Shown: in pieces, positions 1 to 64,000 of the stretch
Layout: every line of letters begins with the position of its first letter
Numbering within the stretch: position 1 is the stretch's first letter
Origin: Prevotella melaninogenica
GTDB lineage: Bacteria > Bacteroidota > Bacteroidia > Bacteroidales > Bacteroidaceae
Assembly: GCF_018127925.1 (NCBI RefSeq)
Contig: NZ_CP072347.1
Span: forward strand, 808,501-872,500
Reading direction: 5' to 3'
DNA: 64,000 nt
The notes under the pieces: model-generated
Told to the model about the DNA's origin: nothing
Seen by the model: only the letters and a program-made list of their open reading frames with translations
Databases searched by the model: none
Made by a program: the position numbers and the translations under genes

Positions 1-272
1 ATAAGTCCGTATGAAATGATTGCGCCAAGCGAACCGCATGTATTTTGGAAAACTCTATTTGTATTCTCCACCTCTCCCGGGCGAAGGTCGGTAACTAAAC
101 TTTGGTCTGCTGCACCAGTACTGAAATAGCTGAAAAAAGCGACACAGATGTAGATAGCAACGCATAAAAGGATAAGTCCAGCAACAAATCCTGTTTTGTC
201 GTTAATAATGTTATTTAGTCCGATCGCCTCGGTGAAAGTCTTGCTTTTCTGTGTTGTTTTCTTTTTTGCCAT
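1..272 (-). CDS. ftsK: DNA translocase FtsK, N-terminal fragment
   Basis: This is the 5' end of a gene running off the left edge; about 90 residues are visible. The start (ATG read on the minus strand at 272-270) is followed by a lysine/threonine-rich cytoplasmic leader, then a hydrophobic membrane segment around residues 29-48 and the sequence FQNTCGSLGAIISYGL, which is typical of the N-terminal membrane domain of Bacteroidetes FtsK/SpoIIIE. The full protein would pump DNA at the division septum during chromosome segregation. It is divergent from the neighbouring exonuclease gene, and a TAnnTTTG box lies 24 bp upstream. The ATPase motor lies outside the window, so the call depends on the N-terminus only. 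Confidence 0.8.
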   Translation of the reverse strand, partial: MAKKKTTQKSKTFTEAIGLNNIINDKTGFVAGLILLCVAIYICVAFFSYFSTGAADQSLVTDLRPGEVENTNRVFQNTCGSLGAIISYGL

Positions 273-295
273 TTATCGTTGTTCTTTTATCCTTG

Positions 296-303
296 CAAAA
301 GTA
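296..303 (-). promoter_or_regulatory. promoter -7 box for ftsK
   Basis: TACTTTTG on the minus strand matches the Bacteroidetes -7 consensus TAnnTTTG. It sits 24 bp before the ftsK start. Confidence 0.55.
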
Positions 304-346
304 ATAAATAAGTGCCACATAAGTGCCGTTTTTCAAACTTTTTTTT

Positions 347-354
347 TAATTTTG
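347..354 (+). promoter_or_regulatory. promoter -7 box for the exonuclease gene
   Basis: TAATTTTG matches the TAnnTTTG consensus and lies 9 bp before ATG 364 and 21 bp before ATG 376. It excludes the longer upstream-open reading frame that begins at 196, because that start would lie upstream of transcription. Confidence 0.55.
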
Positions 355-363
355 CAAGTTAGT

Positions 364-1050
364 ATGCAATCTAAAATGAGTACAGTATTATACAATAGAT
401 TTGATAAGAGTAAAATATCACAGTTGCCAAGGGTTACCTTCCCAGGGAAGATAGTCGTTGTCTTAAATGAAGTTGAAGCTGAGAAAGCGGTTAATTATCT
501 GCTTTCTAAGGATATCATCGGCATCGACACGGAGACGCGTCCTGTCTTCAAAAAAGGGCAACGTCGCAAAGTAGCACTCTTGCAGGCTTGCGATCGTGAT
601 GTCTGTTTTCTCTTTCGATTAAATATCATAGGTGTACCAGATTGTATTAAACGTTTTCTTGAAGATACAACAGTGCCAAAGGTGGGACTCTCATTGAGTG
701 ATGATATCTTGATGTTACATCAGCGTGTAGACTTTAAACCAGGTTTTTTTATCGACCTCCAAGACTATGTTAAGGCGTTGGGTATTGAAGATATGAGCCT
801 TCAGAAACTTTATGCTAATGTTTTCCATGAGCGTATCACGAAGCGTGAACAGTTATCGAACTGGGAGAATGAGATATTGAATGACAAGCAGAAAATCTAT
901 GCTTCTACAGATGCTTGGACATGTATTAAACTCTATGAGCGTCTGCATGAATTGAAACATAGTGGTAATTACGAACTCGTAGTAGTCCCTCCCAAGGTAA
1001 AACCCACACCAGAAGAAGCGAGGAATACATCAGAAGTGACATCAAAATAA
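364..1050 (+). CDS. 3'-5' exonuclease, RNase D/DnaQ-like fold
   Basis: A 228-residue DEDD-superfamily 3'-5' exonuclease. Exo I is seen as GIDTET, which supplies the first Asp and Glu; a later Asp lies in the GLSLSDD stretch; Exo III appears as YASTDAWTCIKLYERL, the DEDDy arrangement with Tyr four residues before Asp. There is no HRDC or polymerase domain, so it is a stand-alone single-domain enzyme like the small 'exonuclease domain-containing' proteins of Bacteroidetes. Whether it acts on RNA or DNA cannot be told from sequence. The reading frame is open back to 196, but the promoter at 347-354 makes ATG 364 or ATG 376 the real start; I took 364, which leaves almost no leader. The next gene (rlmI-like) lacks an obvious promoter and may be read through from here. 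Confidence 0.8.
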   Translation: MQSKMSTVLYNRFDKSKISQLPRVTFPGKIVVVLNEVEAEKAVNYLLSKDIIGIDTETRPVFKKGQRRKVALLQACDRDVCFLFRLNIIGVPDCIKRFLEDTTVPKVGLSLSDDILMLHQRVDFKPGFFIDLQDYVKALGIEDMSLQKLYANVFHERITKREQLSNWENEILNDKQKIYASTDAWTCIKLYERLHELKHSGNYELVVVPPKVKPTPEEARNTSEVTSK

Positions 1051-1087
1051 CGTCTCTATGTAAATTATTATCGTAGAGATAAATATT

Positions 1088-1152
1088 TTTTTTCATGAAG
1101 AAAAAGATTTCTTTTCACGTAAATAAATATTTATCTTCATGAAAATAATTCG
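1088..1152. repeat. palindromic intergenic repeat, copy 1
   Basis: Inverted arms TTTTCATGAAG and CTTCATGAAAA enclose a TTCACGTAAATAA segment, and the element ends with TAATTCG. The same modules recur after nadC at 13441-13531. Its location between the exonuclease and methyltransferase genes suggests an attenuator or mRNA-end structure. Confidence 0.6.
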
Positions 1153-1198
1153 CAAATCGCCAAGAAGCGGAAACCAATAAACTCTAAAAAGGAACTTT

Positions 1199-2401
1199 AT
1201 GTATAAGCAAGTATATTTGAAAAGGGGCAAAGAAGAGAGTCTTCTTCGTTACCATCCATGGATTTTCTCAGGTGCTATCAACAAGATTGAAGAAGGACTT
1301 GAGGAAGGCGATATTGTGCGTGTTATGACGCATGAAAAGAAGTTTATTGCTGTCGGGCACTTCCAAATTGGTTCTATTGCAGTCCGTGTTCTCTCGTTCC
1401 ACGACGTAAAGATAGATGATAAGTTTTGGGAAAGTCGTTTGAAAGCGGCTTTTCAAGTTCGTCAGGCTATTGGTGTTATTCGGGAAGAATCAACAGGAGT
1501 AGGACTGTTCCCAAACACAACTTATCGTCTTGTTCATGGTGAGGGCGACAATCTTCCTGGATTGATTATTGATATATATGGCAAGACTGCTGTTATGCAA
1601 GCTCATTCAGTTGGTATGCATGTATGCCGTGAGGAGATTGCGAAAGCCCTTGTTAAGGTGATGGGCGATAAGTTGGATAGCATCTATTATAAGAGTGAAA
1701 CAACTCTTCCTTTTAAGGCGGACCTTGGTCAGGAGAATGGTTTTATCTATGGAGAAACTGACAATAACATTGCGATTGAGAATGGCTTAAAGTTCCATAT
1801 AGACTGGTTGAAAGGTCAGAAAACTGGTTTCTTCATTGATCAGCGTGAGAACCGCTCTCTCTTGGAGTATTATGCGAAGGGAAGAAGTGTACTAAATATG
1901 TTCTGTTACACGGGCGGCTTCTCTGTTTATGCTATGCGTGGCGGTGCAGAAGTGGTGCATTCTGTGGATAGTTCTGCTAAGGCTATTGAATTGACGAATA
2001 AGAATGTTGAACTTAATTTCCCTAATGATTCACGCCATGAGGCAATCTGTGAGGATGCTTTTAAATATCTTGATGACAACGATGGTAAGTATGATCTTAT
2101 TATTCTCGACCCACCAGCCTTCGCAAAACATCGTAGTGCTTTGAAGAATGGATTGCGTGGTTATACTCGATTGAACGTCAAAGGCTTTGAAAAGATTAAG
2201 CCAGGAGGAATCTTGTTTACCTTCAGTTGTTCGCAGGTAGTAACTAAAGATAATTTCAGACAGGCTGTCTTCACCGCTGCTGCACAAGCAGGACGTAAGG
2301 TGCGCATCCTGCATCAGATTCATCAACCTGCTGACCATCCAATTAACATTTATCATCCAGAAGGCGAATATTTGAAGGGATTAGTCCTTTATGTTGAATA
2401 A
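1199..2401 (+). CDS. rlmI: class I SAM-dependent rRNA methyltransferase (RlmI-like)
   Basis: A 400-residue protein with the architecture of RlmI, which makes m5C1962 in 23S rRNA. An N-terminal PUA domain (about residues 1-75) is followed by the linker region and a Rossmann methyltransferase domain. SAM motif I is NMFCYTGGFSVYA near residue 234; motif IV is the ILDPPAF stretch near residue 301; a conserved FTFSCSQ further on contributes the catalytic-type cysteine of RNA m5C enzymes. Length is normal for the family. It overlaps tilS by 11 bp, so the two tRNA/rRNA maturation genes are translationally coupled. No TAnnTTTG box is apparent in the 148 bp upstream. The exact target base is inferred from family membership. 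Confidence 0.85.
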   Translation: MYKQVYLKRGKEESLLRYHPWIFSGAINKIEEGLEEGDIVRVMTHEKKFIAVGHFQIGSIAVRVLSFHDVKIDDKFWESRLKAAFQVRQAIGVIREESTGVGLFPNTTYRLVHGEGDNLPGLIIDIYGKTAVMQAHSVGMHVCREEIAKALVKVMGDKLDSIYYKSETTLPFKADLGQENGFIYGETDNNIAIENGLKFHIDWLKGQKTGFFIDQRENRSLLEYYAKGRSVLNMFCYTGGFSVYAMRGGAEVVHSVDSSAKAIELTNKNVELNFPNDSRHEAICEDAFKYLDDNDGKYDLIILDPPAFAKHRSALKNGLRGYTRLNVKGFEKIKPGGILFTFSCSQVVTKDNFRQAVFTAAAQAGRKVRILHQIHQPADHPINIYHPEGEYLKGLVLYVE

Positions 2402-3761
2402 AGTCAAACGATTCATAGCCTCTGAGCATCTGCTACGGGTAGATGCTCTTTATTTAGTAGCGCTGTCTGGAGGTGCAGATAGTGTTACCCTTTTGCTTTG
2501 TCTCAAGGAGTTGGGCTATCGTGTTGAGGCTGTTCATTGCAATTTCCACCTACGTGGAGAGGAGAGTTTGAGGGATGAACAGTTTTGTGAGGAGTTATGT
2601 CAACGTGAGGATATCCCATTCCATAAAGCCCATTTTGATACGCAGGCTTATGCCGACTTGCATAAGGTGAGTATTGAGATGGCAGCGCGTGAACTGCGTT
2701 ATCGTTATTTCTTTCAGTTGAAAGAGGCGTTGAGTGCTGATGGTGTTTGTGTGGGACATCATAAAGAAGACTCTGTCGAAACGATTCTTATTAACCTTGT
2801 TCGAGGAACAGGGCTTAATGGTTTGATGGGTATTCGTCCTCGTAATAATGATGTTATCCGCCCTTTGCTATGTGTGACACGCCAAGAAATTGAAGATTAT
2901 CTCCAAAAGTATGCTGTTTCTTTTGTTATTGATAGCACTAATCTTGTAGATGATGTGGTACGGAATAAGATTCGGTTGAATGTTCTTCCACAGTTATCTG
3001 AGATTAATCCGTCGGTTACGGATACTATCCTTACTACTGCTAATCATCTCTCTGAGGTAGATGCTATTGTGCAGAAGTCGCTCAAAGAGGCTTTGGGAAA
3101 GGCTGTTAGCTTTATCAATCCTGTGACTCAAGTTAGTTTAAACAGTTTAAGTAATGAGCCTTTCCAACTCGACTTGTCAGTTGTTCGAGCATTTCCTTCT
3201 CCTTCTTATTTCCTTTTTCATGTGCTTAAACCGCTTGGCTTTTCATCTTCTCAGATAGCCGAGATGGTTTCACATCTTGATGGTCAGATAGGGCAGTTGT
3301 GGTATTCGTCAACACATGAACTTACTCATGATCGTGGATTCTTTATGGTTTTGCCTCGCGAGGAAGCTGAACCACGTGAGCTTGTAATCCCTGAAACAGG
3401 GCGTTATGTCTATGATGAGCAACTGTCTCTTCGACTGACTGAACGAGCGTTATCGCCATCTTCAAACGTTTCTTATTCAAAGAATCCTATGATTGTTGAC
3501 CTTGATGCAGCTTCTATACGTTTCCCATTGACATTACGGCGTGTTGCAGAAGGCAATCGTTTTACTCCTCTTGGAATGCGTGGAACTCAGCTTGTGAGTG
3601 ATTTCCTTACCAATCTCAAGCGTAACCGCTTTGAGAAACGTAACCAGTTAGTACTCTTTGATGCCACTGGTACTATCCTTTGGGTGCTCGGTCTTCGTAT
3701 CAATGATTGTTTTAAGTTGACCCCACAGAGCAGTTCTTGCCTACAGATTGAGATTTTGTAA
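2391..3761 (+). CDS. tilS: tRNA(Ile)-lysidine synthetase
   Basis: TilS ligates lysine to the C2 of cytidine-34 in the CAU-anticodon isoleucine tRNA, changing both its codon reading and its charging. The PP-loop ATP pyrophosphatase motif SGGADS lies at residues 26-31, followed by HCNFHLRGEES and the GHHKEDSVETIL segment. The last ~80 residues (LRRVAEGNRFTPLGM through RINDCFKLT) form the C-terminal TilS substrate-binding domain. The 456-residue length is usual for the long, two-domain type. The start lies inside the end of the rlmI-like gene. It converges on an outer-membrane protein gene, with a 319-bp repeat-filled gap between them. Confidence 0.93.
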   Translation: MLNKVKRFIASEHLLRVDALYLVALSGGADSVTLLLCLKELGYRVEAVHCNFHLRGEESLRDEQFCEELCQREDIPFHKAHFDTQAYADLHKVSIEMAARELRYRYFFQLKEALSADGVCVGHHKEDSVETILINLVRGTGLNGLMGIRPRNNDVIRPLLCVTRQEIEDYLQKYAVSFVIDSTNLVDDVVRNKIRLNVLPQLSEINPSVTDTILTTANHLSEVDAIVQKSLKEALGKAVSFINPVTQVSLNSLSNEPFQLDLSVVRAFPSPSYFLFHVLKPLGFSSSQIAEMVSHLDGQIGQLWYSSTHELTHDRGFFMVLPREEAEPRELVIPETGRYVYDEQLSLRLTERALSPSSNVSYSKNPMIVDLDAASIRFPLTLRRVAEGNRFTPLGMRGTQLVSDFLTNLKRNRFEKRNQLVLFDATGTILWVLGLRINDCFKLTPQSSSCLQIEIL

Positions 3762-3835
3762 TGTAGAAGAGCTTTCTGTTTATTCTAATCTTTATCTACT
3801 TGTGTAGTGAAGGAATGGTCTTAATAATCATAATC

Positions 3836-4052
3836 AAAACAGTCGACCATTTCTTTAAAACAGTTGACTATTTTTCAAAAACAGTCGACTGTTTTCGCAG
3901 AAAGAGTTGACCTTTTAGCCAAAAAGCTCTTAAGCTTTCATCAAAAAGCTCTTAAGCTTTTATTAAAAAGCTCTTAAGCTTTCATCAAAAAGCTCTTAAG
4001 CTTTCACCAAAAAGCTCTTAAGTTTTCACCAAAAAGCTCTTAAGCTTTCAAC
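3836..4052. repeat. tandem array of ~22-bp units (two sequence types in one register)
   Basis: Six contiguous 22-bp units fill 3921-4052 exactly (132 bp); the core is AAAAAGCTCTTAAGCTTTCA with a small inverted repeat AAGCT-CTTA-AGCTT. Just before it, 3836-3920 holds four units of 20-22 bp with a different core (AAAACAGTCGAC..TTTT). The two types keep the same phase. There are no spacers. It fills the gap between convergent tilS and the outer-membrane protein gene. Confidence 0.85.
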
Positions 4053-4080
4053 AAAAAGGTTGATAGTGATTAACAGATAG

Positions 4081-6495
4081 CTACAGACGCTCTGCCTCTT
4101 TTACTTTGTTCTTACCTGTTTCAAACTTACTACTTCCGAAGTTGTAATGTACACGGAAGATAACTTGGCGACTTTCGCTGTGCCCCCAAATGTCTAAATC
4201 TAATGCTCCCTTACGTCCATAGCTATCCCAACGCTCAGTGTGGAGTAGGTCGGTAATCATTAAAGATAGGGAGAGTCTGTCTCGGAGTAATCGTTTACTC
4301 AGTCCAATATCTATACCTCCATTTGGTTTGAGGACCTCATAACTTCTGCCTTGTCGTTTACTTGCGTATCTTGCAGACAGTTCCATACGAACTTTTGCAG
4401 GTAGTTGTATGTCGTTTGAAAGTGAAAGGTTACATGAGGGGCGACGGTAGTCTTCTCTATAAGATTCATAATCAAGATGGTTGATAAAGTAGTAAGCACC
4501 GATGTTTGCACTGACATCCCACCATGAGGTGAGACGTTTGTTATAGATAAGGTCAAGTGCCAGCTGCTTCTGTTTACCAATATTCTTGGTTGTCATGACT
4601 ATGCAGTCTTTCTTGTATGCATCGGGAAGCTGCGTAAAATAATTGTTTAGCTGATTATAAGAGAGCGTTACACTAAGATTATTCTTTGTGTAATCTAAAG
4701 ATACCCTATGATTTATTTGTGGCTGAATAAATGGATTCCCTTTCCAATAGGTTAGTTCATCTAACAGATATTCAATGGGGTTAAGGTCTTCGTATCTTGC
4801 TTTGTCTTGCCGTTTACTGTAGGCAAGTGTAAGCTTTGCTTTGTCGTTAAAGTCATAACTGATGGAAAGATTAGGAAAGAGTCTTGTGTGATTGTTCTTA
4901 TTCTCCTCCATCAGTTTTCCGTCCAAATAGGATTCTAAAGTCCCGATAGTCTGCATATATTCAATCCGCATACCTGCAGTTGCCTGTATATGTTTCCATT
5001 TCTGGGCATATTGTATATAGCCTTCAAGGTTCGACTCTTGGTAGGTAAACCTGTTAGACCTTGTGTTGTCAAGCACACCTTTTGCATAGAAGCCAAAGCG
5101 ATTGTTACTTTCCACCTTAGCAGCTTTAATACCTGTAAGGAGTTCTCCGTCATGACTATTCTTTAGTTTATAGTCGATAGCAGATGAGATGATGTTTATT
5201 TTCTTCTTGGATTTAGCTGGATAGTCGTCTTCTCTTAGTAATGTTCCATTTGGAGAGTAAAACGCATTGGGCTGATTGTTATTACTCACAACATCAACGT
5301 GAATCCAGTCTGCATTTGCAGTGATGGTCTGCTGTTCTGTAATATTAAACTGATAGCCTATGCCTGTCGTATATTTTGTGTTCTCTTGTTTGGTATAATC
5401 ATTCCTTGCTTTAAGTATTTCATGAAGCGTGTCTCTACCTTTATATATCCAAGTAGTTGTTACTGTCATTCCGGGACCTGTTAAGGCATCAACTGATGTG
5501 TTCAGCATAAGTTTGTGTTTCTTGTTAGGTTGGAATACAAAAGCCAGTCCCCCTGCGTAAGTGTTTCGCTTGTCTGTATCATCGGTTTCCGAGAAGTTTC
5601 GGTCTCCTTCTTGTATTCTGTTAGTACCATATTTCATGTCATAGTGTCCAATGTTATGACTATAGTTGATGCCCAGCTGCCATGTCTGTTTGTTATAAGT
5701 CATACTAAAATCAGAACTTTGGCGTATGTGATTCCAAAAAGACATACCATGAGAGGTCGAAATGTAAAGTCCTCGTTCGTTGTTGTCTTTTAGTTTTATG
5801 TCTATAATACCACTTGCTCCTTCTGAATCATAACTTGCATCAGGGTTGGTTGAAGTAGTTATGCTTGCAATGTTAGAAGATGGAATAGTGCGCAGGTAGG
5901 CTGTAAGCATCTCGCCTTGAAGTCGTATGCGTTTTCCGTTCACATAAACGGCGGCATTGCCAAGTGCAGAAAGCGATAGATTTCCTTTATTATCAAGCCT
6001 TACACTTGGGGTGTGGCGCAGAACATCTAAAGAGTTGCCAAGATTGGCAAGATAGGATTCTGCAACTGAAATGCGTATCTTCCCACTTTCCATTTTGATG
6101 AGTGAGTGTTGTTTGCGGGTTGTGACAATAACGTCTTTCAGCTCTGTACCGTCAGGATATAAATAGATGTTGTAAATGGAGTTATTATTCGGAATGGAGA
6201 AAAGAATAGTAGTATCACGGCATCCGATGGCTCCGCAGTATAGTTGATAACTACCATCTATGAGGGTGTAGTTAAACTTTCCGTCTGTCTCGGTAAGTCC
6301 ATTGGCAATTACTTTTCCTGTTTTCTGATTAGAAATGATAATTGTTGCAGCATCAATAGGTTCCTTTGTTTGTTGTTGGATACTAAAGGTTACGGTCTGT
6401 TGAGCCATAAGATTGGATGTGTTTAGCAACAATAGAGTTATAACTAAGATGATGTGTGTTGCGAAAGGTCTTGTTTGTAATCTTTGAATTGTCAT
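4081..6495 (-). CDS. outer membrane beta-barrel protein, TonB-receptor-like
   Basis: An 804-residue outer-membrane protein. A signal peptide (about residues 1-31, ending LLLLNTSNLMAQQ) is followed by a carboxypeptidase-regulatory-like beta-sandwich domain (about 33-118) and a plug-like region with SLDVLRHTPSVRL and NAAVYVNGKRI. The remaining ~550 residues are amphipathic strands with alternating aromatic residues, matching the 'outer membrane beta-barrel family' of Bacteroidetes rather than a SusC protein. There is no SusD partner or other uptake gene next to it. The C-terminus (FRVHYNFGSSKFETG...) ends in a last strand plus a short charged tail. The ligand is unknown. A minus-strand -7 box lies about 230 bp upstream, leaving a long leader. 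Confidence 0.8.
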   Translation of the reverse strand: MTIQRLQTRPFATHIILVITLLLLNTSNLMAQQTVTFSIQQQTKEPIDAATIIISNQKTGKVIANGLTETDGKFNYTLIDGSYQLYCGAIGCRDTTILFSIPNNNSIYNIYLYPDGTELKDVIVTTRKQHSLIKMESGKIRISVAESYLANLGNSLDVLRHTPSVRLDNKGNLSLSALGNAAVYVNGKRIRLQGEMLTAYLRTIPSSNIASITTSTNPDASYDSEGASGIIDIKLKDNNERGLYISTSHGMSFWNHIRQSSDFSMTYNKQTWQLGINYSHNIGHYDMKYGTNRIQEGDRNFSETDDTDKRNTYAGGLAFVFQPNKKHKLMLNTSVDALTGPGMTVTTTWIYKGRDTLHEILKARNDYTKQENTKYTTGIGYQFNITEQQTITANADWIHVDVVSNNNQPNAFYSPNGTLLREDDYPAKSKKKINIISSAIDYKLKNSHDGELLTGIKAAKVESNNRFGFYAKGVLDNTRSNRFTYQESNLEGYIQYAQKWKHIQATAGMRIEYMQTIGTLESYLDGKLMEENKNNHTRLFPNLSISYDFNDKAKLTLAYSKRQDKARYEDLNPIEYLLDELTYWKGNPFIQPQINHRVSLDYTKNNLSVTLSYNQLNNYFTQLPDAYKKDCIVMTTKNIGKQKQLALDLIYNKRLTSWWDVSANIGAYYFINHLDYESYREDYRRPSCNLSLSNDIQLPAKVRMELSARYASKRQGRSYEVLKPNGGIDIGLSKRLLRDRLSLSLMITDLLHTERWDSYGRKGALDLDIWGHSESRQVIFRVHYNFGSSKFETGKNKVKEAERL

Positions 6496-6728
6496 GAGGT
6501 TTGTTATATTTATATCTATTTTTATAGTATACTAAGCACTCAACACGATTGGTGTTTACCACCATCACCACTTGTGTTGGGCATCACCACATCGGTAAAA
6601 TATGAGAAGTTTGGTTATTATTATCATTATAATATTGTAATACATGAAAGATTAACTTATGTGAGAGATGTTTACTGGATAGCATATTAATTTATTTTTG
6701 TTTGTAGGCAATAGGTTTAATGAGTCTA

Positions 6729-6736
6729 CAAAGATA
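6729..6736 (-). promoter_or_regulatory. promoter -7 box for the outer membrane protein gene
   Basis: TATCTTTG on the minus strand matches TAnnTTTG and predicts a ~230-nt leader. Confidence 0.45.
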
Positions 6737-7021
6737 ATAAAATAATATTTTTCTTAGGTGTTTTTTGTATAAAGAATAAACGTTTTGTTTTCAGCTAATG
6801 CTTTTTGTTGATTTATAGAAAGACTTACTTACTTTTGTTTTGTGAATCTAAACAAATGCTTTATTAGCTCTTTTACTTTCTTGTATATCTTTTGGAGTAA
6901 TTAAAACTGTATGTTGAAGATTATACTTGATAATTATTAATTTAATAAGTGGTATTTTGTTAACTAAAATCAATTAAGAGTATTTTCTTAACTTTTATAT
7001 GTTAATTATTTAAGGAAGTCC

Positions 7022-7029
7022 TACCTTTG
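7022..7029 (+). promoter_or_regulatory. promoter -7 box for rprXY
   Basis: TACCTTTG followed by GC matches the consensus TAnnTTTGC; it lies 71 bp before the rprX start. Confidence 0.55.
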
Positions 7030-7100
7030 CAGTCGAAAATTAAATATTTGATGCTGTGAGTGGAGTTTTCTATGAGCAGTATGAATATAAATAGAGAGTA

Positions 7101-8657
7101 ATGAAGAAGAAAACAATTTGGACAATAGCCATAATCATGGGACTCTCGTTCCTTGGTTTGCTTCTGCTCCAGCTCAACTACATTGAAGAGATGGCTGAGA
7201 TGAAGAAGGAACAGTTTGATGAATCCGTCAACCGTGCCCTCTATCAGGCTTCTCGCAATATGGAGTTGAATGAGACTCTTCGTTATTTGGAGGATGATGT
7301 AAACAAGAAGGAACGTTCACAAGATGAAGAGCCGAATACAGATAAAGATAAATCTACTGCTGCTCATCAAGTTCCTGTCACGGATAATCAAGGTGAGGCA
7401 TATACCTCATTTGAGGCAAAGTTGCTTCAAGCAAAGCCTTCTTTGACACCAAAGGCAATGATTCTTCGCAATGATAGTAGTACACTGTCTGCTACAAAAC
7501 GTAACATGCAGGAGATTGTTCGTAACCGTTATGTCTATCAGAAAGCAATGTTGGAAGAGGTGATATACAATATCCTGTATTCTGCTTCAGATAAGCCATT
7601 GCGCAATAGAATTAACTTCAAGCTGTTGGATCAGGACTTAAAGGCGGAGATGATGAACAATGGAATCAATATTCCTTATCATTTCACAGTGACGACACAG
7701 GATGGGCGTGAGGTATATAAATGTCCTGATTATGTAAGTGATGGTGAGGAGAATACTTATTCTCAGGTGTTGTTCCGCAATGACCCTGTAAACAGAATGG
7801 GTGTTGTAAAGGTTCATTTCCCACAGATGAACAACTACATCTTCTCCAGTGTACGGTTTATGATTCCGTCAATCATCTTTACATTCGTGCTATTGGTTAC
7901 CTTTATCTTCACAATCGTGACTATCTTCCGACAGAAACGTTACAGTGAGATAAAGAATGACTTTATCAATAACATGACGCACGAGCTCAAAACGCCTATC
8001 GCAAGTATCTCTCTGGCTGCTCAGATGATGAACGATAAGACATTGACAAAGAGTCCAAAGATGATAGAACACTTAGGAGGTGTTATCAATGATGAGTCAA
8101 AACGTCTGCGTTTCCTTGTTGAGAAGGTACTCCAGATGAGTATGTACGACCGCAAGAAGGCAGTGTTAAAGAAGAAATATACCGACCTTAATGAGATGGT
8201 TGAGACGATTGCTCATTCCTTCAGTTTGCGTGTTGAGCATACAGGTGGTAAGGTTTATACAGAGATTGAAGCGGTTGACTCGCTCATGTATGTTGATGAA
8301 ATGCATTTTCAGAATGTTATTTTTAACCTCTTGGATAACGCCGTTAAATATGCAAAACCAGACGAACCATTAGATGTTTATCTGAAGACATGGAATACAA
8401 ATGAGAACCTCTATCTTTCAATACGTGACACGGGTCAAGGTATAAAGAAGGAGAACTTAAAGAAAATCTTTGATAAGTTCTATCGTGTTCACACAGGAAA
8501 CCTCCATGATGTCAAAGGCTTTGGATTAGGATTGGCATACGTAAAGAAGATGGTTGACCTCCATGAAGGTGAGATTAAGGTGCTGAGCGAGTATGGTAAA
8601 GGAACAAAATTTGTCATTAAACTCCCCGTAATAAGGGATGAGGAAGATGAAGAGTAA
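7101..8657 (+). CDS. rprX: sensor histidine kinase, RprX-like
   Basis: A 518-residue membrane sensor kinase. TM1 covers about residues 6-25 and TM2 about 252-275, enclosing a ~225-residue periplasmic sensor region. The cytoplasmic part has the H-box NDFINNMTHELKTP with phospho-accepting His294, the N-box NLLDNAVKYAK, the G1 box DTGQGI, FDKFYRV and the G2 box GFGLGLAYVK. The N-terminal sequence and pairing with the next gene match RprX of Bacteroides fragilis and relatives, where RprXY is linked to envelope and redox stress responses and affects tetracycline-related regulation. The signal is not known from sequence. No HAMP domain stands out. It lies 39 bp before rprY in the same transcript. 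Confidence 0.87.
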   Translation: MKKKTIWTIAIIMGLSFLGLLLLQLNYIEEMAEMKKEQFDESVNRALYQASRNMELNETLRYLEDDVNKKERSQDEEPNTDKDKSTAAHQVPVTDNQGEAYTSFEAKLLQAKPSLTPKAMILRNDSSTLSATKRNMQEIVRNRYVYQKAMLEEVIYNILYSASDKPLRNRINFKLLDQDLKAEMMNNGINIPYHFTVTTQDGREVYKCPDYVSDGEENTYSQVLFRNDPVNRMGVVKVHFPQMNNYIFSSVRFMIPSIIFTFVLLVTFIFTIVTIFRQKRYSEIKNDFINNMTHELKTPIASISLAAQMMNDKTLTKSPKMIEHLGGVINDESKRLRFLVEKVLQMSMYDRKKAVLKKKYTDLNEMVETIAHSFSLRVEHTGGKVYTEIEAVDSLMYVDEMHFQNVIFNLLDNAVKYAKPDEPLDVYLKTWNTNENLYLSIRDTGQGIKKENLKKIFDKFYRVHTGNLHDVKGFGLGLAYVKKMVDLHEGEIKVLSEYGKGTKFVIKLPVIRDEEDEE

Positions 8658-8696
8658 TAGATAATTAGAGTATAAACAATTTAATACGTATAAGTT

Positions 8697-9404
8697 ATGG
8701 ATGATAAACTGAAAATTCTGTTGTGTGAAGATGATGAGAATCTCGGAACACTGTTGAGTGAATATCTGCAGGCAAAAGGCTATCAGGCTGACCTTTGCCC
8801 TGATGGTGAGGTTGGATATAAAGCTTTCTTGAAGAACAAGTATGATATCTGCGTGCTTGATGTTATGATGCCAAAGAAAGATGGTTTCACACTTGCGCAG
8901 GAGATTCGTCAGGCAAATGCAGAAGTTCCAATCATCTTCCTTACTGCAAAACAGTTGAAAGAGGATATCTTGGAAGGTTTCAAGATTGGTGCTGATGATT
9001 ATATCACTAAGCCATTCTCTATGGAAGAACTCGTATTCCGTATTGAGGCAATCCTTCGTCGTGTAAGAGGAAAAAAGACCAAGGAGTCAACAATGTACAC
9101 TATTGGTCGTTTCACCTTTGATACACAAAAGCAGTTGCTTACCTTAGATAACAACCCTGAGAAGGCAACTAAGCTTACAACAAAGGAGAATGAATTGCTT
9201 GCTTTGCTTTGCGCACACTCTAATGAGATTCTTCAGCGTGATTATGCTTTGAAGACTATTTGGATTGACGATAACTACTTCAATGCACGTTCAATGGATG
9301 TTTATATCACTAAGTTGCGTAAGCATTTGAAGCCAGACCCACAGGTTGAGATTATCAATATTCACGGTAAGGGTTATAAACTCATCGTACCAGACGAGCA
9401 GTAA
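8697..9404 (+). CDS. rprY: response regulator, RprY-like (OmpR family)
   Basis: A 235-residue response regulator. The receiver domain has the acidic pocket EDD at 11-13, phospho-acceptor Asp55 in CVLDVMMP, the conserved Thr/Lys in FLTAKQ and the GADDYITKPF loop. The C-terminal winged-helix domain includes TTKENELLALL, RSMDVYITKLRKHL and GKGYKLIV, all typical of OmpR/PhoB. It is the partner of the upstream RprX-like kinase. A clear intrinsic terminator begins 46 bp after the stop, ending the two-gene operon. Target genes cannot be predicted from this window. Confidence 0.92.
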   Translation: MDDKLKILLCEDDENLGTLLSEYLQAKGYQADLCPDGEVGYKAFLKNKYDICVLDVMMPKKDGFTLAQEIRQANAEVPIIFLTAKQLKEDILEGFKIGADDYITKPFSMEELVFRIEAILRRVRGKKTKESTMYTIGRFTFDTQKQLLTLDNNPEKATKLTTKENELLALLCAHSNEILQRDYALKTIWIDDNYFNARSMDVYITKLRKHLKPDPQVEIINIHGKGYKLIVPDEQ

Positions 9405-9449
9405 AAACTTTATTCTGTAAGTTTCTCTTTACTTGAACCACTAAATATT

Positions 9450-9492
9450 AACGCTATTCTTTCCTCTTTTAAGGGGATTGAATAGCGTTTTT
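9450..9492 (+). terminator. intrinsic terminator of rprXY
   Basis: A perfect 10-bp stem AACGCTATTC / GAATAGCGTT is followed by a T-rich run (TTTTTC). Confidence 0.85.
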
Positions 9493-9597
9493 CTTGCTCA
9501 ATAAGGGCGTGGAAAGGTAAGGGTTTAGCATGATATAAAGAGGAAATCCTCATTTGTACTTCACAAGTTATAGTAAACTTCATTGTGTGTTTGTACT

Positions 9598-9660
9598 CCG
9601 CACCAATGGTGCTAAGCCTTCGCACTATATGTGTTAAGCCTCCGCACATGATGTGCGCAG
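9598..9660 (-). repeat. 22-bp tandem array, GCAC-palindrome family, copy 1
   Basis: Read on the minus strand, three 22-bp units of the form RCAC(A/C)nnnnGTGCGGAGGCTTA follow each other, each with an internal inverted repeat. The same family occurs at 49819-49900 on the plus strand. Around it (9493-9835) nothing else is recognised. Confidence 0.7.
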
Positions 9661-9835
9661 TATTCGGATAGCATATAAAAAGCATCAACACAGGGATTGG
9701 AAACGTGCTGAAAGAGGATTGTTTATACTTAATTCAGAGAGAAAAATTTTTGTGTTCGATAGGAGAAGAAAAAGTTTTCTCATGCACGCACAAATATATA
9801 TGCTCTTTTCTTACCATTGTTATGGTAATTTTTAT

Positions 9836-9843
9836 TACTTTTG
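9836..9843 (+). promoter_or_regulatory. promoter -7 box for nadBAC
   Basis: TACTTTTG lies 36 bp before ATG 9880 and shows that the upstream in-frame start at 9841 is not used. Confidence 0.6.
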
Positions 9844-9879
9844 TACCGATTAATTTTTGATATCAGAAGGAATCATATT

Positions 9880-11469
9880 ATGATACACAAATTTGATTTC
9901 CTGGTTATCGGCAGCGGTATAGCAGGAATGAGTTATGCACTGAGTGTGGCAAATAGTGGTAAGGGAAAGGTTGCCCTTGTTTGCAAAACTTCTTTGGACG
10001 AAGCCAATACGGCTAAAGCACAAGGAGGAATAGCAGCAGTAACGAACCTTGCCATTGACAATTTTGAAAAGCACATCAACGATACTATGGTCGCTGGTGA
10101 TTATATTTCTGACCCTTTAGCTGTAAGACAAGTTGTGTGTAATGCGCCAGAAGCTATCAAGGCGCTTGTTAACTGGGGTGTAAATTTTGATAAGCATAAA
10201 GACGGTACATACGACCTACATCGTGAAGGAGGGCACAGCGACTTTCGTATTCTTCATCATGCTGATGATACAGGCTTTGAGATACAGCGTGGATTGATGG
10301 ATGCGGTGAGAGTTAACCCAAATATTACAGTCTTCGAAAATCACTATGCTGTTGAGATTATCACGCAACACCACTTGGGTATAAAGGTGACACGCAGAAC
10401 GCCAGATATAGAATGTTATGGTGCGTATATCCTCAATCCTGAAACGAAAAAGGTAGATACCTTCTTAAGTAAGGTAACACTCATGGCTACAGGTGGAGTA
10501 GGGGCAGTCTATGCAATGACATCTAATCCTGTGATAGCTACTGGCGATGGTATAGCAATGGTTTATCGAGCCAAGGGAACAGTAAAGGATATGGAGTTCG
10601 TACAGTTCCACCCGACGGTTCTTTATAATCCTTCTGAAACGCATCCAGCATTTCTGATTACTGAGGCTATGCGTGGCTATGGTGGGGTGTTGCGACTTCC
10701 TGACGGTCAAGAGTTCATGCAGAAGTATGATAAACGTCTTTCTCTTGCTCCACGTGATATCGTTGCTCGAGCTATCGACCATGAGATGAAGATTCACGGA
10801 CTAAATCATGTTTGTCTTGATGTAACACATAAAGATGCTGAAGAAACGAAGCATCATTTTCCACATATTTATGAGAAATGTTTGAGCATTGGGATTGATA
10901 TAACAAAGGAATATATCCCCGTTTGTCCAAGTGCTCACTATATCTGTGGGGGTATAAAGGTCGATTTGAATGCAGAAAGCTCTATTCATAGACTCTATGC
11001 CGTTGGTGAATGTTCATGTACGGGATTGCATGGAGGAAACCGACTTGCCAGCAACTCGCTGATAGAAGCAGTCGTCTATGCTAAGTCTGCAGCGGAACAT
11101 ACTCTACGGATGATAGACAACTATGACTTTAACACAAATATTCCTGAGTGGAACGATGAAGGCACAATGACCAATGAAGAGCATGTTTTAATCACACAGA
11201 GTATTAAGGAAGTTGGCGAAATCATGAGCAACTATGTTGGTATTGTTCGAAGTGATTTACGTTTGAAGCGTGCTTGGGCAAGACTCGACTTATTGTATGA
11301 GGAGACAGAAAGCCTCTTTAAGCGCGTGACGGCAACGAAGGATATATGCGAACTTCGTAATATGATAAATGTCGGTTATCTGATAACAAGACAAGCCATA
11401 GAGCGAAAGGAAAGTCGAGGATTGCACTACACGGTAGATTATCCGAAGCATGCATATGACGAGAAGTAG
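9880..11469 (+). CDS. nadB: L-aspartate oxidase
   Basis: NadB oxidises L-aspartate to iminoaspartate, the first step of de novo NAD synthesis, using FAD. The dinucleotide-binding motif VIGSGIAGMSYA is near residue 8. The succinate dehydrogenase/fumarate reductase flavoprotein family signatures follow: KAQGGIAAV, the HREGGHS active-site region, MATGGVGAVY, and the C-terminal HYICGGIKVD and GLHGGNRLASNSL. The length from ATG 9880 is 529 residues, typical of the family. The promoter overlaps the longer reading frame, so 9880 was chosen as start. It heads a nadB-nadA-nadC operon with gaps of 71 and 15 bp, so the whole quinolinate branch is co-expressed. Confidence 0.95.
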   Translation: MIHKFDFLVIGSGIAGMSYALSVANSGKGKVALVCKTSLDEANTAKAQGGIAAVTNLAIDNFEKHINDTMVAGDYISDPLAVRQVVCNAPEAIKALVNWGVNFDKHKDGTYDLHREGGHSDFRILHHADDTGFEIQRGLMDAVRVNPNITVFENHYAVEIITQHHLGIKVTRRTPDIECYGAYILNPETKKVDTFLSKVTLMATGGVGAVYAMTSNPVIATGDGIAMVYRAKGTVKDMEFVQFHPTVLYNPSETHPAFLITEAMRGYGGVLRLPDGQEFMQKYDKRLSLAPRDIVARAIDHEMKIHGLNHVCLDVTHKDAEETKHHFPHIYEKCLSIGIDITKEYIPVCPSAHYICGGIKVDLNAESSIHRLYAVGECSCTGLHGGNRLASNSLIEAVVYAKSAAEHTLRMIDNYDFNTNIPEWNDEGTMTNEEHVLITQSIKEVGEIMSNYVGIVRSDLRLKRAWARLDLLYEETESLFKRVTATKDICELRNMINVGYLITRQAIERKESRGLHYTVDYPKHAYDEK

Positions 11470-11540
11470 TAAAAGAGTATAGATAGATGATGAGAGAAGC
11501 ACAACAACCATTGTACTCTCAGTTTATAATATAAAATAAC

Positions 11541-12533
11541 ATGATAGATAAAAAATGGCTGGAACAGGGCTTTATAGATGAACCTATTCCTGAAGGGACT
11601 GATGTAAAGGCTGAAATACGCAGGATGTGTAAAGAGAAGAATGCGCTTATCATGGCACATTATTATACAGAAGGCGTAATTCAAGAGTTGGCAGATTTCG
11701 TAGGAGATAGTTTGGCTTTGGCACAAAAGGCTGCTACTACAGATGCCGATATAATTGTTATGTGCGGCGTACATTTCATGGGTGAGACGAATAAAATCTT
11801 ATGTCCAGAGAAGACAATACTCGTCCCTGACCTTAACGCCTCTTGTTCTTTGGCAGAGAGTTGTCCAGCCGATGAGTTTGAGAAGTTTGTAAAAGCACAC
11901 CCTAATCATACCGTGGTAAGCTATGTCAATACAACTGCAGCAACCAAAGCTGTGACAGATGTTGTGGTGACGAGCAGTAATGCAAAACAGATTGTTGAGT
12001 CTTTACCAAAGGATACTCCTATCATTTTTGGACCAGATAGGAACTTAGGACATTATATCAGCGAGCAAACAGGACGTGAGATGTTGCTTTGGGATGGTGC
12101 ATGTGAAGTTCATGATAGATTCTCTGTAGAGAAGATTCAGCAGTTAAAACGCGAGCATCCAGCAGCAAAAGTACTGGCTCATCCTGAATGTCCACCTACT
12201 GTCCTCTGCTTAGCTGATAAGGTTGGAAGTACATCTGCCTTATTGAAGTATAGTGTTGAGAATGATGCTCAGGAGTTTATAGTGGTGACGGAGAGTGGTA
12301 TTCTTGTTGAAATGCAGCGATTGGCTCCACAAAAAACCTTTATCCCTGCCCCTCCTAATGATAGCGATAGCCCTTGTAACGAGTGTGAGTATATGAAATA
12401 TATTACTTTGAGGAAGCTGTATAATTGCTTGAAGTATGAGTGGCCTGCTATTGAAGTTGAGCCAGAAATGGCAAAGAAGGCTGTCAAATCAATTCATAGA
12501 ATGTTGGATATTTCAAACAGATTAGGTTTATAA
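11541..12533 (+). CDS. nadA: quinolinate synthase A
   Basis: NadA condenses iminoaspartate with dihydroxyacetone phosphate to quinolinate, using an oxygen-sensitive [4Fe-4S] cluster. Three cysteine sites typical of cluster ligation are seen: Cys75 in IIVMCGVHFMGE, the cysteine of HPECPP and the CNEC motif near residue 280. Other family motifs are AHYYTEGVIQELAD and the FGPDRNLGHY loop. At 330 residues it belongs to the standard-length group. It lies between nadB and nadC in the same operon. The need for an iron-sulfur cluster fits an anaerobic lifestyle. Confidence 0.96.
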   Translation: MIDKKWLEQGFIDEPIPEGTDVKAEIRRMCKEKNALIMAHYYTEGVIQELADFVGDSLALAQKAATTDADIIVMCGVHFMGETNKILCPEKTILVPDLNASCSLAESCPADEFEKFVKAHPNHTVVSYVNTTAATKAVTDVVVTSSNAKQIVESLPKDTPIIFGPDRNLGHYISEQTGREMLLWDGACEVHDRFSVEKIQQLKREHPAAKVLAHPECPPTVLCLADKVGSTSALLKYSVENDAQEFIVVTESGILVEMQRLAPQKTFIPAPPNDSDSPCNECEYMKYITLRKLYNCLKYEWPAIEVEPEMAKKAVKSIHRMLDISNRLGL

Positions 12534-12548
12534 TTTAAAGATATTATT

Positions 12549-13415
12549 ATGTTGTCAGTAGAAGAACTAAACGATAAACTCATCGAACTCGCTTTCAGTG
12601 AGGATATAGGTGATGGTGATCATACAACGCTTTGCTGCATCCCTGCTGATGCTAAGGGTGAAAGTAGATTACTGATTAAGGAAGAGGGAGTCTTGGCAGG
12701 AGTGGATGTTGCCAAAAGAGTGTTGCATCATTTTGACCCAGAACTACAAATAGAAGTCTTTGTGGAAGACGGTTCTCATGTGAAGCCTGGTGATATTGTC
12801 ATGAGTGTGAAGGGCAGAACGCAGAGCCTTTTGCAGACAGAACGTCTTATGCTTAACATCTTACAGCGTATGAGTGGTATTGCAACGATGACCCATAAGT
12901 ATCAACAAGCACTCATTGATGCAGGTACGAAGACACGCGTTTTAGACACACGTAAGACAACACCGGGTATGAGAATGCTGGAAAAAGAGGCTGTGAAGAT
13001 TGGCGGTGGTATGAATCATCGCATTGGTCTCTTTGATATGATTCTCCTGAAAGATAATCATGTTGACTTCTGTGGTGGTGTACATAATGCGATCTCTAAG
13101 GCAAAGCAGTATTGTAAGGACCATGGCAAGGATGATCTTAAGATAGAATGTGAGGTAAGAAACTTTACCGAATTGGAAGAAGCATTAAGTGAAGGCTGTG
13201 ACCGTATCATGTTTGATAATTTCACACCAGAGGATACTCGCAAAGCAGTTGAGATGGTTGCTGGACGCTGTGAAACGGAGTCAAGTGGTGGAATCACCTT
13301 TGACACGATGATTCCTTATGCACAAGCTGGTGTTGATTTCATTTCTTTTGGCGCACTAACACACAGTGTTAAAGGACTTGATATGAGCTTCAAGGCTGTT
13401 GTTTCAAAAGACTAA
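12549..13415 (+). CDS. nadC: nicotinate-nucleotide diphosphorylase (carboxylating)
   Basis: NadC converts quinolinate and PRPP to nicotinate mononucleotide with loss of CO2, completing this pathway branch. Family signatures are EDIGDGDHTT near the N-terminus, the quinolinate and phosphate-binding residues in DTRKTTPGMR, GGGMNHRIGLFDMILLKDNH, the IECEVRN strand and IMFDNF. The 288-residue length is normal. It lies 15 bp after nadA and is followed by a long perfect hairpin (13441-13486) that probably ends the transcript. Confidence 0.96.
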   Translation: MLSVEELNDKLIELAFSEDIGDGDHTTLCCIPADAKGESRLLIKEEGVLAGVDVAKRVLHHFDPELQIEVFVEDGSHVKPGDIVMSVKGRTQSLLQTERLMLNILQRMSGIATMTHKYQQALIDAGTKTRVLDTRKTTPGMRMLEKEAVKIGGGMNHRIGLFDMILLKDNHVDFCGGVHNAISKAKQYCKDHGKDDLKIECEVRNFTELEEALSEGCDRIMFDNFTPEDTRKAVEMVAGRCETESSGGITFDTMIPYAQAGVDFISFGALTHSVKGLDMSFKAVVSKD

Positions 13416-13440
13416 TTCGTAGTTAAATACCAATACCTCT

Positions 13441-13531
13441 GATTTCTTTTCATGAAGAAAAAGATTTTTCTTCATGAAAAGAAATCTTTTTGTTCACGTA
13501 AATAATTATTTCTTTTCGTGAAAGTAATTCG
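13441..13531. repeat. palindromic intergenic repeat, copy 2, doubling as nadC terminator
   Basis: A long perfect hairpin (arms beginning ATTTCTTTTCATGAAG and ending CTTCATGAAAAGAAAT) is followed by CTTTTTG, a usable terminator. The next module, TTCACGTAAATAA...CGTGAAAGTAATTCG, matches copy 1 at 1088-1152. Confidence 0.7.
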
Positions 13532-13642
13532 ATAAGATAGAGTCTATAGAAGTAGAAAAAAGTACTGCGAGAGATCTAATACATTCTCTATCAAGCTATA
13601 AACAAAGTCTATTAAGCTACTTACTAACAGAAGCAAACGACT

Positions 13643-15217
13643 TTATAACTGCTGAAGATAAGCCGAAACCATTTCAGCACAGCGCTCTCCATCAATGCCT
13701 GCACTAACGATTCCACCTGCATAACCTGCACCTTCTGCACAAGGGAAAAGACCCTCAAGGCGGACATGCATGAGGTGTTCTCTGTCACGGAGGATACGAA
13801 CAGGAGAACTTGTACGAGTCTCGGAAGCAATCATTACTGCTTCATTCGTAAGGAAGCCATGCGCTTGTTTACCAAAGGTTCTGAATGCTTCTTGGAGTCG
13901 TTTTGTGATAAATGATGGCATCCAGAAATGAAGTGGACTGGAAATAAGTCCTGGTGCATAGCTCGATTTAGGAAGATCATACGACAGACGATTGTTCACG
14001 AAGTCTGCCATACGCTGTGCAGGAGCAGTCTGTTTGTGGTTTCCCTGCTGCCATGTGTCTCGCTCTAACTGTTCCTGATAACGCAAGATACGCAAAACAT
14101 CATCGCCTTCAACATCCTCTGGATTTAATTGAACAACCATACCCGAGTTAGACCATTGCGTTCCACGATTGGCAGGACTCATACCATTGGTTACAGTTTG
14201 TTCTGGACCAGTTGCTGAAGGAATCACAAAACCGCCAGGACACATACAGAAAGAATAGACACCACGACCCTGTGCTTGTGTCACAAAAGAGTACTCTGCT
14301 GTTGGAAGATACTTCCCCTTGCCGTTCTTATTATGGTACTGTATTTGATCAATTAAGTGAGAAGGATGCTCCAATCGCACTCCAACAGCGATTCCTTTTG
14401 TTTCCATCTCAATTCCTGCCTCTGCAAGATAGCGATAGATATCGCGTGCAGAATGACCCGTAGCAAGAATGACTGGACCATGAAACTCACGCTTCACACT
14501 CACAGCTCCACTGTTATCAACAGCCTCTACACCAACAACTTTATCACTATCGAGTATTAAAGAAGTCATCTTTGTTTGGAAATGAACCTCACCACCACAG
14601 TCAAGTATTGTGTTACGCATATTCTCTATGACACGAGGAAGCTTGTCTGTACCAATGTGTGGATGGGCATCAGCGAGGATAGAAGGTGATGCACCATGTT
14701 GACAAAAGACATTTAGAATCTTATCAACAGGACCACGCTTCTTGCTTCGTGTATAAAGTTTTCCATCCGAATAAGCTCCAGCACCACCTTCACCAAAGCA
14801 GTAATTTGACTCAGGATCAACCTCTTGTGTCTTTGAGATTAAAGCCATATCTAACTTACGATCACGTACATTCTTTCCACGTTCGAGGACTATTGGGCGC
14901 AATCCTAATTCGATTAGCTTCAGAGAAGAGAATAAACCAGCAGGACCAGCACCTACCACAACGACCGAAGGACGACTGCTTACGTCTTGGTATTCAGTCT
15001 TCACATAAGGGTCGTCTTGTGGAAATTCGTTAATATAAACACGAATTTTCAGATTAACATATATGTCACGATGGCGTGCATCAATAGAACGCTTCAATAC
15101 CCGAACACGATAAATGGTACGCTCATCCAGCCCCTTTTCTTTTGCAAGATATGCCTTCATGTTATTTTCATTATAGGCAACTTGGGGCAAAACGCGTAAC
15201 TGATATTCCTCTGTCAT
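13643..15217 (-). CDS. NAD(P)/FAD-dependent dehydrogenase (COG2509 type)
   Basis: A 524-residue flavoprotein. An N-terminal ~90-residue segment (MTEEYQLRVLPQVAYNE... through ISE-like RVLKRSIDARH) precedes the FAD-binding motif VVVVGAGPAGLFSSLKL. Further motifs are ERGKNVRDRK, GEGGAGAYSDGKLYTR and the C-terminal PCAEGAGYAGGIVSAGIDG, which place the FAD pyrophosphate. This pattern fits the uncharacterised 'FAD-dependent dehydrogenase' family found across Bacteroidetes; the substrate is unknown. The start at 15217 (MTEEY) was preferred to the in-frame start at 15247, because the -7 box at 15245-15252 overlaps the latter. Confidence 0.85.
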   Translation of the reverse strand: MTEEYQLRVLPQVAYNENNMKAYLAKEKGLDERTIYRVRVLKRSIDARHRDIYVNLKIRVYINEFPQDDPYVKTEYQDVSSRPSVVVVGAGPAGLFSSLKLIELGLRPIVLERGKNVRDRKLDMALISKTQEVDPESNYCFGEGGAGAYSDGKLYTRSKKRGPVDKILNVFCQHGASPSILADAHPHIGTDKLPRVIENMRNTILDCGGEVHFQTKMTSLILDSDKVVGVEAVDNSGAVSVKREFHGPVILATGHSARDIYRYLAEAGIEMETKGIAVGVRLEHPSHLIDQIQYHNKNGKGKYLPTAEYSFVTQAQGRGVYSFCMCPGGFVIPSATGPEQTVTNGMSPANRGTQWSNSGMVVQLNPEDVEGDDVLRILRYQEQLERDTWQQGNHKQTAPAQRMADFVNNRLSYDLPKSSYAPGLISSPLHFWMPSFITKRLQEAFRTFGKQAHGFLTNEAVMIASETRTSSPVRILRDREHLMHVRLEGLFPCAEGAGYAGGIVSAGIDGERCAEMVSAYLQQL

Positions 15218-15244
15218 ATATAGTATAACTTCTTCTTTTTGCCA

Positions 15245-15252
15245 CAAAATTA
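15245..15252 (-). promoter_or_regulatory. promoter -7 box for the FAD-dependent dehydrogenase
   Basis: TAATTTTG on the minus strand, 27 bp before the chosen start. Confidence 0.5.
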
Positions 15253-15297
15253 CTCAAATATATCGAGAAATTCGTTGGCTATTGCAATATTTCTTAT

Positions 15298-15305
15298 TAT
15301 TTTTG
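15298..15305 (+). promoter_or_regulatory. promoter -7 box for thrA
   Basis: TATTTTTG matches the TAnnTTTG consensus, 66 bp before the thrA start. No threonine/isoleucine leader peptide was recognised in between. Confidence 0.5.
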
Positions 15306-15371
15306 TGGCTAAGTTTTGCACCTCCCCCATTGTAAAGGGGATGCCAAATAATAACAAAATAAACATCAGGA

Positions 15372-17807
15372 ATGAAAGTATTAAAGTTTGGCGGAACATC
15401 CGTAGGTTCTGTTTCGAGTATTTTAAGTCTACAAAAGATTGTAGAAAAGGAGGCTAAACATCAACCAATTATTGTGGTTGTTAGTGCCTTAGGTGGTATA
15501 ACAGATCAGCTCATAGCTACTTCTCAACTTGCCTTGAAGGGTGATGAAAGTTGGAAAACAGAGTTTGATTCTATCGTTGCACGACATCATAAGATGATTG
15601 ATGCGATTATTACCGACCCACATGACCGTGAGATGCTATTCAACAAAGTGGATAGTCTTTTTGAGCAACTTCATTCTATTTATTACGGTGTATTCTTAAT
15701 TCACGACCTCAGTCATAAGACAGAAGATACTATTGTAAGCTATGGTGAACGTCTAAGTTCAAGAATAGTAGCTACGCTTATTCGTGGAGCAAAGTGGTTT
15801 GATGCTCGTGAGTTTATTAAGACTGAGGAGAGACACGGCAAAAGAAGTCTCGATTCAGAACTAACCAACAAACTTGTAGTAAATACTTTCTCTAACCTTC
15901 CTCGCATCTCTCTTGTACCTGGTTTTATAGCACAAGACCGTGACTCTGGCGACATTACCAATCTTGGGCGTGGTGGAAGTGATTATACGGCATCCATCCT
16001 TGCCGCATCTCTCAACGCTGAAGTCTTGGAGATATGGACGGATGTTGACGGCTTTATGACAGCTGACCCTCGCGTCATCAAGAGTGCCTATACCATTAAT
16101 GAGCTTTCCTATACTGAGGCTATGGAGCTTTGTAACTTTGGTGCAAAGGTCGTCTATCCTCCAACGATATACCCTGTCTGTGTAAAAAACATCCCAATCA
16201 AGGTAAAAAACACATTCAATCCTGATGGACAGGGTACGATTATTAAAGCACACATAGAGAACAATCAAAAACCTATTAAGGGTTTATCATCTATCAAAGG
16301 TACTACGGTTATTACCGTGACAGGTCTTTCTATGGTGGGTGTTGTTGGTGTCAACCGTCGTATCTTTAGTTCTCTTGCCAACAATGGTATTAGTGTCTTC
16401 CTTGTATCACAGGCAGCATCAGAGAACAATACCTCTATCGGTGTGAAGGATGAAGATGCCGACAATGCAGTGAAGGTACTTAATGAAGAGTTCCGTCTTG
16501 AGATAGAAGATGGACGTATGTTCCCTATGCATGCCGAAAGTGGACTGGCAACAGTAGCGGTCGTTGGTGAGAACATGAGGCGAACACCAGGTATCAGTGG
16601 TAAACTCTTTGAGGTTCTTGGTCGTTCTGGTATTAGTGTTATTGCTATTGCGCAGGGTGCATCTGAGATGAATATCTCATTTGTTGTGAAAGGCTCTGAC
16701 CTAAGGAAAGCACTGAATGTACTCCATGATTCACTTTTCTTATCGGAATATAAAGTACTGAATCTCTTTATTTGCGGCATTGGTACAGTAGGTGGTAAGC
16801 TCATTGAACAGATCAAGAGCCAGTATGAAGAGTTGAAGCAAAATTCTAACTTAAAGTTGAAGGTGGTGGGAATTGCTTCATCTAAGAATGCTATTTTCAA
16901 TCACGACGGCTTAAATCTTGATAATTATCGTAAAGAACTCAAGGAAGGTGAGGCTTCAAGTCCAGAGCATTTGCGTGATGTTATCCTAAAGATGAATATC
17001 TTTAACTCGGTGTTTGTGGATTGTACTGCTTCTAAAGAAGTGGCTGCACTCTACCAGTCTTTATTGGAAAATAATATCTCTGTGATTGCTGCCAACAAGA
17101 TTGCAGCATCTGGAGCATACGATGATTATTACCATTTAAAGCAGACAGCCATTCAACGTGGTGTCAAATTCCGCTTTGAAACAAACGTGGGCGCAGGTCT
17201 ACCTATCATTGGTACAATCAATGACTTGCGCAATTCGGGTGACAAAATACTAAAGATTGAAGCCGTATTATCAGGTACGCTTAACTTCATCTTTAATGAG
17301 ATTGGAGCTGATGTTCCCTTCTCTGAAACTGTTAAACGTGCTAAAGAGCAGGGCTATAGTGAGCCAGATCCCCGTATTGACCTTAGTGGAACGGATGTTG
17401 TTCGTAAGCTGGTTATCCTCACACGTGAGGCTGGATACAAGGTGGAACAAGAGGATGTTGAGAAGCATCTATTTGTTCCTGATGATTATTTCCAAGGTTC
17501 AGTAGAAGACTTCTGGAAACGTCTTCCTGAACTTGATGCTAACTTTGAACAACGTCGTCAGCTATTAGCAGAGGAGGGTAAACGCTGGCGTTTCGTTGCT
17601 ACAATGGAACGTGGCAAGACGAATGTTGCACTAAAGGAAGTGGCTTCTACCCATCCTTTCTATAATCTTGAAGGTTCTAACAACATAGTCCTACTGACCA
17701 CTGACCGTTATAAGGAGTATCCTATGCAGATACAGGGTTATGGTGCCGGTGCATCGGTAACGGCAGCCGGAGTGTTTGCGAATATCATGAGTATCGCTAA
17801 CATCTAA
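15372..17807 (+). CDS. thrA: bifunctional aspartate kinase/homoserine dehydrogenase I
   Basis: An 811-residue fusion that catalyses the first and third steps from aspartate toward threonine, methionine and (via kinase) lysine. The kinase domain opens with KVLKFGGTSVGS and continues with GRGGSDYTAS and EIWTDVDGFMTADPR. Two ACT-type regulatory segments lie around residues 310-460 (for example VTVTGLSMVGVVGVNRRIF and VAVVGENMRRTPGISGKLF). The homoserine dehydrogenase domain starts with the NAD(P)-binding LFICGIGTVGGKLIEQI and includes ANKIAAS, ETNVGAGLPIIGTINDL and YSEPDPRIDLSGTD. Unlike many Bacteroidetes loci, thrB and thrC do not follow; the next element is a surface-protein cassette. Confidence 0.95.
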   Translation: MKVLKFGGTSVGSVSSILSLQKIVEKEAKHQPIIVVVSALGGITDQLIATSQLALKGDESWKTEFDSIVARHHKMIDAIITDPHDREMLFNKVDSLFEQLHSIYYGVFLIHDLSHKTEDTIVSYGERLSSRIVATLIRGAKWFDAREFIKTEERHGKRSLDSELTNKLVVNTFSNLPRISLVPGFIAQDRDSGDITNLGRGGSDYTASILAASLNAEVLEIWTDVDGFMTADPRVIKSAYTINELSYTEAMELCNFGAKVVYPPTIYPVCVKNIPIKVKNTFNPDGQGTIIKAHIENNQKPIKGLSSIKGTTVITVTGLSMVGVVGVNRRIFSSLANNGISVFLVSQAASENNTSIGVKDEDADNAVKVLNEEFRLEIEDGRMFPMHAESGLATVAVVGENMRRTPGISGKLFEVLGRSGISVIAIAQGASEMNISFVVKGSDLRKALNVLHDSLFLSEYKVLNLFICGIGTVGGKLIEQIKSQYEELKQNSNLKLKVVGIASSKNAIFNHDGLNLDNYRKELKEGEASSPEHLRDVILKMNIFNSVFVDCTASKEVAALYQSLLENNISVIAANKIAASGAYDDYYHLKQTAIQRGVKFRFETNVGAGLPIIGTINDLRNSGDKILKIEAVLSGTLNFIFNEIGADVPFSETVKRAKEQGYSEPDPRIDLSGTDVVRKLVILTREAGYKVEQEDVEKHLFVPDDYFQGSVEDFWKRLPELDANFEQRRQLLAEEGKRWRFVATMERGKTNVALKEVASTHPFYNLEGSNNIVLLTTDRYKEYPMQIQGYGAGASVTAAGVFANIMSIANI

Positions 17808-18141
17808 AGAGACATTAGTAAAGCATTATATATCAAAAAGAAAAGGACGTACGCTATGTATGCCCTTTCGTGTATGTATAAAAATATTCCTGCTCGATAA
17901 TACTAAACCGAAATTATTCATTTGTGCATAACGTTCACCCGCCTTATAATACAGTGTTACCTCTATATTAAACAAACTTTGTTCAGGCTCTGGCAATTGA
18001 TTTCAATTAAAAGTAAAAGAAGAAAGTCCATCCGCCACTCTGTCTCTCATTCTTCTTTCTTTCTGCGTTGTCTTCCCTCGATTAATCTATCCAATTTATA
18101 CATTTCTTTTAGATTTCCTTGCCAATTCTAAAAAGATGTCT
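17808..18141. other. intergenic region after thrA
   Basis: An imperfect hairpin at about 17840-17868 (AAAGGACGTACG / GTATGCCCTTT) may terminate thrA. The rest is AT-rich with no gene or repeat recognised. Confidence 0.3.
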
Positions 18142-18149
18142 TACCTTTG
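18142..18149 (+). promoter_or_regulatory. promoter -7 box, cassette 1
   Basis: TACCTTTG followed by CAGCCGTGAA. The same box and following bases occur at the other two cassettes (33171-33178 minus, 50215-50222 plus). Confidence 0.65.
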
Positions 18150-18508
18150 CAGCCGTGAAACAATTAGCAACGACATATCCAGCCAATTCAGCGCAGCAAA
18201 GAAACTTTGATTTCTTTGCCTTTTTTAGTGCTTTATATTTGGTAGTTTCAGATATTTTGCTAACACACACACACACACACACACAGGCGCACTTAGCGTT
18301 TAATCATACATTTTTTCTTCTCGCATACGCGCGCGCGAAGCGTGCCGTAACCCCTGTAAACAAAGGACTTCACGGAGTTTTCTTTGTTCGCTTTTTTATG
18401 CCCTTTTGTGAACTTCGTTTAGAGCAAAATAAGAACAAAATAACAGCGATTTTAATCAATAAACAAAACAGGATGCGTTAACTACGTTTCCCCTAAAAAT
18501 TAAACGAA
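18150..18508 (+). ncRNA. conserved structured leader RNA, cassette 1
   Basis: A ~355-nt leader precedes the small peptide gene and is shared with two other loci. In order it has TTAGCAACGACATATC, a hairpin GCAAAGAAA..TTTCTTTGC (18196-18219) followed by six Ts, an (AC)11 tract (18263-18285), GCGTTTAATCATAC, a (CG)n block, and a second hairpin AACAAAGG..CTTTGTT followed by CGCTTTTTT (18358-18397). Both hairpins look like intrinsic terminators, suggesting transcription attenuation. In cassette 2 the first stem has changed on both sides with pairing kept. Confidence 0.65.
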
Positions 18509-18712
18509 ATGAGAATAATTGAAAGAAAGATTTATCAAAAGCCCCAGTGCAACATTGTTTGTACGGAGACAGAAGCATTATTGGGTAACGCCAGTGGTAA
18601 TGCCGGAACAATTCAGCCTGGCGCAACAGTGGGCGATGCCAAGCACAACTTTTTTAACGAAGAAGAGGAAGACCAAGAAGAGACTTCTTGGGATAGTACA
18701 GAAAACGATTAA
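18509..18712 (+). CDS. small Cys/Gly/Glu-rich peptide, cassette 1
   Basis: A 67-residue peptide without signal sequence or membrane segment. It starts with a basic stretch ERKIYQKPQC, has a second cysteine (NIVCTETEALL), a small-residue middle (ASGNAGTIQPGATVGDAKH) and an acidic tail EEEEDQEETSWDSTEND. It is nearly identical to the cassette 2 peptide and shares the ERKxYQxPxC start and the E-rich, Trp-containing end with the cassette 3 peptide. Short proteins of this 'KxYxxPxC' form are common and uncharacterised in Prevotella and Bacteroides. It lies 23 bp before the lipoprotein gene in the same transcript. Function is unknown; a secreted or processed peptide, or an accessory factor for the lipoprotein, are both possible. 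Confidence 0.7.
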   Translation: MRIIERKIYQKPQCNIVCTETEALLGNASGNAGTIQPGATVGDAKHNFFNEEEEDQEETSWDSTEND

Positions 18713-18735
18713 GAATTATCAGAAAGGAAAAGAAA

Positions 18736-20340
18736 ATGAATAAGTTTATGAAGAGAACGACTATTGGTTCAGTAATGCGAGGCATGTGTTACGGCTTCGC
18801 AGCTTTGTTGTTTGCTGCCAGCTGTGCGAACGATGACGTTGCACAGGATGAAAAGCAGAAGAAAGATAACATCCCAGCAAGTACAACCGTATTTACAGGT
18901 ACTTCCCTACCAGATGCAACAACACGTACAGCCATCCTTAACCATACAAAGGGCACAGGTGCTTCCGTAAATTGGAGTAGCACGGACAAGATATGGGTAA
19001 AGGACGATGGAGGAACTTGGCAACAGAGTGGAACCGTAACAATTCCTTCTGCTGCAAATAAGGCGGAAGGAATGTTTGCTCTGTCAGGTACTTATACGGG
19101 TGCTACACACGACGTCCTTTATACAAACAAGTCTGTTTCAGGAACGCAACCACAAGTAGAGATTAAGAAAGAACAAACACAGTCTACCCCAAATAACTTC
19201 GACCATGCAGGTGAATCGGGCGATTTTGGTATCGCTACAGGTAACAAGGCAGGCAGTTATTACAAATTCTCTCTTAATCACAAGGCTGCTTATCTCTGTT
19301 TTATCCCTCGCTCAAGTAATCCTTATGTTAATCGCAGTAAGTTGATTAAGGTTGAGATTATGAGTGACGACGATATTGCCGGTACTTACAACATAGCAGC
19401 CAATGGAGCCCTCACCCTCGCTTCGGGTGGTTCAAAGACGATCACAGTAACAACTGGTTCGGGCTTTGATATAGACAACCCTGCTGATGATATGAGCAAG
19501 AATGCTACCTATGCTGTCATCGCCCCAGGCACACATAAATTCCGTATTCGTTACTGGCTTCGTAATACGACAGATAATCCTTATGGACCGATAGAGGGAA
19601 CTGTATCAAAGATCGTTACCCTTAATTGTACAGCAGGTTCAATTCATGATATAACAGCGAATCTCGATCCGCATGATTACGATGGCGACCATTACTCTAT
19701 GTGGGATGCCCAGCAGCAATATTGGTATGGTTACGAATGGACAAAGCACTTATCAGGAAACACTGGTCAGCCAACAGTCGGTGGCGGTAGCGGCTCATCA
19801 AACTACGCCCAGAGCAATACTGACCCACGTTACTACAACGAAGCATTTACTTCTGGCGTAAATAACCCCGCTACTCACGCACCATGTAAGGACCTCCCTA
19901 ATGCAAACGAGATGTCTTGGTATGTAGTGTACGGCGATCCACGTTGGGACGATGACGAATTATGGACTACTATGGGTCATTTATATGAAGGCGGCGTGTG
20001 GTTTAAGAAGAAGTCTATATTGCAAGCGGAAAATCATTACGACACCGAGAAATCTGCTGACGGTACAACCGACATGCGTACAACATTCAAGAGCTACAGC
20101 AACAACACCTCCAGTCTTCCTTCCGCTGCCGATGCAGGTAACTACTTTTACTTGCCCGCCCTGGGTTACTACATATCTGGTTATCTGTACAACGTTGGCC
20201 TCCGCGGCTACTATTGGTCGTCAAGTGCTCTCCCATCGGACGGCGGCAGCAACGCGTACTACCTGTTCTTCGTCAGTGGTTACGTCAACGTGGGCAACAG
20301 CAACCGCAACTACGGGTACAGAGTCGGCGGGATTGAGTAG
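18736..20340 (+). CDS. fimbrillin-like lipoprotein with variable C-type-lectin-like C-terminus, cassette 1
   Basis: A 534-residue lipoprotein. The lipobox LLFAASC places the lipidated cysteine at residue 30, followed by ANDD. The body (about 45-320) has features of fimbrillin/Mfa-like proteins: TTRTAI, VNWSSTDKIWVKDDG and beta-rich repeats with DHAGESGDFGIA. After YSMWDAQQQYW the sequence diverges from the cassette 2 paralogue, although NEMSWY, GDPRWD, LWTTMGHLYEGG and YFYLPALG are kept. The last ~60 residues contain YYWSSSA, NAYYL, SGYVNVGNSNRNYGYRVGGIE, a pattern seen in C-type-lectin-fold variable domains. N-terminal regions of the two copies are over 90% identical at DNA level by eye. I infer a surface adhesin or pilus-tip-type ligand binder; the ligand is unknown. 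Confidence 0.8.
   Translation: MNKFMKRTTIGSVMRGMCYGFAALLFAASCANDDVAQDEKQKKDNIPASTTVFTGTSLPDATTRTAILNHTKGTGASVNWSSTDKIWVKDDGGTWQQSGTVTIPSAANKAEGMFALSGTYTGATHDVLYTNKSVSGTQPQVEIKKEQTQSTPNNFDHAGESGDFGIATGNKAGSYYKFSLNHKAAYLCFIPRSSNPYVNRSKLIKVEIMSDDDIAGTYNIAANGALTLASGGSKTITVTTGSGFDIDNPADDMSKNATYAVIAPGTHKFRIRYWLRNTTDNPYGPIEGTVSKIVTLNCTAGSIHDITANLDPHDYDGDHYSMWDAQQQYWYGYEWTKHLSGNTGQPTVGGGSGSSNYAQSNTDPRYYNEAFTSGVNNPATHAPCKDLPNANEMSWYVVYGDPRWDDDELWTTMGHLYEGGVWFKKKSILQAENHYDTEKSADGTTDMRTTFKSYSNNTSSLPSAADAGNYFYLPALGYYISGYLYNVGLRGYYWSSSALPSDGGSNAYYLFFVSGYVNVGNSNRNYGYRVGGIE
20161..20340 (+). other. candidate variable region of a diversity-generating retroelement, cassette 1
   Basis: Aligned with 31019-31200, this segment differs mainly at NNC codons (for example CGC/AGC, TTC/GAC, TAC/GTC, GGC/GAC) while blocks such as TATTGGTCGTCAAGTGCT and AACCGCAAC are unchanged. 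Twelve of 15 ungapped non-synonymous differences have C in the third position in both copies. An 8-bp stem with a 4-base loop follows at 20361-20380. Confidence 0.6.
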
Positions 20341-20360
20341 TCCTAAAAGCCCCACCCCGA

Positions 20361-20380
20361 CCCTCCCCAAAAGGGGAGGG
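20361..20380 (+). terminator. GC-rich hairpin after the cassette 1 lipoprotein gene
   Basis: CCCTCCCC-AAAA-GGGGAGGG, a perfect 8-bp stem 21 bp after the stop. Similar hairpins end the HU-like genes at 30247-30267 and 53340-53361, so a terminator or mRNA-end role is the simplest reading. Confidence 0.5.
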
Positions 20381-20406
20381 AGCCTAACAGGATAAGGGAG
20401 GATGAG

Positions 20407-20577
20407 AGAAAATCTAACCCGTTGCAAGAAAATTTCTAACGTGTTAGAAATTTACGGGGAATGGGTTAACGAGAAATTTCTAACGGTCGGAAGAAAATTT
20501 CTCTACGGTGAGAAATTTACGTACCTACGGTTGGAAAGAAATTTTTCACAAAGGAAAATTTTCTTCTGACCGTAGGT
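20407..20577. repeat. palindrome-rich array with 65-bp higher-order period
   Basis: Units 20407-20471 and 20472-20536 align without gaps and a third, degenerate one starts at 20537. Inside are AGAAAATTT sub-repeats spaced 20, 19 and 26 bp. Three hairpins are evident: 20430-20453, 20495-20518 and a ~24-bp imperfect stem at 20523-20577. It lies between the lipoprotein and HU-like genes. Confidence 0.75.
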
Positions 20578-20589
20578 AATTTTAAGACT

Positions 20590-20597
20590 TACCTTTG
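20590..20597 (+). promoter_or_regulatory. promoter -7 box for HU-like gene 1
   Basis: TACCTTTG, 90 bp before the HU-like start, immediately after the palindromic array. It suggests that the DNA-binding protein is expressed separately from the lipoprotein. Confidence 0.5.
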
Positions 20598-20687
20598 GCT
20601 GTGGAAATAGATGAGGGGGAAGGAGAATTTCCAAGGAATGGAAATGCCGTAAAAACTTAAATATTTACTTTTAAAAACAAAACAATT

Positions 20688-21119
20688 ATGAAGATTAAAC
20701 TCCAAAAGAAAAAGAATCCGCAGAAGCGGACAGAAGAAAAGTATTATGCTAATCCTGTAAATCTTGGTAAGAAAACCTTGCGGGATATTGCGCGCGACAT
20801 TGCGGGGCGTTCTTCGCTGACACGTGGCGATATCGAAAACGTGCTGGCGAACTTTATGGATTGTCTGCCTCATTATCTCCGCGATGGCTTTAGCGTGCAG
20901 TTGGGCGAGTTTGGCACGATGCGCTTAACACTGTCAAGCGAGGGGGCCGCAACGGAAAAGGCGTTTAAGACAGAGACTATCAAGCCGCGCGTAACGTTTA
21001 CACCGGGCGTAGAACTGAAAGCTGCGCTGCGCGAAAACTCGTATGAGACGGTGAAGGAGGAAAAGTCGGGCGGAAAGGAAGAAGGGGGCGGAAAGACTCC
21101 CGGACCTTTGCCAGGGTAG
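20688..21119 (+). CDS. HU-family DNA-binding protein, cassette 1
   Basis: A 143-residue HU/IHF-like protein of the Bacteroidetes type with extended ends. A basic N-terminus (KIKLQKKKNPQKRTEEKYYANPVNLGKKTL) precedes the helical dimerisation part (RDIARDIAGRSSLTRGDIENVLANFMDCLPHYLRDG). Then come the beta-arm entry SVQLGEFGTMRLTLSSEG and the RVTFTPGVELKAALRE end of the fold. A low-complexity tail KEEKSGGKEEGGGKTPGPLPG follows. The same Lys/Glu then GGG..P..G tail occurs in the other two cassette HU proteins although their folds differ in sequence. Such proteins bend or compact DNA; the palindromic array just upstream is a possible but unproven binding site. Confidence 0.82.
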   Translation: MKIKLQKKKNPQKRTEEKYYANPVNLGKKTLRDIARDIAGRSSLTRGDIENVLANFMDCLPHYLRDGFSVQLGEFGTMRLTLSSEGAATEKAFKTETIKPRVTFTPGVELKAALRENSYETVKEEKSGGKEEGGGKTPGPLPG

Positions 21120-21271
21120 TCCTCGCCAACTCCCCCGAGAGAGAGCCTAGTTGGGGGATAAGCATCTAGATTGCCTGCTTTAAAACGATTTTTTTGATAT
21201 CTGCCGTTAGCGACTCTCAAGAGTGAGGGAATAGCTTTTAGTAAGCTTGTCGCTTGAAATAATTCTACAGG

Positions 21272-21318
21272 AAAAGACCATTTCAAAACTCGCATTCGAG
21301 TGAGGAAATGGTCTTTTA
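21272..21318. terminator. bidirectional hairpin terminator
   Basis: AAAAGACCATTTC pairs with GAAATGGTCTTTT and an inner ACTCG/CGAGT stem is present. It lies between the convergent HU-like gene 1 and the 21401-22396 lipoprotein gene. Its core resembles the inner hairpin of the dispersed ~176-bp element. Confidence 0.75.
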
Positions 21319-21400
21319 TCTTTAGGGTTCAAAGTGGAGGGCTCACTAAGATGTGTGTTTGCTTTTTCAAATCTTTATCTTTGTTATTATAAGAGCGAAA

Positions 21401-22396
21401 TTATAAAATCAAATCCCATTCAACATTCTCTGTTGTCATGTTACTTTCTTCCTCCTTAAATGTAAAACTTTTAGGCTTTTGCCCTTCTACTTTTATATTA
21501 ACGACGGTCATTACATTACGTTTGAGCAGCAATTGTTTGCTTTCTTCTTCGACAGTTCCGTCATCCTTTGTCCATACCGCCTTGACCTCCATTGTTGTTT
21601 GATAGCCATCTTGACACGCTTTGAGAATGTCACTAAAAGAGTAAGTAGCTCTGTTGTCATAGGCGGCGCTGCTCTTAGTTAAAGTAATATGCCACCCTGC
21701 ATAGGTAATAATTAATTTACCTTCGTTTGGCGGTGTAACCTTAAAATGAAGCCCAAAGACAGCCCTCCTCATGTCAATTGTTAGATCTTTTGTGGCTTTT
21801 GGACTGAAATCATTAATTGTACCATAAAGTTTTACAAGGCGTGGATATTGAACGTTTTTCCCATTAGCAATGGTTGTTTCTCCTTTTGTTAAACCATTCA
21901 GGTTTTCATCTTTTGAGAAGACAAAAGTATTTGTGGCCTTTGTTCCCTTGTTTGCTCCATGCAAGAAAGGGGCTAAATAGGCTCCATCTTTTGCGTAAAC
22001 CTGATCATCCTCCTCCGTAACTATCAAGCATTCCACTTTATAACGATTTTCTACGTTCATTTTTAACGCAATCTTTGAGAGGTTAGTAAACAAACCGTAA
22101 GCATACATAGAATAGTCTTCGTCGTTAGGTTTTTTCTCATAGACATTGACAGCATAAAACTTTTTCTTACTTTCTTCTCTTGCGGCTCTGCTCAGAGGCT
22201 GTGGCTTTGCCGCCATTGCCTCTTCTACCGTTTCAACACGTAACTCCTTAGGATGAATACGTACAACTCTGGTCAACTTGTCTTTTGCATTGTTTGACCT
22301 TTTGTTACCATCATTACTCTCTAATACTGGCTTTTCGCAGGCTGCAAAGAAAAATAGGCACAATAAAAGCCCAATCCATGTTACTTGTTTTTTCAT
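21401..22396 (-). CDS. lipoprotein of unknown function, fimbrillin-like
   Basis: A 331-residue lipoprotein with lipobox FFFAAC and lipidated Cys20. A low-complexity linker (ESNDGNKRSNNAKDK) leads into a beta-rich body with VRIHPKELRVETVEEAM, FYAVNVYEKKP, NRYKVECLIV and MRRAVFGLHFKVTPP. A Mfa2/FimB-like or related periplasmic/outer-membrane beta-sandwich protein is plausible, but no diagnostic motif was recognised. It is convergent to cassette 1 and may be functionally linked to it only by proximity. A -7 box lies ~125 bp upstream. It is monocistronic as far as can be seen. Confidence 0.6.
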   Translation of the reverse strand: MKKQVTWIGLLLCLFFFAACEKPVLESNDGNKRSNNAKDKLTRVVRIHPKELRVETVEEAMAAKPQPLSRAAREESKKKFYAVNVYEKKPNDEDYSMYAYGLFTNLSKIALKMNVENRYKVECLIVTEEDDQVYAKDGAYLAPFLHGANKGTKATNTFVFSKDENLNGLTKGETTIANGKNVQYPRLVKLYGTINDFSPKATKDLTIDMRRAVFGLHFKVTPPNEGKLIITYAGWHITLTKSSAAYDNRATYSFSDILKACQDGYQTTMEVKAVWTKDDGTVEEESKQLLLKRNVMTVVNIKVEGQKPKSFTFKEEESNMTTENVEWDLIL

Positions 22397-22522
22397 ACTA
22401 GTAATTGTTTAAGTTAATATTTTATTAATCAAGTTTGTAGTCAATTTACATATACTCCATTAAGCGGGGAATAGGTATTGTAGACTACTCTTTATCAATA
22501 AGTTGTTTAGTTCTCAATGGTG

Positions 22523-22530
22523 CAAAGATA
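22523..22530 (-). promoter_or_regulatory. promoter -7 box for the 21401-22396 lipoprotein gene
   Basis: TATCTTTG on the minus strand. The remaining 22397-22692 gap holds an imperfect hairpin near 22637-22682 that may terminate the metallopeptidase gene. Confidence 0.45.
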
Positions 22531-22692
22531 AATAAAAATCAACAAAAAACAAACAAATTTAAACAAGGAATATACAAAATGCGTATTAGACTCTTTAAAA
22601 ATAAAGTTTACATCTATAATTCCTTTCTATTCATCACATCCTCATTATACTTTAAGTATACTTTTAGATGAAGATAAGGATGTTTAATATCC

Positions 22693-23577
22693 TTAGTCTA
22701 AATCCCCTGGTGCAAAGGTTGTTGTATTCCAATCACCAGTTTCGATACCTTTCTTTAACCAGTACATACGCTGTTCGGAAGTTCCATGGGTGAAAGTCTC
22801 AGGGAGTGCATAGCCACGAGCTTTCTTCTGAAGATAGTTATCGCCGATTTTCTCCGCACAATCAATCGCCTCTTCGATATCACCATCAGTAAGACTTTGA
22901 TATTTTTCATTGTCATAATGTGCCCAACAACCAGCATAATAATCGGCAAGAAGCTCTAATTTCACGCTCAGTTTGTTCGCTTCTTCCTTACTAACATGTG
23001 CCATCTTTGCATGACATTTGCCAAGGATTCCACGGAGATATTCCACATGATGACCCACTTCATGCGCAATCACGTAGGCATAAGCAAAGTCAAGGTCGCC
23101 CTTTGCTTGTATTCCTAAGTCCTTACGCATACCGCTAAAGAAACTCAAGTCGAGGTAAAGGCGTTGGTCAGCAGAGCAGTAGAATGGACCCATAGCGGCA
23201 GAGCCATTACCACAAGCAGTTTGTACTGCACCTGTGAAAAGAACAAGCGTAGGGTATTGGTATCTCATGCCGTGTAACTGAAACTGCTCCGTCCATACGT
23301 CTTCTGTACCTGCAAGAATCTGTTTTGAGAAGTCAGCAAGCTTCTCTTCTTCTTCTGTAAACTGATGTTGTTCTCCACCAGTTTGTATCTCAGTTTGTCC
23401 TTGTATCTGCTGTTGAACGATGTTGTTGACCACGTCTCCCATGTTTCCATCGCTTAAAAAGGTGATAAGCGCAATGACAATGATACCTCCGATGCCACCA
23501 ATACCAGCTTTAGCGCCCGTACCCATGCCACGACGGTCTTCTACATTATTACTTTCTCTGCGTCCTGTAAGTCTCAT
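22693..23577 (-). CDS. neutral zinc metallopeptidase, YpfJ family
   Basis: A 294-residue membrane-anchored protein of the putative neutral zinc metallopeptidase family. A short basic N-terminus (MRLTGRRESNNVEDRRG) is followed by a Gly/Ile-rich transmembrane segment (about 24-42) and a soluble domain. The zinc motif HEVGHH lies at residues 172-177, preceded by FCSAD-like FYCSADQRLYLDLSFF and followed by LELLADYYAGCWAHY, where the Glu/Asp supply a further ligand in the family. It ends with FTHGTSEQRMYWLKKG. Length is usual. Function and substrates of this family are poorly known. It has its own promoter at 23620-23627 and is divergent from pheT. Confidence 0.87.
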   Translation of the reverse strand: MRLTGRRESNNVEDRRGMGTGAKAGIGGIGGIIVIALITFLSDGNMGDVVNNIVQQQIQGQTEIQTGGEQHQFTEEEEKLADFSKQILAGTEDVWTEQFQLHGMRYQYPTLVLFTGAVQTACGNGSAAMGPFYCSADQRLYLDLSFFSGMRKDLGIQAKGDLDFAYAYVIAHEVGHHVEYLRGILGKCHAKMAHVSKEEANKLSVKLELLADYYAGCWAHYDNEKYQSLTDGDIEEAIDCAEKIGDNYLQKKARGYALPETFTHGTSEQRMYWLKKGIETGDWNTTTFAPGDLD

Positions 23578-23619
23578 TTTATTTCCTTTGTTTTTTAAGC
23601 TTAATTGTTTCTATGTTGG

Positions 23620-23627
23620 CAAAGGTA
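23620..23627 (-). promoter_or_regulatory. promoter -7 box for the zinc metallopeptidase gene
   Basis: TACCTTTG followed by GC on the minus strand, 43 bp before the start. Confidence 0.55.
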
Positions 23628-23867
23628 AGGCATTATCTTGAAATCTGCAAGTATTACAACCTTGTTCCTATAACTTAAATGTATGCGTTTCATACTATAA
23701 AGCTGATGTTTTCATGGATTAAAGCTATGTGATAATGACTTTGAAAGATAGCTTTATGTGCGTAAAAAATAGTCTACTTTTTCTTTGTTACGATTATAGA
23801 AAGAGAGACTTTCTCTATATGCAACGGCTTTTTTCTTTTATCCTTTTGCTATATCTGAGTTTTTTCG

Positions 23868-23875
23868 TAAATTTG
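23868..23875 (+). promoter_or_regulatory. promoter -7 box for pheT-yebC
   Basis: TAAATTTG followed by C, 35 bp before ATG 23910. The 23628-23867 stretch is AT-rich with nothing else seen. Confidence 0.55.
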
Positions 23876-23909
23876 CATGTATTTTCAGAACAAACAATAT
23901 AACTATATA

Positions 23910-26378
23910 ATGAAGATTTCATACAAATGGCTAAAGGAATACGTTGATTTCAATCTTAGTCCAGAAGAGATTGCAGTTGCGCTCACTTCCATAGGTTTGG
24001 AGGTAGGCTCACTGGACGAAGTTGAAACGATACGTGGTGGATTAAAGGGTTTATATGTTGGTAAGGTGCTTACTTGCGAGGCACATCCAAACTCTGATCA
24101 CCTTCACGTAACAACCGTTGACCTTGGCAAGGGAGAACCACAGCAGATTGTATGTGGCGCACCGAATGTTGCAGCAGGACAGAAGGTAATCGTTGCTGAT
24201 TTAGGTTGTGTACTCTATGATGGCGACAATGAGTTTACTATCAAGAGAAGCAAGCTGCGTGGTGTAGAAAGTCTTGGTATGATTTGTGCCGAGGATGAGA
24301 TTGGTGTTGGCACTGGTCATGATGGTATCATTGTGTTGCCAGAGGATGCACCAGTCGGTCAGCCTGCATCAGAGTATTACCAATTAGATAGTGACTGGTT
24401 GATTGAAATAGATATCACTGCTAACCGTGCAGATGCGTTAAGCCATTATGGTGTAGCTCGCGACCTCTATGCATGGTTGACACAGAATGGTTATGAAACT
24501 TCATTGCATCGTCCATCTTGTGATGCATTTAAGGTTGACAATCATGACCTTCCTATTGATGTGACCATCGAGAATACAGATGCTTGCCGTCGTTATGCTT
24601 GTTTGAGCATTACTGATTGTGAGGTAAAGGAAAGTCCACAATGGTTGAAGGATAAACTGAATATTATCGGTTTACGACCAATTAACAATATCGTTGATAT
24701 TACCAATTATATCATGATGGCTTACGGCCAGCCTATGCACTGTTTTGATGCAGACATGGTTAAAGGGCACCACATCATCGTTAAAGATAAGAATGAGGGT
24801 AAGAAGTTCGTTACTTTGGATGGTGAAGAGCATACACTTGGTGAGCACGATCTTGCAATCTGCAATGAGGAAGACCCTATGTGTATAGCAGGTGTCTTTG
24901 GTGGAAAGGGTAGTGGTACTTACGAAACAACAAGAAATGTAGTCTTGGAGAGTGCTTACTTCCATCCAACATGGATTCGTAAGAGTGCTCGTCGTCATGG
25001 TCTTTCAACTGATGCCAGCTTCCGTTTTGAGCGTGGTATTGATCCAAATGGTGTCATCTATGCGCTAAAGCAGGCTGCAATCCTTTGTAAGGAACTTGCA
25101 GGTGGTAAGGTAAGTATGGAGATTCGTGATGAGTATCCAACTAAGATGGAAGGCTTCCCAGTTCGTTTGAACTATGAGTATTGCGACCGTCTTATCGGTA
25201 AGAAACTCGGTAATGAAACGATTAAGCGTATTGCTGAAAGTCTTGAAATGAAGGTAGAGAAGGAAGATGCAGAGGGACTCAATCTCCTCGTTCCTCCTTA
25301 TCGTGTTGATGTACAGCGTCCTTGTGATGTTGTTGAAGACATCCTTCGTATCTATGGATATAATAATGTAGAGATTCCTACAGAGTTGAAGTCTTCATTG
25401 ACAATCGCAGAAGAGGCTGACAAGAACTATCATCGTGAGAATATCATCGGTGAGCAGTTAGTAGGTGCTGGCTTCTCAGAGATTATGAATAACTCGCTCA
25501 CAAAGAGTTCTTACTATGAGGAGACAGGCCTTAATGCTTATCCTTGGGAGGAGACTGTGAAGGTGATGAATCCACTTTCAGCAGACTTGGGTGTGATGCG
25601 GCAGACCCTTCTCTTTGGTGGTTTGGAGAGTATTGTACGTAATGTAAACCGTAAGGCACAGAACCTTCGCTTCTTTGAAGTAGGTAATGTCTACAAGTTC
25701 AATAAGGAAAAGTGGTCAGAGGAAAGTCCTGTTAAGGCTTATAGTCAGGATTATCACATGGCATTGTGGGTGACAGGTAAGCGCGTACAAGGTTCATGGG
25801 CACATCCTGATGAGGAAAGTACATTCTATGAACTAAAGGCATACGTAGAGAATATTCTTCGTCGTATCGGCATTGCACAGGGCTTGCTCGTTATCGAAAA
25901 GTCTGATAACAACGTCTTTGATAAGGCGATAGCACTGAAGACACGTGCAGGTAAGATACTCGTTGAGATGGGTATTCTTAGCCACAAGCTTTTGAAGAGT
26001 TTCAATATTGATCAGAAGGTTTATTATGCAGAGTTGGATTGGGCTGGATTGATGAAGGCCATCCGCAAGAATAAACTTCAGTTTCAGGAGATATCTAAGT
26101 ATCCTGCTGTAAGCCGTGACCTTGCCTTGTTGGTTGACAACAATGTTGAGTTTGCACAGATTGAAGAGATCGCTCGTCAGGCAGATAAGAAACTCTTGAA
26201 GCGTGTCGAACTCTTCGATGTTTATCAGGGTAAGAACCTTCCTGAGGGTAAGAAGAGTTATGCTGTAAACTTCATTCTTCAGGATGAAAGCAAGACGCTC
26301 AACGACAAGGCAATTGATGCCATCATGCAGAAATTAATTAAGAATTTAACAAATAAACTCGGAGCAGAACTCCGTTAA
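23910..26378 (+). CDS. pheT: phenylalanyl-tRNA synthetase beta subunit
   Basis: The 822-residue beta subunit of the alpha2-beta2 phenylalanyl-tRNA synthetase. It contains the N-terminal MKISYKWLKEYVDFNLSPEE start, the tRNA-binding EMAP-like domain (VGKVLTCEAHPNSDHLHV), the B3/B4 editing domain (ITANRADALSHYGVARDL and later RPINNIVDITNYIMMAYGQPMHCFD), B5, the catalytic-like core (LRFFEVGNVYKF) and the C-terminal anticodon-binding FDX-ACB domain (ISKYPAVSRDLALLVD to the end). The reading frame extends 11 codons further, but the promoter location and family alignment favour ATG 23910. pheS is not nearby. yebC follows after 12 bp and is probably co-transcribed. Confidence 0.95.
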   Translation: MKISYKWLKEYVDFNLSPEEIAVALTSIGLEVGSLDEVETIRGGLKGLYVGKVLTCEAHPNSDHLHVTTVDLGKGEPQQIVCGAPNVAAGQKVIVADLGCVLYDGDNEFTIKRSKLRGVESLGMICAEDEIGVGTGHDGIIVLPEDAPVGQPASEYYQLDSDWLIEIDITANRADALSHYGVARDLYAWLTQNGYETSLHRPSCDAFKVDNHDLPIDVTIENTDACRRYACLSITDCEVKESPQWLKDKLNIIGLRPINNIVDITNYIMMAYGQPMHCFDADMVKGHHIIVKDKNEGKKFVTLDGEEHTLGEHDLAICNEEDPMCIAGVFGGKGSGTYETTRNVVLESAYFHPTWIRKSARRHGLSTDASFRFERGIDPNGVIYALKQAAILCKELAGGKVSMEIRDEYPTKMEGFPVRLNYEYCDRLIGKKLGNETIKRIAESLEMKVEKEDAEGLNLLVPPYRVDVQRPCDVVEDILRIYGYNNVEIPTELKSSLTIAEEADKNYHRENIIGEQLVGAGFSEIMNNSLTKSSYYEETGLNAYPWEETVKVMNPLSADLGVMRQTLLFGGLESIVRNVNRKAQNLRFFEVGNVYKFNKEKWSEESPVKAYSQDYHMALWVTGKRVQGSWAHPDEESTFYELKAYVENILRRIGIAQGLLVIEKSDNNVFDKAIALKTRAGKILVEMGILSHKLLKSFNIDQKVYYAELDWAGLMKAIRKNKLQFQEISKYPAVSRDLALLVDNNVEFAQIEEIARQADKKLLKRVELFDVYQGKNLPEGKKSYAVNFILQDESKTLNDKAIDAIMQKLIKNLTNKLGAELR

Positions 26379-26390
26379 CAAACAAATCCA

Positions 26391-27122
26391 ATGGGTAGAG
26401 CATTTGAATATCGCAAAGCAAGTAAGCTCAAGAGATGGGGTCATATGGCCCGTACGTTCACAAAGTTAGGTAAAGAAATCGCTATTGCTGTTAAGGCAGG
26501 TGGTCCTGAGCCTGAGAACAACCCACGCCTTCGTGCGATTATAGCAACATGTAAGCGTGAGAACATGCCGAAGGACAATATCCAGCGCGCTATTAAGAAC
26601 GCAATGGGTAAAGACACCAGCGACTACAAGGAGGTAACATACGAGGGGTATGGTCCTCACGGAATTGCTGTGTTCGTTGAGACATTGACCGACAATACCA
26701 CACGTACTGTAGGTGATGTTCGTTCAATCTTCAACAAGTTCAATGGTAATCTTGGTACACAGGGTTCTCTCAGCTTCCTTTTTGACCATAAGGCAGTCTT
26801 CACTTTTAAGAAGAAGGACGGCTTGGATATGGAAGAGTTGATTCTCGACTTGATTGACTATGGTGTTGAGGACGAATTCGATGAGGATGAGGAAGAGAAC
26901 GAAATCACAATCTATGGTGAGCCAACAAGCTTTGGTGAGATTCAGAAACACTTAGAGGACAATGGCTTCGAGATTACTTCTGCTGAGTTCACTCGTATTC
27001 CTAACGACTTGAAGGACGTAACACCTGAAGAGCGTGAGACTATCGATAAGATGGTTGAGCGTTTGGAAGACTTCGACGACGTGCAGAATGTTTATACTAA
27101 CATGAAGCCAGCAGAGGACTAA
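26391..27122 (+). CDS. yebC: YebC/PmpR family protein (TACO1-like)
   Basis: A 243-residue member of the YebC/PmpR/TACO1 family. The N-terminus has MGRAFEYRKASKLKRWGHMARTF, a Bacteroidetes variant of the usual start. Then come family motifs GGPEPENNPRLRAII, MPKDNIQRAIK, YEGYGPHGIAV and TDNTTRTVGDVRSIFNKFNG. An acidic insert EDEFDEDEEENE lies in the second half. Members are annotated as transcriptional regulators, while some are now known to help ribosomes through difficult sequences such as proline stretches. Placement in a pheT operon fits a translation role. Confidence 0.93.
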   Translation: MGRAFEYRKASKLKRWGHMARTFTKLGKEIAIAVKAGGPEPENNPRLRAIIATCKRENMPKDNIQRAIKNAMGKDTSDYKEVTYEGYGPHGIAVFVETLTDNTTRTVGDVRSIFNKFNGNLGTQGSLSFLFDHKAVFTFKKKDGLDMEELILDLIDYGVEDEFDEDEEENEITIYGEPTSFGEIQKHLEDNGFEITSAEFTRIPNDLKDVTPEERETIDKMVERLEDFDDVQNVYTNMKPAED

Positions 27123-27178
27123 TTTCGTTCCTCTATGCGCCTATATATAATAAGGTGTAATTGATTTTAAGAATATAG

Positions 27179-27301
27179 AAAGAGACTATTTCAAAGATGT
27201 AGTCAGGACTTTTCTTGGGAAATTAAACTTATATTTCCCAATAAAGTGCTACTGACAGATACACAAATCATGTGTTTCTACATTTTTGATATAGTCTCTT
27301 T
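27179..27301. repeat. 123-bp nested inverted-repeat element
   Basis: Imperfect ~24-bp terminal inverted repeats (AAAGAGACTATTTCAAAGAT at the left, matching the right end on the other strand). They enclose TTGGGAAA..TTTCCCAA and a GTCAG/CTGAC pair, giving a cloverleaf-like fold. It is followed by a T-rich run, so it may terminate yebC. Confidence 0.6.
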
Positions 27302-27403
27302 TTGTTTCTTGTTTGTTGGCGTTTCTACTCCTATTGTTATCCTATAGAAAGATAATAAAAGTCGGTTTTGTTGTAATTTTTCATAACTTTGTTTTTTAAA
27401 CAT

Positions 27404-27499
27404 GCTCTTTTGGCTTCTAAAAGACGCCTAATTGACTTGCAAAAGGTGCTCTTTTGAAGTCTAACTAACGCCCTTTTGAAGTCTAACTAAGCATCTTTT
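27404..27499 (+). repeat. 22-bp tandem array, GCCCTTTTGAAGTC family, copy 1
   Basis: Four exact 22-bp steps start at 27404, 27426, 27448 and 27470 (the last two differ at only two or three bases), with a partial fifth unit CATCTTTT. The same order of units occurs at 60244 and, inverted, at 44160-44269. Confidence 0.85.
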
Positions 27500-27778
27500 A
27501 TAAAGTAACTTTGTAACCTATTGATATCGTGTAAGTTGCAAAGGCACGAGAAATAGCGCTAATATATGACTTTTATAGGTGATTTGCAGTCTATTATGTA
27601 AATATATTTCAATTGTTTAGTACGCTTTTCAAATAAGAAAATAAGTATAAAAAGATGAAAAACTAAAATCAACTTTGAATTCTTTTATTCGAAGATAAAA
27701 AAGGAATATTTCTCCTCTTTTTGTTTACTGAGCATATTTTTCTTGCACAAAGTTTTTGTGAATGTGCAGGAATTTATT

Positions 27779-27786
27779 TAACTTTG
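27779..27786 (+). promoter_or_regulatory. promoter -7 box for the acyl-CoA ligase gene
   Basis: TAACTTTG followed by C, 23 bp before ATG 27810. Confidence 0.6.
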
Positions 27787-27809
27787 CACGCAAATCATAC
27801 TTTTGTGCA

Positions 27810-29474
27810 ATGGATTCTATTAAAAGTTTCAACGCGTGTATAGAAAAGAGTATCAAGGATAACTGGGATAAAGATGCTCTGACGGATTATCTTGGCGCTA
27901 CACTTCAATACCATGATGTAGCTCGCAAAATAGAGAAATTACATATTCTTTTTGAGAATAGTGGTTTGAAGAAAGGTGATAAGGTTGCTCTTTGTGGAAG
28001 AAACTCTTCGTCATGGGCAGTTGCATTCTTTGCAACGCTTTCTTATGGAGCTGTAGCAGTACCTGTTCAGCATGAGTTCAAGCCAGAGCAGATTTACAAT
28101 ATTGTTAATCACTCTGAATCAAAACTCCTCTTTGTAGGTGATGTTGTGGCAACAACTATTGATGGAGAACAGATGCCTCAGTTGGAAGGTATAATATATT
28201 TACCAGACTTCTCATTGATTCTTTCTCGTTCAGAATCATTGACAAATGCTCGTGAAAACTTGAATGCACTCTTTGGAAAGAAGTATCCAAAGTTCTTCCG
28301 TGCGGAGGATGTAAATTATTTCAAAGACGAGGCTGACGACCTTGCACTGATTAATTATACCAGCGGAACAACTGGTTTTTCAAAGGGTGTGATGCTCAGT
28401 TATCGTTCTGTGCGTAGTAATCTTGCTTGGGCAACAGCCGATTTGAAACCACATATTAAGCCTGGTAGTAAAGTTCTTTGTATGCTTCCAATGGCTCACA
28501 TGTATGGAATGATTTGTGAGTTTATCTGCCAGTTTAGCTTTGGTAGTCATCTATATTTCCTTACACGACTGCCGAGTCCTTCTTTGATTGCTCAGGCTTG
28601 TACAGATATTCGTCCTGCTATTATTATTGCAGTACCAATGGTTGTTGAGAAGATTATTCGTAAGAATGTCTTTCCAAAGGTACAAAGTACAGCAACTCGT
28701 ATGCTGCTGAAGATGCCTGTTGTTAGCAAGAAGGTGAAGGAAAGAATCAGTGCGATTGTTATGGAAGCCTTTGGTGGCAATGCGTATGAACTTGTTACCG
28801 GCGGAGCTGCTCTTAACAAGGAGATTGAAGACTTCTTGGTAAGTATTAATTTCCCTGTGACCAGTGGTTATGGAGCAACGGAATGTGGTCCGATGGTAAC
28901 TTATAGTGATTACAAAGACTTTGTTCCAGGCTCTTGTGGTACACCTGTCTTGAATATGGAGGTAAAGATTGTCAGTCCTGATCCTGCAAATGTTCCTGGT
29001 GAGGTTATTACCAGAGGAGAGAACGTGATGCTTGGTTATTATAAGAATGAGGAGGCTACTAAAGAAGTTCTTGATAAGGACGGTTGGTATCATACGGGTG
29101 ATCTTGGAACGATGAGTGCTGATGGTCATCTCTTTATTCGCGGACGTATAAAGAATATGCTTTTAGGCTCTAACGGTCAGAATGTCTATCCAGAAGAGAT
29201 TGAAGACAAGCTAAACTCTATGTCTATGGTGAGTGAGTGTATTGTTGTTCAGCGTGGTGACAAGATTGTTGGCTTGGTCTATCCTGATTTTGATGAGGCA
29301 AAAGAGATGGGCTTCTCACAATCAGATTTGCAAGAAATTATGGAGCAGAACCGTCTGGAACTGAACAATATGTTGCCATCTTTCTGCCACCTCTCGGCAA
29401 TAGAGTTGCGTGATGAGGAGTTTGCCAAGACTCCGAAGAAGAGTATTAAGCGTTATCTCTATCAGGAAAAATAA
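27810..29474 (+). CDS. fadD: AMP-binding long-chain fatty acid-CoA ligase
   Basis: A 554-residue adenylate-forming enzyme that activates a carboxylic acid, probably a long-chain fatty acid, to the acyl-adenylate and acyl-CoA. Signatures are the AMP-binding P-loop NYTSGTTGFSKGVML, LPMAHMYGM, the SGYGATECGPMVTYS adenine-binding loop, the WYHTGDLG motif and the C-terminal NMLLGSNGQNVYPEEIE hinge with KTPKKSIKRYLY near the end. Length is compact, typical of Bacteroidetes homologues. The start MDSIKSF (27810) is 16 codons into the open frame and directly downstream of the promoter box. It stands alone, so its physiological partner genes are unclear; membrane lipid remodelling or exogenous fatty acid use are possible. 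Confidence 0.85.
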   Translation: MDSIKSFNACIEKSIKDNWDKDALTDYLGATLQYHDVARKIEKLHILFENSGLKKGDKVALCGRNSSSWAVAFFATLSYGAVAVPVQHEFKPEQIYNIVNHSESKLLFVGDVVATTIDGEQMPQLEGIIYLPDFSLILSRSESLTNARENLNALFGKKYPKFFRAEDVNYFKDEADDLALINYTSGTTGFSKGVMLSYRSVRSNLAWATADLKPHIKPGSKVLCMLPMAHMYGMICEFICQFSFGSHLYFLTRLPSPSLIAQACTDIRPAIIIAVPMVVEKIIRKNVFPKVQSTATRMLLKMPVVSKKVKERISAIVMEAFGGNAYELVTGGAALNKEIEDFLVSINFPVTSGYGATECGPMVTYSDYKDFVPGSCGTPVLNMEVKIVSPDPANVPGEVITRGENVMLGYYKNEEATKEVLDKDGWYHTGDLGTMSADGHLFIRGRIKNMLLGSNGQNVYPEEIEDKLNSMSMVSECIVVQRGDKIVGLVYPDFDEAKEMGFSQSDLQEIMEQNRLELNNMLPSFCHLSAIELRDEEFAKTPKKSIKRYLYQEK

Positions 29475-29571
29475 GCGTAAGGAACGTTTGAAAAAGTATG
29501 TGCTAAAGCTTATTTTTCTTCTTACAAAACAAATAACCTCCGTATAAACCTTTTCCTAAGATAGAATAAGA

Positions 29572-29689
29572 GGATGTATCAAAATGCAAATACCATTTTG
29601 ATAATCTTACAGTTTGAAACAATCCAATAAAAAATAACCATTTCTGTACTCGATTTTGAGTAAAGAAATTGTCTTTCCTTTGGGCCTTC
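29572..29689 (-). repeat. dispersed ~176-bp element, truncated copy A
   Basis: It matches the left ~118 bp of the copy at 33251-33426 (GTATCAAAATGCAAATACC, then the hairpin core TTTCTGTACTCGATTTTGAG). The right end with its TTTGCATTTTGACACACCC terminus is missing. Confidence 0.7.
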
Positions 29690-29734
29690 AGCAATTTGGA
29701 GTGATACCTTTTGAGATTAGAACTTTTGAAGATA

Positions 29735-30011
29735 GGTCACACAGAGAAATGGAGAGCACAGAGGTTTTATATAGCAGCAATCGTTAGGCACAGAGGCACC
29801 GTTGGTGCGTGTAGAAACAGAGGATATTTGCGAGTTTTATTAATGTTTTTGTCTATTTCATTACAAAGCAGTGGTTTGCAAGATCTCTTAAAACGTTTTT
29901 TACCAAAGCTATCAGCAACACGTACACTACACCTCTGTCGCTCTTTGCGCCTTCGGCACTTCCGTGATATTGTCTGCTTTCACCTCCGTATTCTCCCCCT
30001 CTCTGTGTGCC
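29735..30011. repeat. 277-bp element with imperfect inverted ends
   Basis: The left end GGTCACACAGAGAAATGGAG and the right end, read on the other strand, GGCACACAGAGAGGGGGAGA pair over about 30 bp. CACAGAG/CTCTGTG motifs recur inside. A 128-codon reading frame across it lacks any recognisable protein character. It could be an old nonautonomous element. Confidence 0.4.
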
Positions 30012-30095
30012 TTTTATATGTAGTAGGCTTACTTTGTCACTCCATATTTCGGAAGAACCAAACTTTTATTTCAAGTTCAACCACTATTAAATGGT

Positions 30096-30140
30096 AAGAG
30101 CCGTATCAAACTCAAACGTAGAGTTAGATATGGCTCTTTT
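30096..30140. terminator. bidirectional intrinsic terminator
   Basis: AAGAGCC-TAT-AACTC pairs with GAGTT-ATA-GGCTCTT and T/A runs lie on both sides. It lies between the convergent acyl-CoA ligase and HU-like gene 2. Confidence 0.8.
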
Positions 30141-30276
30141 ATGTTTAGTAACCTCCTTATGATTTGAAAAATCAAGGAGTAAACTACTCATCGGGGATTC
30201 TGTTATTTACTCCGTCTCTTTTGGAGAGGCTTTTAGGAATTAAGTTCCCTCCCCTACTGGGGTGGGGGGCTAGGCG

Positions 30277-30728
30277 TTATCCCACCTCTGGTCTTCCGCC
30301 TCCCTCTTGCTTCTTTTTTTCTTTCTCCTTTTCTTCCTTCCACTCCTCCCAGTGAATAGAATCAGAAACCAATGAACGGGTAGCAACCTTGTTGCTCTGT
30401 GTGCGCGAAGTCTCGGAATGAAACGGACACGGACATTCTTTATCTGCTTTGCCGTTACTTCTTCCGGCTTCGCGATTCCCTTGTCGGCATTGATGGTGTA
30501 GTAAAACGTACCTACGCCTTCCAACTTCACCGTGCGACCCTCGGCCATAAAAGCAGCCATAACGACACCTAAGTCTTTCAACACCGCATACGTGTCACCA
30601 CGACTCACGGTCGAAATCAATGCCAATCGATCAGCCACTTGGTCGGTTGTTACGGGCTTCCCCACGACTACTACCTGTGGATACCACAAACCTGTAATTT
30701 TCTTCTTCACTTTCTTAAAAAAAGCCAT
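30277..30728 (-). CDS. HU-family DNA-binding protein, cassette 2, probable frameshift
   Basis: The first ~103 residues, MAFFKKVKKKITGLWYPQVV through NVRVRFIP, form a normal Bacteroidetes HU-like domain with SRGDTYAVLKDLG and LEGVGTFYYTI. After FIP the open frame continues as an unlikely RLRAHRATRLLPVHW and ends at 30270. The frame shifted by one base instead reads ETSRTQSNKVATRSL and finishes with KEEKEKEKKKQEGGGRPEVG and a stop at 30277. That is the same kind of Lys/Glu-GGG-P-G tail as in the two other cassette HU proteins. A single missing base at 30412-30416 (CCGAG for CCGGAG on the minus strand) explains this. It is either a sequencing error or a real lesion in the tail; the DNA-binding core is intact. 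Coordinates follow the repaired frame. Confidence 0.72.
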
Positions 30729-30804
30729 AGTTTCAAACTTTTAAAGATTAATAAATAGATTTATAATAAACGATGTATAAATTATTTTCAAGTAACAGTC
30801 TATC

Positions 30805-30892
30805 TCGGTCCGTTACAGAGGGTACCTCGGTCCTATACTGAGGTACCCTTAGTCCTATACCGAGGGGGGCTTAGTCCTATACCGAGATACCC
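30805..30892. repeat. 22-bp tandem array in the cassette 2 spacer
   Basis: Four 22-bp units start at 30805, 30827, 30849 and 30871, with core TCGGTCCTATAC(C/T)GAGGTACCC. Adjacent units form a GGGTACCTCGGT..ACTGAGGTACCC hairpin. It is located between lipoprotein 2 and HU-like gene 2. Confidence 0.85.
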
Positions 30893-31018
30893 TCTTCTAT
30901 AATGCGTTGACTATCAATTGGTTGCAAGAGGTTTACTTTTTACCCCTTTTTGTCATGTTTTTTCGCATTAATCCTCGCCTTTTAGAGGTAGACACCTGTA
31001 AAAGGGCAAGCGCACGGA

Positions 31019-31200
31019 CTACTCGAACCCGTCGACCCTATTCCCGACGTTGCGGTTGGTGTTTTCCACGTAGACGTAACCACTGAAGATGTCCAGGCAG
31101 TACGCGCTGTAGCTGTTCCCCGGGTAAGCACTTGACGACCAATAGCTGCCGCTGAGGGCAACGTTGTACAGCTGACCAGTGGTGTTGTAGTGACCCAAGG
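31019..31200 (-). other. candidate variable region of a diversity-generating retroelement, cassette 2
   Basis: Partner of 20161-20340. Differences sit in NNC codons while the flanking codons are frozen. A hairpin (GCCCTTTTA..TAAAAGGCG) follows directly after the stop at about 30978-31008. No template repeat or reverse transcriptase gene is present in the window. Confidence 0.6.
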
Positions 31201-32596
31201 CGGGCAGGTAGAAGTAATTGTTTGCATCGGCTGCGGAAGGAAGAGTATGAGATGGGGTCCCGCTGTAACTGTTGCTATTTGTGCGCCAATCAGTACCGTC
31301 GTAGGCTTTGTTTGCTTTGAATCCGCTTATCTGTGACTTTTTCTTAAACCACATGCCACCTTTATATAAATGACCCATAGTTGTCCATAATTCGTCCTTG
31401 TCCCAACGGGGGTCACCACTTGCGGCGTACCACGTCATCTCGTTCACGTTGGGGAGAGTGGCGCATGTCTGGGTAGCGTCGAATCTAACACCTGTACCGC
31501 CGCCCTCGCGGTACCAACGAGAGTCAGTGTTGCTCTTGGCGTAGTTGCCGTTACCGGCAACGTTTAACACTGGCTGGTCTTTATTGGCTGACCACCATTC
31601 GTGCCCCTTCCAGTATTGTTCCTGAGCATCCCACATATAATAATGGTCGCCATCGTAATCATGTGGGTCAAGATTAGCAGTTATATCATGGATCGAACCT
31701 GCCGTACAATTAAGCGTAACGATCTTTGATACTGTTCCTTCAATCGGTCCCTTAGGGTTATCTGTTGTATTGCGAAGCCAGTAACGAATACGGAATTTAT
31801 GTGTACCTGGGGCTACGACAGCATAGGTTGCATTCTTGCTCATATCATCAGCAGAGTTATCTATATCAAAGCCTGAACCTGTTCTTACAGTAATTGTCTT
31901 TGAACCGCCTGAGGCAAGGGTGAGAGCTCCATTGGCAGCTATGTTGTAAGTACCGGCAATATCGTCGTCGCTCATAATCTCAACCTTAATCAACTTACTG
32001 CGATTTACGTATGGATTACTAGACCGAGGAATAAAACAGAGATAAGAAGCCTTATGATTAAGGGTGAATGCATAATCACTACCAGATTTGTTACCTGTAG
32101 CAATTCCGCAATCGCCCGATTCGCCTGCATGGTCAAAGTTGTTTGGGGCAGACTGTGTTTGTGCTGCCTTTATCTCTACTTGTGGTTGCGTACCAACAGT
32201 CGTGTTTGTATATAAAACATCGTGTGAAAGACCGGTATATGTGCCCGAAAGAGCAAACTTAGCAAATGATGGGTTTGCTGCGGAAGGGATAGTCGTCGTT
32301 GTGCTCTGCTGCCAATTTCCTCCATCGTCCTTTACCCATATCTTGTCCGTGCTACTCCAATTTACGGAAGCACCTGCGCCTTTTGTGTGGTTAAGGATGG
32401 CTGTACGTGTTGTTGTCTCTGGTTGGGAAGTACCTGTAAATACGGTTGTACCCGCTGGGATGTTATCTTTCTTCTGCTTTTCATCCTGTGCAACGTCATC
32501 ATTTGCACAGCTGGCAGCAAACAATAAAGCAGCGAAGCCGTAACATATACCTCGCATTACTGAACCGATAGTCGTTCTCTTCATAAACTTATTCAT
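31019..32596 (-). CDS. fimbrillin-like lipoprotein with variable C-type-lectin-like C-terminus, cassette 2
   Basis: A 525-residue paralogue of the cassette 1 lipoprotein. The signal peptide and lipobox LLFAASC (Cys30) and the fimbrillin-like body are nearly identical, including TTRTAILNHTKG, VNWSSTDKIWVKDDGG and SMSDDIAGTYNI-type segments. From about residue 330 (YYMWDAQEQYWKGHEW) the sequences diverge, keeping NEMTWY, GDPRWD, LWTTMGHLYKGG and NNYFYLPALG. The C-terminus SGSYWSSSAYPG..SAYCLDIFSGYVYVENTNRNVGNRVDGFE carries different residues at the exposed-type positions. I infer the same surface-binding role with another specificity. It lies in inverted orientation to cassette 1, about 11 kb apart. 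Confidence 0.8.
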   Translation of the reverse strand: MNKFMKRTTIGSVMRGICYGFAALLFAASCANDDVAQDEKQKKDNIPAGTTVFTGTSQPETTTRTAILNHTKGAGASVNWSSTDKIWVKDDGGNWQQSTTTTIPSAANPSFAKFALSGTYTGLSHDVLYTNTTVGTQPQVEIKAAQTQSAPNNFDHAGESGDCGIATGNKSGSDYAFTLNHKASYLCFIPRSSNPYVNRSKLIKVEIMSDDDIAGTYNIAANGALTLASGGSKTITVRTGSGFDIDNSADDMSKNATYAVVAPGTHKFRIRYWLRNTTDNPKGPIEGTVSKIVTLNCTAGSIHDITANLDPHDYDGDHYYMWDAQEQYWKGHEWWSANKDQPVLNVAGNGNYAKSNTDSRWYREGGGTGVRFDATQTCATLPNVNEMTWYAASGDPRWDKDELWTTMGHLYKGGMWFKKKSQISGFKANKAYDGTDWRTNSNSYSGTPSHTLPSAADANNYFYLPALGHYNTTGQLYNVALSGSYWSSSAYPGNSYSAYCLDIFSGYVYVENTNRNVGNRVDGFE

Positions 32597-32619
32597 TGTC
32601 TTTTCCTTTCTGATAATTC

Positions 32620-32820
32620 TTAATAGTTTTCTGTACTATCCCAAGAAGTCTCTTCTTGGTCTTCTCCTTCATTAAAAAAGTTGTGCTTGGCATCGCCCAC
32701 TGTTGTACCAGATTGAATAGTTCCTGCATTACCACTGGCATGAACCAATAGGGCTTCTGTCTCCGTACAAACAATGTTGCACTGGGGCTTTTGATAAATC
32801 TTTCTTTCAATTACTATCAT
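32620..32820 (-). CDS. small Cys/Gly/Glu-rich peptide, cassette 2
   Basis: A 66-residue peptide almost identical to the cassette 1 peptide: ERKIYQKPQCNIVCTETEALL, then ASGNAGTIQSGTTVGDAKH and the acidic tail EGEDQEETSWDSTENY. The only length change is the loss of a glutamate in the E-run. It has no signal peptide or membrane segment. It lies 23 bp before lipoprotein 2 and after the conserved leader. Two cysteines and the acidic Trp-containing tail are kept. Function is unknown; conservation of the whole peptide across cassettes supports it being translated. Confidence 0.7.
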   Translation of the reverse strand: MIVIERKIYQKPQCNIVCTETEALLVHASGNAGTIQSGTTVGDAKHNFFNEGEDQEETSWDSTENY

Positions 32821-33170
32821 TTCGTTTAATTTTTAGGGGAAACGCAGTCAGCGCATCCTGTTTGGTTATTAATCAAAATAGCTGTTATTTCGTTCTTATT
32901 TTGCTCTAAACGGAGTTCACAAAAGGGCATAAAAAAGCGAACAAAGGAAACTCCTAGAAGTCCTTTGTTTACAGGGGTTACGCCACGCTTCGCGCGCGCG
33001 TAGGATGGAAGAAAAAAAGTATGATTAAACGCTAGTAGCGCCTGTGTGTGTGTGTGTTAGCAAATTATTTGGATTGACCAAGGATAAAGTGCAAAAAGAT
33101 GCAAAGAATTGGATAATTCTTTGCAGTACGTTGTTGCCTTGATATGTCGTTGCTAACTGTTTCACGGCGG
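32821..33170 (-). ncRNA. conserved structured leader RNA, cassette 2
   Basis: It has the same layout as the cassette 1 leader. The first hairpin is GCAAAGAATT-ATCC-AATTCTTTGC (33101-33124) followed by a T run, with changes on both arms relative to cassettes 1 and 3. The (AC) tract has only 7 repeats (33043-33057). The CG block and the second terminator-like hairpin are also present. Confidence 0.65.
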
Positions 33171-33178
33171 CAAAGGTA
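33171..33178 (-). promoter_or_regulatory. promoter -7 box, cassette 2
   Basis: TACCTTTG on the minus strand followed by CCGCCGTGAAACA, as in the other cassettes. The 33179-33250 stretch upstream is AT-rich. Confidence 0.65.
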
Positions 33179-33250
33179 AGGCTTTCTTTTAATTCAGCCA
33201 AATAATCTTGATAGAAATCTTTGTTTCATCTTAAATTACTATGAAAAAGT

Positions 33251-33426
33251 GGGTGTGTCAAAATGCAAATACCATTTTGATAATCTTACGGTTTGAAACA
33301 ATTCATTAAAAAAGACCATTTCTGTACTCGATTTTGAGTAAAGAAATGGTCTTTTCTTTGCCTTTAGAAGAAGCCTACTTATAAATTGAAGGTTGTCAAG
33401 TTATTAATTTGCATTTTGACACACCC
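33251..33426 (-). repeat. dispersed ~176-bp element, copy B
   Basis: Complete copy with termini GGGTGTGTCAAAATGCAAAT and the exact inverse at the other end. It contains an inner hairpin GACCATTTCTgTACTCG / CGAGTaAAGAAATGGTC-type followed by T-rich sequence. It is inverted relative to copies C, D and E. Confidence 0.85.
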
Positions 33427-33450
33427 TCTTTATTTGTTCAAGAGTTTGTG

Positions 33451-35259
33451 CTATTTTACAAACTTCTTGTTGTTCTGAATGTAGATTCCATGAGGAAGGA
33501 TAGACGCATCAGTACCTACATATCTGCCGTCAAGGCTATAGATACGGTTGTCAGATGTACTCCTTTCAAAGATTGAAGGTGCCTGAATACCGTTGGTTTC
33601 ATTGTTCTTAAACTTGAAACTAACATATCGTGCAGCATCATTCTCTACGATGTCAAATATTGACTTATTTAGTATGCTGCCATCATACATCTTAAAGTTA
33701 TCAATTCTGTTCTTTCCATTGTAAGGATAGGGATCGCCATTGAGCTGTTGTACGTATGTACTTAATAAGCCTCCAGCATTAGCTGCTGCTAATATTTTAC
33801 CATCAGCTGGGATTGGGATCACACGTGGTTTACCTTTTATATTATTAGGATAATCGAAGATATTTACTTTGTCAGATTGATATGATATACGATAGACAAG
33901 TAGGCCTTTTCCATAAGTACCATTTCCCCAGCCTTGGTTCCAAGCACCTTTTTGAATACTTTGTAATACAATGTACTCATTTTTATTTTTGCTATTGACA
34001 ATCTTATATGCTTTCCCGCCATTGTCGATAGTCTTTAGGTTGTTAATCGTGCTATCATTTTTGAGTTCATCAATATTCATCCAGCCCATTACTTCACGTT
34101 CCCAAGCAAGATAAGAAGCTGGTATACGTCCACCACGGATTCCCGTTCCGCCATCCATAATGTCCCAATATTCCATACCTTGATCATCCTGATTTTCTGC
34201 ATCAGTATGATAAGCGTATATGTCAGGAAGTCCGAGTGTGTGTGAGAACTCATGACAGAACAAGCCAATACCGTTAATCGTTTCCTTGTCTTTTGCCTTA
34301 TTTTCTAAACCTGCCAACTCATTGCTTACACCAAAGCGTCGGATGCTTTTTCCATCAAAAGTGTTTGAGATATTAACAGTTCCAGATTTAGGCCATATAT
34401 CAGTTATTTTATTTCCAGTAATATTGGCAGAATGTCCTGCATAAATAACATAAACGAGATCAACTAGACCATCACCATTAGCATCATAATCCGCAAAATT
34501 TACCGTTCCATCAACTGCACTACAGGCATCAGCAATCAATAAGTCTACCCTGTCATTTTGGCCAGCGCCATAGATAGCCTGTGGCTTAGGCAATTTTACA
34601 GGTCCTACAACATCAAAGGTAGGTGTGAACTTCCCATAACTGCAATCCTTGAAATAGCCACGCACACCTTTGTAGTTTTTATCTTGATTGTAGCGAGTAT
34701 CTGTGAAATGCCCTTCATTCATTAAATAGTTTGTGAACACATTCTTAGTGTCTTGGATCGTGAAAGTTGTATCTTGAAACTCAGCAAGTATGACAAGTGC
34801 CTTTGGGCTACCTGTATGAGGGAAATAAGGTATGCCTCCCCATTCTGTATCTATGATAGGGCCTCGTGTAAGAGGAGTTTTATCGTATGCGTTTTCAGAT
34901 TCTTCAGCAACCTTATTAACGTAAGCAAAGAACTTATCCTTGTCTTGCTTAGCAATCAAGTTACGCTCTGCTTGTGAGCGAGTTAATGCTTCGTGTGCAA
35001 GCTGTTGGGTAGCAATAAGGTTGCCACTTTTCTCTACTTTACCGATATAGTAGTTGTTATCCGCACCTTGTACAAGCAATACGCCATCAAGCGTTGTGTA
35101 CCAGTTGATATGTTCGTCACCACGCAAGATGACAGTAATAACAGAACCATCAGCCTGTCTTACTTGTACAGGGATTGATTCTGCCTTTGCCGCCCAAGTG
35201 GTAAGGGAACAAAGCATTAGACATACAATAAGAGATAGTTGTTTTAATTGTTTAATCAT
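33451..35259 (-). CDS. M6 family (immune inhibitor A-like) metalloprotease
   Basis: A 602-residue secreted zinc protease. A signal peptide (about 1-24, ending TTWAAKA) is followed by an N-terminal propeptide-like region with VPVQ-type VQVRQADGS and GDEHINWYTTLDG. The catalytic motif HEFSHTLGLPD has zinc ligands His336 and His340 and catalytic Glu337, followed by DIMDGGTGIRG. A calcium-type DYDANGDGLVDLVYV loop lies near 258-272. The C-terminus IYSLDGRYVG...LPHGIYIQNNKKFVK resembles type IX secretion sorting ends of Prevotella and Porphyromonas. I infer an extracellular or surface protease. It lies 9 bp after the EFR1 gene, so the two probably share the leaderless promoter at 36113. Confidence 0.87.
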   Translation of the reverse strand: MIKQLKQLSLIVCLMLCSLTTWAAKAESIPVQVRQADGSVITVILRGDEHINWYTTLDGVLLVQGADNNYYIGKVEKSGNLIATQQLAHEALTRSQAERNLIAKQDKDKFFAYVNKVAEESENAYDKTPLTRGPIIDTEWGGIPYFPHTGSPKALVILAEFQDTTFTIQDTKNVFTNYLMNEGHFTDTRYNQDKNYKGVRGYFKDCSYGKFTPTFDVVGPVKLPKPQAIYGAGQNDRVDLLIADACSAVDGTVNFADYDANGDGLVDLVYVIYAGHSANITGNKITDIWPKSGTVNISNTFDGKSIRRFGVSNELAGLENKAKDKETINGIGLFCHEFSHTLGLPDIYAYHTDAENQDDQGMEYWDIMDGGTGIRGGRIPASYLAWEREVMGWMNIDELKNDSTINNLKTIDNGGKAYKIVNSKNKNEYIVLQSIQKGAWNQGWGNGTYGKGLLVYRISYQSDKVNIFDYPNNIKGKPRVIPIPADGKILAAANAGGLLSTYVQQLNGDPYPYNGKNRIDNFKMYDGSILNKSIFDIVENDAARYVSFKFKNNETNGIQAPSIFERSTSDNRIYSLDGRYVGTDASILPHGIYIQNNKKFVK

Positions 35260-35268
35260 ATCTTTTTC

Positions 35269-36108
35269 TTAATTTAGTTTACTTAATTTATTATAGAAAT
35301 ATTGTCCCTTCTTCTGTGTACGTTTACCAAATTCAATAGCATGGTGTGGACAGTGGTGATAACACGAGAAACAGGTAAGGCATTTGCCATTGTGTAGCCA
35401 TTCTGGTTCATATCCTAAGCCACCTTTGATGTCATCAACGGGGCAAACGTTAGCACAAATACCACACTTCACACATCGACGACTGTCTACATGAAAGGGC
35501 TTATCAGTGATGAGGAAGCGTTCAAAGAAGCCTCCTACAGGACCAGAGAAGAAAGAAGGAATAGGACCTCTTATTAATTGGTTCCAGCCCCAAATCTGAT
35601 TGCTATCCGTATGAGGACGCTGTTTAAGAATCTTAGAGAATTCTTTTATCTGCTCTGAAGCAAGTTCCTTCTTTTCTAATTCTTTCTCTTTCGTATCTAC
35701 ATCCATACCTGGCAAGCCAACATATGACTCTGGCATAATTAAAGAACATACCGCCTTAAGTGACAGTGCGTCACTTACAGTAACGCTCTTTAGTTGCTGT
35801 TGAAAGCGTTCCATAGCTTTGCCAATAGAATCTCCAGCTGTAACTAAACAGAAACAATAATGCTTTATGAGGGAGGTGTCTTCTCCATCAGTCTTTATTG
35901 ATAATTTAGTTATAAAGTCTTTTACAATGCTTGGAACTCTCCATCCATGTATCGGAAAGATAAAACCTACGTGTTCATCCTTTTTTAATGTAAAAGAACA
36001 ATCGCTTTTGATTACTTCTGGGATTGAAACGAGTGTATCGTCAGTTTCTAAAGCTAATGTCTTTGCAGCCCATTTGCTATTACCTGTACCAGAAAAGTAG
36101 AATATCAT
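35269..36108 (-). CDS. EFR1 family flavodoxin-ferredoxin
   Basis: A 279-residue electron-transfer protein. The N-terminal flavodoxin-like part begins MIFYFSGTGNSKWAA, an FMN phosphate-binding loop, with GFIFPIHGWRVP following. The C-terminal part holds two [4Fe-4S] motifs: CVKCGICANVCPVDD and CLTCFSCYHHCPHH. This combination is the EFR1 family of anaerobes. It probably shuttles electrons at low potential; the partner enzyme is unknown. The M6 protease gene follows in the same direction, an odd functional pairing. The -7 box ends 4 bp before the ATG, so the mRNA is expected to be leaderless. Confidence 0.85.
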   Translation of the reverse strand: MIFYFSGTGNSKWAAKTLALETDDTLVSIPEVIKSDCSFTLKKDEHVGFIFPIHGWRVPSIVKDFITKLSIKTDGEDTSLIKHYCFCLVTAGDSIGKAMERFQQQLKSVTVSDALSLKAVCSLIMPESYVGLPGMDVDTKEKELEKKELASEQIKEFSKILKQRPHTDSNQIWGWNQLIRGPIPSFFSGPVGGFFERFLITDKPFHVDSRRCVKCGICANVCPVDDIKGGLGYEPEWLHNGKCLTCFSCYHHCPHHAIEFGKRTQKKGQYFYNKLSKLN

Positions 36109-36112
36109 GTGG

Positions 36113-36120
36113 CAAAGGTA
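36113..36120 (-). promoter_or_regulatory. promoter -7 box for the EFR1-M6 operon
   Basis: TACCTTTG followed by CC, only 4 bp before ATG 36108: a leaderless start is predicted. Confidence 0.55.
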
Positions 36121-36184
36121 CTGATATTTTGTAAATCTTGCAAGATAAGTAAGTGCAATGTTGTTGTTTTTCAGTTCTTTTTCT

Positions 36185-36192
36185 TACATTTG
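36185..36192 (+). promoter_or_regulatory. promoter -7 box for comEC
   Basis: TACATTTG followed by C, 39 bp before ATG 36232. It rules out the longer open frame from 36109. Confidence 0.55.
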
Positions 36193-36231
36193 CAAGAAGT
36201 ACATGAAAACATTAATGCTGTGAATAAGAAA

Positions 36232-37764
36232 ATGGACTTACTGATGTATCCCTCAGTAAAGTTACTCTTACCTTTGGTGTTGGGTATTGCTGTTGGTGAT
36301 GCTTTAGAAGAAGATATATCCTCTATGTTTTGGTGGTTTATGGCGATCAGTATGATTGTCATTACCTTTGTGGTGTGGAGGAAGAAGTATCTTCAAAGTT
36401 TGTTTTTACTCTTTACGGTCTTTCTTGTTGGTGGAACTTTTGTTTCAGTGAGCCGGAAAGCTGCAAAGATACAGCTTCCCAATAAGCAAATAACCTTTAA
36501 GGCAGTTCTTCTTAGTAACCCTGTCGTTCATGGTAAAGTCATACAAACAGACTTAATGGTTATGACTGTAGGCGAACCGATGAAGGTTAAGGCTTCAATA
36601 CTTCGTGATACGATAACAAATCGTTATCGAACACTACACCTTGGAGACGGAATAGAAGCTGCAGCTTACCTTGAAGAACCTATGAACTTTTCGGATGCTA
36701 CCTTTGATTATGCCCGTTGGTTGAAGTTACATGGCTATTCTGCAGAAACCTTTATCTTTTATAATCAATGGCAGAAAACCAAAGTGAGTCTTCGTCAAAT
36801 GAGTTTTCTTCAACGTACATCCTTGTCTGCTGCGCTCCATAGAGAGAAGTTAATGAGAGTATTAGAAAGTAATCTTGATAGCACTCATTTAGCTGTTGTG
36901 TCTGCAATGATACTTGGAGATAAACAATTGATTAGTAGAAATATAAAGGAAGATTACTCCATAACAGGTGCAAGTCATGTCTTAGCTTTGTCAGGTTTAC
37001 ATCTAACTATCTTGTATGGTTTGCTTTTGTTTATTCTGAGTTGGTGTGAGCGTGTTGTGCCAAGGGTCTTCAAAAGGGGAGTCAGTGAATTACTTATTCT
37101 GTTTATTTTATGGAGTTATGTTGTCTTGGTAGGGATGTCTTTGTCTGTTGTTCGTTCTGCTGTTATGCTGACTATCTACTCTTTTGTAACTCTTTTGAAT
37201 AGGGAACGGTTGTCAGTTAATACTTTGGCACTAACCGCTATCATTATGCTTATTAGCAATCCTAATAGTCTTTTCGATATAGGTTTTCAACTATCCTTTA
37301 TCTCTGTATGGTCAATTCTATTGTTCTATCCACTCATCTATGAGTTAATCCCTTTACAGCAGAAGAAGAGTTTATTTGTTATTAGGTGGTTGTGGGGGAT
37401 GATTGCTGTGTCATTGGCTGCACAATTGGGGACGACACCTTTGATAGCTTTCTATTTCGGAAGGATTTCCACAATCTTTGTTGTTAGTAGTCTTATAGCT
37501 GTACCATGCACAATGCTAATCGTATCCGCGTCATTCTGTTTGTTACTTCTTAGTCCATTGCCTTCTTTATCATCGTTTATTGGGAAGTGCATCTGTGTTA
37601 TTACAGAAGGATTGAATACCTCACTTCATTGGCTTGCGGGCCTACCTTGTGCATGCATAGAGGATGTTCATGTAACCATTTTCCAGCTCTTTATATACTA
37701 TTTCATGCTGATAGCTATTTGGATTTTATGGAGTTTTTTAGCAGGGAAGATAGAGTTTAAGTAA
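36232..37764 (+). CDS. comEC: ComEC/Rec2-family DNA uptake protein, core only
   Basis: A 510-residue polytopic membrane protein. Two or three N-terminal hydrophobic segments are followed by an OB-like soluble loop (about 80-210, with LHLGDGIEAAAYLEEP and RWLKLHGYSAETFIF). The competence core follows with GASHVLALSGLHLTILYGLL and IGFQLSFISVWSILLFYP, the most conserved ComEC signatures. The C-terminal metallo-beta-lactamase domain seen in long ComEC proteins is absent; the protein ends shortly after the last membrane helix. ComEC forms the inner-membrane channel for single-stranded DNA in natural transformation. The truA gene follows 24 bp later with its own promoter overlapping the spacer. Start choice follows the promoter box. 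Confidence 0.85.
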   Translation: MDLLMYPSVKLLLPLVLGIAVGDALEEDISSMFWWFMAISMIVITFVVWRKKYLQSLFLLFTVFLVGGTFVSVSRKAAKIQLPNKQITFKAVLLSNPVVHGKVIQTDLMVMTVGEPMKVKASILRDTITNRYRTLHLGDGIEAAAYLEEPMNFSDATFDYARWLKLHGYSAETFIFYNQWQKTKVSLRQMSFLQRTSLSAALHREKLMRVLESNLDSTHLAVVSAMILGDKQLISRNIKEDYSITGASHVLALSGLHLTILYGLLLFILSWCERVVPRVFKRGVSELLILFILWSYVVLVGMSLSVVRSAVMLTIYSFVTLLNRERLSVNTLALTAIIMLISNPNSLFDIGFQLSFISVWSILLFYPLIYELIPLQQKKSLFVIRWLWGMIAVSLAAQLGTTPLIAFYFGRISTIFVVSSLIAVPCTMLIVSASFCLLLLSPLPSLSSFIGKCICVITEGLNTSLHWLAGLPCACIEDVHVTIFQLFIYYFMLIAIWILWSFLAGKIEFK

Positions 37765-37771
37765 TTATTTG

Positions 37772-37779
37772 TACCTTTG
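37772..37779 (+). promoter_or_regulatory. promoter -7 box for truA
   Basis: TACCTTTG followed by CAG; the truA ATG is 9 bp further on, so a nearly leaderless mRNA is predicted. Confidence 0.55.
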
Positions 37780-37788
37780 CAGATAGTT

Positions 37789-38550
37789 ATGCAACGATAT
37801 TTAATCACCCTTTCATACGATGGAACAGCCTATCATGGCTGGCAGATTCAACCCAATGGGATTTCTGTACAAGAAGTATTGGAACACGCTTTGTCTACAA
37901 TACTAAGAGAATCGATTGCTATTACAGGTGCAGGACGTACCGATGCTGGTGTACATGGCAGAATGATGGTTGCACACTTTGACACGGAATTGTCGTTTGA
38001 CAGTGCACAATTAGTGTATAAAGTAAATCGTTTGTTACCACGTGATGTCTCTGTAAGTAGGATTGAACCTGTTAGTGAAGAACTTCACGCACGTTTCTCA
38101 GCGACCTCACGTACTTATCATTATTATGTCCATACGGGCAAACAACCCTTCTCACGACAGTATTCGTGTGAGCTTCGTTATGCCTTAGACTTTGATAAGA
38201 TGAATGAAGCTGCAGCCTATCTAATAGGCGAGAAGGACTTTAAATGTTTCTGTAAAGCGGGTGCAGATGTAAAGACTACTATCTGTAATCTGACAGAGGC
38301 ACGATGGATTCCAGTCAATGATGAGTTTGCTTTGACTACAGATGATACTGTTAAGAATTGGTGTTTTGTGATAACTGCTAACCGATTCTTACGCAATATG
38401 GTGCGTGCTGTTGTTGGAACTTTAGTAGAAGTGGGACGAGGACGTCTTTCATTAGATGATTTTAAGAAGATTGTAGACGGTGGAACAAGAAGCGATGCTG
38501 GTGAGAGTATGCCTGGCAACGCCCTCTTCCTTTGGGAAGTAAAGTATTAG
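37789..38550 (+). CDS. truA: tRNA pseudouridine(38-40) synthase
   Basis: TruA makes pseudouridine at positions 38-40 of the tRNA anticodon arm. The 253-residue protein starts MQRYLITLSYDGTAYHGWQ. The catalytic Asp52 lies in GAGRTDAGVHG, and later motifs are ARFSATSRTYHYYV, FLRNMVRAVVGTLVEVGRG and PGNALFLWEV. Length and order are typical. The longer frame uses a TTG inside the promoter box and is not credible. The permease gene begins 10 bp after the stop, so it is probably in the same transcript. Confidence 0.94.
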   Translation: MQRYLITLSYDGTAYHGWQIQPNGISVQEVLEHALSTILRESIAITGAGRTDAGVHGRMMVAHFDTELSFDSAQLVYKVNRLLPRDVSVSRIEPVSEELHARFSATSRTYHYYVHTGKQPFSRQYSCELRYALDFDKMNEAAAYLIGEKDFKCFCKAGADVKTTICNLTEARWIPVNDEFALTTDDTVKNWCFVITANRFLRNMVRAVVGTLVEVGRGRLSLDDFKKIVDGGTRSDAGESMPGNALFLWEVKY

Positions 38551-38560
38551 AATATAGCTT

Positions 38561-39487
38561 ATGTGGATTCTTTTGGCTTTTGTTTCAGCAACATTGCTAG
38601 GACTTTATGATACATCGAAGAAGTTTTCTCTTCGTGGGAATGACGTCATACCTGTGCTCTTTCTTAATACACTCTTTTGTTCGGCAATCTTTCTGCCATT
38701 GATATTATTGTCACAATATACCCATGTACTCGATTCCAGTATCTTTCATGTCGGAGCTGGTGGGTGGGAGATGCACCGATGGATCATACTAAAGAGCGTT
38801 ATTGTACTCCTTTCTTGGGTATTCGGTTATTTTGCGATTGCGCAGCTACCCTTAACGATTGTCGGTCCAATCAATGCTACACGCCCAGTGATGACACTTG
38901 TCGGTGCTATGCTTGTCTTTGGCGAACGACTAAATACTTGGCAATGGGTTGGTGTCAGTCTGGCTATTATTTCCCTGTTCCTATTGGCAAGAAGCGGTAA
39001 GAGAGAGGGTATAGACTTCAAGCATAACAAGTGGATCTTCTTCTTGGTATTGGCAGCCATGATGGGAACATGCAGTGGACTGCTTGACAAATATCTGATG
39101 GCAAGCCCTGAGAATGGTGGGGTAGGGCTCGACCGCATGATGGCACAGAGCTGGTATAATATCTATCAATGTATGATGATGGGTGCAGTTCTCCTTGTCT
39201 ATATCTTCAATCAGAGAAAGAAAGCAGAGCGTACAGCCCATTTTTCATGGAAGTGGTCTATCCTGCTCATATCTATATTCCTATCAATGGCAGACTTTGC
39301 CTACTTTTATGCACTCTCATTACCAGGCGCAATGATTTCCATTGTGTCAATGGTACGTCGTGGTTCCGTCCTCGTATCGTTCTTATGTGGTGCATTGCTG
39401 TTTAGAGAAAAGAACTTAAAAGCAAAGGCAATCGACTTATGTTTTGTTCTCCTTGGAATGATATTTCTATGGATTGGCTCACGTTAA
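38561..39487 (+). CDS. EamA/DMT-family transporter
   Basis: A 308-residue integral membrane protein with about ten hydrophobic segments arranged as two five-helix EamA repeats. The first repeat has LPLTIVGPINATRPVMTLVGAMLVFGERL and the second has LPGAMISIVSMVRRGSVLVSF and ALLFREKNLKAKAIDL, the usual 'xxxGE' ends of DMT permeases. The substrate cannot be inferred. It lies 10 bp downstream of truA and 171 bp upstream of dapA, which has its own promoter. Confidence 0.83.
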   Translation: MWILLAFVSATLLGLYDTSKKFSLRGNDVIPVLFLNTLFCSAIFLPLILLSQYTHVLDSSIFHVGAGGWEMHRWIILKSVIVLLSWVFGYFAIAQLPLTIVGPINATRPVMTLVGAMLVFGERLNTWQWVGVSLAIISLFLLARSGKREGIDFKHNKWIFFLVLAAMMGTCSGLLDKYLMASPENGGVGLDRMMAQSWYNIYQCMMMGAVLLVYIFNQRKKAERTAHFSWKWSILLISIFLSMADFAYFYALSLPGAMISIVSMVRRGSVLVSFLCGALLFREKNLKAKAIDLCFVLLGMIFLWIGSR

Positions 39488-39547
39488 GATGATGACTTAC
39501 TCTTTAAGATAAAGGATAAAAGTCTTTGGTTATTGATAAATATTTGC

Positions 39548-39555
39548 TATATTTG
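39548..39555 (+). promoter_or_regulatory. promoter -7 box for dapA
   Basis: TATATTTG followed by C gives a ~97-nt leader with a small ACTCCCCATGGAGT hairpin. No lysine riboswitch core was recognised. Confidence 0.5.
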
Positions 39556-39658
39556 CAACGATATTGGTAGACGCCCTTCAGCGTTTAATATGAATAGGAC
39601 TGCACATTAACTCCCCATGGAGTCTTTACCGTGAGTCTCTTAAAAGACGATAATTACT

Positions 39659-40543
39659 ATGCAGAATGTTTTTCATGGATTAGGTATAGCATTGATAACT
39701 CCATTTAAGGAAGATTTCAGTATTGATTATGAAGCACTTGAAAACTTGGTTAACTACCATTTAGATAACGGTGCTGACTTCTTCTGCATTCTTGCTACTA
39801 CTGGTGAGTCTCCTTGTCTTTCACGTGAAGAAAAGGATCAACTGACTGCTGTCATTAAACGAATAGTTAATGGTCGTGTGCCAATCCTAAAGTATTGTGG
39901 TGGAAACAATACTGCAGCTGTTGTAGAAGAAATCAAAACGACTGATTGGAGTGGTATTGATGGTATTCTTAGTATCTGTCCTTATTATAATAAACCAAGT
40001 CAGGAGGGACTTTATCAGCATTTTAAGGCTATTGCAAAGGCAAGCCCACTGCCGATTGTTTTGTACAATGTGCCTGGTCGTGTTGGTGTCAACATGACTG
40101 CAGAGACAACAGTTCGTATCGCTTCTGAGTTTACCAATGTCGTTGCTATCAAAGAGGCGTCAGGTAACTTGGAGCAGGTTGATGAGATTATTAAGAATAA
40201 ACCAAAGCACTTTGAGGTTATTAGTGGTGACGATGCGTTGACCTTCCCAATGATAGCAAGTGGTGCTGTAGGTGTTATTTCAGTTATTGGTAACGCTCTG
40301 CCTAAGGAATTCTCACGTATGATTCGTTTGGAATTTAAGGGTGAGTATGAGCCTGCGCGCAAGATACATCACCAGTTTACTGAGCTTTACAAGCTTCTCT
40401 TTGTGGATGGTAACCCAGCAGGTTGTAAGGCTCTCTTGAATGATATGGGTATGATAGAGAATGTATTGCGTCTTCCTTTGGTTCCAACACGTATTGAGAC
40501 AAAGCAGAAGATGAATGAGATTCTTAAAGGAATGAGAATCTAA
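39659..40543 (+). CDS. dapA: 4-hydroxy-tetrahydrodipicolinate synthase
   Basis: DapA condenses pyruvate with aspartate semialdehyde, the first step of the diaminopimelate/lysine branch, feeding peptidoglycan. The 294-residue TIM-barrel has LATTGESPCLS (the substrate Thr pair), Tyr136 in VLYNVPGRVGVN and the Schiff-base Lys165 in VVAIKEASGN, followed by ISGDDALTFPMIASGAVGVISV. All catalytic residues are present. It uses the product of the kinase half of ThrA plus aspartate semialdehyde dehydrogenase (not in the window). It is monocistronic, with a strong terminator 30 bp after the stop. Confidence 0.95.
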   Translation: MQNVFHGLGIALITPFKEDFSIDYEALENLVNYHLDNGADFFCILATTGESPCLSREEKDQLTAVIKRIVNGRVPILKYCGGNNTAAVVEEIKTTDWSGIDGILSICPYYNKPSQEGLYQHFKAIAKASPLPIVLYNVPGRVGVNMTAETTVRIASEFTNVVAIKEASGNLEQVDEIIKNKPKHFEVISGDDALTFPMIASGAVGVISVIGNALPKEFSRMIRLEFKGEYEPARKIHHQFTELYKLLFVDGNPAGCKALLNDMGMIENVLRLPLVPTRIETKQKMNEILKGMRI

Positions 40544-40573
40544 AAATAATATTTATCAGAATCGTAGTATAAC

Positions 40574-40600
40574 AAAAGGGCAGGTGACTGCCCTTTTATA
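40574..40600 (+). terminator. intrinsic terminator of dapA
   Basis: AAAAGGGCA-GGTGAC-TGCCCTTTT, a perfect 9-bp stem ending in a T run. Confidence 0.85.
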
Positions 40601-40607
40601 TTGGCTA

Positions 40608-40876
40608 TAAAAGTAAAGAGCACGATAGAAACTCTACCATGCTCTTTCCTATTTCTTGTGTGAAATTTCTGTTTTATGCTTGATTTTTGGTTCATGCCTC
40701 ACGGCAATCCCCAATCATCTTGCATCATTGTTACCCTTAATCAATCCTTTTTATTACCTTAACTAAAAACCTATTTGTGTTATTTGAACAATCTCTCTTG
40801 TTCTACCTTAAACTAAATAACTAAAAACCTAAATCTATTACTACTAACCTAAACAATCTATTATTTGTCTTTTGAC
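40608..40876 (-). ncRNA. candidate noncoding RNA 1
   Basis: A strong promoter (TTTG-N20-TACCTTTG, -7 box at 40881-40888 on the minus strand) points into a region without a reading frame. About 230 nt downstream a 15-bp imperfect stem (40615-40647) could end the transcript. The RNA would be A/U-rich with repeated GGTTTTTAGTTA-type segments and contain GGGTAACAATGATGC. It ends facing dapA, so an antisense effect on the dapA 3' end is possible only if termination leaks. Confidence 0.45.
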
Positions 40877-40880
40877 GATG

Positions 40881-40888
40881 CAAAGGTA
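40881..40888 (-). promoter_or_regulatory. promoter -7 box of candidate ncRNA 1
   Basis: TACCTTTG with an upstream TTTG 20 bp away, a full match to the Bacteroidetes consensus. The 40889-41070 stretch is otherwise AT-rich and empty. Confidence 0.6.
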
Positions 40889-41070
40889 AGCATTGTTTGC
40901 GCACACACCAAATAATTCACGCATAAATTTCCTTCAATTTGTTGTTTCTTGATTTGTATCAATTACAAATAATGAAAACAGTTGTAAAGAGAAAGGAATG
41001 ATAACAAGTAATTACTCCATTACTTCTTTGACTATATAAGGTTGTTGTATCCTATGATAGAAAGGATAAT

Positions 41071-41361
41071 TTAGTAGATTTTTACTTCGGAAATAACCAT
41101 AGAGCCAACAGCTGCGTTAAGCTTTTTGACTAAGTCTGATTGCATCATGCAGAGGTTGGCACGTAAAGCTGGGTTTATAATCTTTACGAATAGAGTTTGA
41201 TTTTTGATAAACTTCTCTTGTGTGTATCGAGCAACAGTCTCACCAGTCACAGTGTCCCATGCAGCAATAATACGTTTCTGTAATAGGGGAGACTCAAGTC
41301 CTTCTTGGCGTAAGAACTGATTGAGCAAGTCATCTAATGGTTGTACTTTCCGTCTAAACAT
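41071..41361 (-). CDS. DUF721 (DciA-like) protein
   Basis: A 96-residue protein with the DUF721 pattern: MFRRKVQPLDDLLNQFL start, IIAAWDTVTGETVARYTQ and LFVKIINPALRANLCMMQ. In many bacteria the family includes DciA, a loader of the DnaB replicative helicase. It follows recF by 3 bp, and the pairing of recF with a DUF721 gene is widespread in Bacteroidetes, supporting a role in replication or repair. The protein is at the short end of the family. Confidence 0.82.
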   Translation of the reverse strand: MFRRKVQPLDDLLNQFLRQEGLESPLLQKRIIAAWDTVTGETVARYTQEKFIKNQTLFVKIINPALRANLCMMQSDLVKKLNAAVGSMVISEVKIY

Positions 41362-41364
41362 ATC

Positions 41365-42471
41365 TTATCCTTCTCTTTCGTTTATTTCTCCACCTTCTAC
41401 AGAGAATAACTTGTAATTGAAGGCACTTCCTTGTAGAATCTTATCTAAGTGATCACGGTTAGTATCTGTAATGAAAATCTGTCCAAAATCATCACCAGAA
41501 ACCAAGCGCACTATCTGTTCTACTCGACTACTATCGAGCTTATCAAAGATGTCATCAAGCAATAATAATGGTGTGTTATTACCTGCTGTGCGTCTAAGGA
41601 AATCAAACTGTGCAAGCTTCAGCGCTAATACGTATGTCTTATTTTGTCCCTGACTTCCTTCTCGTTTCATAGGATAGCCACCAAGTCTCATCACTAAGTC
41701 ATCCTTATGCGTGCCATGAAGTGAATAGCCCATAATACGGTCTTTTGCTCGATCACGCTGAATAACGTCTAACAAATCGCCACGTTGACAATGCGAGACA
41801 TATTCGAGTGATACCTGTTCTCGCTCACTACAGATTGTCTGATAGATACGTTGGAAAACAGGGGTAAGTTCCTCTACGAAGGCAGCTCGCTTCTTATATA
41901 CTGCTTCACCATGCTCTGCCATCTGCATCTCAAGTAGTTCCAGAAGAGTAGCATCTGGTTCTTCCTCTTGCTTCAGCAAGCTATTACGCTGTTGTAAAGC
42001 CTTATTATATCGGCTGAGTGATTCTATATAAGGTGTGTCGTATTGCGAGATAACCACATCCATCAGCTTTCTTCGCTCTTCGCTTCCTCCTTCAATAAGG
42101 GTCGCATCAGCTGGAGAAACAAAAATCAACGGTACCAGTCCGATATGCTGTGACAGTCGTTTATATTCTTTCTTATTGCGTTTAAAATGCTTCTTTGAGC
42201 CACGCTTCATACCGCAGTACACCTGTTCATGCTCACCTGCATCCGTACAATAATCACCTTCCAGTACAAAGTAGTCTGCATCATGGCGCATCACTTCCGA
42301 ATCCTTTGGATTAAAAGCACTCTTACAGAACGAAAGATAATAGACTGCATCAAGCAGATTAGTCTTTCCCTCACCATTATGTCCAATAAAACAGTTAAGC
42401 TTAGCCGACAAGTTTAATGTTGCCGCCTGAATATTCTTATAGTTGATAATGGATAGTTTCTCTAATTGCAT
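41365..42471 (-). CDS. recF: DNA replication and repair protein RecF
   Basis: RecF is an ABC/SMC-type ATPase that helps RecOR load RecA at gapped DNA. The 368-residue protein shows Walker A GHNGEGKTNLLDAVYYLS, the ABC signature region GSQGQNKTYVLALKLAQ and Walker B PLLLLDDIFDKLD, followed by GQIFITDTN. The N-terminus LEKLSIINYKNI is canonical. All ATPase motifs are intact. A promoter box lies ~165 bp upstream. DUF721 is translated next, almost without a gap. Confidence 0.94.
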   Translation of the reverse strand: MQLEKLSIINYKNIQAATLNLSAKLNCFIGHNGEGKTNLLDAVYYLSFCKSAFNPKDSEVMRHDADYFVLEGDYCTDAGEHEQVYCGMKRGSKKHFKRNKKEYKRLSQHIGLVPLIFVSPADATLIEGGSEERRKLMDVVISQYDTPYIESLSRYNKALQQRNSLLKQEEEPDATLLELLEMQMAEHGEAVYKKRAAFVEELTPVFQRIYQTICSEREQVSLEYVSHCQRGDLLDVIQRDRAKDRIMGYSLHGTHKDDLVMRLGGYPMKREGSQGQNKTYVLALKLAQFDFLRRTAGNNTPLLLLDDIFDKLDSSRVEQIVRLVSGDDFGQIFITDTNRDHLDKILQGSAFNYKLFSVEGGEINEREG

Positions 42472-42632
42472 TGTCTTATTTTGTTGCTTGAATGTTAAGG
42501 AGATGAATGTGAATGAATGCTCCTTATGACTAAAAGAACTGTAAAGAAACAGCTCCTCCTCTGTTAAGAGAATAAAAAGTAGAGTTAATCCGATTAACCT
42601 TTAAACGCTATATTATTCCTTTCCATTCTCTG

Positions 42633-42640
42633 CAAAGTTA
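42633..42640 (-). promoter_or_regulatory. promoter -7 box for recF
   Basis: TAACTTTG followed by C on the minus strand. The 42472-42770 gap holds this and the divergent promoter at 42705-42712, and an AT-rich leader. Confidence 0.5.
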
Positions 42641-42704
42641 ACTCATTTCCGTTCAATAAAAGAAAAAAGTCGTTGATAAATTTCAATATATGCGACTTTT
42701 TGAT

Positions 42705-42712
42705 TAATTTTG
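42705..42712 (+). promoter_or_regulatory. promoter -7 box for the TPR-ribH operon
   Basis: TAATTTTG, 58 bp before ATG 42771. Confidence 0.5.
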
Positions 42713-42770
42713 TCCCGCTATAATGCGCACCTTACAGTTTAGAATAAAATAAAAACATCATAACGTAAAA

Positions 42771-43445
42771 ATGGTAAACAACAAAGAACAGGGTACATAC
42801 GAAGATACCCTTAACAAATCAGAGGCTACGTTCTTGAAGTACAAGAAGCCTTTCCTTATCGCTATCGTTGCTATCGTAGTGGTTGTAGCTGGCTTTATCC
42901 TTTACAAAAACTACATTTCTGCTCCACGTGAGGCAGAGGCAAGTACTGAGTTGGCTAAGAGTCAGACACTCTTCAACAGTCAGCAGTATGACCAGGCTCT
43001 CGCTGGTTTCCAGAAGGTTCAGAGTGACTATAGCAGCACTGATGCTGGCAACCTTGCAAACCTTTATGTTGCACTTTGCTATGCACATCAGGCTAAGCCA
43101 AACTGGACAAAGGCGTTGGAGAATGCAGAGAAGTTTAGCACAAGCGACGATGAGATGATTAGTCCGGCTTCTCAGATGGCACTTGGTGATATCTATGCTA
43201 ACAACAACCAGAATGATAAGGCTGTTGAGTGCTTCAAGAAAGCTGCAAAGATGGCTAACTCTGAGGCTGCTGATAACACCAATCTCACTATTGCTCCATT
43301 AGCATTGCGCAAGGCTGGTATCCTCCTCGAGAGCGAAGGTAAGAAGGCTGAAGCACTTGAGATTTACAAGGATATCAAGAAGACTTACGTCAACTCTCCT
43401 ATCTATCAGGATATTGACAAGTATATTGAGCGTGCTTCTAACTAA
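42771..43445 (+). CDS. membrane-anchored tetratricopeptide repeat protein
   Basis: A 224-residue protein with one N-terminal membrane helix (about 28-47, FLIAIVAIVVVVAGFILY), a short linker and TPR-like helix pairs: QTLFNSQQYDQALAGFQKV, ALCYAHQAKPNWTKALENAEKF, LGDIYANNNQNDKAVECFKKAAK and LLESEGKKAEALEIYKDIKKTY. The last pattern recalls YfgM-like proteins that assist periplasmic folding. It faces the periplasm if the positive-inside rule applies. ribH follows after 6 bp, a conserved order in Bacteroidales, but no functional link to riboflavin is known to me. Confidence 0.8.
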   Translation: MVNNKEQGTYEDTLNKSEATFLKYKKPFLIAIVAIVVVVAGFILYKNYISAPREAEASTELAKSQTLFNSQQYDQALAGFQKVQSDYSSTDAGNLANLYVALCYAHQAKPNWTKALENAEKFSTSDDEMISPASQMALGDIYANNNQNDKAVECFKKAAKMANSEAADNTNLTIAPLALRKAGILLESEGKKAEALEIYKDIKKTYVNSPIYQDIDKYIERASN

Positions 43446-43451
43446 GCAAAC

Positions 43452-43928
43452 ATGGCAACAGAACTTCATCATTTATCCGACTACGATGCGCAGAGTGTAC
43501 CAGATGCAAGTAACATGTGCTTTGGTATCGTTGTAGCTGAGTGGAATCCGGAGATTACTGGTGCCTTGCTTGATGGTGCTGTAAAGACACTCGAGAAGCA
43601 TGGTGCTATTCCAGAGAATATTCATATTAAGACTGTTCCTGGTAGCTTTGAACTCATTTATGGTGCACAGATGATGACTAAGAATGACGGTTTCGATGCT
43701 GTTATTATTCTTGGAAGTGTTATCCGCGGTGAAACACCTCATTTTGACTATATCTGTGAGGGTGTGACATACGGAATAGCTCATCTCAACGCATCACAAA
43801 ATATTCCTGTTATCTATGGTCTTCTGACAACCAATGACCTCCAGCAGGCTAAGGATCGCAGTGGTGGCAGACTTGGAAACAAGGGTGATGAGTGTGCGAT
43901 TGATGCTATAAAGATGGCTAAGTTCTAA
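43452..43928 (+). CDS. ribH: 6,7-dimethyl-8-ribityllumazine synthase
   Basis: RibH joins 5-amino-6-ribitylaminouracil with dihydroxybutanone phosphate, the penultimate step of riboflavin synthesis. The 158-residue protein has the family signatures [60 protein letters not shown] (with the active-site His) and [19 protein letters not shown]. It ends with [19 protein letters not shown]. All key residues are present. A strong terminator lies 25 bp downstream. Confidence 0.95.
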
Positions 43929-43952
43929 AGCAATAGTATTAAAAGAAAAATA

Positions 43953-43997
43953 TTAAAGGCAGTAGCAGCGGTTTATCCGTCGACTACTGCCTTTCTT
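43953..43997 (+). terminator. intrinsic terminator of TPR-ribH
   Basis: AAAGGCAGTAG pairs with CTACTGCCTTT and is followed by CTTTG. Confidence 0.8.
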
Positions 43998-44159
43998 TGT
44001 TTACTTCTGTTTAGAAGGTTATGATGCTTTATTTAGTGTGTAATTCCGTTTTTTGTATAGTGAATTTTCTTTACATTTACCCTCTTGCTTTTTACTCGTA
44101 AAATGGCAAAATCATGTCATTTCGTACACCTCTGTAATTCTCTTGTAATAAGGATGTTA

Positions 44160-44269
44160 CAAGACGCCATTCGAAAAGGTGCTTAGTTGGACTTTAAAAG
44201 GGCGTTAGTTAGACCTCAAAAGGGCGTCTTTTGAAAGCCAATTAAGCCTTAATTCAAGTCCAATTAAGC
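44160..44269 (-). repeat. 22-bp tandem array, GCCCTTTTGAAGTC family, copy 2 (inverted)
   Basis: Five contiguous units fill exactly 110 bp. Read on the minus strand they repeat the order of units seen at 27404 and 60244 (including GCCCTTTTGAGGTCTAACTAAC). It lies between convergent ribH and radA. The flanking 43998-44159 is AT-rich with nothing else seen. Confidence 0.85.
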
Positions 44270-44358
44270 ACCACTTAGAATATTGGGCACTGAATTTTTA
44301 TTACAAAGGTGAGATGTTGTGTGTTGTGAGAGTTCGTCTCAAAGTATTCATTTTCGTT

Positions 44359-45759
44359 TTAGCCAAACAATGCTCTAAGTGCTTCTTCAACCTTTCTTAC
44401 GGGGTGAAGTTGTATATTGTACTTACCTGTAAGTCCAGAAAGGTTATACTTTGGAATAATGATATGGCTAAAACCTAATTTCTCAGCTTCTGCAATGCGC
44501 TGTTCAATACGGCTGATAGGACGTACTTCGCCACTCAATCCGACCTCACCACACATACACCAACCTTGTTCTATTGGTGTGTCAACATTCGATGAAAGTA
44601 CGGCTGCAATGACGCTGAGGTCCATCGCCATGTCTGTCACACGTAAACCACCTGCAATGTTCAGGAAGACATCCTTCTGCATCAGCTTAAAACCGACACG
44701 CTTCTCTAAGACAGCGAGGAGCATGTTAAGGCGGCGTTGATCGAAACCTGTGGCTGAACGCTGTGGAGTTCCATAGGCAGCTGATGATACAAGTGCTTGT
44801 GTCTCAACAAGGAAAGGACGTGCGCCTTCAATAGTACTTGAGATAGCAACGCCCGATAATCCCTCATGATCTTCGGTAAGTAGAAGTTCGGAAGGGTTGC
44901 TAACCTTACGAAGTCCCTGCTGTTCCATCTCGTAAATACCGAGTTCTGAAGTAGAACCAAAGCGGTTTTTAATGCTTCGGAGGATTCGATACATATAATG
45001 TTGGTCGCCTTCAAACTGAATCACGGTGTCAACAATATGCTCTAATATCTTCGGTCCAGCAATACTTCCTTCTTTATTGATATGACCAATGAGAATCACA
45101 GGAACGCCACTTGTCTTGGCAAAGCGTAGAAGGGCTGATGCACATTCGCGCACTTGGGTAATACTACCAGGGCTGCTGTCAACGTCTTCCGTTGAGATAG
45201 TCTGGATAGAGTCGATAACTACAAGCTCTGGCTGTACGTCACGAATATGCTCAAAGATGTGTTCTAAGGATGTTTCCGACAAGATAATGATGTTTTCTGC
45301 AATATCTTTGGAAATACGTTCGGCACGCATCTTTATCTGATGAGGACTTTCCTCACCGCTGACATAGAGTACACGTTGCGTCATGTGGAGTATTGTCTGC
45401 AATGTCAGTGTACTCTTACCAATACCGGGTTCGCCACCAAGTAGTACGATACTACCCGGTACCAAGCCTCCACCTAACACACGGTTAAGTTCACCATCGT
45501 GCATGTCTATGCGTGGGTCATCGTGAGATGAAATGTCACGAAGGCGCTGTGGCTTATTTGCTAAAGCCGAAACAGAGCCACCAGAAGCCGCATTGCGCAA
45601 TGTTGTTGCGGCATTGCGTGCAGCCAGTGAACCCGTATCAGCAGCGATACGGAACTCCTTGAATGTGTTCCATTGCCCACAGTTGGGGCATTTACCAATC
45701 CATTTTGGACTTTCTTGTCCACAATTACTGCAGACGAAAGCTATCTTGTCCTTTGCCAT
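44359..45759 (-). CDS. radA: DNA repair protein RadA
   Basis: RadA is a RecA/DnaB-like ATPase that drives branch migration in recombination. The 466-residue protein starts with a zinc finger CSNCGQESPKWIGKCPNCGQW. It has Walker A GGEPGIGKSTL, Walker B ELVVIDSI, the RadA-specific KNRFG motif in SIKNRFGSTSELGIYEM and a C-terminal Lon-like domain (LLAVLEKRVGFKLMQKDVFLNIAGG). All domains are intact. The reading frame is open 47 codons further upstream, but the promoter at 45768-45775 and the conserved MAKDKIAFVCSNCG start fix 45759. Confidence 0.94.
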   Translation of the reverse strand: MAKDKIAFVCSNCGQESPKWIGKCPNCGQWNTFKEFRIAADTGSLAARNAATTLRNAASGGSVSALANKPQRLRDISSHDDPRIDMHDGELNRVLGGGLVPGSIVLLGGEPGIGKSTLTLQTILHMTQRVLYVSGEESPHQIKMRAERISKDIAENIIILSETSLEHIFEHIRDVQPELVVIDSIQTISTEDVDSSPGSITQVRECASALLRFAKTSGVPVILIGHINKEGSIAGPKILEHIVDTVIQFEGDQHYMYRILRSIKNRFGSTSELGIYEMEQQGLRKVSNPSELLLTEDHEGLSGVAISSTIEGARPFLVETQALVSSAAYGTPQRSATGFDQRRLNMLLAVLEKRVGFKLMQKDVFLNIAGGLRVTDMAMDLSVIAAVLSSNVDTPIEQGWCMCGEVGLSGEVRPISRIEQRIAEAEKLGFSHIIIPKYNLSGLTGKYNIQLHPVRKVEEALRALFG

Positions 45760-45767
45760 AAGTAAGA

Positions 45768-45775
45768 CAAAAGTA
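45768..45775 (-). promoter_or_regulatory. promoter -7 box for radA
   Basis: TACTTTTG on the minus strand, 8 bp before the radA start: nearly leaderless. Confidence 0.55.
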
Positions 45776-45807
45776 ATAAGATTTTTCTTAGTTACAAAAT
45801 TTATTCT

Positions 45808-45815
45808 TAATTTTG
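45808..45815 (+). promoter_or_regulatory. promoter -7 box for the 45823 lipoprotein gene
   Basis: TAATTTTG followed by C, 7 bp before ATG 45823; a leaderless mRNA is predicted. Confidence 0.55.
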
Positions 45816-45822
45816 CAACTAT

Positions 45823-46737
45823 ATGAAACGTATTAATTACCTGCTCATACTGGCTGTGCTTACCTTTGTCAGCTGCGGTAAGAGCGACAAGGAACTGCAA
45901 GCTGAACGTCAGGCACAGAAGTTGGCTGAGCGTGAAGCTTATCAGAAAGCTTATAAAATAGCTGTGATGCCTACGATGGATTGCCTTCCGGCGTATCTAT
46001 TGAAGGATAGCTTGTTGTATGATACAGCGAAGGTTGACATTAGACTTTGTTGGTTTAATGCACAGATGGATTGTGATACGGCTATGATTGGGGGAAGTGT
46101 ACAAGCTGCTTTTAGTGACCTCGTCCGTACAGAAAGACTGAAACATAGAAACAAGGTGCTGATGCACTATCTGACAGATACGAATCTTAATTGGCAACTG
46201 ATTGCTGACAAGGATTCGAAGTTGAAGCAACTCTCTGACCTAAGTGATAAGATTGTTGCTATGACTCGTTTCTCTGGAACTGACCTTCTGACTGATATGG
46301 CGGTGAAGAAGGCTAAGCCTAAGTATCAAGTCTTTCGTGTACAGGTTAATGATGTACTGGTGAGACTTGCTATGTTGCAGAACCATGAGATTGATGCTTA
46401 CTGGTTTGCTGAACCACAGATAACAAAGGCTTTATCAGCAGATAATAACTCCCTTTTCAATTCGGAAGATGCTGGTGTACACCTTGGTGTGGTGGCTATA
46501 ATGGATAAAGTGCGTCGTCAAGATGAAGAAGCTGCCTTTGCAGCGGCTTATGATAAGGCTGTAGAGCAAATCAATAAGAATGGTGTGAAGTATTATTCTG
46601 CCTTGATTCAGAAGTATATGAAGGTTGATGAATCTTTTGTACGTGCATTACCTGATATCAAATATACGAAGATTGGACCACCACGTAAGGCAGACTTGCT
46701 CATGGCACGCAACTTTCTTAGCAGTGGTAAGGTTTAA
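45823..46737 (+). CDS. periplasmic substrate-binding-like lipoprotein
   Basis: A 304-residue lipoprotein (lipobox LTFVSC, Cys18) with the look of a type 2 periplasmic binding protein of the NMT1/ABC-substrate group. Features are YKIAVMPTMDCLPAYLLKDSL, DIRLCWFNAQMDCDTAMIGGSVQAAFSDL, IVAMTRFSGTDLLTDM and IDAYWFAEPQITKALS. No ABC permease or ATPase gene is adjacent, so the transporter, if any, is elsewhere; the fold could also be used for sensing. It is divergent from radA, with 63 bp between start codons. The ligand is unknown. Confidence 0.68.
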   Translation: MKRINYLLILAVLTFVSCGKSDKELQAERQAQKLAEREAYQKAYKIAVMPTMDCLPAYLLKDSLLYDTAKVDIRLCWFNAQMDCDTAMIGGSVQAAFSDLVRTERLKHRNKVLMHYLTDTNLNWQLIADKDSKLKQLSDLSDKIVAMTRFSGTDLLTDMAVKKAKPKYQVFRVQVNDVLVRLAMLQNHEIDAYWFAEPQITKALSADNNSLFNSEDAGVHLGVVAIMDKVRRQDEEAAFAAAYDKAVEQINKNGVKYYSALIQKYMKVDESFVRALPDIKYTKIGPPRKADLLMARNFLSSGKV

Positions 46738-46775
46738 GTAAGAACTGAATAGTAATCATATAAAGGAGTAGGGAA

Positions 46776-48950
46776 GTGAATGTAGAGGAGATTCTTAGCA
46801 AGGCTATAAACTGTTTAATGGACAGAAGATTGAGTAATGCCATTGAGGTATTAGAGCAACTTTATGTTCAGCGTCCATCACTTATGGGACACAGTGAGTT
46901 TGAAGCTATCAAAACTGATTATCAGTTGATGGTAGACTATATGGGAAGGGGCTTCTCAGATAGTCATCGTGAATCACTCTACAGCACATTGTTGCAGCGA
47001 CTTTACCGTGTTGCAGCTGACCTTGAAATCAGCTGGCGATGCAAGAATGTTAGTGCATACGTTAACTCTTTTAGGGTAATCGATCATCTAAATACCAGCC
47101 ATGACTTCGTTCGTACGGTGTTAGAATCATTTGTTTCAGACATCGCTATGCTCTCACTTCAACCAGAAGAAACAAGAGAACAGAAGAGTACTGAGTTATA
47201 TGATCGTCACCAATCGTTTATGAATCGTCTTTTTAGTGCCTTATGGACATCGTGTCAATGGACTGATGATGATTGTAAATTCTATACAGAATTGCTCCTT
47301 TCTCCTACTGTTATGTCAACAGATCAGCAGGTAATTGTAAGTGCAATTAGCCTTGGCGCAATGAATCAGTTTGATATTAATAAGTTCAAAACACTTGTCA
47401 ATGTGTATCAGCAGGCTACAGACGAGCATGTAAGACAGCGTGCATTGGTGGGCTGGGTGTTGGCAGTCTTCGAAGGAATGGACATCTTCCCAGAGCAAGA
47501 TGCGATGATACGTGAGCTCTGTAAAAACCCTACTATCACTCGTGAATTACTGACTTTACAGATTCAGTTCTTCTATAGTAAGGATGCTGAGAAGGATAAT
47601 GACAAGATTCAGCGTGATATTATGCCTGATATCATGCGTAACTCTAATCTGACAATCGGGCGTCTTGGTATTATGGAAAAGGAAGAAGATGCGATAGAGA
47701 GTATTCTTCACCAAGATGCTGATGAGAAGCGCATGGAGCAGATGGAAGAGAAGGTGCGCAAGATGATGGATATGCAGAAACAAGGTTCTGATATCTATTT
47801 TGGTGGTTTCAGTCAGATGAAACGATTCCCTTTCTTCAATGATATGGTGAATTGGTTTACTCCTTTCTACTTGAATCACCCTGCTTTACGTCCTGTGATA
47901 AGTAAATTAGGTGATACGAAGTTCTTAAATACTCTCATGGAAAGAAGTAATTTCTGTGAGTCGGACAGATACTCTTTTGCTTTTGCTTTAGAACAAATCA
48001 TCAATCAGTTACCATCTGATATTAAGGAGGTAATAGGTTCTGATGCAATGTTAGGACCGTTGGCAGAAAGTGATGATATGGAAGATGCTATCAGTATTCG
48101 TCGTACCTACTTACAAGATCTTTACCGTTTCTTCCGCCTTTATCATACAGCTCATGACTTTATCAATCCATTTGAGGATAATGGTAAGGGGGACTTTGTA
48201 GCTGACACCTTCTTCTTTACGTATAAATCCTTCATGGGTACAGGGCTCGATGATGTCAAGTTGCGCTTGGCTTCACACTTGTATAAGCATCAGCAGATGA
48301 CGGAACTTGCAGAATTGCTCACTACTTTCCAGAGTGCAGACCCACGATGTGCCATCTTAATGGGCTATACGAATATCCATATGGGTAAGGCTGAGTTTGC
48401 TTATCAGTTCTTCGACTATGCGTTGAAGGCTGAGCCTGATAATCAGTGGGCGCTGAAAGGAAAAGCAAGAGCAGCGCTTGACGCAGAGGATTATAAAACT
48501 GCAGAAGAGGTGTATACTGAGTTGCTGAAATTAGAACCAGGTCATAAGAATTACACAATGAACCGTTGTGTTGCTCTTTTGAAGTTAGGTAGGACGAGCG
48601 AGGTGCGTGAAGAGTTATTCCGTCTTGACTATCAATATCCGGAAGACATGAATGTGAAGCGTGTTCTTGGATGGGCAATGCTGTCGGATAATAGCCTTGA
48701 TAAGGCTTCACAGTTATATGACACCCTTCTTGCAGCAACTCCAGCGCATGAGGATTATTTGAATGCAGGTTATTGTCAGTGGGCTATGGGCAACGTCCAA
48801 CGTGCTGTTGAGCTGTTCCGAGAATGGATGGTAAAGAGTGGAAAGAGTACTGAACAATTATTAGAAGAGTTCCGTAGTGATGCTGACACATTGGAGATGT
48901 ACGGTATTTCTGAAACTGACTGCTTCTTAATGTTGAGTTTAGTTGGTTAA
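46776..48950 (+). CDS. large tetratricopeptide repeat protein
   Basis: A 724-residue protein rich in helix-turn-helix repeats, with clear TPR units in the C-terminal third: LMGYTNIHMGKAEFAYQFFDYALKAEPDNQWALKGKARA, DYKTAEEVYTELLKLEPGHKNY and LDKASQLYDTLLAATPAHEDYLNAGYCQWAMGN. The N-terminal two thirds are helical with few recognisable repeats. There is no signal peptide, so a cytoplasmic scaffold is likely. The frame starts at GTG 46776 with AAAGGAGTAGGGAAG just upstream, one of the better ribosome sites in the window; the next in-frame ATG is 42 bp later. A hairpin with T run at about 48993-49014 follows. Role unknown. Confidence 0.75.
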   Translation: MNVEEILSKAINCLMDRRLSNAIEVLEQLYVQRPSLMGHSEFEAIKTDYQLMVDYMGRGFSDSHRESLYSTLLQRLYRVAADLEISWRCKNVSAYVNSFRVIDHLNTSHDFVRTVLESFVSDIAMLSLQPEETREQKSTELYDRHQSFMNRLFSALWTSCQWTDDDCKFYTELLLSPTVMSTDQQVIVSAISLGAMNQFDINKFKTLVNVYQQATDEHVRQRALVGWVLAVFEGMDIFPEQDAMIRELCKNPTITRELLTLQIQFFYSKDAEKDNDKIQRDIMPDIMRNSNLTIGRLGIMEKEEDAIESILHQDADEKRMEQMEEKVRKMMDMQKQGSDIYFGGFSQMKRFPFFNDMVNWFTPFYLNHPALRPVISKLGDTKFLNTLMERSNFCESDRYSFAFALEQIINQLPSDIKEVIGSDAMLGPLAESDDMEDAISIRRTYLQDLYRFFRLYHTAHDFINPFEDNGKGDFVADTFFFTYKSFMGTGLDDVKLRLASHLYKHQQMTELAELLTTFQSADPRCAILMGYTNIHMGKAEFAYQFFDYALKAEPDNQWALKGKARAALDAEDYKTAEEVYTELLKLEPGHKNYTMNRCVALLKLGRTSEVREELFRLDYQYPEDMNVKRVLGWAMLSDNSLDKASQLYDTLLAATPAHEDYLNAGYCQWAMGNVQRAVELFREWMVKSGKSTEQLLEEFRSDADTLEMYGISETDCFLMLSLVG

Positions 48951-49049
48951 TATCAACTATCAATAGGTGTTCAAATACTTAATAATTAAACTGTTGTGGT
49001 ATAGAAAAACCACAATATAATTTATCAATTTATATAGATTAATAGGATA

Positions 49050-49664
49050 ATGAATGAACAGATACACGAGAAACTGAAAGAGATTAAACAGTCTTTCCGC
49101 CTCTTGATGAATGGAGTTGCATCGCACTCTATGCGTCAAAAGGGTGTTACATATAAGATAAACTGGGGAGTGCCAATCCCTGATTTGCAGAAGATGGCAG
49201 CTGAATATGGTAAGGATTATGAGCTTGCTATAGAACTATGGAAAGAGGATATTCGTGAGTGTCAGGTACTAGCTACGCTTATTATGCCAGCTGAGAAAAT
49301 GGATGAAGACCTTGTGGACGTATGGATGGAGCGCCTTCGCACACAGGAAATGGCTGAGTTGTTGGCATTTAATCTTCTTCAGTATCTTGACTTCGCACCA
49401 GCTTTGGCATACAAATGGATAGCTTCAAACCGTGATATGTATCAGCTTTGTGGCTATCAGTTGCTTGCTCGTTTGTTTGCTCGTGGTATGGAACCTAATG
49501 AGCGAGGGATTAATGAGTTCCTTGATCAGGCACACACAACGTTAGCAGGTGAGAGCCTACCATTGAGACATGCTGCATATAATTGTGTTCTAAGTTTCTG
49601 CGAATTAGGAGAAGACTTCGATACTATAGCACAGAAAGCGCTTGCTGATCTTAATATCCTTTAA
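49050..49664 (+). CDS. AlkD-like DNA alkylation repair protein
   Basis: A 204-residue all-helical protein with the HEAT-repeat style of the DNA alkylation repair (AlkC/AlkD) family. Motifs are YKINWGVPIPDLQKMAAEYGKDYELAIELWKEDIRECQVLATLI and VDVWMERLRTQEMAELLAFNLLQYL. AlkD excises alkylated bases; residues equivalent to the catalytic Trp/Asp/Arg set cannot be assigned with certainty here, and the protein is slightly shorter than typical AlkD. It has a 99-bp gap from the TPR gene with a hairpin, so it is probably transcribed separately. Function as a glycosylase is inferred. Confidence 0.68.
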   Translation: MNEQIHEKLKEIKQSFRLLMNGVASHSMRQKGVTYKINWGVPIPDLQKMAAEYGKDYELAIELWKEDIRECQVLATLIMPAEKMDEDLVDVWMERLRTQEMAELLAFNLLQYLDFAPALAYKWIASNRDMYQLCGYQLLARLFARGMEPNERGINEFLDQAHTTLAGESLPLRHAAYNCVLSFCELGEDFDTIAQKALADLNIL

Positions 49665-49818
49665 TATAAAGTGATAGTCGAAAAACTACTCTTTTATCAA
49701 TAAGCTAAAGTAAGGATGTCTTCTTTTTAAGGCTTTATAATGTTTTGTTAGAAGAACTATTACAGTCTTTTTTCCTATGCTCTACCAACGTATAGCTACT
49801 TTTCAAATGGCATATTGC

Positions 49819-49900
49819 TGCTTAGCACATGTGGTGCGGATGCTTAACACCATATGTGCGCATGCTTAGCACGACATGTGCGGATGCTTGACACCAATGA
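49819..49900 (+). repeat. 22-bp tandem array, GCAC-palindrome family, copy 2
   Basis: Three full 22-bp units start at 49819, 49841 and 49863 and a fourth partial one at 49885, of the form TGCTTARCAC..TGTGCGGA, each carrying an internal inverted repeat. It is related to 9598-9660. The 49665-49818 stretch before it is AT-rich and empty. Confidence 0.8.
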
Positions 49901-49985
49901 TATTGATGACAAAATACGATAGAATAGGGTGTAGAATTGAGAGAAGATAATCGTTAGATAAGAGTAATATTACCCATAGAAAAAG

Positions 49986-50163
49986 AGGATGTGTCAAAAT
50001 CCAAATTAATAACTTGACAACCTTCAATTTATAAGTAGGATTCTTTTAAAGGCAAGAAAAGACCATTTCTTTACTCAAAATCGAGTACAGAAATGGTTAT
50101 TTTTTATTGGATTGTTTCAGACTGTAAGATTATCAAAAGGGTATTTGCATTTCGACACATTCC
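49986..50163 (+). repeat. dispersed ~176-bp element, copy C
   Basis: Most of the element is present with a few changes at the ends (GATGTGTCAAAATCCAAAT at the left, ATTTGCATTTCGACACAT at the right). It sits 52 bp before the cassette 3 promoter. Confidence 0.8.
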
Positions 50164-50214
50164 TCGCGGGGTGAGTTTTTTCTTCTTTTCCTTGCCCATT
50201 CAATTTATTCTTCT

Positions 50215-50222
50215 TACCTTTG
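50215..50222 (+). promoter_or_regulatory. promoter -7 box, cassette 3
   Basis: TACCTTTG followed by CGGCCGTGAAC, the same context as cassettes 1 and 2. Confidence 0.65.
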
Positions 50223-50747
50223 CGGCCGTGAACAAATTAGCAACGACATATCAGATAAATTTAGCACAGCAAAGAAATCTTAGTTTCTTTGCCTTTTTTA
50301 GTGCTTTATATTTGGTAGTTTCAGAAATTTTGCTAACACACACACACACACACACACACAGGCGCACCTAGCGTTTAATCATACTTTTTTTCTGTCATCC
50401 TACGCGCGCGCGAAGCGTGTCGTAATCCTTGTAAACAAAGGACTTCTCGGAGTTTCCTTTGTTCGCTTTTTTGTGCCCGTTTGTGAGCTGTCAAGAAAGC
50501 AAAATAAGGACGTTTTAAGCACAGATTTTATCGTAACAAGTAATTGTAATTCTCTGATAATAGTTTGTTTTCTCTCGTTGATTTCTCGGGCAGGCAGTGG
50601 TAAGATACTGTCTGCCTGTAGAGAGGAAACGTGTAGATGGTTAAGAGGGATAGATGATAAGGTTATCAGGATGTTTATAATATAAAAGGTGACGAAAAGA
50701 AGCCACATAGAGAGTAGATAACAACTATTTTTAATCAAATCAAAAAG
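50223..50747 (+). ncRNA. conserved structured leader RNA, cassette 3 (long)
   Basis: The first ~290 nt follow the cassette 1 and 2 leaders: hairpin GCAAAGAAA..TTTCTTTGC (50269-50292) plus T run, (AC)12 (50336-50360), CG block and second hairpin plus T run (about 50434-50472). After AAAGCAAAATAAGGAC the sequence differs and continues ~240 nt, including a GGCAGTGG..GTCTGCC segment, to the peptide gene. No reading frame of interest lies inside. Confidence 0.6.
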
Positions 50748-50972
50748 ATGATGAAAACAAAAGAAAGAAAGGACTATCAAGCACCTTGGTGCTCATTTCT
50801 GAAAGTCGAAAACGAAGGGTTCATGCGAACCTCGTTCAATAACCCTGGAGGTAGCGGTAGCGGTCATGCCCACGCTGGTGACACGGGAGGACTGAACGCA
50901 AAAGCAAGTACATTTACTGAAGAGGAAAGCCTCGAAGACGAGAAGAAAGGTGGAGAAGCTAGCTGGTGGTAA
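50748..50972 (+). CDS. small Cys/Gly/Glu-rich peptide, cassette 3
   Basis: A 74-residue relative of the cassette 1 and 2 peptides: KERKDYQAPWC, a Gly/Ser/His-rich middle (NNPGGSGSGHAHAGDTGGLNAKAS), then acidic TEEESLEDEKKGGEASWW. It keeps the ERKxYQxPxC start, the position of the glycine-rich block, the E-run and a Trp-containing end, but little else, which argues that this framework is what matters. Only one cysteine remains. There is no signal peptide. It lies 47 bp before lipoprotein 3. ATG 50751 is an equally good start. Function unknown. Confidence 0.65.
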   Translation: MMKTKERKDYQAPWCSFLKVENEGFMRTSFNNPGGSGSGHAHAGDTGGLNAKASTFTEEESLEDEKKGGEASWW

Positions 50973-51019
50973 GTCTGCCAACTCCACAAGTAACAAACTA
51001 AATTAAAAAAGAACAAACA

Positions 51020-52663
51020 ATGGACAAGAAAAGTATTTATTTTGGTACACTCGTGTTGGCAGCACTCACCCTAGGCAGTTGCGCCAACGACGATACAGCC
51101 ACAGACAAAACAGCAGGTAAGGATACGCCAAAGACAGGAACCGTATTCTCATCAGAAACAGAGCCTTCAACTCGCACATCTGCCACTTACACAGGCAGCG
51201 GTCTCGATTTTTATTGGACAGCAAGCGATAAGATTTGGGTAAAGGATGACAACGGGAACTACAATCAGAGTGCCTCTGACGATATCAGCAGTCGCATCGC
51301 TGCCGTACCTGGCAGCACAACTACCGACAAGGCGAAATTCTGGGTAAATGGAAGCTATACAGGTTCCACACACAAGGTACGTTATACAGGTAAGAACGGC
51401 ACAAAGGACAAAGTAACCATCAAGGCTTCGCAAACCCAAAGCACTCCTAACGATGCTGCCCACATAGCAGAGGATGGAGACTTCGGTGTAGCTGATGCAA
51501 CGGGCAGTGGTTCGTATAACTTTACACTGAATCACAAGGCAGCGTATGTTACTTTCATGCCTTATACTACACAAAGTGTCATTACGACTGCTGCTAAACT
51601 TCAAAAGATTCGCATTTACACAAGCAACACTTCTGACCAACTTGCAGGCACATTCGATCTAGCAGATAATGGTACACTAAGCAATGGTGCAACCACATCA
51701 AACAGTGTAGAGCTGAATGTAAACAACTTTTCTATTCCTAGTGTTTCTACTTATGCAACTAATGCTGCAACGATGGTTGTTAATCCTGGTACATATAGTA
51801 ATCTGACAATAGAATACACTTTACACGATGCTGTAACCAATGTTACGGGAGTGATAACGAAAACATATCCTTCTGTAACTCTTGATGCTGGTAAGAATAC
51901 GCCAGTAAGGGCAGACTTAAAAGTTAAGATATACCCTGCTAATGACTATTACATGTGGGATGCACAGCAGCATTACTGGGCAGGATATGAATGGGATGGT
52001 GCTAATCCAAAGCAGCCTACATTAGATGGACAACAAAATAGTACTGATGCACCACAAAGCACATATAGTGCTTCAGCACATACTCCGCGTGATTATAACG
52101 ATATTATGGGTCTTTCTTCGTTGGGAATACTACAAGATCCAAGTTACTCTGCAGTAGGAACTTTTAATATCAATGAAATGATTTGGTATGCAGAGAAAGG
52201 CGATCCACATTGGGACGGCAACACACTTTGGGCTACGATGGGACATCTTCGTATAGGAGGTTTATGGATTAAAAAGCAAAGTGTAATTGCTTCCGAAAAT
52301 AGCAAAACTGTTCTGCAGTTAAAAGACAAAGATCCTTTTGGATATGATAATAGAGGAGACTTAACATCTACGCCATCCGCAACGATGAAAGGTTCGGGTA
52401 GTTTTACTGTTAATAGTATAGCACAAGGGATACCAACGAATATTAATAATTATTTTTATCTTCCTGCTTTAGGTCAGAATTCATTCGGAAAATTATACAT
52501 TGATAAAGCGGGCTACTATTGGGGAAGTACTCCTAGTACAGGGAATAATGCTTCTGCAGGATTTAGCTTTTCCGATCATAATATATTTATAGCATGGTTT
52601 GCGAGAAATGCAGGAGGAAAGCTCTTTAAATCTTCCAATGAAGATGAATACCGCCCATTCTAA
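51020..52663 (+). CDS. fimbrillin-like lipoprotein, cassette 3 (no variable-region signature)
   Basis: A 547-residue lipoprotein with lipobox LTLGSC (Cys21) followed by ANDD as in the paralogues. The body shows fimbrillin-like features (STRTSATYTGSGLDFYWTASDKIWVKDD, AEDGDFGVADATGSGSYNFTLNHKAAYVTFMP). The C-terminal domain begins at YYMWDAQQHYWAGYEWDG and keeps NEMIWY, GDPHWDGNTLWATMGHLRIGG and NNYFYLPALGQ, as in cassettes 1 and 2. The end KAGYYWGSTPS...FKSSNEDEYRPF lacks the NNC-codon pattern and is AT-rich. This copy may be an invariant relative, or have lost the diversified end. It is likely surface-exposed with unknown ligand. Confidence 0.78.
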   Translation: MDKKSIYFGTLVLAALTLGSCANDDTATDKTAGKDTPKTGTVFSSETEPSTRTSATYTGSGLDFYWTASDKIWVKDDNGNYNQSASDDISSRIAAVPGSTTTDKAKFWVNGSYTGSTHKVRYTGKNGTKDKVTIKASQTQSTPNDAAHIAEDGDFGVADATGSGSYNFTLNHKAAYVTFMPYTTQSVITTAAKLQKIRIYTSNTSDQLAGTFDLADNGTLSNGATTSNSVELNVNNFSIPSVSTYATNAATMVVNPGTYSNLTIEYTLHDAVTNVTGVITKTYPSVTLDAGKNTPVRADLKVKIYPANDYYMWDAQQHYWAGYEWDGANPKQPTLDGQQNSTDAPQSTYSASAHTPRDYNDIMGLSSLGILQDPSYSAVGTFNINEMIWYAEKGDPHWDGNTLWATMGHLRIGGLWIKKQSVIASENSKTVLQLKDKDPFGYDNRGDLTSTPSATMKGSGSFTVNSIAQGIPTNINNYFYLPALGQNSFGKLYIDKAGYYWGSTPSTGNNASAGFSFSDHNIFIAWFARNAGGKLFKSSNEDEYRPF

Positions 52664-52680
52664 GTTAGATGATGTTTGTG

Positions 52681-52795
52681 TTCATTATATGAAGGCAGTT
52701 ATCTTCCTTATATCAAGAGGCTTGTCTTCCTTATATCAAGGCAACGGTCTTCATATAATGAAAAGAAACGCCTTGATATAAGGAACACTAAGAAA
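52681..52795. repeat. 23-bp tandem array in the cassette 3 spacer
   Basis: Five 23-bp units start at 52681, 52704, 52727, 52750 and 52773, each opening with TTCATTATATGAA- or TTCCTTATATCAAG-like palindromes or their inverse. Neighbouring units can pair with each other. Located between lipoprotein 3 and HU-like gene 3. Confidence 0.85.
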
Positions 52796-52867
52796 TACAA
52801 AATATAACTATCGGAGCCTTGCTGAAAGGCGAGGCTCCATATTTTAAAAACTTAAATTTATTATTTT

Positions 52868-53323
52868 ATGATTTCATTTAAAGTAGTTGAGACCGTCCAC
52901 AGGATTGGTCCAAAGAAAGGTCAGAAAGCCTTTAATGCCGTGCCAAAAGCGCCGATGAAGTTTTCATCTGATTGGCTTGTTAACCGTATTGTTCGCGAAA
53001 CCTCGTTGAGTGAGGGAGACGTAAGAAACGTGATTATCACCCTGCGTAATATTACTATTGAGGTGATTAGCCTTGGCGGTTCACTAGACCTTGGCGACCT
53101 CTTCTCGTTCCGTACCACGATACCTTCAAAGATGGTCGACAACGAGAAAGATGTCACCGCCGAATCCTTGAAACGTCCCCGTGTCCTTGTTCGCTGGAAG
53201 TCTGCCGTCACAGAAGCGTTGAAGAAGATTGAAGTGGATGTGGATAATCCTGCGAGGAGGAAGACTAAAGAGGGAAAGGAAGAAAAGAAAAAGAAAGAAG
53301 GTGGAGGACCAGAGGCGGGATAA
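52868..53323 (+). CDS. HU-family DNA-binding protein, cassette 3
   Basis: A 151-residue Bacteroidetes HU-like protein. After an N-terminal strand (ISFKVVETVHRIGPKKGQKAFNAVPKAPMKF) comes the helical half SSDWLVNRIVRETSLSEGDVRNVIITLRNITIEVISLGG, then SLDLGDLFSFRTTIPSKM and KRPRVLVRWKSAVTEALKKI. The tail ARRKTKEGKEEKKKKEGGGPEAG repeats the charged-then-GGG-P-G theme of the other cassette HU proteins. Sequence identity to HU-like 1 and 2 is low, so these three are old paralogues or independent recruits. A -7 box was not found in the 204-bp spacer, so it may be read from the lipoprotein promoter. An SSU hairpin CCCCTCTCC-AAGA-GGAGAGGGG at 53340-53361 follows. Confidence 0.8.
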   Translation: MISFKVVETVHRIGPKKGQKAFNAVPKAPMKFSSDWLVNRIVRETSLSEGDVRNVIITLRNITIEVISLGGSLDLGDLFSFRTTIPSKMVDNEKDVTAESLKRPRVLVRWKSAVTEALKKIEVDVDNPARRKTKEGKEEKKKKEGGGPEAG

Positions 53324-53339
53324 AAGGCCTCACCCCCAG

Positions 53340-53361
53340 CCCCTCTCCAAGAGGAGAGGGG
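53340..53361 (+). terminator. GC-rich hairpin after HU-like gene 3
   Basis: A perfect 9-bp stem CCCCTCTCC / GGAGAGGGG with a 4-base loop. There is no clear T run, so termination is uncertain. Confidence 0.5.
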
Positions 53362-53459
53362 AGTGAAATGCGCAGTTTGCTAGAGGAGGATGGAAACTAA
53401 ATGGTTTAGTTGGTGATGAAAGAGAGGGGAGCTGGTAGCGAGAGCTATATGCAAGTAGA

Positions 53460-53634
53460 GGGTGTATCAAAATGCACATTAATAAGTTGACAACTCTTAA
53501 ACTATAAGTAGTTTTTCCTAAAAGCAAAGAAAAGACCATTTCTTTACTCACAAACAAGTACAGAAATGGTCATTTTTATTGGATTGTTTCAAACTGTAAG
53601 ATTATCAAAATGATATTTGCATTTTGACACACCC
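53460..53634 (+). repeat. dispersed ~176-bp element, copy D
   Basis: Complete copy with GGGTGTATCAAAATGCACAT at the left and ATTTGCATTTTGACACACCC at the right, and the inner GACCATTTCT..AGAAATGGTC hairpin. Confidence 0.85.
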
Positions 53635-53717
53635 TCTTTTCTTTTTTATTTGTCTGCTGTTAATCGATTTCAACAGCTTACGATTTGATTTCTGGTCTTT
53701 TGGTTACTTGATAATTA

Positions 53718-53801
53718 CTAATCAAGATTAATCTTCTTTGAAACAATCAATGCCTCTGCAATTACTGCTGCAACGATAGTAACAATACCAAATGTCAACA
53801 T
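53718..53801 (-). CDS. 27-residue hydrophobic small protein
   Basis: MLTFGIVTIVAAVIAEALIV plus SKKINLD: one predicted membrane helix and a short charged end. The start is preceded by AAAGGATAACATT, a good ribosome site for this genome. Upstream on the minus strand lies a promoter (-7 box at 53879-53886) giving a ~70-nt leader. Coding is supported by promoter, ribosome site and hydrophobic composition, not by homology. It might be a small membrane regulator or a toxin-like peptide. The longer frame that contains it begins before the promoter and is not credible. Confidence 0.5.
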   Translation of the reverse strand: MLTFGIVTIVAAVIAEALIVSKKINLD

Positions 53802-53878
53802 AATGTTATCCTTTCTTCTTTTGTGCGGAACCCCTTTGGTTCTGCGGTTATTACTTATTTTTCTTTGCAAATTCCGTG

Positions 53879-53886
53879 CAAAGGTA
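53879..53886 (-). promoter_or_regulatory. promoter -7 box for the 27-residue protein
   Basis: TACCTTTG on the minus strand, with a TTGG element 19 bp upstream. Confidence 0.55.
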
Positions 53887-54040
53887 GGAATGATATTTGA
53901 CATAGCCAACTTTTTTAGTCTTGTTTGCAATATAACACGTGGATGCTTGATGTAAGTCAATAGTATTGACTATGGTCAAAAAGTAACTAAAAAGAGTTCA
54001 AAAAAGGTCGTATAAATTTGTTATGATTACTTAGAAAACG

Positions 54041-54048
54041 TATCTTTG
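54041..54048 (+). promoter_or_regulatory. promoter -7 box for the 37-residue protein
   Basis: TATCTTTG followed by C, with TTTG 20 bp upstream: one of the best promoter matches in the window. Confidence 0.6.
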
Positions 54049-54081
54049 CAACCGATTAAGTATTTAAGATAACATACATTT

Positions 54082-54195
54082 ATGGATAGGCTCATTATTA
54101 AGAACCAAGAGTTTGACAGCAGTATGGATGCTCGTTTCCTCGAGATTCAGAATGCTCGTCGTCAGGCTTTGGCTCAGAAGGCTAAAAAGCACTAA
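54082..54195 (+). CDS. 37-residue small soluble protein
   Basis: An unusually small gene: MDRLIIKNQEFDSSMDARFL then EIQNARRQALAQKAKKH. It is highly charged, predicted helical at the C-terminus, with no membrane segment. A near-perfect promoter lies 33 bp upstream of the ATG, and codon use is normal for the genome. The downstream 54196-54289 has no clear terminator before copy E of the dispersed element, whose inner hairpin could serve. I do not recognise the family; an RNA-binding or ribosome-associated peptide is conceivable from the basic tail, but this is speculation. Confidence 0.6.
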   Translation: MDRLIIKNQEFDSSMDARFLEIQNARRQALAQKAKKH

Positions 54196-54289
54196 AACAA
54201 ACGCCTCGCGTTCGTGGCTATTCGTAGCTCGGTAATGCGAATTAGGTAAGAAAACGTGTAGAAGATTAATCTTAGAAAGCAAGAAAAGA

Positions 54290-54466
54290 GGGTGTGTCAA
54301 AATGCAAATTAATAACTTGACAACTTTCAATCTATAAGTAGGATTCTTCTAAAGGCAAAGAAAAGACCATTTCTTTACTCAAAATCGAGTATAGAAATGG
54401 TCATTTTTTATTGGATTGTTTCAAACTGTAAGATCATCAAAATGATATTTGCATTTTGACACACCC
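54290..54466 (+). repeat. dispersed ~176-bp element, copy E
   Basis: The best-preserved copy. The inverted ends extend beyond GGGTGTGTCAAAATGCAAAT to AGAAAAGA outside, matched by TCTTTTCT on the right. The inner hairpin is intact. Confidence 0.85.
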
Positions 54467-54517
54467 TCTTTTCTTATAGTGATTTAGTTAATCACTTACT
54501 ATATTTATTATGCTTGT

Positions 54518-55330
54518 TTAGAAGTCGACATCCTCTCCAACCTCATCGGCTTGCATTTCCAAATCCTCTGGGTTGGTGTCGAATGTGGTACGATAGCTTT
54601 CTTCAGTGAGCTTGTCCTCATCGAAATCCTCATCGTCCTCATCATCTGTACCTCTATCTTCTTCAGGCATCATTTCGTCTTCATCATCCAAATCCTTCAA
54701 GTTTTCTTCTTCTCCAATCTCATCAAATGATGAAAGTTTAGTAGTAGCTACGTTTGAAATTGGCTTTTCCTTAGCAAAGATAGCTTCTGTCCATGAGCCC
54801 TTTGAAATCTCAAGAACTTCGAAGCCATCAGCGACTTTCTTCTCATAAAGACCACCTGGTTTCTTCAGACGAGCAGTCGGAAGCGTAGTTGTACTTATAT
54901 CAAATCCACTTAAGATAATATCCTGTACGCTCTGTGGAAGGCTCTCCCAACCACCGCCAAAGTTACGCTCAAGTACTTCTATTAGCTTTTGAGCTGATAT
55001 ATGATGGATGTTTTCCCAAGTTAAATCAGTAATACGTTGGATTGATTTTTTCTTTAAAGCCCATTTTACAGTGGTACCCTCATCAAGTCTAACTTGACCA
55101 ACTTGGCAGCCACGTTCTTCGTATTTCTTGATAACTTCAGGCTTATCAACCTTAACTTCTTCTATGGTAAAGGCACTTTTGATTACATCAATATAATGAC
55201 GCTCATTATCCCTTAAGTCGGCGTCACGTTCTGCTTGTGCCCAAAGGCGGAAGACATCGTTTTCCTGAATGTCCCACACATTGCTTTTTGTTAGATTCTT
55301 TAACGATAGTGCTTGTCCTTGTCGCTTCAT
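54518..55330 (-). CDS. conserved hypothetical protein with acidic tail
   Basis: A 270-residue soluble protein I do not recognise. Residues 1-190 are mixed alpha/beta with NVWDIQENDVFRLWAQAERD, IKSAFTIEEVKVDKPEVIKKYEERG, TDLTWENIHHISAQKLIEVL and GGGWESLPQSVQDIIL. From about 205 it becomes strongly acidic (EIGEEENLKDLDDEDEMMPEEDRG, then TDDEDDEDFDEDKLTEE). There is no signal peptide. Its own promoter is at 55399-55406. It is monocistronic. The acidic tail could mimic nucleic acid or bind basic proteins; nothing in the context says which. Confidence 0.6.
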   Translation of the reverse strand: MKRQGQALSLKNLTKSNVWDIQENDVFRLWAQAERDADLRDNERHYIDVIKSAFTIEEVKVDKPEVIKKYEERGCQVGQVRLDEGTTVKWALKKKSIQRITDLTWENIHHISAQKLIEVLERNFGGGWESLPQSVQDIILSGFDISTTTLPTARLKKPGGLYEKKVADGFEVLEISKGSWTEAIFAKEKPISNVATTKLSSFDEIGEEENLKDLDDEDEMMPEEDRGTDDEDDEDFDEDKLTEESYRTTFDTNPEDLEMQADEVGEDVDF

Positions 55331-55398
55331 ATTGTGTTTACTTTTTCATTTTGCTTTATGGTATAGCTTTGTGCAAAGCCATACCCTCAGACCTGCTG

Positions 55399-55406
55399 CA
55401 AAAGTA
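55399..55406 (-). promoter_or_regulatory. promoter -7 box for the acidic hypothetical gene
   Basis: TACTTTTG on the minus strand gives a ~65-nt leader. Confidence 0.45.
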
Positions 55407-55483
55407 TATACTTAAACGTAAACTTCCAAACTTTTTCGCTGAAAAGTTATCCAAAAGTGAGAAATAAGCATAATTTGAAAACG

Positions 55484-56464
55484 CTATTTACTAAGGTAGG
55501 GTGTGCAGTTCTTGATTTCTATAGGTAAAGCCTTTGCTTTACACTTCTCTGCAGTGATGCTTAACTCCACAAGACAAGCCCGTGAATTCATCGGTTTTCT
55601 TTGGTCAAAGATAAAGTTTCCAATACCATAATAGATTGGTTTTCCTCGATATGTCTCTATTGTTTGGAGTGTATGACTATGGTGACCAACAATAGCATCA
55701 GCCCCTGCATCTATTAGTTTGTGTGCATCTTCACGCTGCTGTGGAGTGGCTCTGAAGTGGTGTTCCCATCCCCAATGTAGTAGAAGGAGAATATAACAAT
55801 TCTTATCTGTGGCTCGTAAGCGTTTAACTCGCATGATAAGACTATCTATACTCTCCTGACTAATACAAGGTTTTTGAGGAAGATAGAGGAAGTTTTCTAA
55901 GGGTAAACGTAGGGATGAAACTACCCAAACATGGCGTGGACTTGTAGAAATGAGTACTGGTTCTGCTGCTTCCTCCATATTCTTACCAGCCCCGATAGGT
56001 ATCATTCCTGCTTTTTTTATCTGTTCTTGCGTGTCTAAAAGTCCTCTTCTTCCTTGGTCAATACTATGATTATTGGCTAAGTTGAGGTGAGTTATGCCAT
56101 GACGACGTAGTGTTGGCAACCATTCGGGTTCGCCTCTAAAGATGAAACGTTTGAACACTCGTTCCCTTATTTTGGTCACTGGACACTCTAAATTGGCAAT
56201 TACATAGTTGGAAGAGTGGAACAACGAGTCGATAGTAGGTGAGAAGAGAGCATCGACTCCCACCATATCAATCTTCTGTCTTACCCCCCTGTCAAGTAGA
56301 AGGTCACCTGTAATAACGATACGTAAGGTGTCGTTTACCTCTTTAGAAGTAGACTTCTTTTTGTCTATATCATTAACTCCTATCCCGCTGAAAGATAGTA
56401 GGATAGGAGTTAATAAGCATATAATAACTTTAACAGCCTGAGCTATAGAATGTCTCTTCATCAT
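55484..56464 (-). CDS. CapA family protein
   Basis: A ~326-residue protein of the CapA/PgsA-like metallophosphatase-fold family associated with polyglutamate or capsule assembly. A hydrophobic N-terminal segment (about residues 8-24) acts as signal or anchor. Motifs are VITGDLLLDRGVRQKID, NLECPVTK, LANNHSIDQGRRGLLDT, LLLHWGWEH and GHHSHTLQTIETYRGKPIYYGIGNFIF. It overlaps the end of the DUF3160 gene by 35 bp or so; an AAAGGA 10 bp before ATG 56464 favours that start over GTG 56470 or ATG 56461. It is the last gene of a three-gene envelope operon. Exact substrate unknown. Confidence 0.78.
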   Translation of the reverse strand: MMKRHSIAQAVKVIICLLTPILLSFSGIGVNDIDKKKSTSKEVNDTLRIVITGDLLLDRGVRQKIDMVGVDALFSPTIDSLFHSSNYVIANLECPVTKIRERVFKRFIFRGEPEWLPTLRRHGITHLNLANNHSIDQGRRGLLDTQEQIKKAGMIPIGAGKNMEEAAEPVLISTSPRHVWVVSSLRLPLENFLYLPQKPCISQESIDSLIMRVKRLRATDKNCYILLLLHWGWEHHFRATPQQREDAHKLIDAGADAIVGHHSHTLQTIETYRGKPIYYGIGNFIFDQRKPMNSRACLVELSITAEKCKAKALPIEIKNCTPYLSK

Positions 56465-58943
56465 CAGCACTCATTCCTTTTACTGGAGCTATGATCTCTT
56501 TCATCCATGATGGCGTTCCACCTGTTGGTGACTTCTTCAGTTCTTGTTGCCATTCTTCGTCCGTCATGCGTGGATCTGACATCAAACGAGTGAACTCACG
56601 GTAAGAGAAAACAGAGCCACGAGTGAGATAAAGGGAGCCGTCTATCTCAACAACTACGTATATTTCGTAAGCAGAACCAACACCTTCATAAAGTACACAC
56701 ATGTCGTCTATGGCAACATTCTCACCTGCAGCTGTGAATACGTCAGCAACAACAGCGACTTTTTTGTCTGTACTCACCACATCCGACCAGCCCTGTAACA
56801 TCTGGTTATCTTCGCTGACAAGCTCCAAAGAGATATTCTCCACGGTCGAACCAATAATCTCAATCTGGTTGTATTCCTCGTCAGTTATCTTCCCACCATT
56901 CAGTTCTTTCTTACTGATATCACGGCAGAATTCAGCCATTTCCTTTATTCGTTCATATACAGTCTTTGCTTTTTCTGTCTGTAAATTATAAGTTGTGAGG
57001 ACTTTATCCATTCTTGTTACAAGTGCAATAGCTTTCTCCCAAAACTTTATGTTAGGCTCAACATAACCTTTCACTACAGGTGGTTCTGGACCACCATCAC
57101 CACACTCTGCTAACATCGGCTGCTTTGCATAGAGGATAGCATCATGCTTTAACTCTGCCCAAGAAGCAAGTGCTGTGTTCAAATTCTTCTTCTGCCACTG
57201 TGGTGTCTGCATGAAATAAGGAAGTGACTGTGCGGTGTCACCTAATGACTGGAGCGTGTACATCCATTGATTTGCTACACAAGCCTCCCACGGAGTATCA
57301 GCAACTTTCTTACGAGCTGTGGTTAATGCCTTAGGGAAATCCGCCCACTTCTGTGCTTCTTTCAGCTCATCCATGAGAATAGGTTCGGCACCTGGCAGTC
57401 CCATCACAGCCATCCAGTCGAGTCCCTTAGGGTATGGACGGAGGGAAACAGGGCTATCTTGGTCCGTAGTAGCTATCAATGCCTCTGCATCAGGTTGATA
57501 ACGCTGTGGCATAATGTCTACGACATATTTGCTACCATGTGTTTTCTTCAACTCGATACGTGTTTGTTTCTTTGCAATTTCTTCGATGTCTTCTGTCAGC
57601 TTAGCCATATCTTTTTTTGAAGACAATAGCTTTTCTATAGGTAAGTTCGTTTCCTTAATAAGTTCTGCAACCTGTATGAGGGTAACATTATCAGGTGTTC
57701 CCATAAGATAAGTGATAGGTTCACTTACCTTGTTGTATATGGTTTTGATCTTTGGTTGTTGATTGAAGACATTGGCAATAAGTGCAATCTGCTTCATCTT
57801 TGCAAGCTTGTCCGTGCCAAAATGGGCTGTTTGCAACCACATCATACCACGGAAGTAACGACTGCAAACCTTAGATCGGGTATAGTGACCGCGTGGACGG
57901 AAGAGCGAATAAGCAAACAATCCTCCTGGAGGAGCATATTCCAGCATCTCTGAATACCCATTCTCAGCCTCAAAAGCCTTATTAATTTCCTCCATTACCA
58001 TTGTTTTGTAGGCTTCAGGAACATTCAATGTGGCAGTTGACGTAGGAGCTTTATCATGGCTAAAGAGCCAAGATGCGACGGTAAACCATGCCTGACCATA
58101 TTCCGCAGCAGCCTTTATTTCTGTATTCTGACTGCTTGTCAGCGTCTTCATCTCTGCTCCCATTTTGGAAGAAAAGACAATCATTAGGGAGTCCAAGTGC
58201 TTCTCTTCCACATCACGCAACACACAATCAAAATAGAGATGGAAAAGTTGTAGATAGAGATCGGTGGTAACGAAACTTGGGAAATCAGCATAATCATTCT
58301 TCTCATATACGTGGAAAAGCTGATTATGTTCAGCAGGAACGATAGCAAAACCATTCTGTCCCAACATGCTATATAGCTTTGGGTCAAACTCTTTTAGCTG
58401 GAAAGGGTTGATAAGATTCTTCATATTCACCACGTCCTTACTGTTCGCGGGTTTAAAGTTCAGCTTTCGTAATTCAGCTTCTCTTGCACGGATGCGCTCT
58501 GTAAAGGCAAGTTGTTCTTTCGTATAACTTGGTGAGAACTTCTTACCAGTGGTCTCTTCTTTTTCACCAACATCCCAAAGTGCATCGTTATACCATGTTG
58601 TTGTATTGTATAATGCACGTAAGGTTGCATCTTTGAAAGGGTATCCCTGCCTTGCAGCAAAGGCGTTTCTGATTGCACGTAGCTCTACAAGATTGAGTTT
58701 AGAGATATCCATCTGCGTATCAATCTTACCCTTCAATTTTTCAATATTGACTTTTCCAGCACCAGGAAGAATAAGAGGAGTCTTCTTCTCTTGGGTACGT
58801 TCAATATATGCATCACCTGTGTTGCCAACTGACTTTTCACTTTGTGACCACGCAGTAGGTGAGAATAACAAGATTAGTAATGCAATAGCTACAGTTCTGA
58901 ATGCGTCCTTTTGCATTCGCTTGTAATAGGGATTGTGTTTCAT
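56430..58943 (-). CDS. DUF3160 domain protein
   Basis: An 837-residue secreted or periplasmic protein. The signal peptide covers about residues 12-34 (VAIALLILLFSPTAWSQ). A YARD-like segment ELRAIRNAFAARQGYPFKD (about 84-102) precedes the DUF3160 region with FVTTDLYLQLFHLYFDCVLRDVEE, YSLFRPRGHYTRS, RYFRGMMWLQTAHFG and ELKHDAILYAKQPMLAE. It closes with YEIYVVVEIDGSLYLTRGSVFSYREF. The family is uncharacterised. It lies 32 bp after the FG-GAP-like gene and overlaps CapA, so the three products probably work together at the cell envelope. Confidence 0.83.
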   Translation of the reverse strand: MKHNPYYKRMQKDAFRTVAIALLILLFSPTAWSQSEKSVGNTGDAYIERTQEKKTPLILPGAGKVNIEKLKGKIDTQMDISKLNLVELRAIRNAFAARQGYPFKDATLRALYNTTTWYNDALWDVGEKEETTGKKFSPSYTKEQLAFTERIRAREAELRKLNFKPANSKDVVNMKNLINPFQLKEFDPKLYSMLGQNGFAIVPAEHNQLFHVYEKNDYADFPSFVTTDLYLQLFHLYFDCVLRDVEEKHLDSLMIVFSSKMGAEMKTLTSSQNTEIKAAAEYGQAWFTVASWLFSHDKAPTSTATLNVPEAYKTMVMEEINKAFEAENGYSEMLEYAPPGGLFAYSLFRPRGHYTRSKVCSRYFRGMMWLQTAHFGTDKLAKMKQIALIANVFNQQPKIKTIYNKVSEPITYLMGTPDNVTLIQVAELIKETNLPIEKLLSSKKDMAKLTEDIEEIAKKQTRIELKKTHGSKYVVDIMPQRYQPDAEALIATTDQDSPVSLRPYPKGLDWMAVMGLPGAEPILMDELKEAQKWADFPKALTTARKKVADTPWEACVANQWMYTLQSLGDTAQSLPYFMQTPQWQKKNLNTALASWAELKHDAILYAKQPMLAECGDGGPEPPVVKGYVEPNIKFWEKAIALVTRMDKVLTTYNLQTEKAKTVYERIKEMAEFCRDISKKELNGGKITDEEYNQIEIIGSTVENISLELVSEDNQMLQGWSDVVSTDKKVAVVADVFTAAGENVAIDDMCVLYEGVGSAYEIYVVVEIDGSLYLTRGSVFSYREFTRLMSDPRMTDEEWQQELKKSPTGGTPSWMKEIIAPVKGMSADDEETFYSSGC

Positions 58944-58975
58944 CTTGTTTGGGTTTAAATTGTTATATTTTAGTT

Positions 58976-59545
58976 TTATTCGTTCGAAGTAAATCGTTTT
59001 AGGGCTTCTTCGTGGTTAACCGCTTCAGTTAAAAAGCGCACGAAAGAGAGTCCAAAGTCGTCCCAAACATAGTCTGCGACAACATATTTGTTATCGGTGG
59101 TTGCTTGCAATGTACGTACGTATGGTTCAATAAAACGAAAATCGCATAGTATTCCACCCATTCGCGACCCCATCCACATGGGACGTATTTTACCATTTAT
59201 TTGCTTAAAGATGAAGAGGCGGCGTGCAGGTTGTGGATAGAAGCGAGTCGGTTTGATAACCCCAACGATTGCTTCGTCCTTTCCATCTCCATTAATATCG
59301 CCTGTTACGAGTCGATAAACAGGGTAGGGAAGCCGCCATTTCGCAATAGCTGTTCTGCTTTTTTTATTCTTCTCTGGTCTTTTCAGTGCTGTCTTGCTTT
59401 CTATCTTAGGATATAAACAAAGCCATGAAAGTGAGTCGCTGACACGTTCCAACTCAAAGGTCAAGGGCTGTTGTGCCATAGTTCTTCCTACAATGAGGGA
59501 AAAGAGCAACATACAACTTATTCGCTTGTATTTATCTTTAAACAT
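58976..59545 (-). CDS. FG-GAP-like secreted protein
   Basis: A 189-residue exported protein with a signal peptide (about 1-24, MLLFSLIVGRTMAQQ). It contains an FG-GAP/integrin-like calcium loop TGDINGDGKDEAIVGV, then TRFYPQPARRLFIFKQ and DYVWDDFGLSFVRFL. Two strands after the loop suggest one or two blades of a beta-propeller or a small domain. The first gene of the operon with DUF3160 and CapA genes, it lies behind a -7 box at 59555-59562 that leaves almost no leader. Partner-binding rather than enzymatic function seems likely. Confidence 0.65.
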   Translation of the reverse strand: MFKDKYKRISCMLLFSLIVGRTMAQQPLTFELERVSDSLSWLCLYPKIESKTALKRPEKNKKSRTAIAKWRLPYPVYRLVTGDINGDGKDEAIVGVIKPTRFYPQPARRLFIFKQINGKIRPMWMGSRMGGILCDFRFIEPYVRTLQATTDNKYVVADYVWDDFGLSFVRFLTEAVNHEEALKRFTSNE

Positions 59546-59554
59546 ATGTGGTTA

Positions 59555-59562
59555 CAAATATA
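59555..59562 (-). promoter_or_regulatory. promoter -7 box for the FG-GAP/DUF3160/CapA operon
   Basis: TATATTTG on the minus strand, 9 bp before the first start codon. Confidence 0.5.
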
Positions 59563-59591
59563 GGCACTTTAACGGATAAAACAAAATATTT

Positions 59592-59941
59592 CAAATAAAA
59601 AATCCTGATTTCACCGACGTGAAATCAGGACTGGCTGAGTGTCTTCGAAATCCCAATATGAGATAGAGTGGGACTCGTGACAATTTTGTTATCCTTCACC
59701 TTAAAAAACTAACCTATGTATTTCGTACTCTTATTTGCGTGAATTATCCTTGCGTGGTTAACGCAACTAAGTAGCAATATATTGCTTTTGATGTCTTTAG
59801 TAAAATAGTTTTTTTAACCTCTTTTCATCTCATACAAGTCAAATTTAATCTCAACTTGGCTTGTGAATACTATAGAGGATTTGTTTCTTTTTGTCTTAAA
59901 CAATCTGTGTTATGTTGTTGTTATCATCCTCTAATTCTATA
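59592..59941 (-). ncRNA. candidate noncoding RNA 2
   Basis: A consensus promoter (TTTG-N20-TATCTTTG, -7 box 59946-59953, minus strand) and a textbook terminator (12-bp perfect stem 59603-59630, TCCTGATTTCAC-CGAC-GTGAAATCAGGA, then a T run on the minus strand) delimit ~350 nt without a credible reading frame. It shares short motifs with candidate ncRNA 1: AGATTGTTTA, a GGTTAG..TTTTT stretch and GG(A/G)TAACAA. The tmRNA and RNase P cores were not recognised. Confidence 0.5.
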
Positions 59942-59945
59942 TATG

Positions 59946-59953
59946 CAAAGATA
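59946..59953 (-). promoter_or_regulatory. promoter -7 box of candidate ncRNA 2
   Basis: TATCTTTG followed by C, with TTTG 20 bp upstream. Between here and 60243 the sequence is AT-rich and empty. Confidence 0.6.
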
Positions 59954-60243
59954 GAATATAATATTCAATCAAGCAAATTTTTTGTTTAGATTACTATTCC
60001 TTTAACATAAAATTAACTATAATGACCTCTAAACGCATTGTTTTTGTTTGGTTTTCTACCATTTTTTATATTCTTTATGTCTAAAACGCTATTTTCTCTA
60101 TTTTTATTCCAGCATGTTATTTTTACTTTAAGAATTTATTGCTATTCTATTTTTTAGTCGAGTGTTAACTTAGATATCGTTGTTTAGAATCCAATTTGTT
60201 ATTGTTTTGTCATGATTTTTCATTCCATTTATAAGTAAGATAT

Positions 60244-60339
60244 GCTCTTTGGGCTTCAAGAAGACGCCTAATAGGCTTGCAAAAGGTGCCCTTTTGGAGT
60301 CTAAGTAACGCCCTTTTGAAGTCCAATTAAGCACCTTTT
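60244..60339 (+). repeat. 22-bp tandem array, GCCCTTTTGAAGTC family, copy 3
   Basis: Units start at 60244, 60266, 60288 and 60310 with a partial fifth (CACCTTTT). Unit order and register match 27404-27499. 60340-60638 downstream is AT-rich with no gene seen. Confidence 0.85.
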
Positions 60340-60638
60340 AGTTTACGGTTTTGTAACAGTCTGATAGTCTTTGGTTTACAATAGTCTTGTAAACGGTATA
60401 TTTTGACAGGTTTTTAAGCCTTTCAATCCTTTGTTTTTGTAATAAAATTTCTTGTAGTTGATAATTGTTTTATGTGCCTATATTTATCAGCTTTTCTTAT
60501 CAGATTTGTGTTATAACTAATGAGGTAGGGTAGGTTCTATAGCAAGTAAGTCTACAAAAGAGTCTAAAAAGTTTCTTTTGGTTTATCTTTTAGAAGAAAA
60601 ACGTTACAGAGAAAGGGGCTTATCTCCTTAGAATTATG

Positions 60639-60646
60639 TATCTTTG
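60639..60646 (+). promoter_or_regulatory. promoter -7 box for the nucleotidyltransferase gene
   Basis: TATCTTTG followed by CAGGG; the ATG begins 6 bp after the box, so the transcript is expected to start at or next to the start codon. Confidence 0.6.
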
Positions 60647-60651
60647 CAGGG

Positions 60652-62280
60652 ATGAAATTCGCAATTATTGCAGCTGGCGACGGTTCACGACTGGCTCAAG
60701 ATGGTATCACCGAACCCAAACCATTGGTGAAGGTAAGGGGAGAACGGCTCATAGACAGATTAATAAGGATTTTCATGGGAAATAATGCCACGGAGATTGT
60801 TGTTATCTGTAATGAGCAGATGGCTGATGTGGCAAGTCATTTGAAGATGATACAAGACGAAGGTTTGAATGGTTTGCCCATCCCGTTGCGTTTTGTTGTA
60901 AAGTCAACGCCGAGTTCGATGCATAGTTTTTTTGAATTGCGCGACTTTCTTCGTGATGACCCTTTTATCATAACAACAGTCGATACAATCTTTGACGAGA
61001 GAGAGTTTCATGATTACGTCTTATCCTTTCAATATAAGATAGCACAGGGGACAGACGCTTTGATGGGTGTTACAGACTATATTGATGATGAAAAACCACT
61101 TTATGTCGGTGTTGATAATGTCATGCGTATTAATGGTTATTACGATAATGCACAAGTAGATTCTCACTTTATTTCTGCAGGTATATATGGTTTGACAGCT
61201 CCTTCGCTTAATATTCTTGAAGCTTGTATAGAGAAAGGTGAGAGGCGGATGCGTAATTTTCAGCGTGCATTGGTTGCAGCTGGCTTGCGAATAGAAGCTC
61301 ATCCGCTGACAAAGGTGTTTGATATTGACCATATAGATGATATAAGAAAGGCTGATGAAGGAGTAAATAACTTATCTTCTTGTTGTAAGGGGAAAACCCT
61401 GTTGATACAACGTGCAGCCTACTATTCACCTAATTCTGAGGAGAAAGACTTAGCTGTATTGCAAGAGGTTGGTTGCTTTTTTGACGATGCTAAGATAATT
61501 AGTGAAGATGAATTCGTTGAAAACTTTAGTACTGATAATCAGTTAATTTCAGCTGAATCGGTAGGCGCTGTAAATGTGTATTACCAAATTATTTCTATGG
61601 CTCGCAGTCCCAAAGCGTTAGATTGTCTTGAGCAGTTGGAGCAGAGAGGCATACGAGTTCTTAACCCATCGGTTGGAGTTCGGGCTTGTCAAAGGAGTAA
61701 TGTAGATAAGGTGATGCGTGAAAACTATCTCCCATTGCCACCTGATAAGGGGAATGATGGCTATTGGGTAAAGCGTGCTGATACTACCGCTCAAAGCAAA
61801 GAAGACGTCTGTTTCTGTCATGATTGGTCAGAAGTCGAAAAGATAAAATCAACCTTTATGCAGCGTGGTATCACAGATGTTGTGACGCAAGCACACGTAA
61901 AAGGTGACGTTGTGAAGTTTTATGGTGTTGAAGGTACTGGCTTTTTCCGTTATTATTATTCAGGTGATGATACTGAAACAAAGTTTGGTGATGAAGAAAG
62001 GAATGGTAAACCGCAGTATTATCCATTTTCATCTTCTGACTTACAAACTGATGCGGAGAAGTTATCTTGTTTACTACAGACGCCTATTTATGGTGGTGAT
62101 GCGATAGTACGGGAAGACGGCAGTTATGTTATCATTGACTTTAATGACTTCCCCAGTTTCTCAAAATGCAGGAAAGAAGCTGCTAAGGCAATCTTTGAAC
62201 GAGTAAAACTGGCGGTTGAGTGTTCTCCCAAAGCTTCCTTTAATGAGAAGTGTAAGAATGATGTGAGTAGTTGTAGTTAG
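60652..62280 (+). CDS. nucleotidyltransferase fused to an ATP-grasp-like domain
   Basis: A 542-residue two-domain enzyme. Residues 1-~235 are a sugar/alditol-phosphate nucleotidyltransferase: AIIAAGDGSRLAQDG (the GxGxR loop), EPKPLVKVRGERLIDR and VDTIFDEREFHDYVLSF. From about 245 it reads like an ATP-grasp ligase/kinase: NPSVGVRACQRSNVDKVM, YWVKRADTTAQS, FYGVEGTGFFRYYYSG, GGDAIVREDGSYVIIDFNDFPSFSKCR, the last with acidic metal ligands. It is followed by a CDP-alcohol phosphatidyltransferase and a HAD hydrolase, so an activated head group for an unusual phospholipid is a sound inference; inositol phosphate is one candidate. The mRNA looks leaderless. Confidence 0.72.
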   Translation: MKFAIIAAGDGSRLAQDGITEPKPLVKVRGERLIDRLIRIFMGNNATEIVVICNEQMADVASHLKMIQDEGLNGLPIPLRFVVKSTPSSMHSFFELRDFLRDDPFIITTVDTIFDEREFHDYVLSFQYKIAQGTDALMGVTDYIDDEKPLYVGVDNVMRINGYYDNAQVDSHFISAGIYGLTAPSLNILEACIEKGERRMRNFQRALVAAGLRIEAHPLTKVFDIDHIDDIRKADEGVNNLSSCCKGKTLLIQRAAYYSPNSEEKDLAVLQEVGCFFDDAKIISEDEFVENFSTDNQLISAESVGAVNVYYQIISMARSPKALDCLEQLEQRGIRVLNPSVGVRACQRSNVDKVMRENYLPLPPDKGNDGYWVKRADTTAQSKEDVCFCHDWSEVEKIKSTFMQRGITDVVTQAHVKGDVVKFYGVEGTGFFRYYYSGDDTETKFGDEERNGKPQYYPFSSSDLQTDAEKLSCLLQTPIYGGDAIVREDGSYVIIDFNDFPSFSKCRKEAAKAIFERVKLAVECSPKASFNEKCKNDVSSCS

Positions 62281-62332
62281 TTGATAATCAATTGTTATTC
62301 AACTTAAATCACCTGTAAATAATCAGAAAATA

Positions 62333-63376
62333 ATGATGAAAGAACAACAAAATAACAGAGTATCTGCTCAGCAAAAAGGAGACAATTCTCATTTAACCAT
62401 ACAGAGTTCTTCTCCCTATTTGGGCGAAGGACAAGAAAGTAAGATGGGATTTTTCAGTCTCCTTCGCGCCTCTTTCAAGTCTATGGACACGGAAGAATGG
62501 CTTGATATTTATTTTACTCGTCCCATAGGTTTGGCATTTGCCCTGTTCTGGCATCGCTTGGGTGTTACACCTAATACTATTACCATTCTTTCTATCTTCC
62601 TTGGAATTGGTGCGGGTGTAATGTTTTACTTTACAGATACCTTGCATAATATCATTGGAATTATTCTCTTGATGTTAGCAAACTTTTGTGATTCAACAGA
62701 CGGACAGTTGGCACGGCTTACTCGTCAACAATCTATGAAAGGTCGCTGTTTAGATGGTTTTGCAGGCGATGTGTGGTTCTTCTCAATCTATCTTGCTATT
62801 GTCTTACGACTGTGGTATCAGCCAATGCCTGGCACATCAGAGGTGTGGGGCTTTTGGGGATTAGCCTTGGCAGCCATTGCAAGTTTGTTATGTCACTCTC
62901 CACAAAGTTCATTGAGCGACTATTATCGACAGATTCATCTTTATTTCTTGAAGGGTAAAGAAGGTTCAGAACTTGACTCATACGAACGCGAACACGCTAT
63001 TGTCGAAAGCTTGAAAGGAAAGAAGGGAGTCTTTTGGGACCGTGCTTTTCATAGTAATTATCAACGTTATTGTAGGAGTCAGGAGCGTAGAACCCCTGCT
63101 TTTCAGAAGTTTCATGCAGTATTGATAGAGAAGTACGGAGGAATAGATAAGGTGCCACAGGAACTCAGAGATCGTTTCTTGGCAGGTAGCAGACCGTTGA
63201 TGCCTTTTACAAACTTTCTTTCGTTCAACAGTCGTGCTATTCTTATCTACGTCACTTGCTTATTGAATTGTCCGTGGATATACTTTGTGTTTGAGGTTAG
63301 TTTATATAATCTTCTGTACATCTATATGCACAAACGGCACGAAGATTTGTGTAAAAGTCTTACGCCAAAAGTGTAA
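62333..63376 (+). CDS. CDP-alcohol phosphatidyltransferase family protein
   Basis: A 347-residue membrane enzyme. A 40-residue polar N-terminus precedes the catalytic stretch NFCDSTDGQLARLTRQQSMK and GRCLDGFAGD. This matches the family pattern DG-x2-AR-x8-G-x3-D-x3-D up to the last Asp, where Gly stands and Asp follows one residue later. Several membrane helices are visible (ITILSIFLGIGAGVMFYF, IGIILLMLANF, FWGLALAAIASLL and near the C-terminus). The soluble 170-residue insert after the third helix is longer than usual. It would transfer a polar alcohol to CDP-diacylglycerol or use a CDP-alcohol made by the upstream enzyme. Gap of 52 bp to the upstream gene, so same operon. Confidence 0.8.
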   Translation: MMKEQQNNRVSAQQKGDNSHLTIQSSSPYLGEGQESKMGFFSLLRASFKSMDTEEWLDIYFTRPIGLAFALFWHRLGVTPNTITILSIFLGIGAGVMFYFTDTLHNIIGIILLMLANFCDSTDGQLARLTRQQSMKGRCLDGFAGDVWFFSIYLAIVLRLWYQPMPGTSEVWGFWGLALAAIASLLCHSPQSSLSDYYRQIHLYFLKGKEGSELDSYEREHAIVESLKGKKGVFWDRAFHSNYQRYCRSQERRTPAFQKFHAVLIEKYGGIDKVPQELRDRFLAGSRPLMPFTNFLSFNSRAILIYVTCLLNCPWIYFVFEVSLYNLLYIYMHKRHEDLCKSLTPKV

Positions 63377-63496
63377 ATTATATGTTTCTTTGACTGTAAT
63401 TAAAATTGAAAATAGGTTGAAGATTTACTTTTCCTGTTCATCATTTAATGTTGAATGACAGTCTATTACAATCTAATATTGCTTAAACCATTTAGA

Positions 63497-64000
63497 ATGA
63501 ACAAAGAGTTAAACGATATATCATTAAGAACAAAGAGAACACACGCTACTCAATGTGATGAGGAGGGAGGGTTAACTCTCCTCTTTGACTTTGGTGGTAC
63601 GCTTGATACAGCAGGTTGTCACTGGGGAAAGTTCCTTTGGTATGCATACAAAAGAAACGGAATTCCTGTGACAGAAGAGCAGTTTCGTGAAGCCTATGTA
63701 CATGCAGAACGTACCTTAGGAGAGCAGCCTATTATACGGTCACACGACACATTTCTTTCGATGTTAACGTCTAAATTGAAATTAGAGTTTGAATACTTGG
63801 TTGACTGTGGCTGGTTGCCAGAGGATAAGGTTGAGGCTGAACGAATGCAAAAGGTTGTGGTACATGACGTCTATGAGAGGGTAAAAGCCAACATAGCAGA
63901 GAGTAGAGACGTGCTGTCGGAGTTAAAGAAGCATTATAGAATAGGCTTGGTAACAAACTTCTATGGCAACATGTCAGTTGTACTTGAGGAGTTTGGCTTA
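63497..64000 (+). CDS. HAD-superfamily hydrolase, partial
   Basis: The reading frame is open to the right edge (168 codons). The start ATG 63497 gives MNKELNDISLRTKRTHATQC before the HAD motif I LLFDFGGTLDTAG. Unlike the usual DxDxT/V, the second acidic position is Gly: DFGGT. That form is found in phosphatases of the 'FGGTL' HAD subgroup of Bacteroidetes. Motif II is the RIGLVTNFYGN strand. The catalytic C-terminal Lys and acidic motif IV are outside. It follows the phosphatidyltransferase by 120 bp and probably dephosphorylates a lipid or alcohol phosphate in the same pathway. Confidence 0.75.
   Translation, partial: MNKELNDISLRTKRTHATQCDEEGGLTLLFDFGGTLDTAGCHWGKFLWYAYKRNGIPVTEEQFREAYVHAERTLGEQPIIRSHDTFLSMLTSKLKLEFEYLVDCGWLPEDKVEAERMQKVVVHDVYERVKANIAESRDVLSELKKHYRIGLVTNFYGNMSVVLEEFGL

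What the first reader, a model, noticed from the sequence alone, without database searches (positions are those of the whole stretch)
20161..20340. Last ~180 bp of two surface lipoprotein genes carry a DGR-type variable-region signature
Seen: the ends of the cassette 1 and 2 lipoprotein genes (20161-20340 plus; 31019-31200 minus) have frozen blocks (TATTGGTCGTCAAGTGCT, AGTGGTTACGTC, AACCGCAAC, final GAGTAG) between codons that differ at positions 1 and 2 while keeping a C at position 3. Of 15 ungapped non-synonymous differences, 12 are NNC in both copies (CGC/AGC, TTC/GAC, TAC/GTC, GGC/GAC and so on), and the one-codon-gap segment adds four more. Known: DGRs rewrite adenines of AAC-type template codons into any base, in the C-type-lectin fold ends of target proteins, and Bacteroidales targets include fimbrial-type surface proteins. 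Inferred: these two are trans-acting targets of a DGR elsewhere. Against: some A-containing codons are invariant, and only two copies can be compared.
Basis: partly seen in the sequence, partly recalled or inferred. Interest (0 to 1): 0.88.

Follow-up and report, generated by a model that had tools for sequence, protein, structure and literature searches.

The report
Surface-gene repertoire written by missing retroelement
This Prevotella-like bacterium carries dozens of scattered surface-protein genes whose tips look rewritten by an error-prone copying machine, yet neither the machine nor its template was found in the genome, which suggests the writer was lost recently or comes and goes.

Summary
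The two gene ends belong to a family of 39 dispersed lipoprotein-like genes in this two-contig, 99.96%-complete genome. In 22 hypervariable codons, positions 1 and 2 are nearly random while position 3 stays C: 337 of 351 in the 16 best-preserved copies, against 162 expected from the same genes' codon use. A related genome holds a complete diversity-generating retroelement (DGR) with a homologous template, whose adenines mark the variable sites here. Two orthologue pairs with P. jejuni are 92-94% identical upstream but differ at 17 and 19 of 22 variable residues, backbone unchanged. One template inferred from this genome alone fits seven variable regions of four other species with 1-6 non-adenine mismatches. 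So these look like DGR-written regions. But this genome has no DGR-type reverse transcriptase, Avd or template, and my probes found no such template in 398 congeneric genomes, IMG/VR, phages or plasmids (P. jejuni was not in that search). Best reading: a trans-written target repertoire whose writer is non-resident or recently lost. An HU-HIG DNA-binding gene lies near 38 of 39 copies.

The parts
18736..20340 (+). Lipoprotein-like gene 1 of the family (534 aa), hypervariable C-terminal end
   Evidence: ORF and translation; 95% of its 22 HV codons end in C
20167..20319 (+). Variable region of gene 1: alternating hypervariable NNC codons and fixed backbone codons; boundaries inferred from where synonymous identity between copies rises (after LPALG)
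20361..20380 (.). Perfect inverted repeat with 8-base arms and a 4-base loop, 20 nt after the stop codon; comparable in position to the stem-loop 3' of the IMH in the BPP-1 DGR target
   Evidence: comparison from PMC12875486 passages
20688..21119 (+). HU-HIG family DNA-binding protein, neighbour of gene 1
   Evidence: Pfam PF18291 E 4.1e-26; HU-type gene near 38 of 39 copies
31019..32596 (-). Lipoprotein-like gene 2 of the family (525 aa)
   Evidence: 95% of its 22 HV codons end in C
31040..31192 (-). Variable region of gene 2
30270..30728 (-). HU-HIG family DNA-binding protein, neighbour of gene 2
   Evidence: Pfam PF18291 E 4.8e-17
51020..52663 (+). Diverged further family member: same kind of C-terminal end, but its codons there mostly end in T, A or G, so no sign of DGR writing; not counted among the 39
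   Evidence: translation and codons
52868..53323 (+). HU-HIG neighbour of the diverged member
   Evidence: Pfam PF18291 E 1.3e-13

Best explanation
The two gene ends are variable regions (VRs) of the kind written by a diversity-generating retroelement, part of a dispersed repertoire of 39 surface-lipoprotein-like genes. Mechanism: a template RNA with AAC at about 22 codons was reverse-transcribed with errors at adenines, and the mutated copy replaced the 3' end of each target gene in trans, keeping the backbone and randomising codon positions 1 and 2. Shown: adenine-biased, C3-preserving variation; a shared backbone; no sign of block exchange between copies; divergence of orthologues after species split. 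Inferred: that reverse transcription did it (from homology to a complete DGR in a relative). The writer (RT, Avd, template) was not found in this genome: it was lost recently, or it sits on an element that visits the cell and was not assembled. Copies not rewritten for longer seem to decay by ordinary synonymous drift, so the family may be read as a time series of writing events (inference). The likely role, a lipid-anchored adhesin-like surface protein with a variable binding tip, is inferred from relatives and from the look of the N terminus.
For: 39 family genes. HV codons of the 16 own copies with at least 90% C3: 337 of 351 end in C versus 162.1 expected from upstream codon use; position 1 A .37 T .31 G .23 C .10, position 2 A .55 G .27 T .10 C .08. 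Independent template: in genome G005 a cassette of target gene, bAvd-like gene, template and RT; template and VR differ at 24 of 210 sites, 22 of them template adenines. Entropy of the 39 own copies by G005-template base: A 1.50, C 0.88, G 0.67, T 0.43 bits. Six cross-species pairs, differences at G005-template A sites versus other sites: 19/54 v 11/129, 28/54 v 5/129, 28/54 v 13/129, 26/54 v 15/129, 35/54 v 20/129, 31/54 v 5/129 (all p < 1e-4). Orthologue pairs own/P. jejuni: 35 of 460 and 28 of 471 upstream residues differ, but 17 and 19 of 22 HV residues, and 0 of 20 backbone residues. Control: an NNC-poor pair keeps 15 of 22 HV codons at positions 1-2. Synonymous identity among 27 high-C3 copies is 0.47-0.73 by blocks over most of the gene and 0.82-0.84 in the last two blocks. 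Runs of 4 or more shared HV codons: 3 pairs seen, 3.0 expected from column shuffles (39 copies). C3 retention and backbone synonymous identity fall together (Spearman 0.80, 39 copies). A template inferred from own copies only fits 7 VRs of four other species with at most 6 mismatches at 101 non-A sites.
Against: No RT of DGR type, no Avd and no template found in this genome, so a DGR is inferred from its product only. The nearest real template (G005) is not the writer: at least 25 non-A mismatches to any own copy aligned over 110 bases or more. P. jejuni and P. vespertina have a DGR-type RT, but the template beside it misses these VRs too (at least 35 and 36 non-A mismatches to own copies). 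I did not find the inferred template in 398 congeneric genomes (a 26-base pattern, one mismatch; it would miss a template without AAC at those two codons), IMG/VR (exact short patterns), phages or plasmids. Over all 39 copies the HV third position is C in about 75% (644 of 856, summed), less than the commonest base of most backbone third positions; a mixture of older and newer writing would explain that but it is not shown. A second NNC-poor control pair keeps only 7 of 22 HV codons, so unwritten members also diverge here. A strong inverted repeat follows only 13 of 26 own copies with C3 of 0.7 or more, and gene 2 has none.
Confidence: 0.8

Rival explanations
1. Fossil repertoire: an ancestral resident DGR diversified the family once and was then lost; the present variation is old and static.
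For: No DGR-type RT in this genome, P. veroralis, G162 or G186, and only weak hits (E 3e-5) in H. enoeca; a decay series exists.
Against: Own/P. jejuni orthologues, 92-94% identical upstream, share only 5 and 3 of 22 HV codons, about what unrelated copies share (mean 2.8 over 39 own copies, 3.3-3.5 among high-C3 copies), while their backbones are nearly identical. So writing seems to have continued after the split. The best-preserved copies (own L012 and L005, P. veroralis L147) show no change in 22 HV third positions and 20 backbone codons.
Confidence: 0.12
2. The writer is in the cell but not in the assembly (plasmid, phage or integrative element lost in culture or left out), or it is present in other strains of the species. 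This is a form of the best explanation, not an alternative to it.
For: One inferred template fits VRs of several species and was not seen in those of them that were searched (own, G003, G026, G162); separate recent loss in each is less simple than a mobile writer.
Against: No match in PLSDB, INPHARED or IMG/VR with the probes used. Only one genome per species could be examined, and P. jejuni, which has a DGR RT, was not searched for a second template.
Confidence: 0.3
3. Ordinary mutation with diversifying selection on surface loops, plus strong preference for C-ending codons.
For: Surface-exposed binding loops are expected to be under diversifying selection (established knowledge).
Against: The same genes use C at these amino acids about half as often upstream (162 expected, 337 seen of 351); synonymous sites in the VR are more conserved than upstream; three own/P. 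jejuni pairs change at HV positions 1 and 2 without matching third-position change (13+9 v 2; 14+15 v 2; 12+16 v 0).
Confidence: 0.03
4. Gene conversion or recombination between the 39 copies shuffles variable ends, as in antigenic variation by silent cassettes.
For: Many dispersed homologous copies; homogenised backbone.
Against: No clear excess of shared HV runs: 3 pairs with runs of 4 or more against 3.0 expected (39 copies). Marginal results the other way: largest number of shared codons 10 against 8.5 expected (p 0.095), mean run among 16 high-C3 own copies p 0.076.
Confidence: 0.03
5. A different writer: one of the resident RTs (retron-like, Drt3a/b) or a factor linked to the HU-HIG neighbour does template-directed adenine mutagenesis.
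For: HU-HIG-type gene near 38 of 39 own copies.
Against: P. veroralis (G026) has no RVT_1 match at E 0.001 yet a well-preserved VR copy; no HU-type gene was found near the 2 G162 copies examined or near the best-preserved H. enoeca copy (E 1e-4). No template was found in this genome for any writer.
Confidence: 0.05

Closest known systems
Bordetella phage BPP-1 DGR (mutagenic retrohoming; PMC12875486, passages seen)
   Same: Adenine-restricted variation in a VR, backbone preserved; inverted repeat just 3' of the variable end in many copies here
   Different: RT, Avd and template belong to that DGR; here 39 dispersed targets and no RT, Avd or template found in the genome
Fimbrial-type lipoprotein and type V pilus tip targets of Bacteroidales DGRs (PMC4159848 and PMC12632263, passages seen; the primary Bacteroides study was not held)
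   Same: Surface lipoprotein of fimbrial type with a variable C-terminal domain; weak, below-cut-off Lcl_C (7 of 20 members) and Fib_succ_major (1 of 20) matches here; that Lcl_C is the former DUF1566 is recalled
   Different: Those reports start from DGRs with an RT; here a large repertoire without one
DGR cassette of G005
   Same: Homologous target protein and template; nearest real template found
   Different: At least 25 non-A mismatches to any own copy, so not the writer of this family
Thiohalocapsa PB-PSB1 DGR 4, 5 and 7 (PMC10907252, passages seen)
   Same: Targets diversified in trans by another DGR (4, 5), or diversified although the reference genome lacks a matching template (7, where rare long-read variants kept RT and template)
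   Different: There a few loci in one population; here a 39-gene family, and one inferred template fits VRs of several species
RT-less DGR fragments of Nanoarchaeota (PMC4372165, passages seen)
   Same: Signs of DGR activity at sites without RT; the authors offer fossil or remote diversification
   Different: There the organisms keep multiple DGRs; here none was found in the genome

Membership tests
Diversity-generating retroelement (as a resident system of this genome) | Reverse transcriptase with DGR motif (GLPIGxLTSQ here) | tested here: not met
   RVT_1 search: 3 RTs, none with the motif; DGR-RT profile A1: best own match E 1.9e-5, at the Drt3a gene
Diversity-generating retroelement (as a resident system of this genome) | Accessory protein Avd | tested here: not met
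   Avd profile A2: best own match (E 5.8e-8) is a four-helix-type protein between genes that look like succinate dehydrogenase subunits (naming of protein and neighbours is recalled); hits of E 0.01 and 0.13 were not followed
Diversity-generating retroelement (as a resident system of this genome) | Non-coding template repeat with adenines at variable positions | tested here: not met
   Inferred-template search at E up to 10 (43 candidates, 40 scored): 33 of 33 hits with E below 0.01 lie inside the 39 VR genes
DGR target gene with variable region | Variation concentrated on template adenines | tested here: met
   Against the independent G005 template: (not exclusive: 5-20 of 129 non-A sites also differ between pairs)
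DGR target gene with variable region | Hypervariability between close relatives, backbone fixed | tested here: met
   Orthologue pairs between species; one genome per species, no strain data
DGR target gene with variable region | C-type-lectin-like fold | tested here: inconclusive
   Best AlphaFold model of the last 153 residues has mean pLDDT 85.5, the other four 53.5-67.3; no significant fold match; Lcl_C matches below cut-off in 7 of 20 members
DGR target gene with variable region | IMH at the 3' end of VR | not testable with these tools
   Needs the cognate template, which was not found
DGR target gene with variable region | Inverted repeat just 3' of the VR | tested here: inconclusive
   Strong repeat after 13 of 26 own copies with C3 of 0.7 or more, 4 of 13 others, 4 of 38 other gene ends in the window; high-C3 v control p = 0.001, high v low C3 p = 0.32

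The most novel reading that the evidence does not exclude
One itinerant DGR writer, carrying a single conserved template, repeatedly enters Prevotella species of this group, rewrites large chromosomal repertoires of surface-protein ends in trans, and leaves or is lost, so that the targets and not the retroelement are what the bacteria inherit. (In my draft I put this at 0.35; I lowered it because P. jejuni, which has a DGR RT, was not searched for a second template.)
Probability: 0.3. Interest if true: 0.88.

Novelty: new variant of a known kind. Interest (0 to 1): 0.72.

Why it matters
If right, DGR surveys that start from the reverse transcriptase miss whole diversified repertoires, because the targets can outnumber and outlive the writer. 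It gives a predicted template to look for in metagenomes, and a graded set of copies from which the time since last rewriting might be read. It also bears on how these host-associated bacteria vary their surface.

Tried and rejected

Rows used and dropped: H. enoeca 20 of 44 matching stretches fetched, 14 kept by the motif filter; P. jejuni 10 of 15 fetched, 9 kept; G162 2 of 9; G186 3 of 3; G026 3 of 9; G003 8 of 11; single rows of G005, P. denticola and Prevotella sp. BV3P1. One P. micans row was a false match and was left out of the codon work. RTs without a locus were not classified, so 'four of 60' is a lower bound. Loci L066, L223, L224 and L309-L311 were fetched but not examined. P. jejuni (G289) was not in the template searches; only 8 and 3 candidates per genome were scored.

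Literature: nine of ten searches used. I saw no paper on DGR target families without a writer in Prevotella in those listings; the library holds only open-licence papers, so this is weak. PMC12787319 was not held.

Full report
What was claimed and what is there. The finding says that the ends of two lipoprotein genes in the window have fixed blocks between codons that vary at positions 1 and 2 and keep C at position 3. Both ends are as described. Between these two genes, 16 of 23 non-synonymous codon pairs in the last 62 codons are NNC in both, against 10 of 90 upstream (p = 5.6e-8).

The family. The window lies in G000, a two-contig assembly of 3.36 Mb, 99.96% complete. Searching it with the variable end and with a fixed-block pattern found a dispersed family. 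I extracted 38 full-length members and one more: 39 genes. A further, diverged member lies in the window at 51020-52663; its codons there mostly end in T, A or G, so it was not counted. Sister genomes were identified by matching contig lengths to record titles: G003 as Prevotella vespertina, G026 as P. veroralis, G248 as Hoylesella enoeca; G289 is the genome of the P. jejuni record L155. That G186 is P. melaninogenica ATCC 25845 is recalled from chromosome sizes.

The variation. Over the 39 copies, 22 codons are hypervariable at positions 1 and 2 (entropy 1.36-1.97 bits of 2), with C at position 3 in 24 to 37 copies per column; most codons between them are nearly fixed. In the 16 own copies with at least 90% C3, 337 of 351 HV codons end in C; the same genes' upstream codon use for the same amino acids predicts 162.1. 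Position 1 is A .37, T .31, G .23, C .10 and position 2 A .55, G .27, T .10, C .08, as expected if AAC is the unmutated state. Among 27 high-C3 copies of several species, synonymous identity by blocks is 0.47-0.73 over most of the gene and 0.82-0.84 in the last two blocks; within the VR many codons reach 0.9-1.0 while a few (Ser, Pro, Ala columns) stay at 0.5-0.7. The protein is most variable where the DNA is otherwise most conserved.

An independent template. At least four of 60 congeneric genomes have RTs with the motif GLPIGxLTSQ (that this motif marks DGR RTs is established knowledge). G005 has a complete cassette on one contig: a homologous target gene, a bAvd-like gene (Pfam bAvd E 1.3e-9, 39 bits against a cut-off of 40; NCBIfam DivGenRetAVD E 1.3e-10, below cut-off), a template and the RT. 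Its template and VR differ at 24 of 210 sites, 22 of them template adenines; for the P. vespertina and P. jejuni DGRs the figures are 18 of 20 and 25 of 27. Laid on the own copies, the G005 template's adenines have a mean entropy of 1.50 bits, C 0.88, G 0.67 and T 0.43. This test is not circular, since that template comes from another genome.

Writing after speciation. Own L026 and P. jejuni L289 differ at 35 of 460 upstream residues but 17 of 22 HV residues, with 13, 9 and 2 differences at codon positions 1, 2 and 3 and no residue change in 20 backbone codons; own L008 and L288 differ at 28 of 471 upstream and 19 of 22 HV residues. DNA beyond the gene also aligns in these two pairs and in L020/L300 (in L026/L289 with interruptions). 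Six cross-species pairs differ at G005-template adenines far more often than elsewhere (all p < 1e-4). As a control, the NNC-poor pair jejuni L297 and melan L302 keeps 15 of 22 HV codons at positions 1-2; a second NNC-poor pair keeps 7 of 22, so unwritten members are not always conserved there. HV codon blocks are not clearly shared between copies beyond chance, which speaks against exchange between copies.

One template, several species. A template inferred from the own copies alone (consensus backbone, AAC at HV codons) has 101 non-A and 52 A sites. It fits 11 of 39 own copies with at most 6 non-A mismatches and, out of sample, 4 of 9 P. jejuni, 1 of 2 G162, 1 of 8 P. vespertina and 1 of 3 P. 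veroralis rows, each with 20-28 mismatches at A sites; the best have 1 non-A mismatch (P. jejuni, P. veroralis). None of 14 H. enoeca rows (best 11) and none of 3 G186 rows (best 7) reaches this. True template-VR pairs here have 2 non-A mismatches. The G005, P. vespertina and P. jejuni templates have at least 25, 36 and 35 non-A mismatches to own copies aligned over 110 bases or more.

No writer at home. The three RTs found in G000 are a retron-like RT and a Drt3a/Drt3b pair. A DGR-RT profile has no match at E 0.1 in P. veroralis, G162 and G186, and only weak ones in G000 (1.9e-5, the Drt3a gene) and H. enoeca (3.1e-5); 27 of 249 congeneric genomes have a match at E 1e-20. Avd and template were not found in G000. 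P. veroralis has no RVT_1 match at E 0.001 and still has a copy with all 22 HV codons ending in C. The template pattern matched five places in three of 398 genomes, each with one mismatch and each at a VR gene already known; nothing was found in viral contigs, phages or plasmids with the probes used. P. jejuni was not in the template searches.

Interpretation. The product is that of a DGR, so 'works like a DGR target' is well supported, while 'is a DGR' fails three defining features in this genome. The joint decline of C3 and backbone identity (Spearman 0.80) suggests copies of different age since last writing. VRs that fit one template occur in several species in which I did not find it, so either each genome lost it recently or the writer is mobile and usually absent. 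I cannot separate these with one genome per species. Known cases are close in parts: targets served in trans and a diversified target without template in the reference genome (PMC10907252), RT-less fragments (PMC4372165), and many VRs per template (PMC6642488; passages seen in all).

Neighbours. An HU-HIG-type gene lies near 38 of 39 own copies and within 1200 bases downstream of 20 of 43 rows from other genomes, one of them a false row; 40 of the 43 have at least 900 bases of downstream sequence. It seems not to be needed for writing, since some well-preserved copies lack it. An inverted repeat, often starting about 20 nt after the stop, is strong in 13 of 26 own copies with C3 of 0.7 or more against 4 of 38 other gene ends; the BPP-1 target has a stem-loop just 3' of its IMH whose deletion severely impairs repair (PMC12875486, passages). 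A similar repeat follows the HU-HIG gene that ends at 53323, so it may be a general dispersed repeat or terminator.

Noticed in passing
window 20688-21119, 30270-30728, 52868-53323: HU-HIG DNA-binding genes follow the family's lipoprotein-like genes; such a gene lies near 38 of 39 own copies. Role unknown.
   Followed up: partly
window 20361-20380 and 53341-53360: GC-rich inverted repeat about 16-20 nt after stop codons, of VR gene 1 and of an HU-HIG gene; the same kind of element follows many VR genes in several species.
   Followed up: partly
L065 1301-4398 (G000:C1): Tandem Drt3a and Drt3b reverse transcriptases, a known anti-phage pair (PADLOC).
   Followed up: no
L001 970-2295 (G000:C2): Retron-like RT with a hydrophobic C-terminal stretch, about 11 kb from a VR gene.
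   Followed up: no
L143 and L308: Related DGRs in P. vespertina and P. jejuni (77-81% identical DNA) with another template and another target family.
   Followed up: partly
L168 6340-6570 (Hoylesella enoeca): A family member whose frame shifts just before an otherwise NNC-rich variable end.
   Followed up: no
G248 (Hoylesella enoeca): 44 matching stretches to the family's C-terminal part and no DGR RT at E 1e-20; several copies have another kind of end.
   Followed up: partly
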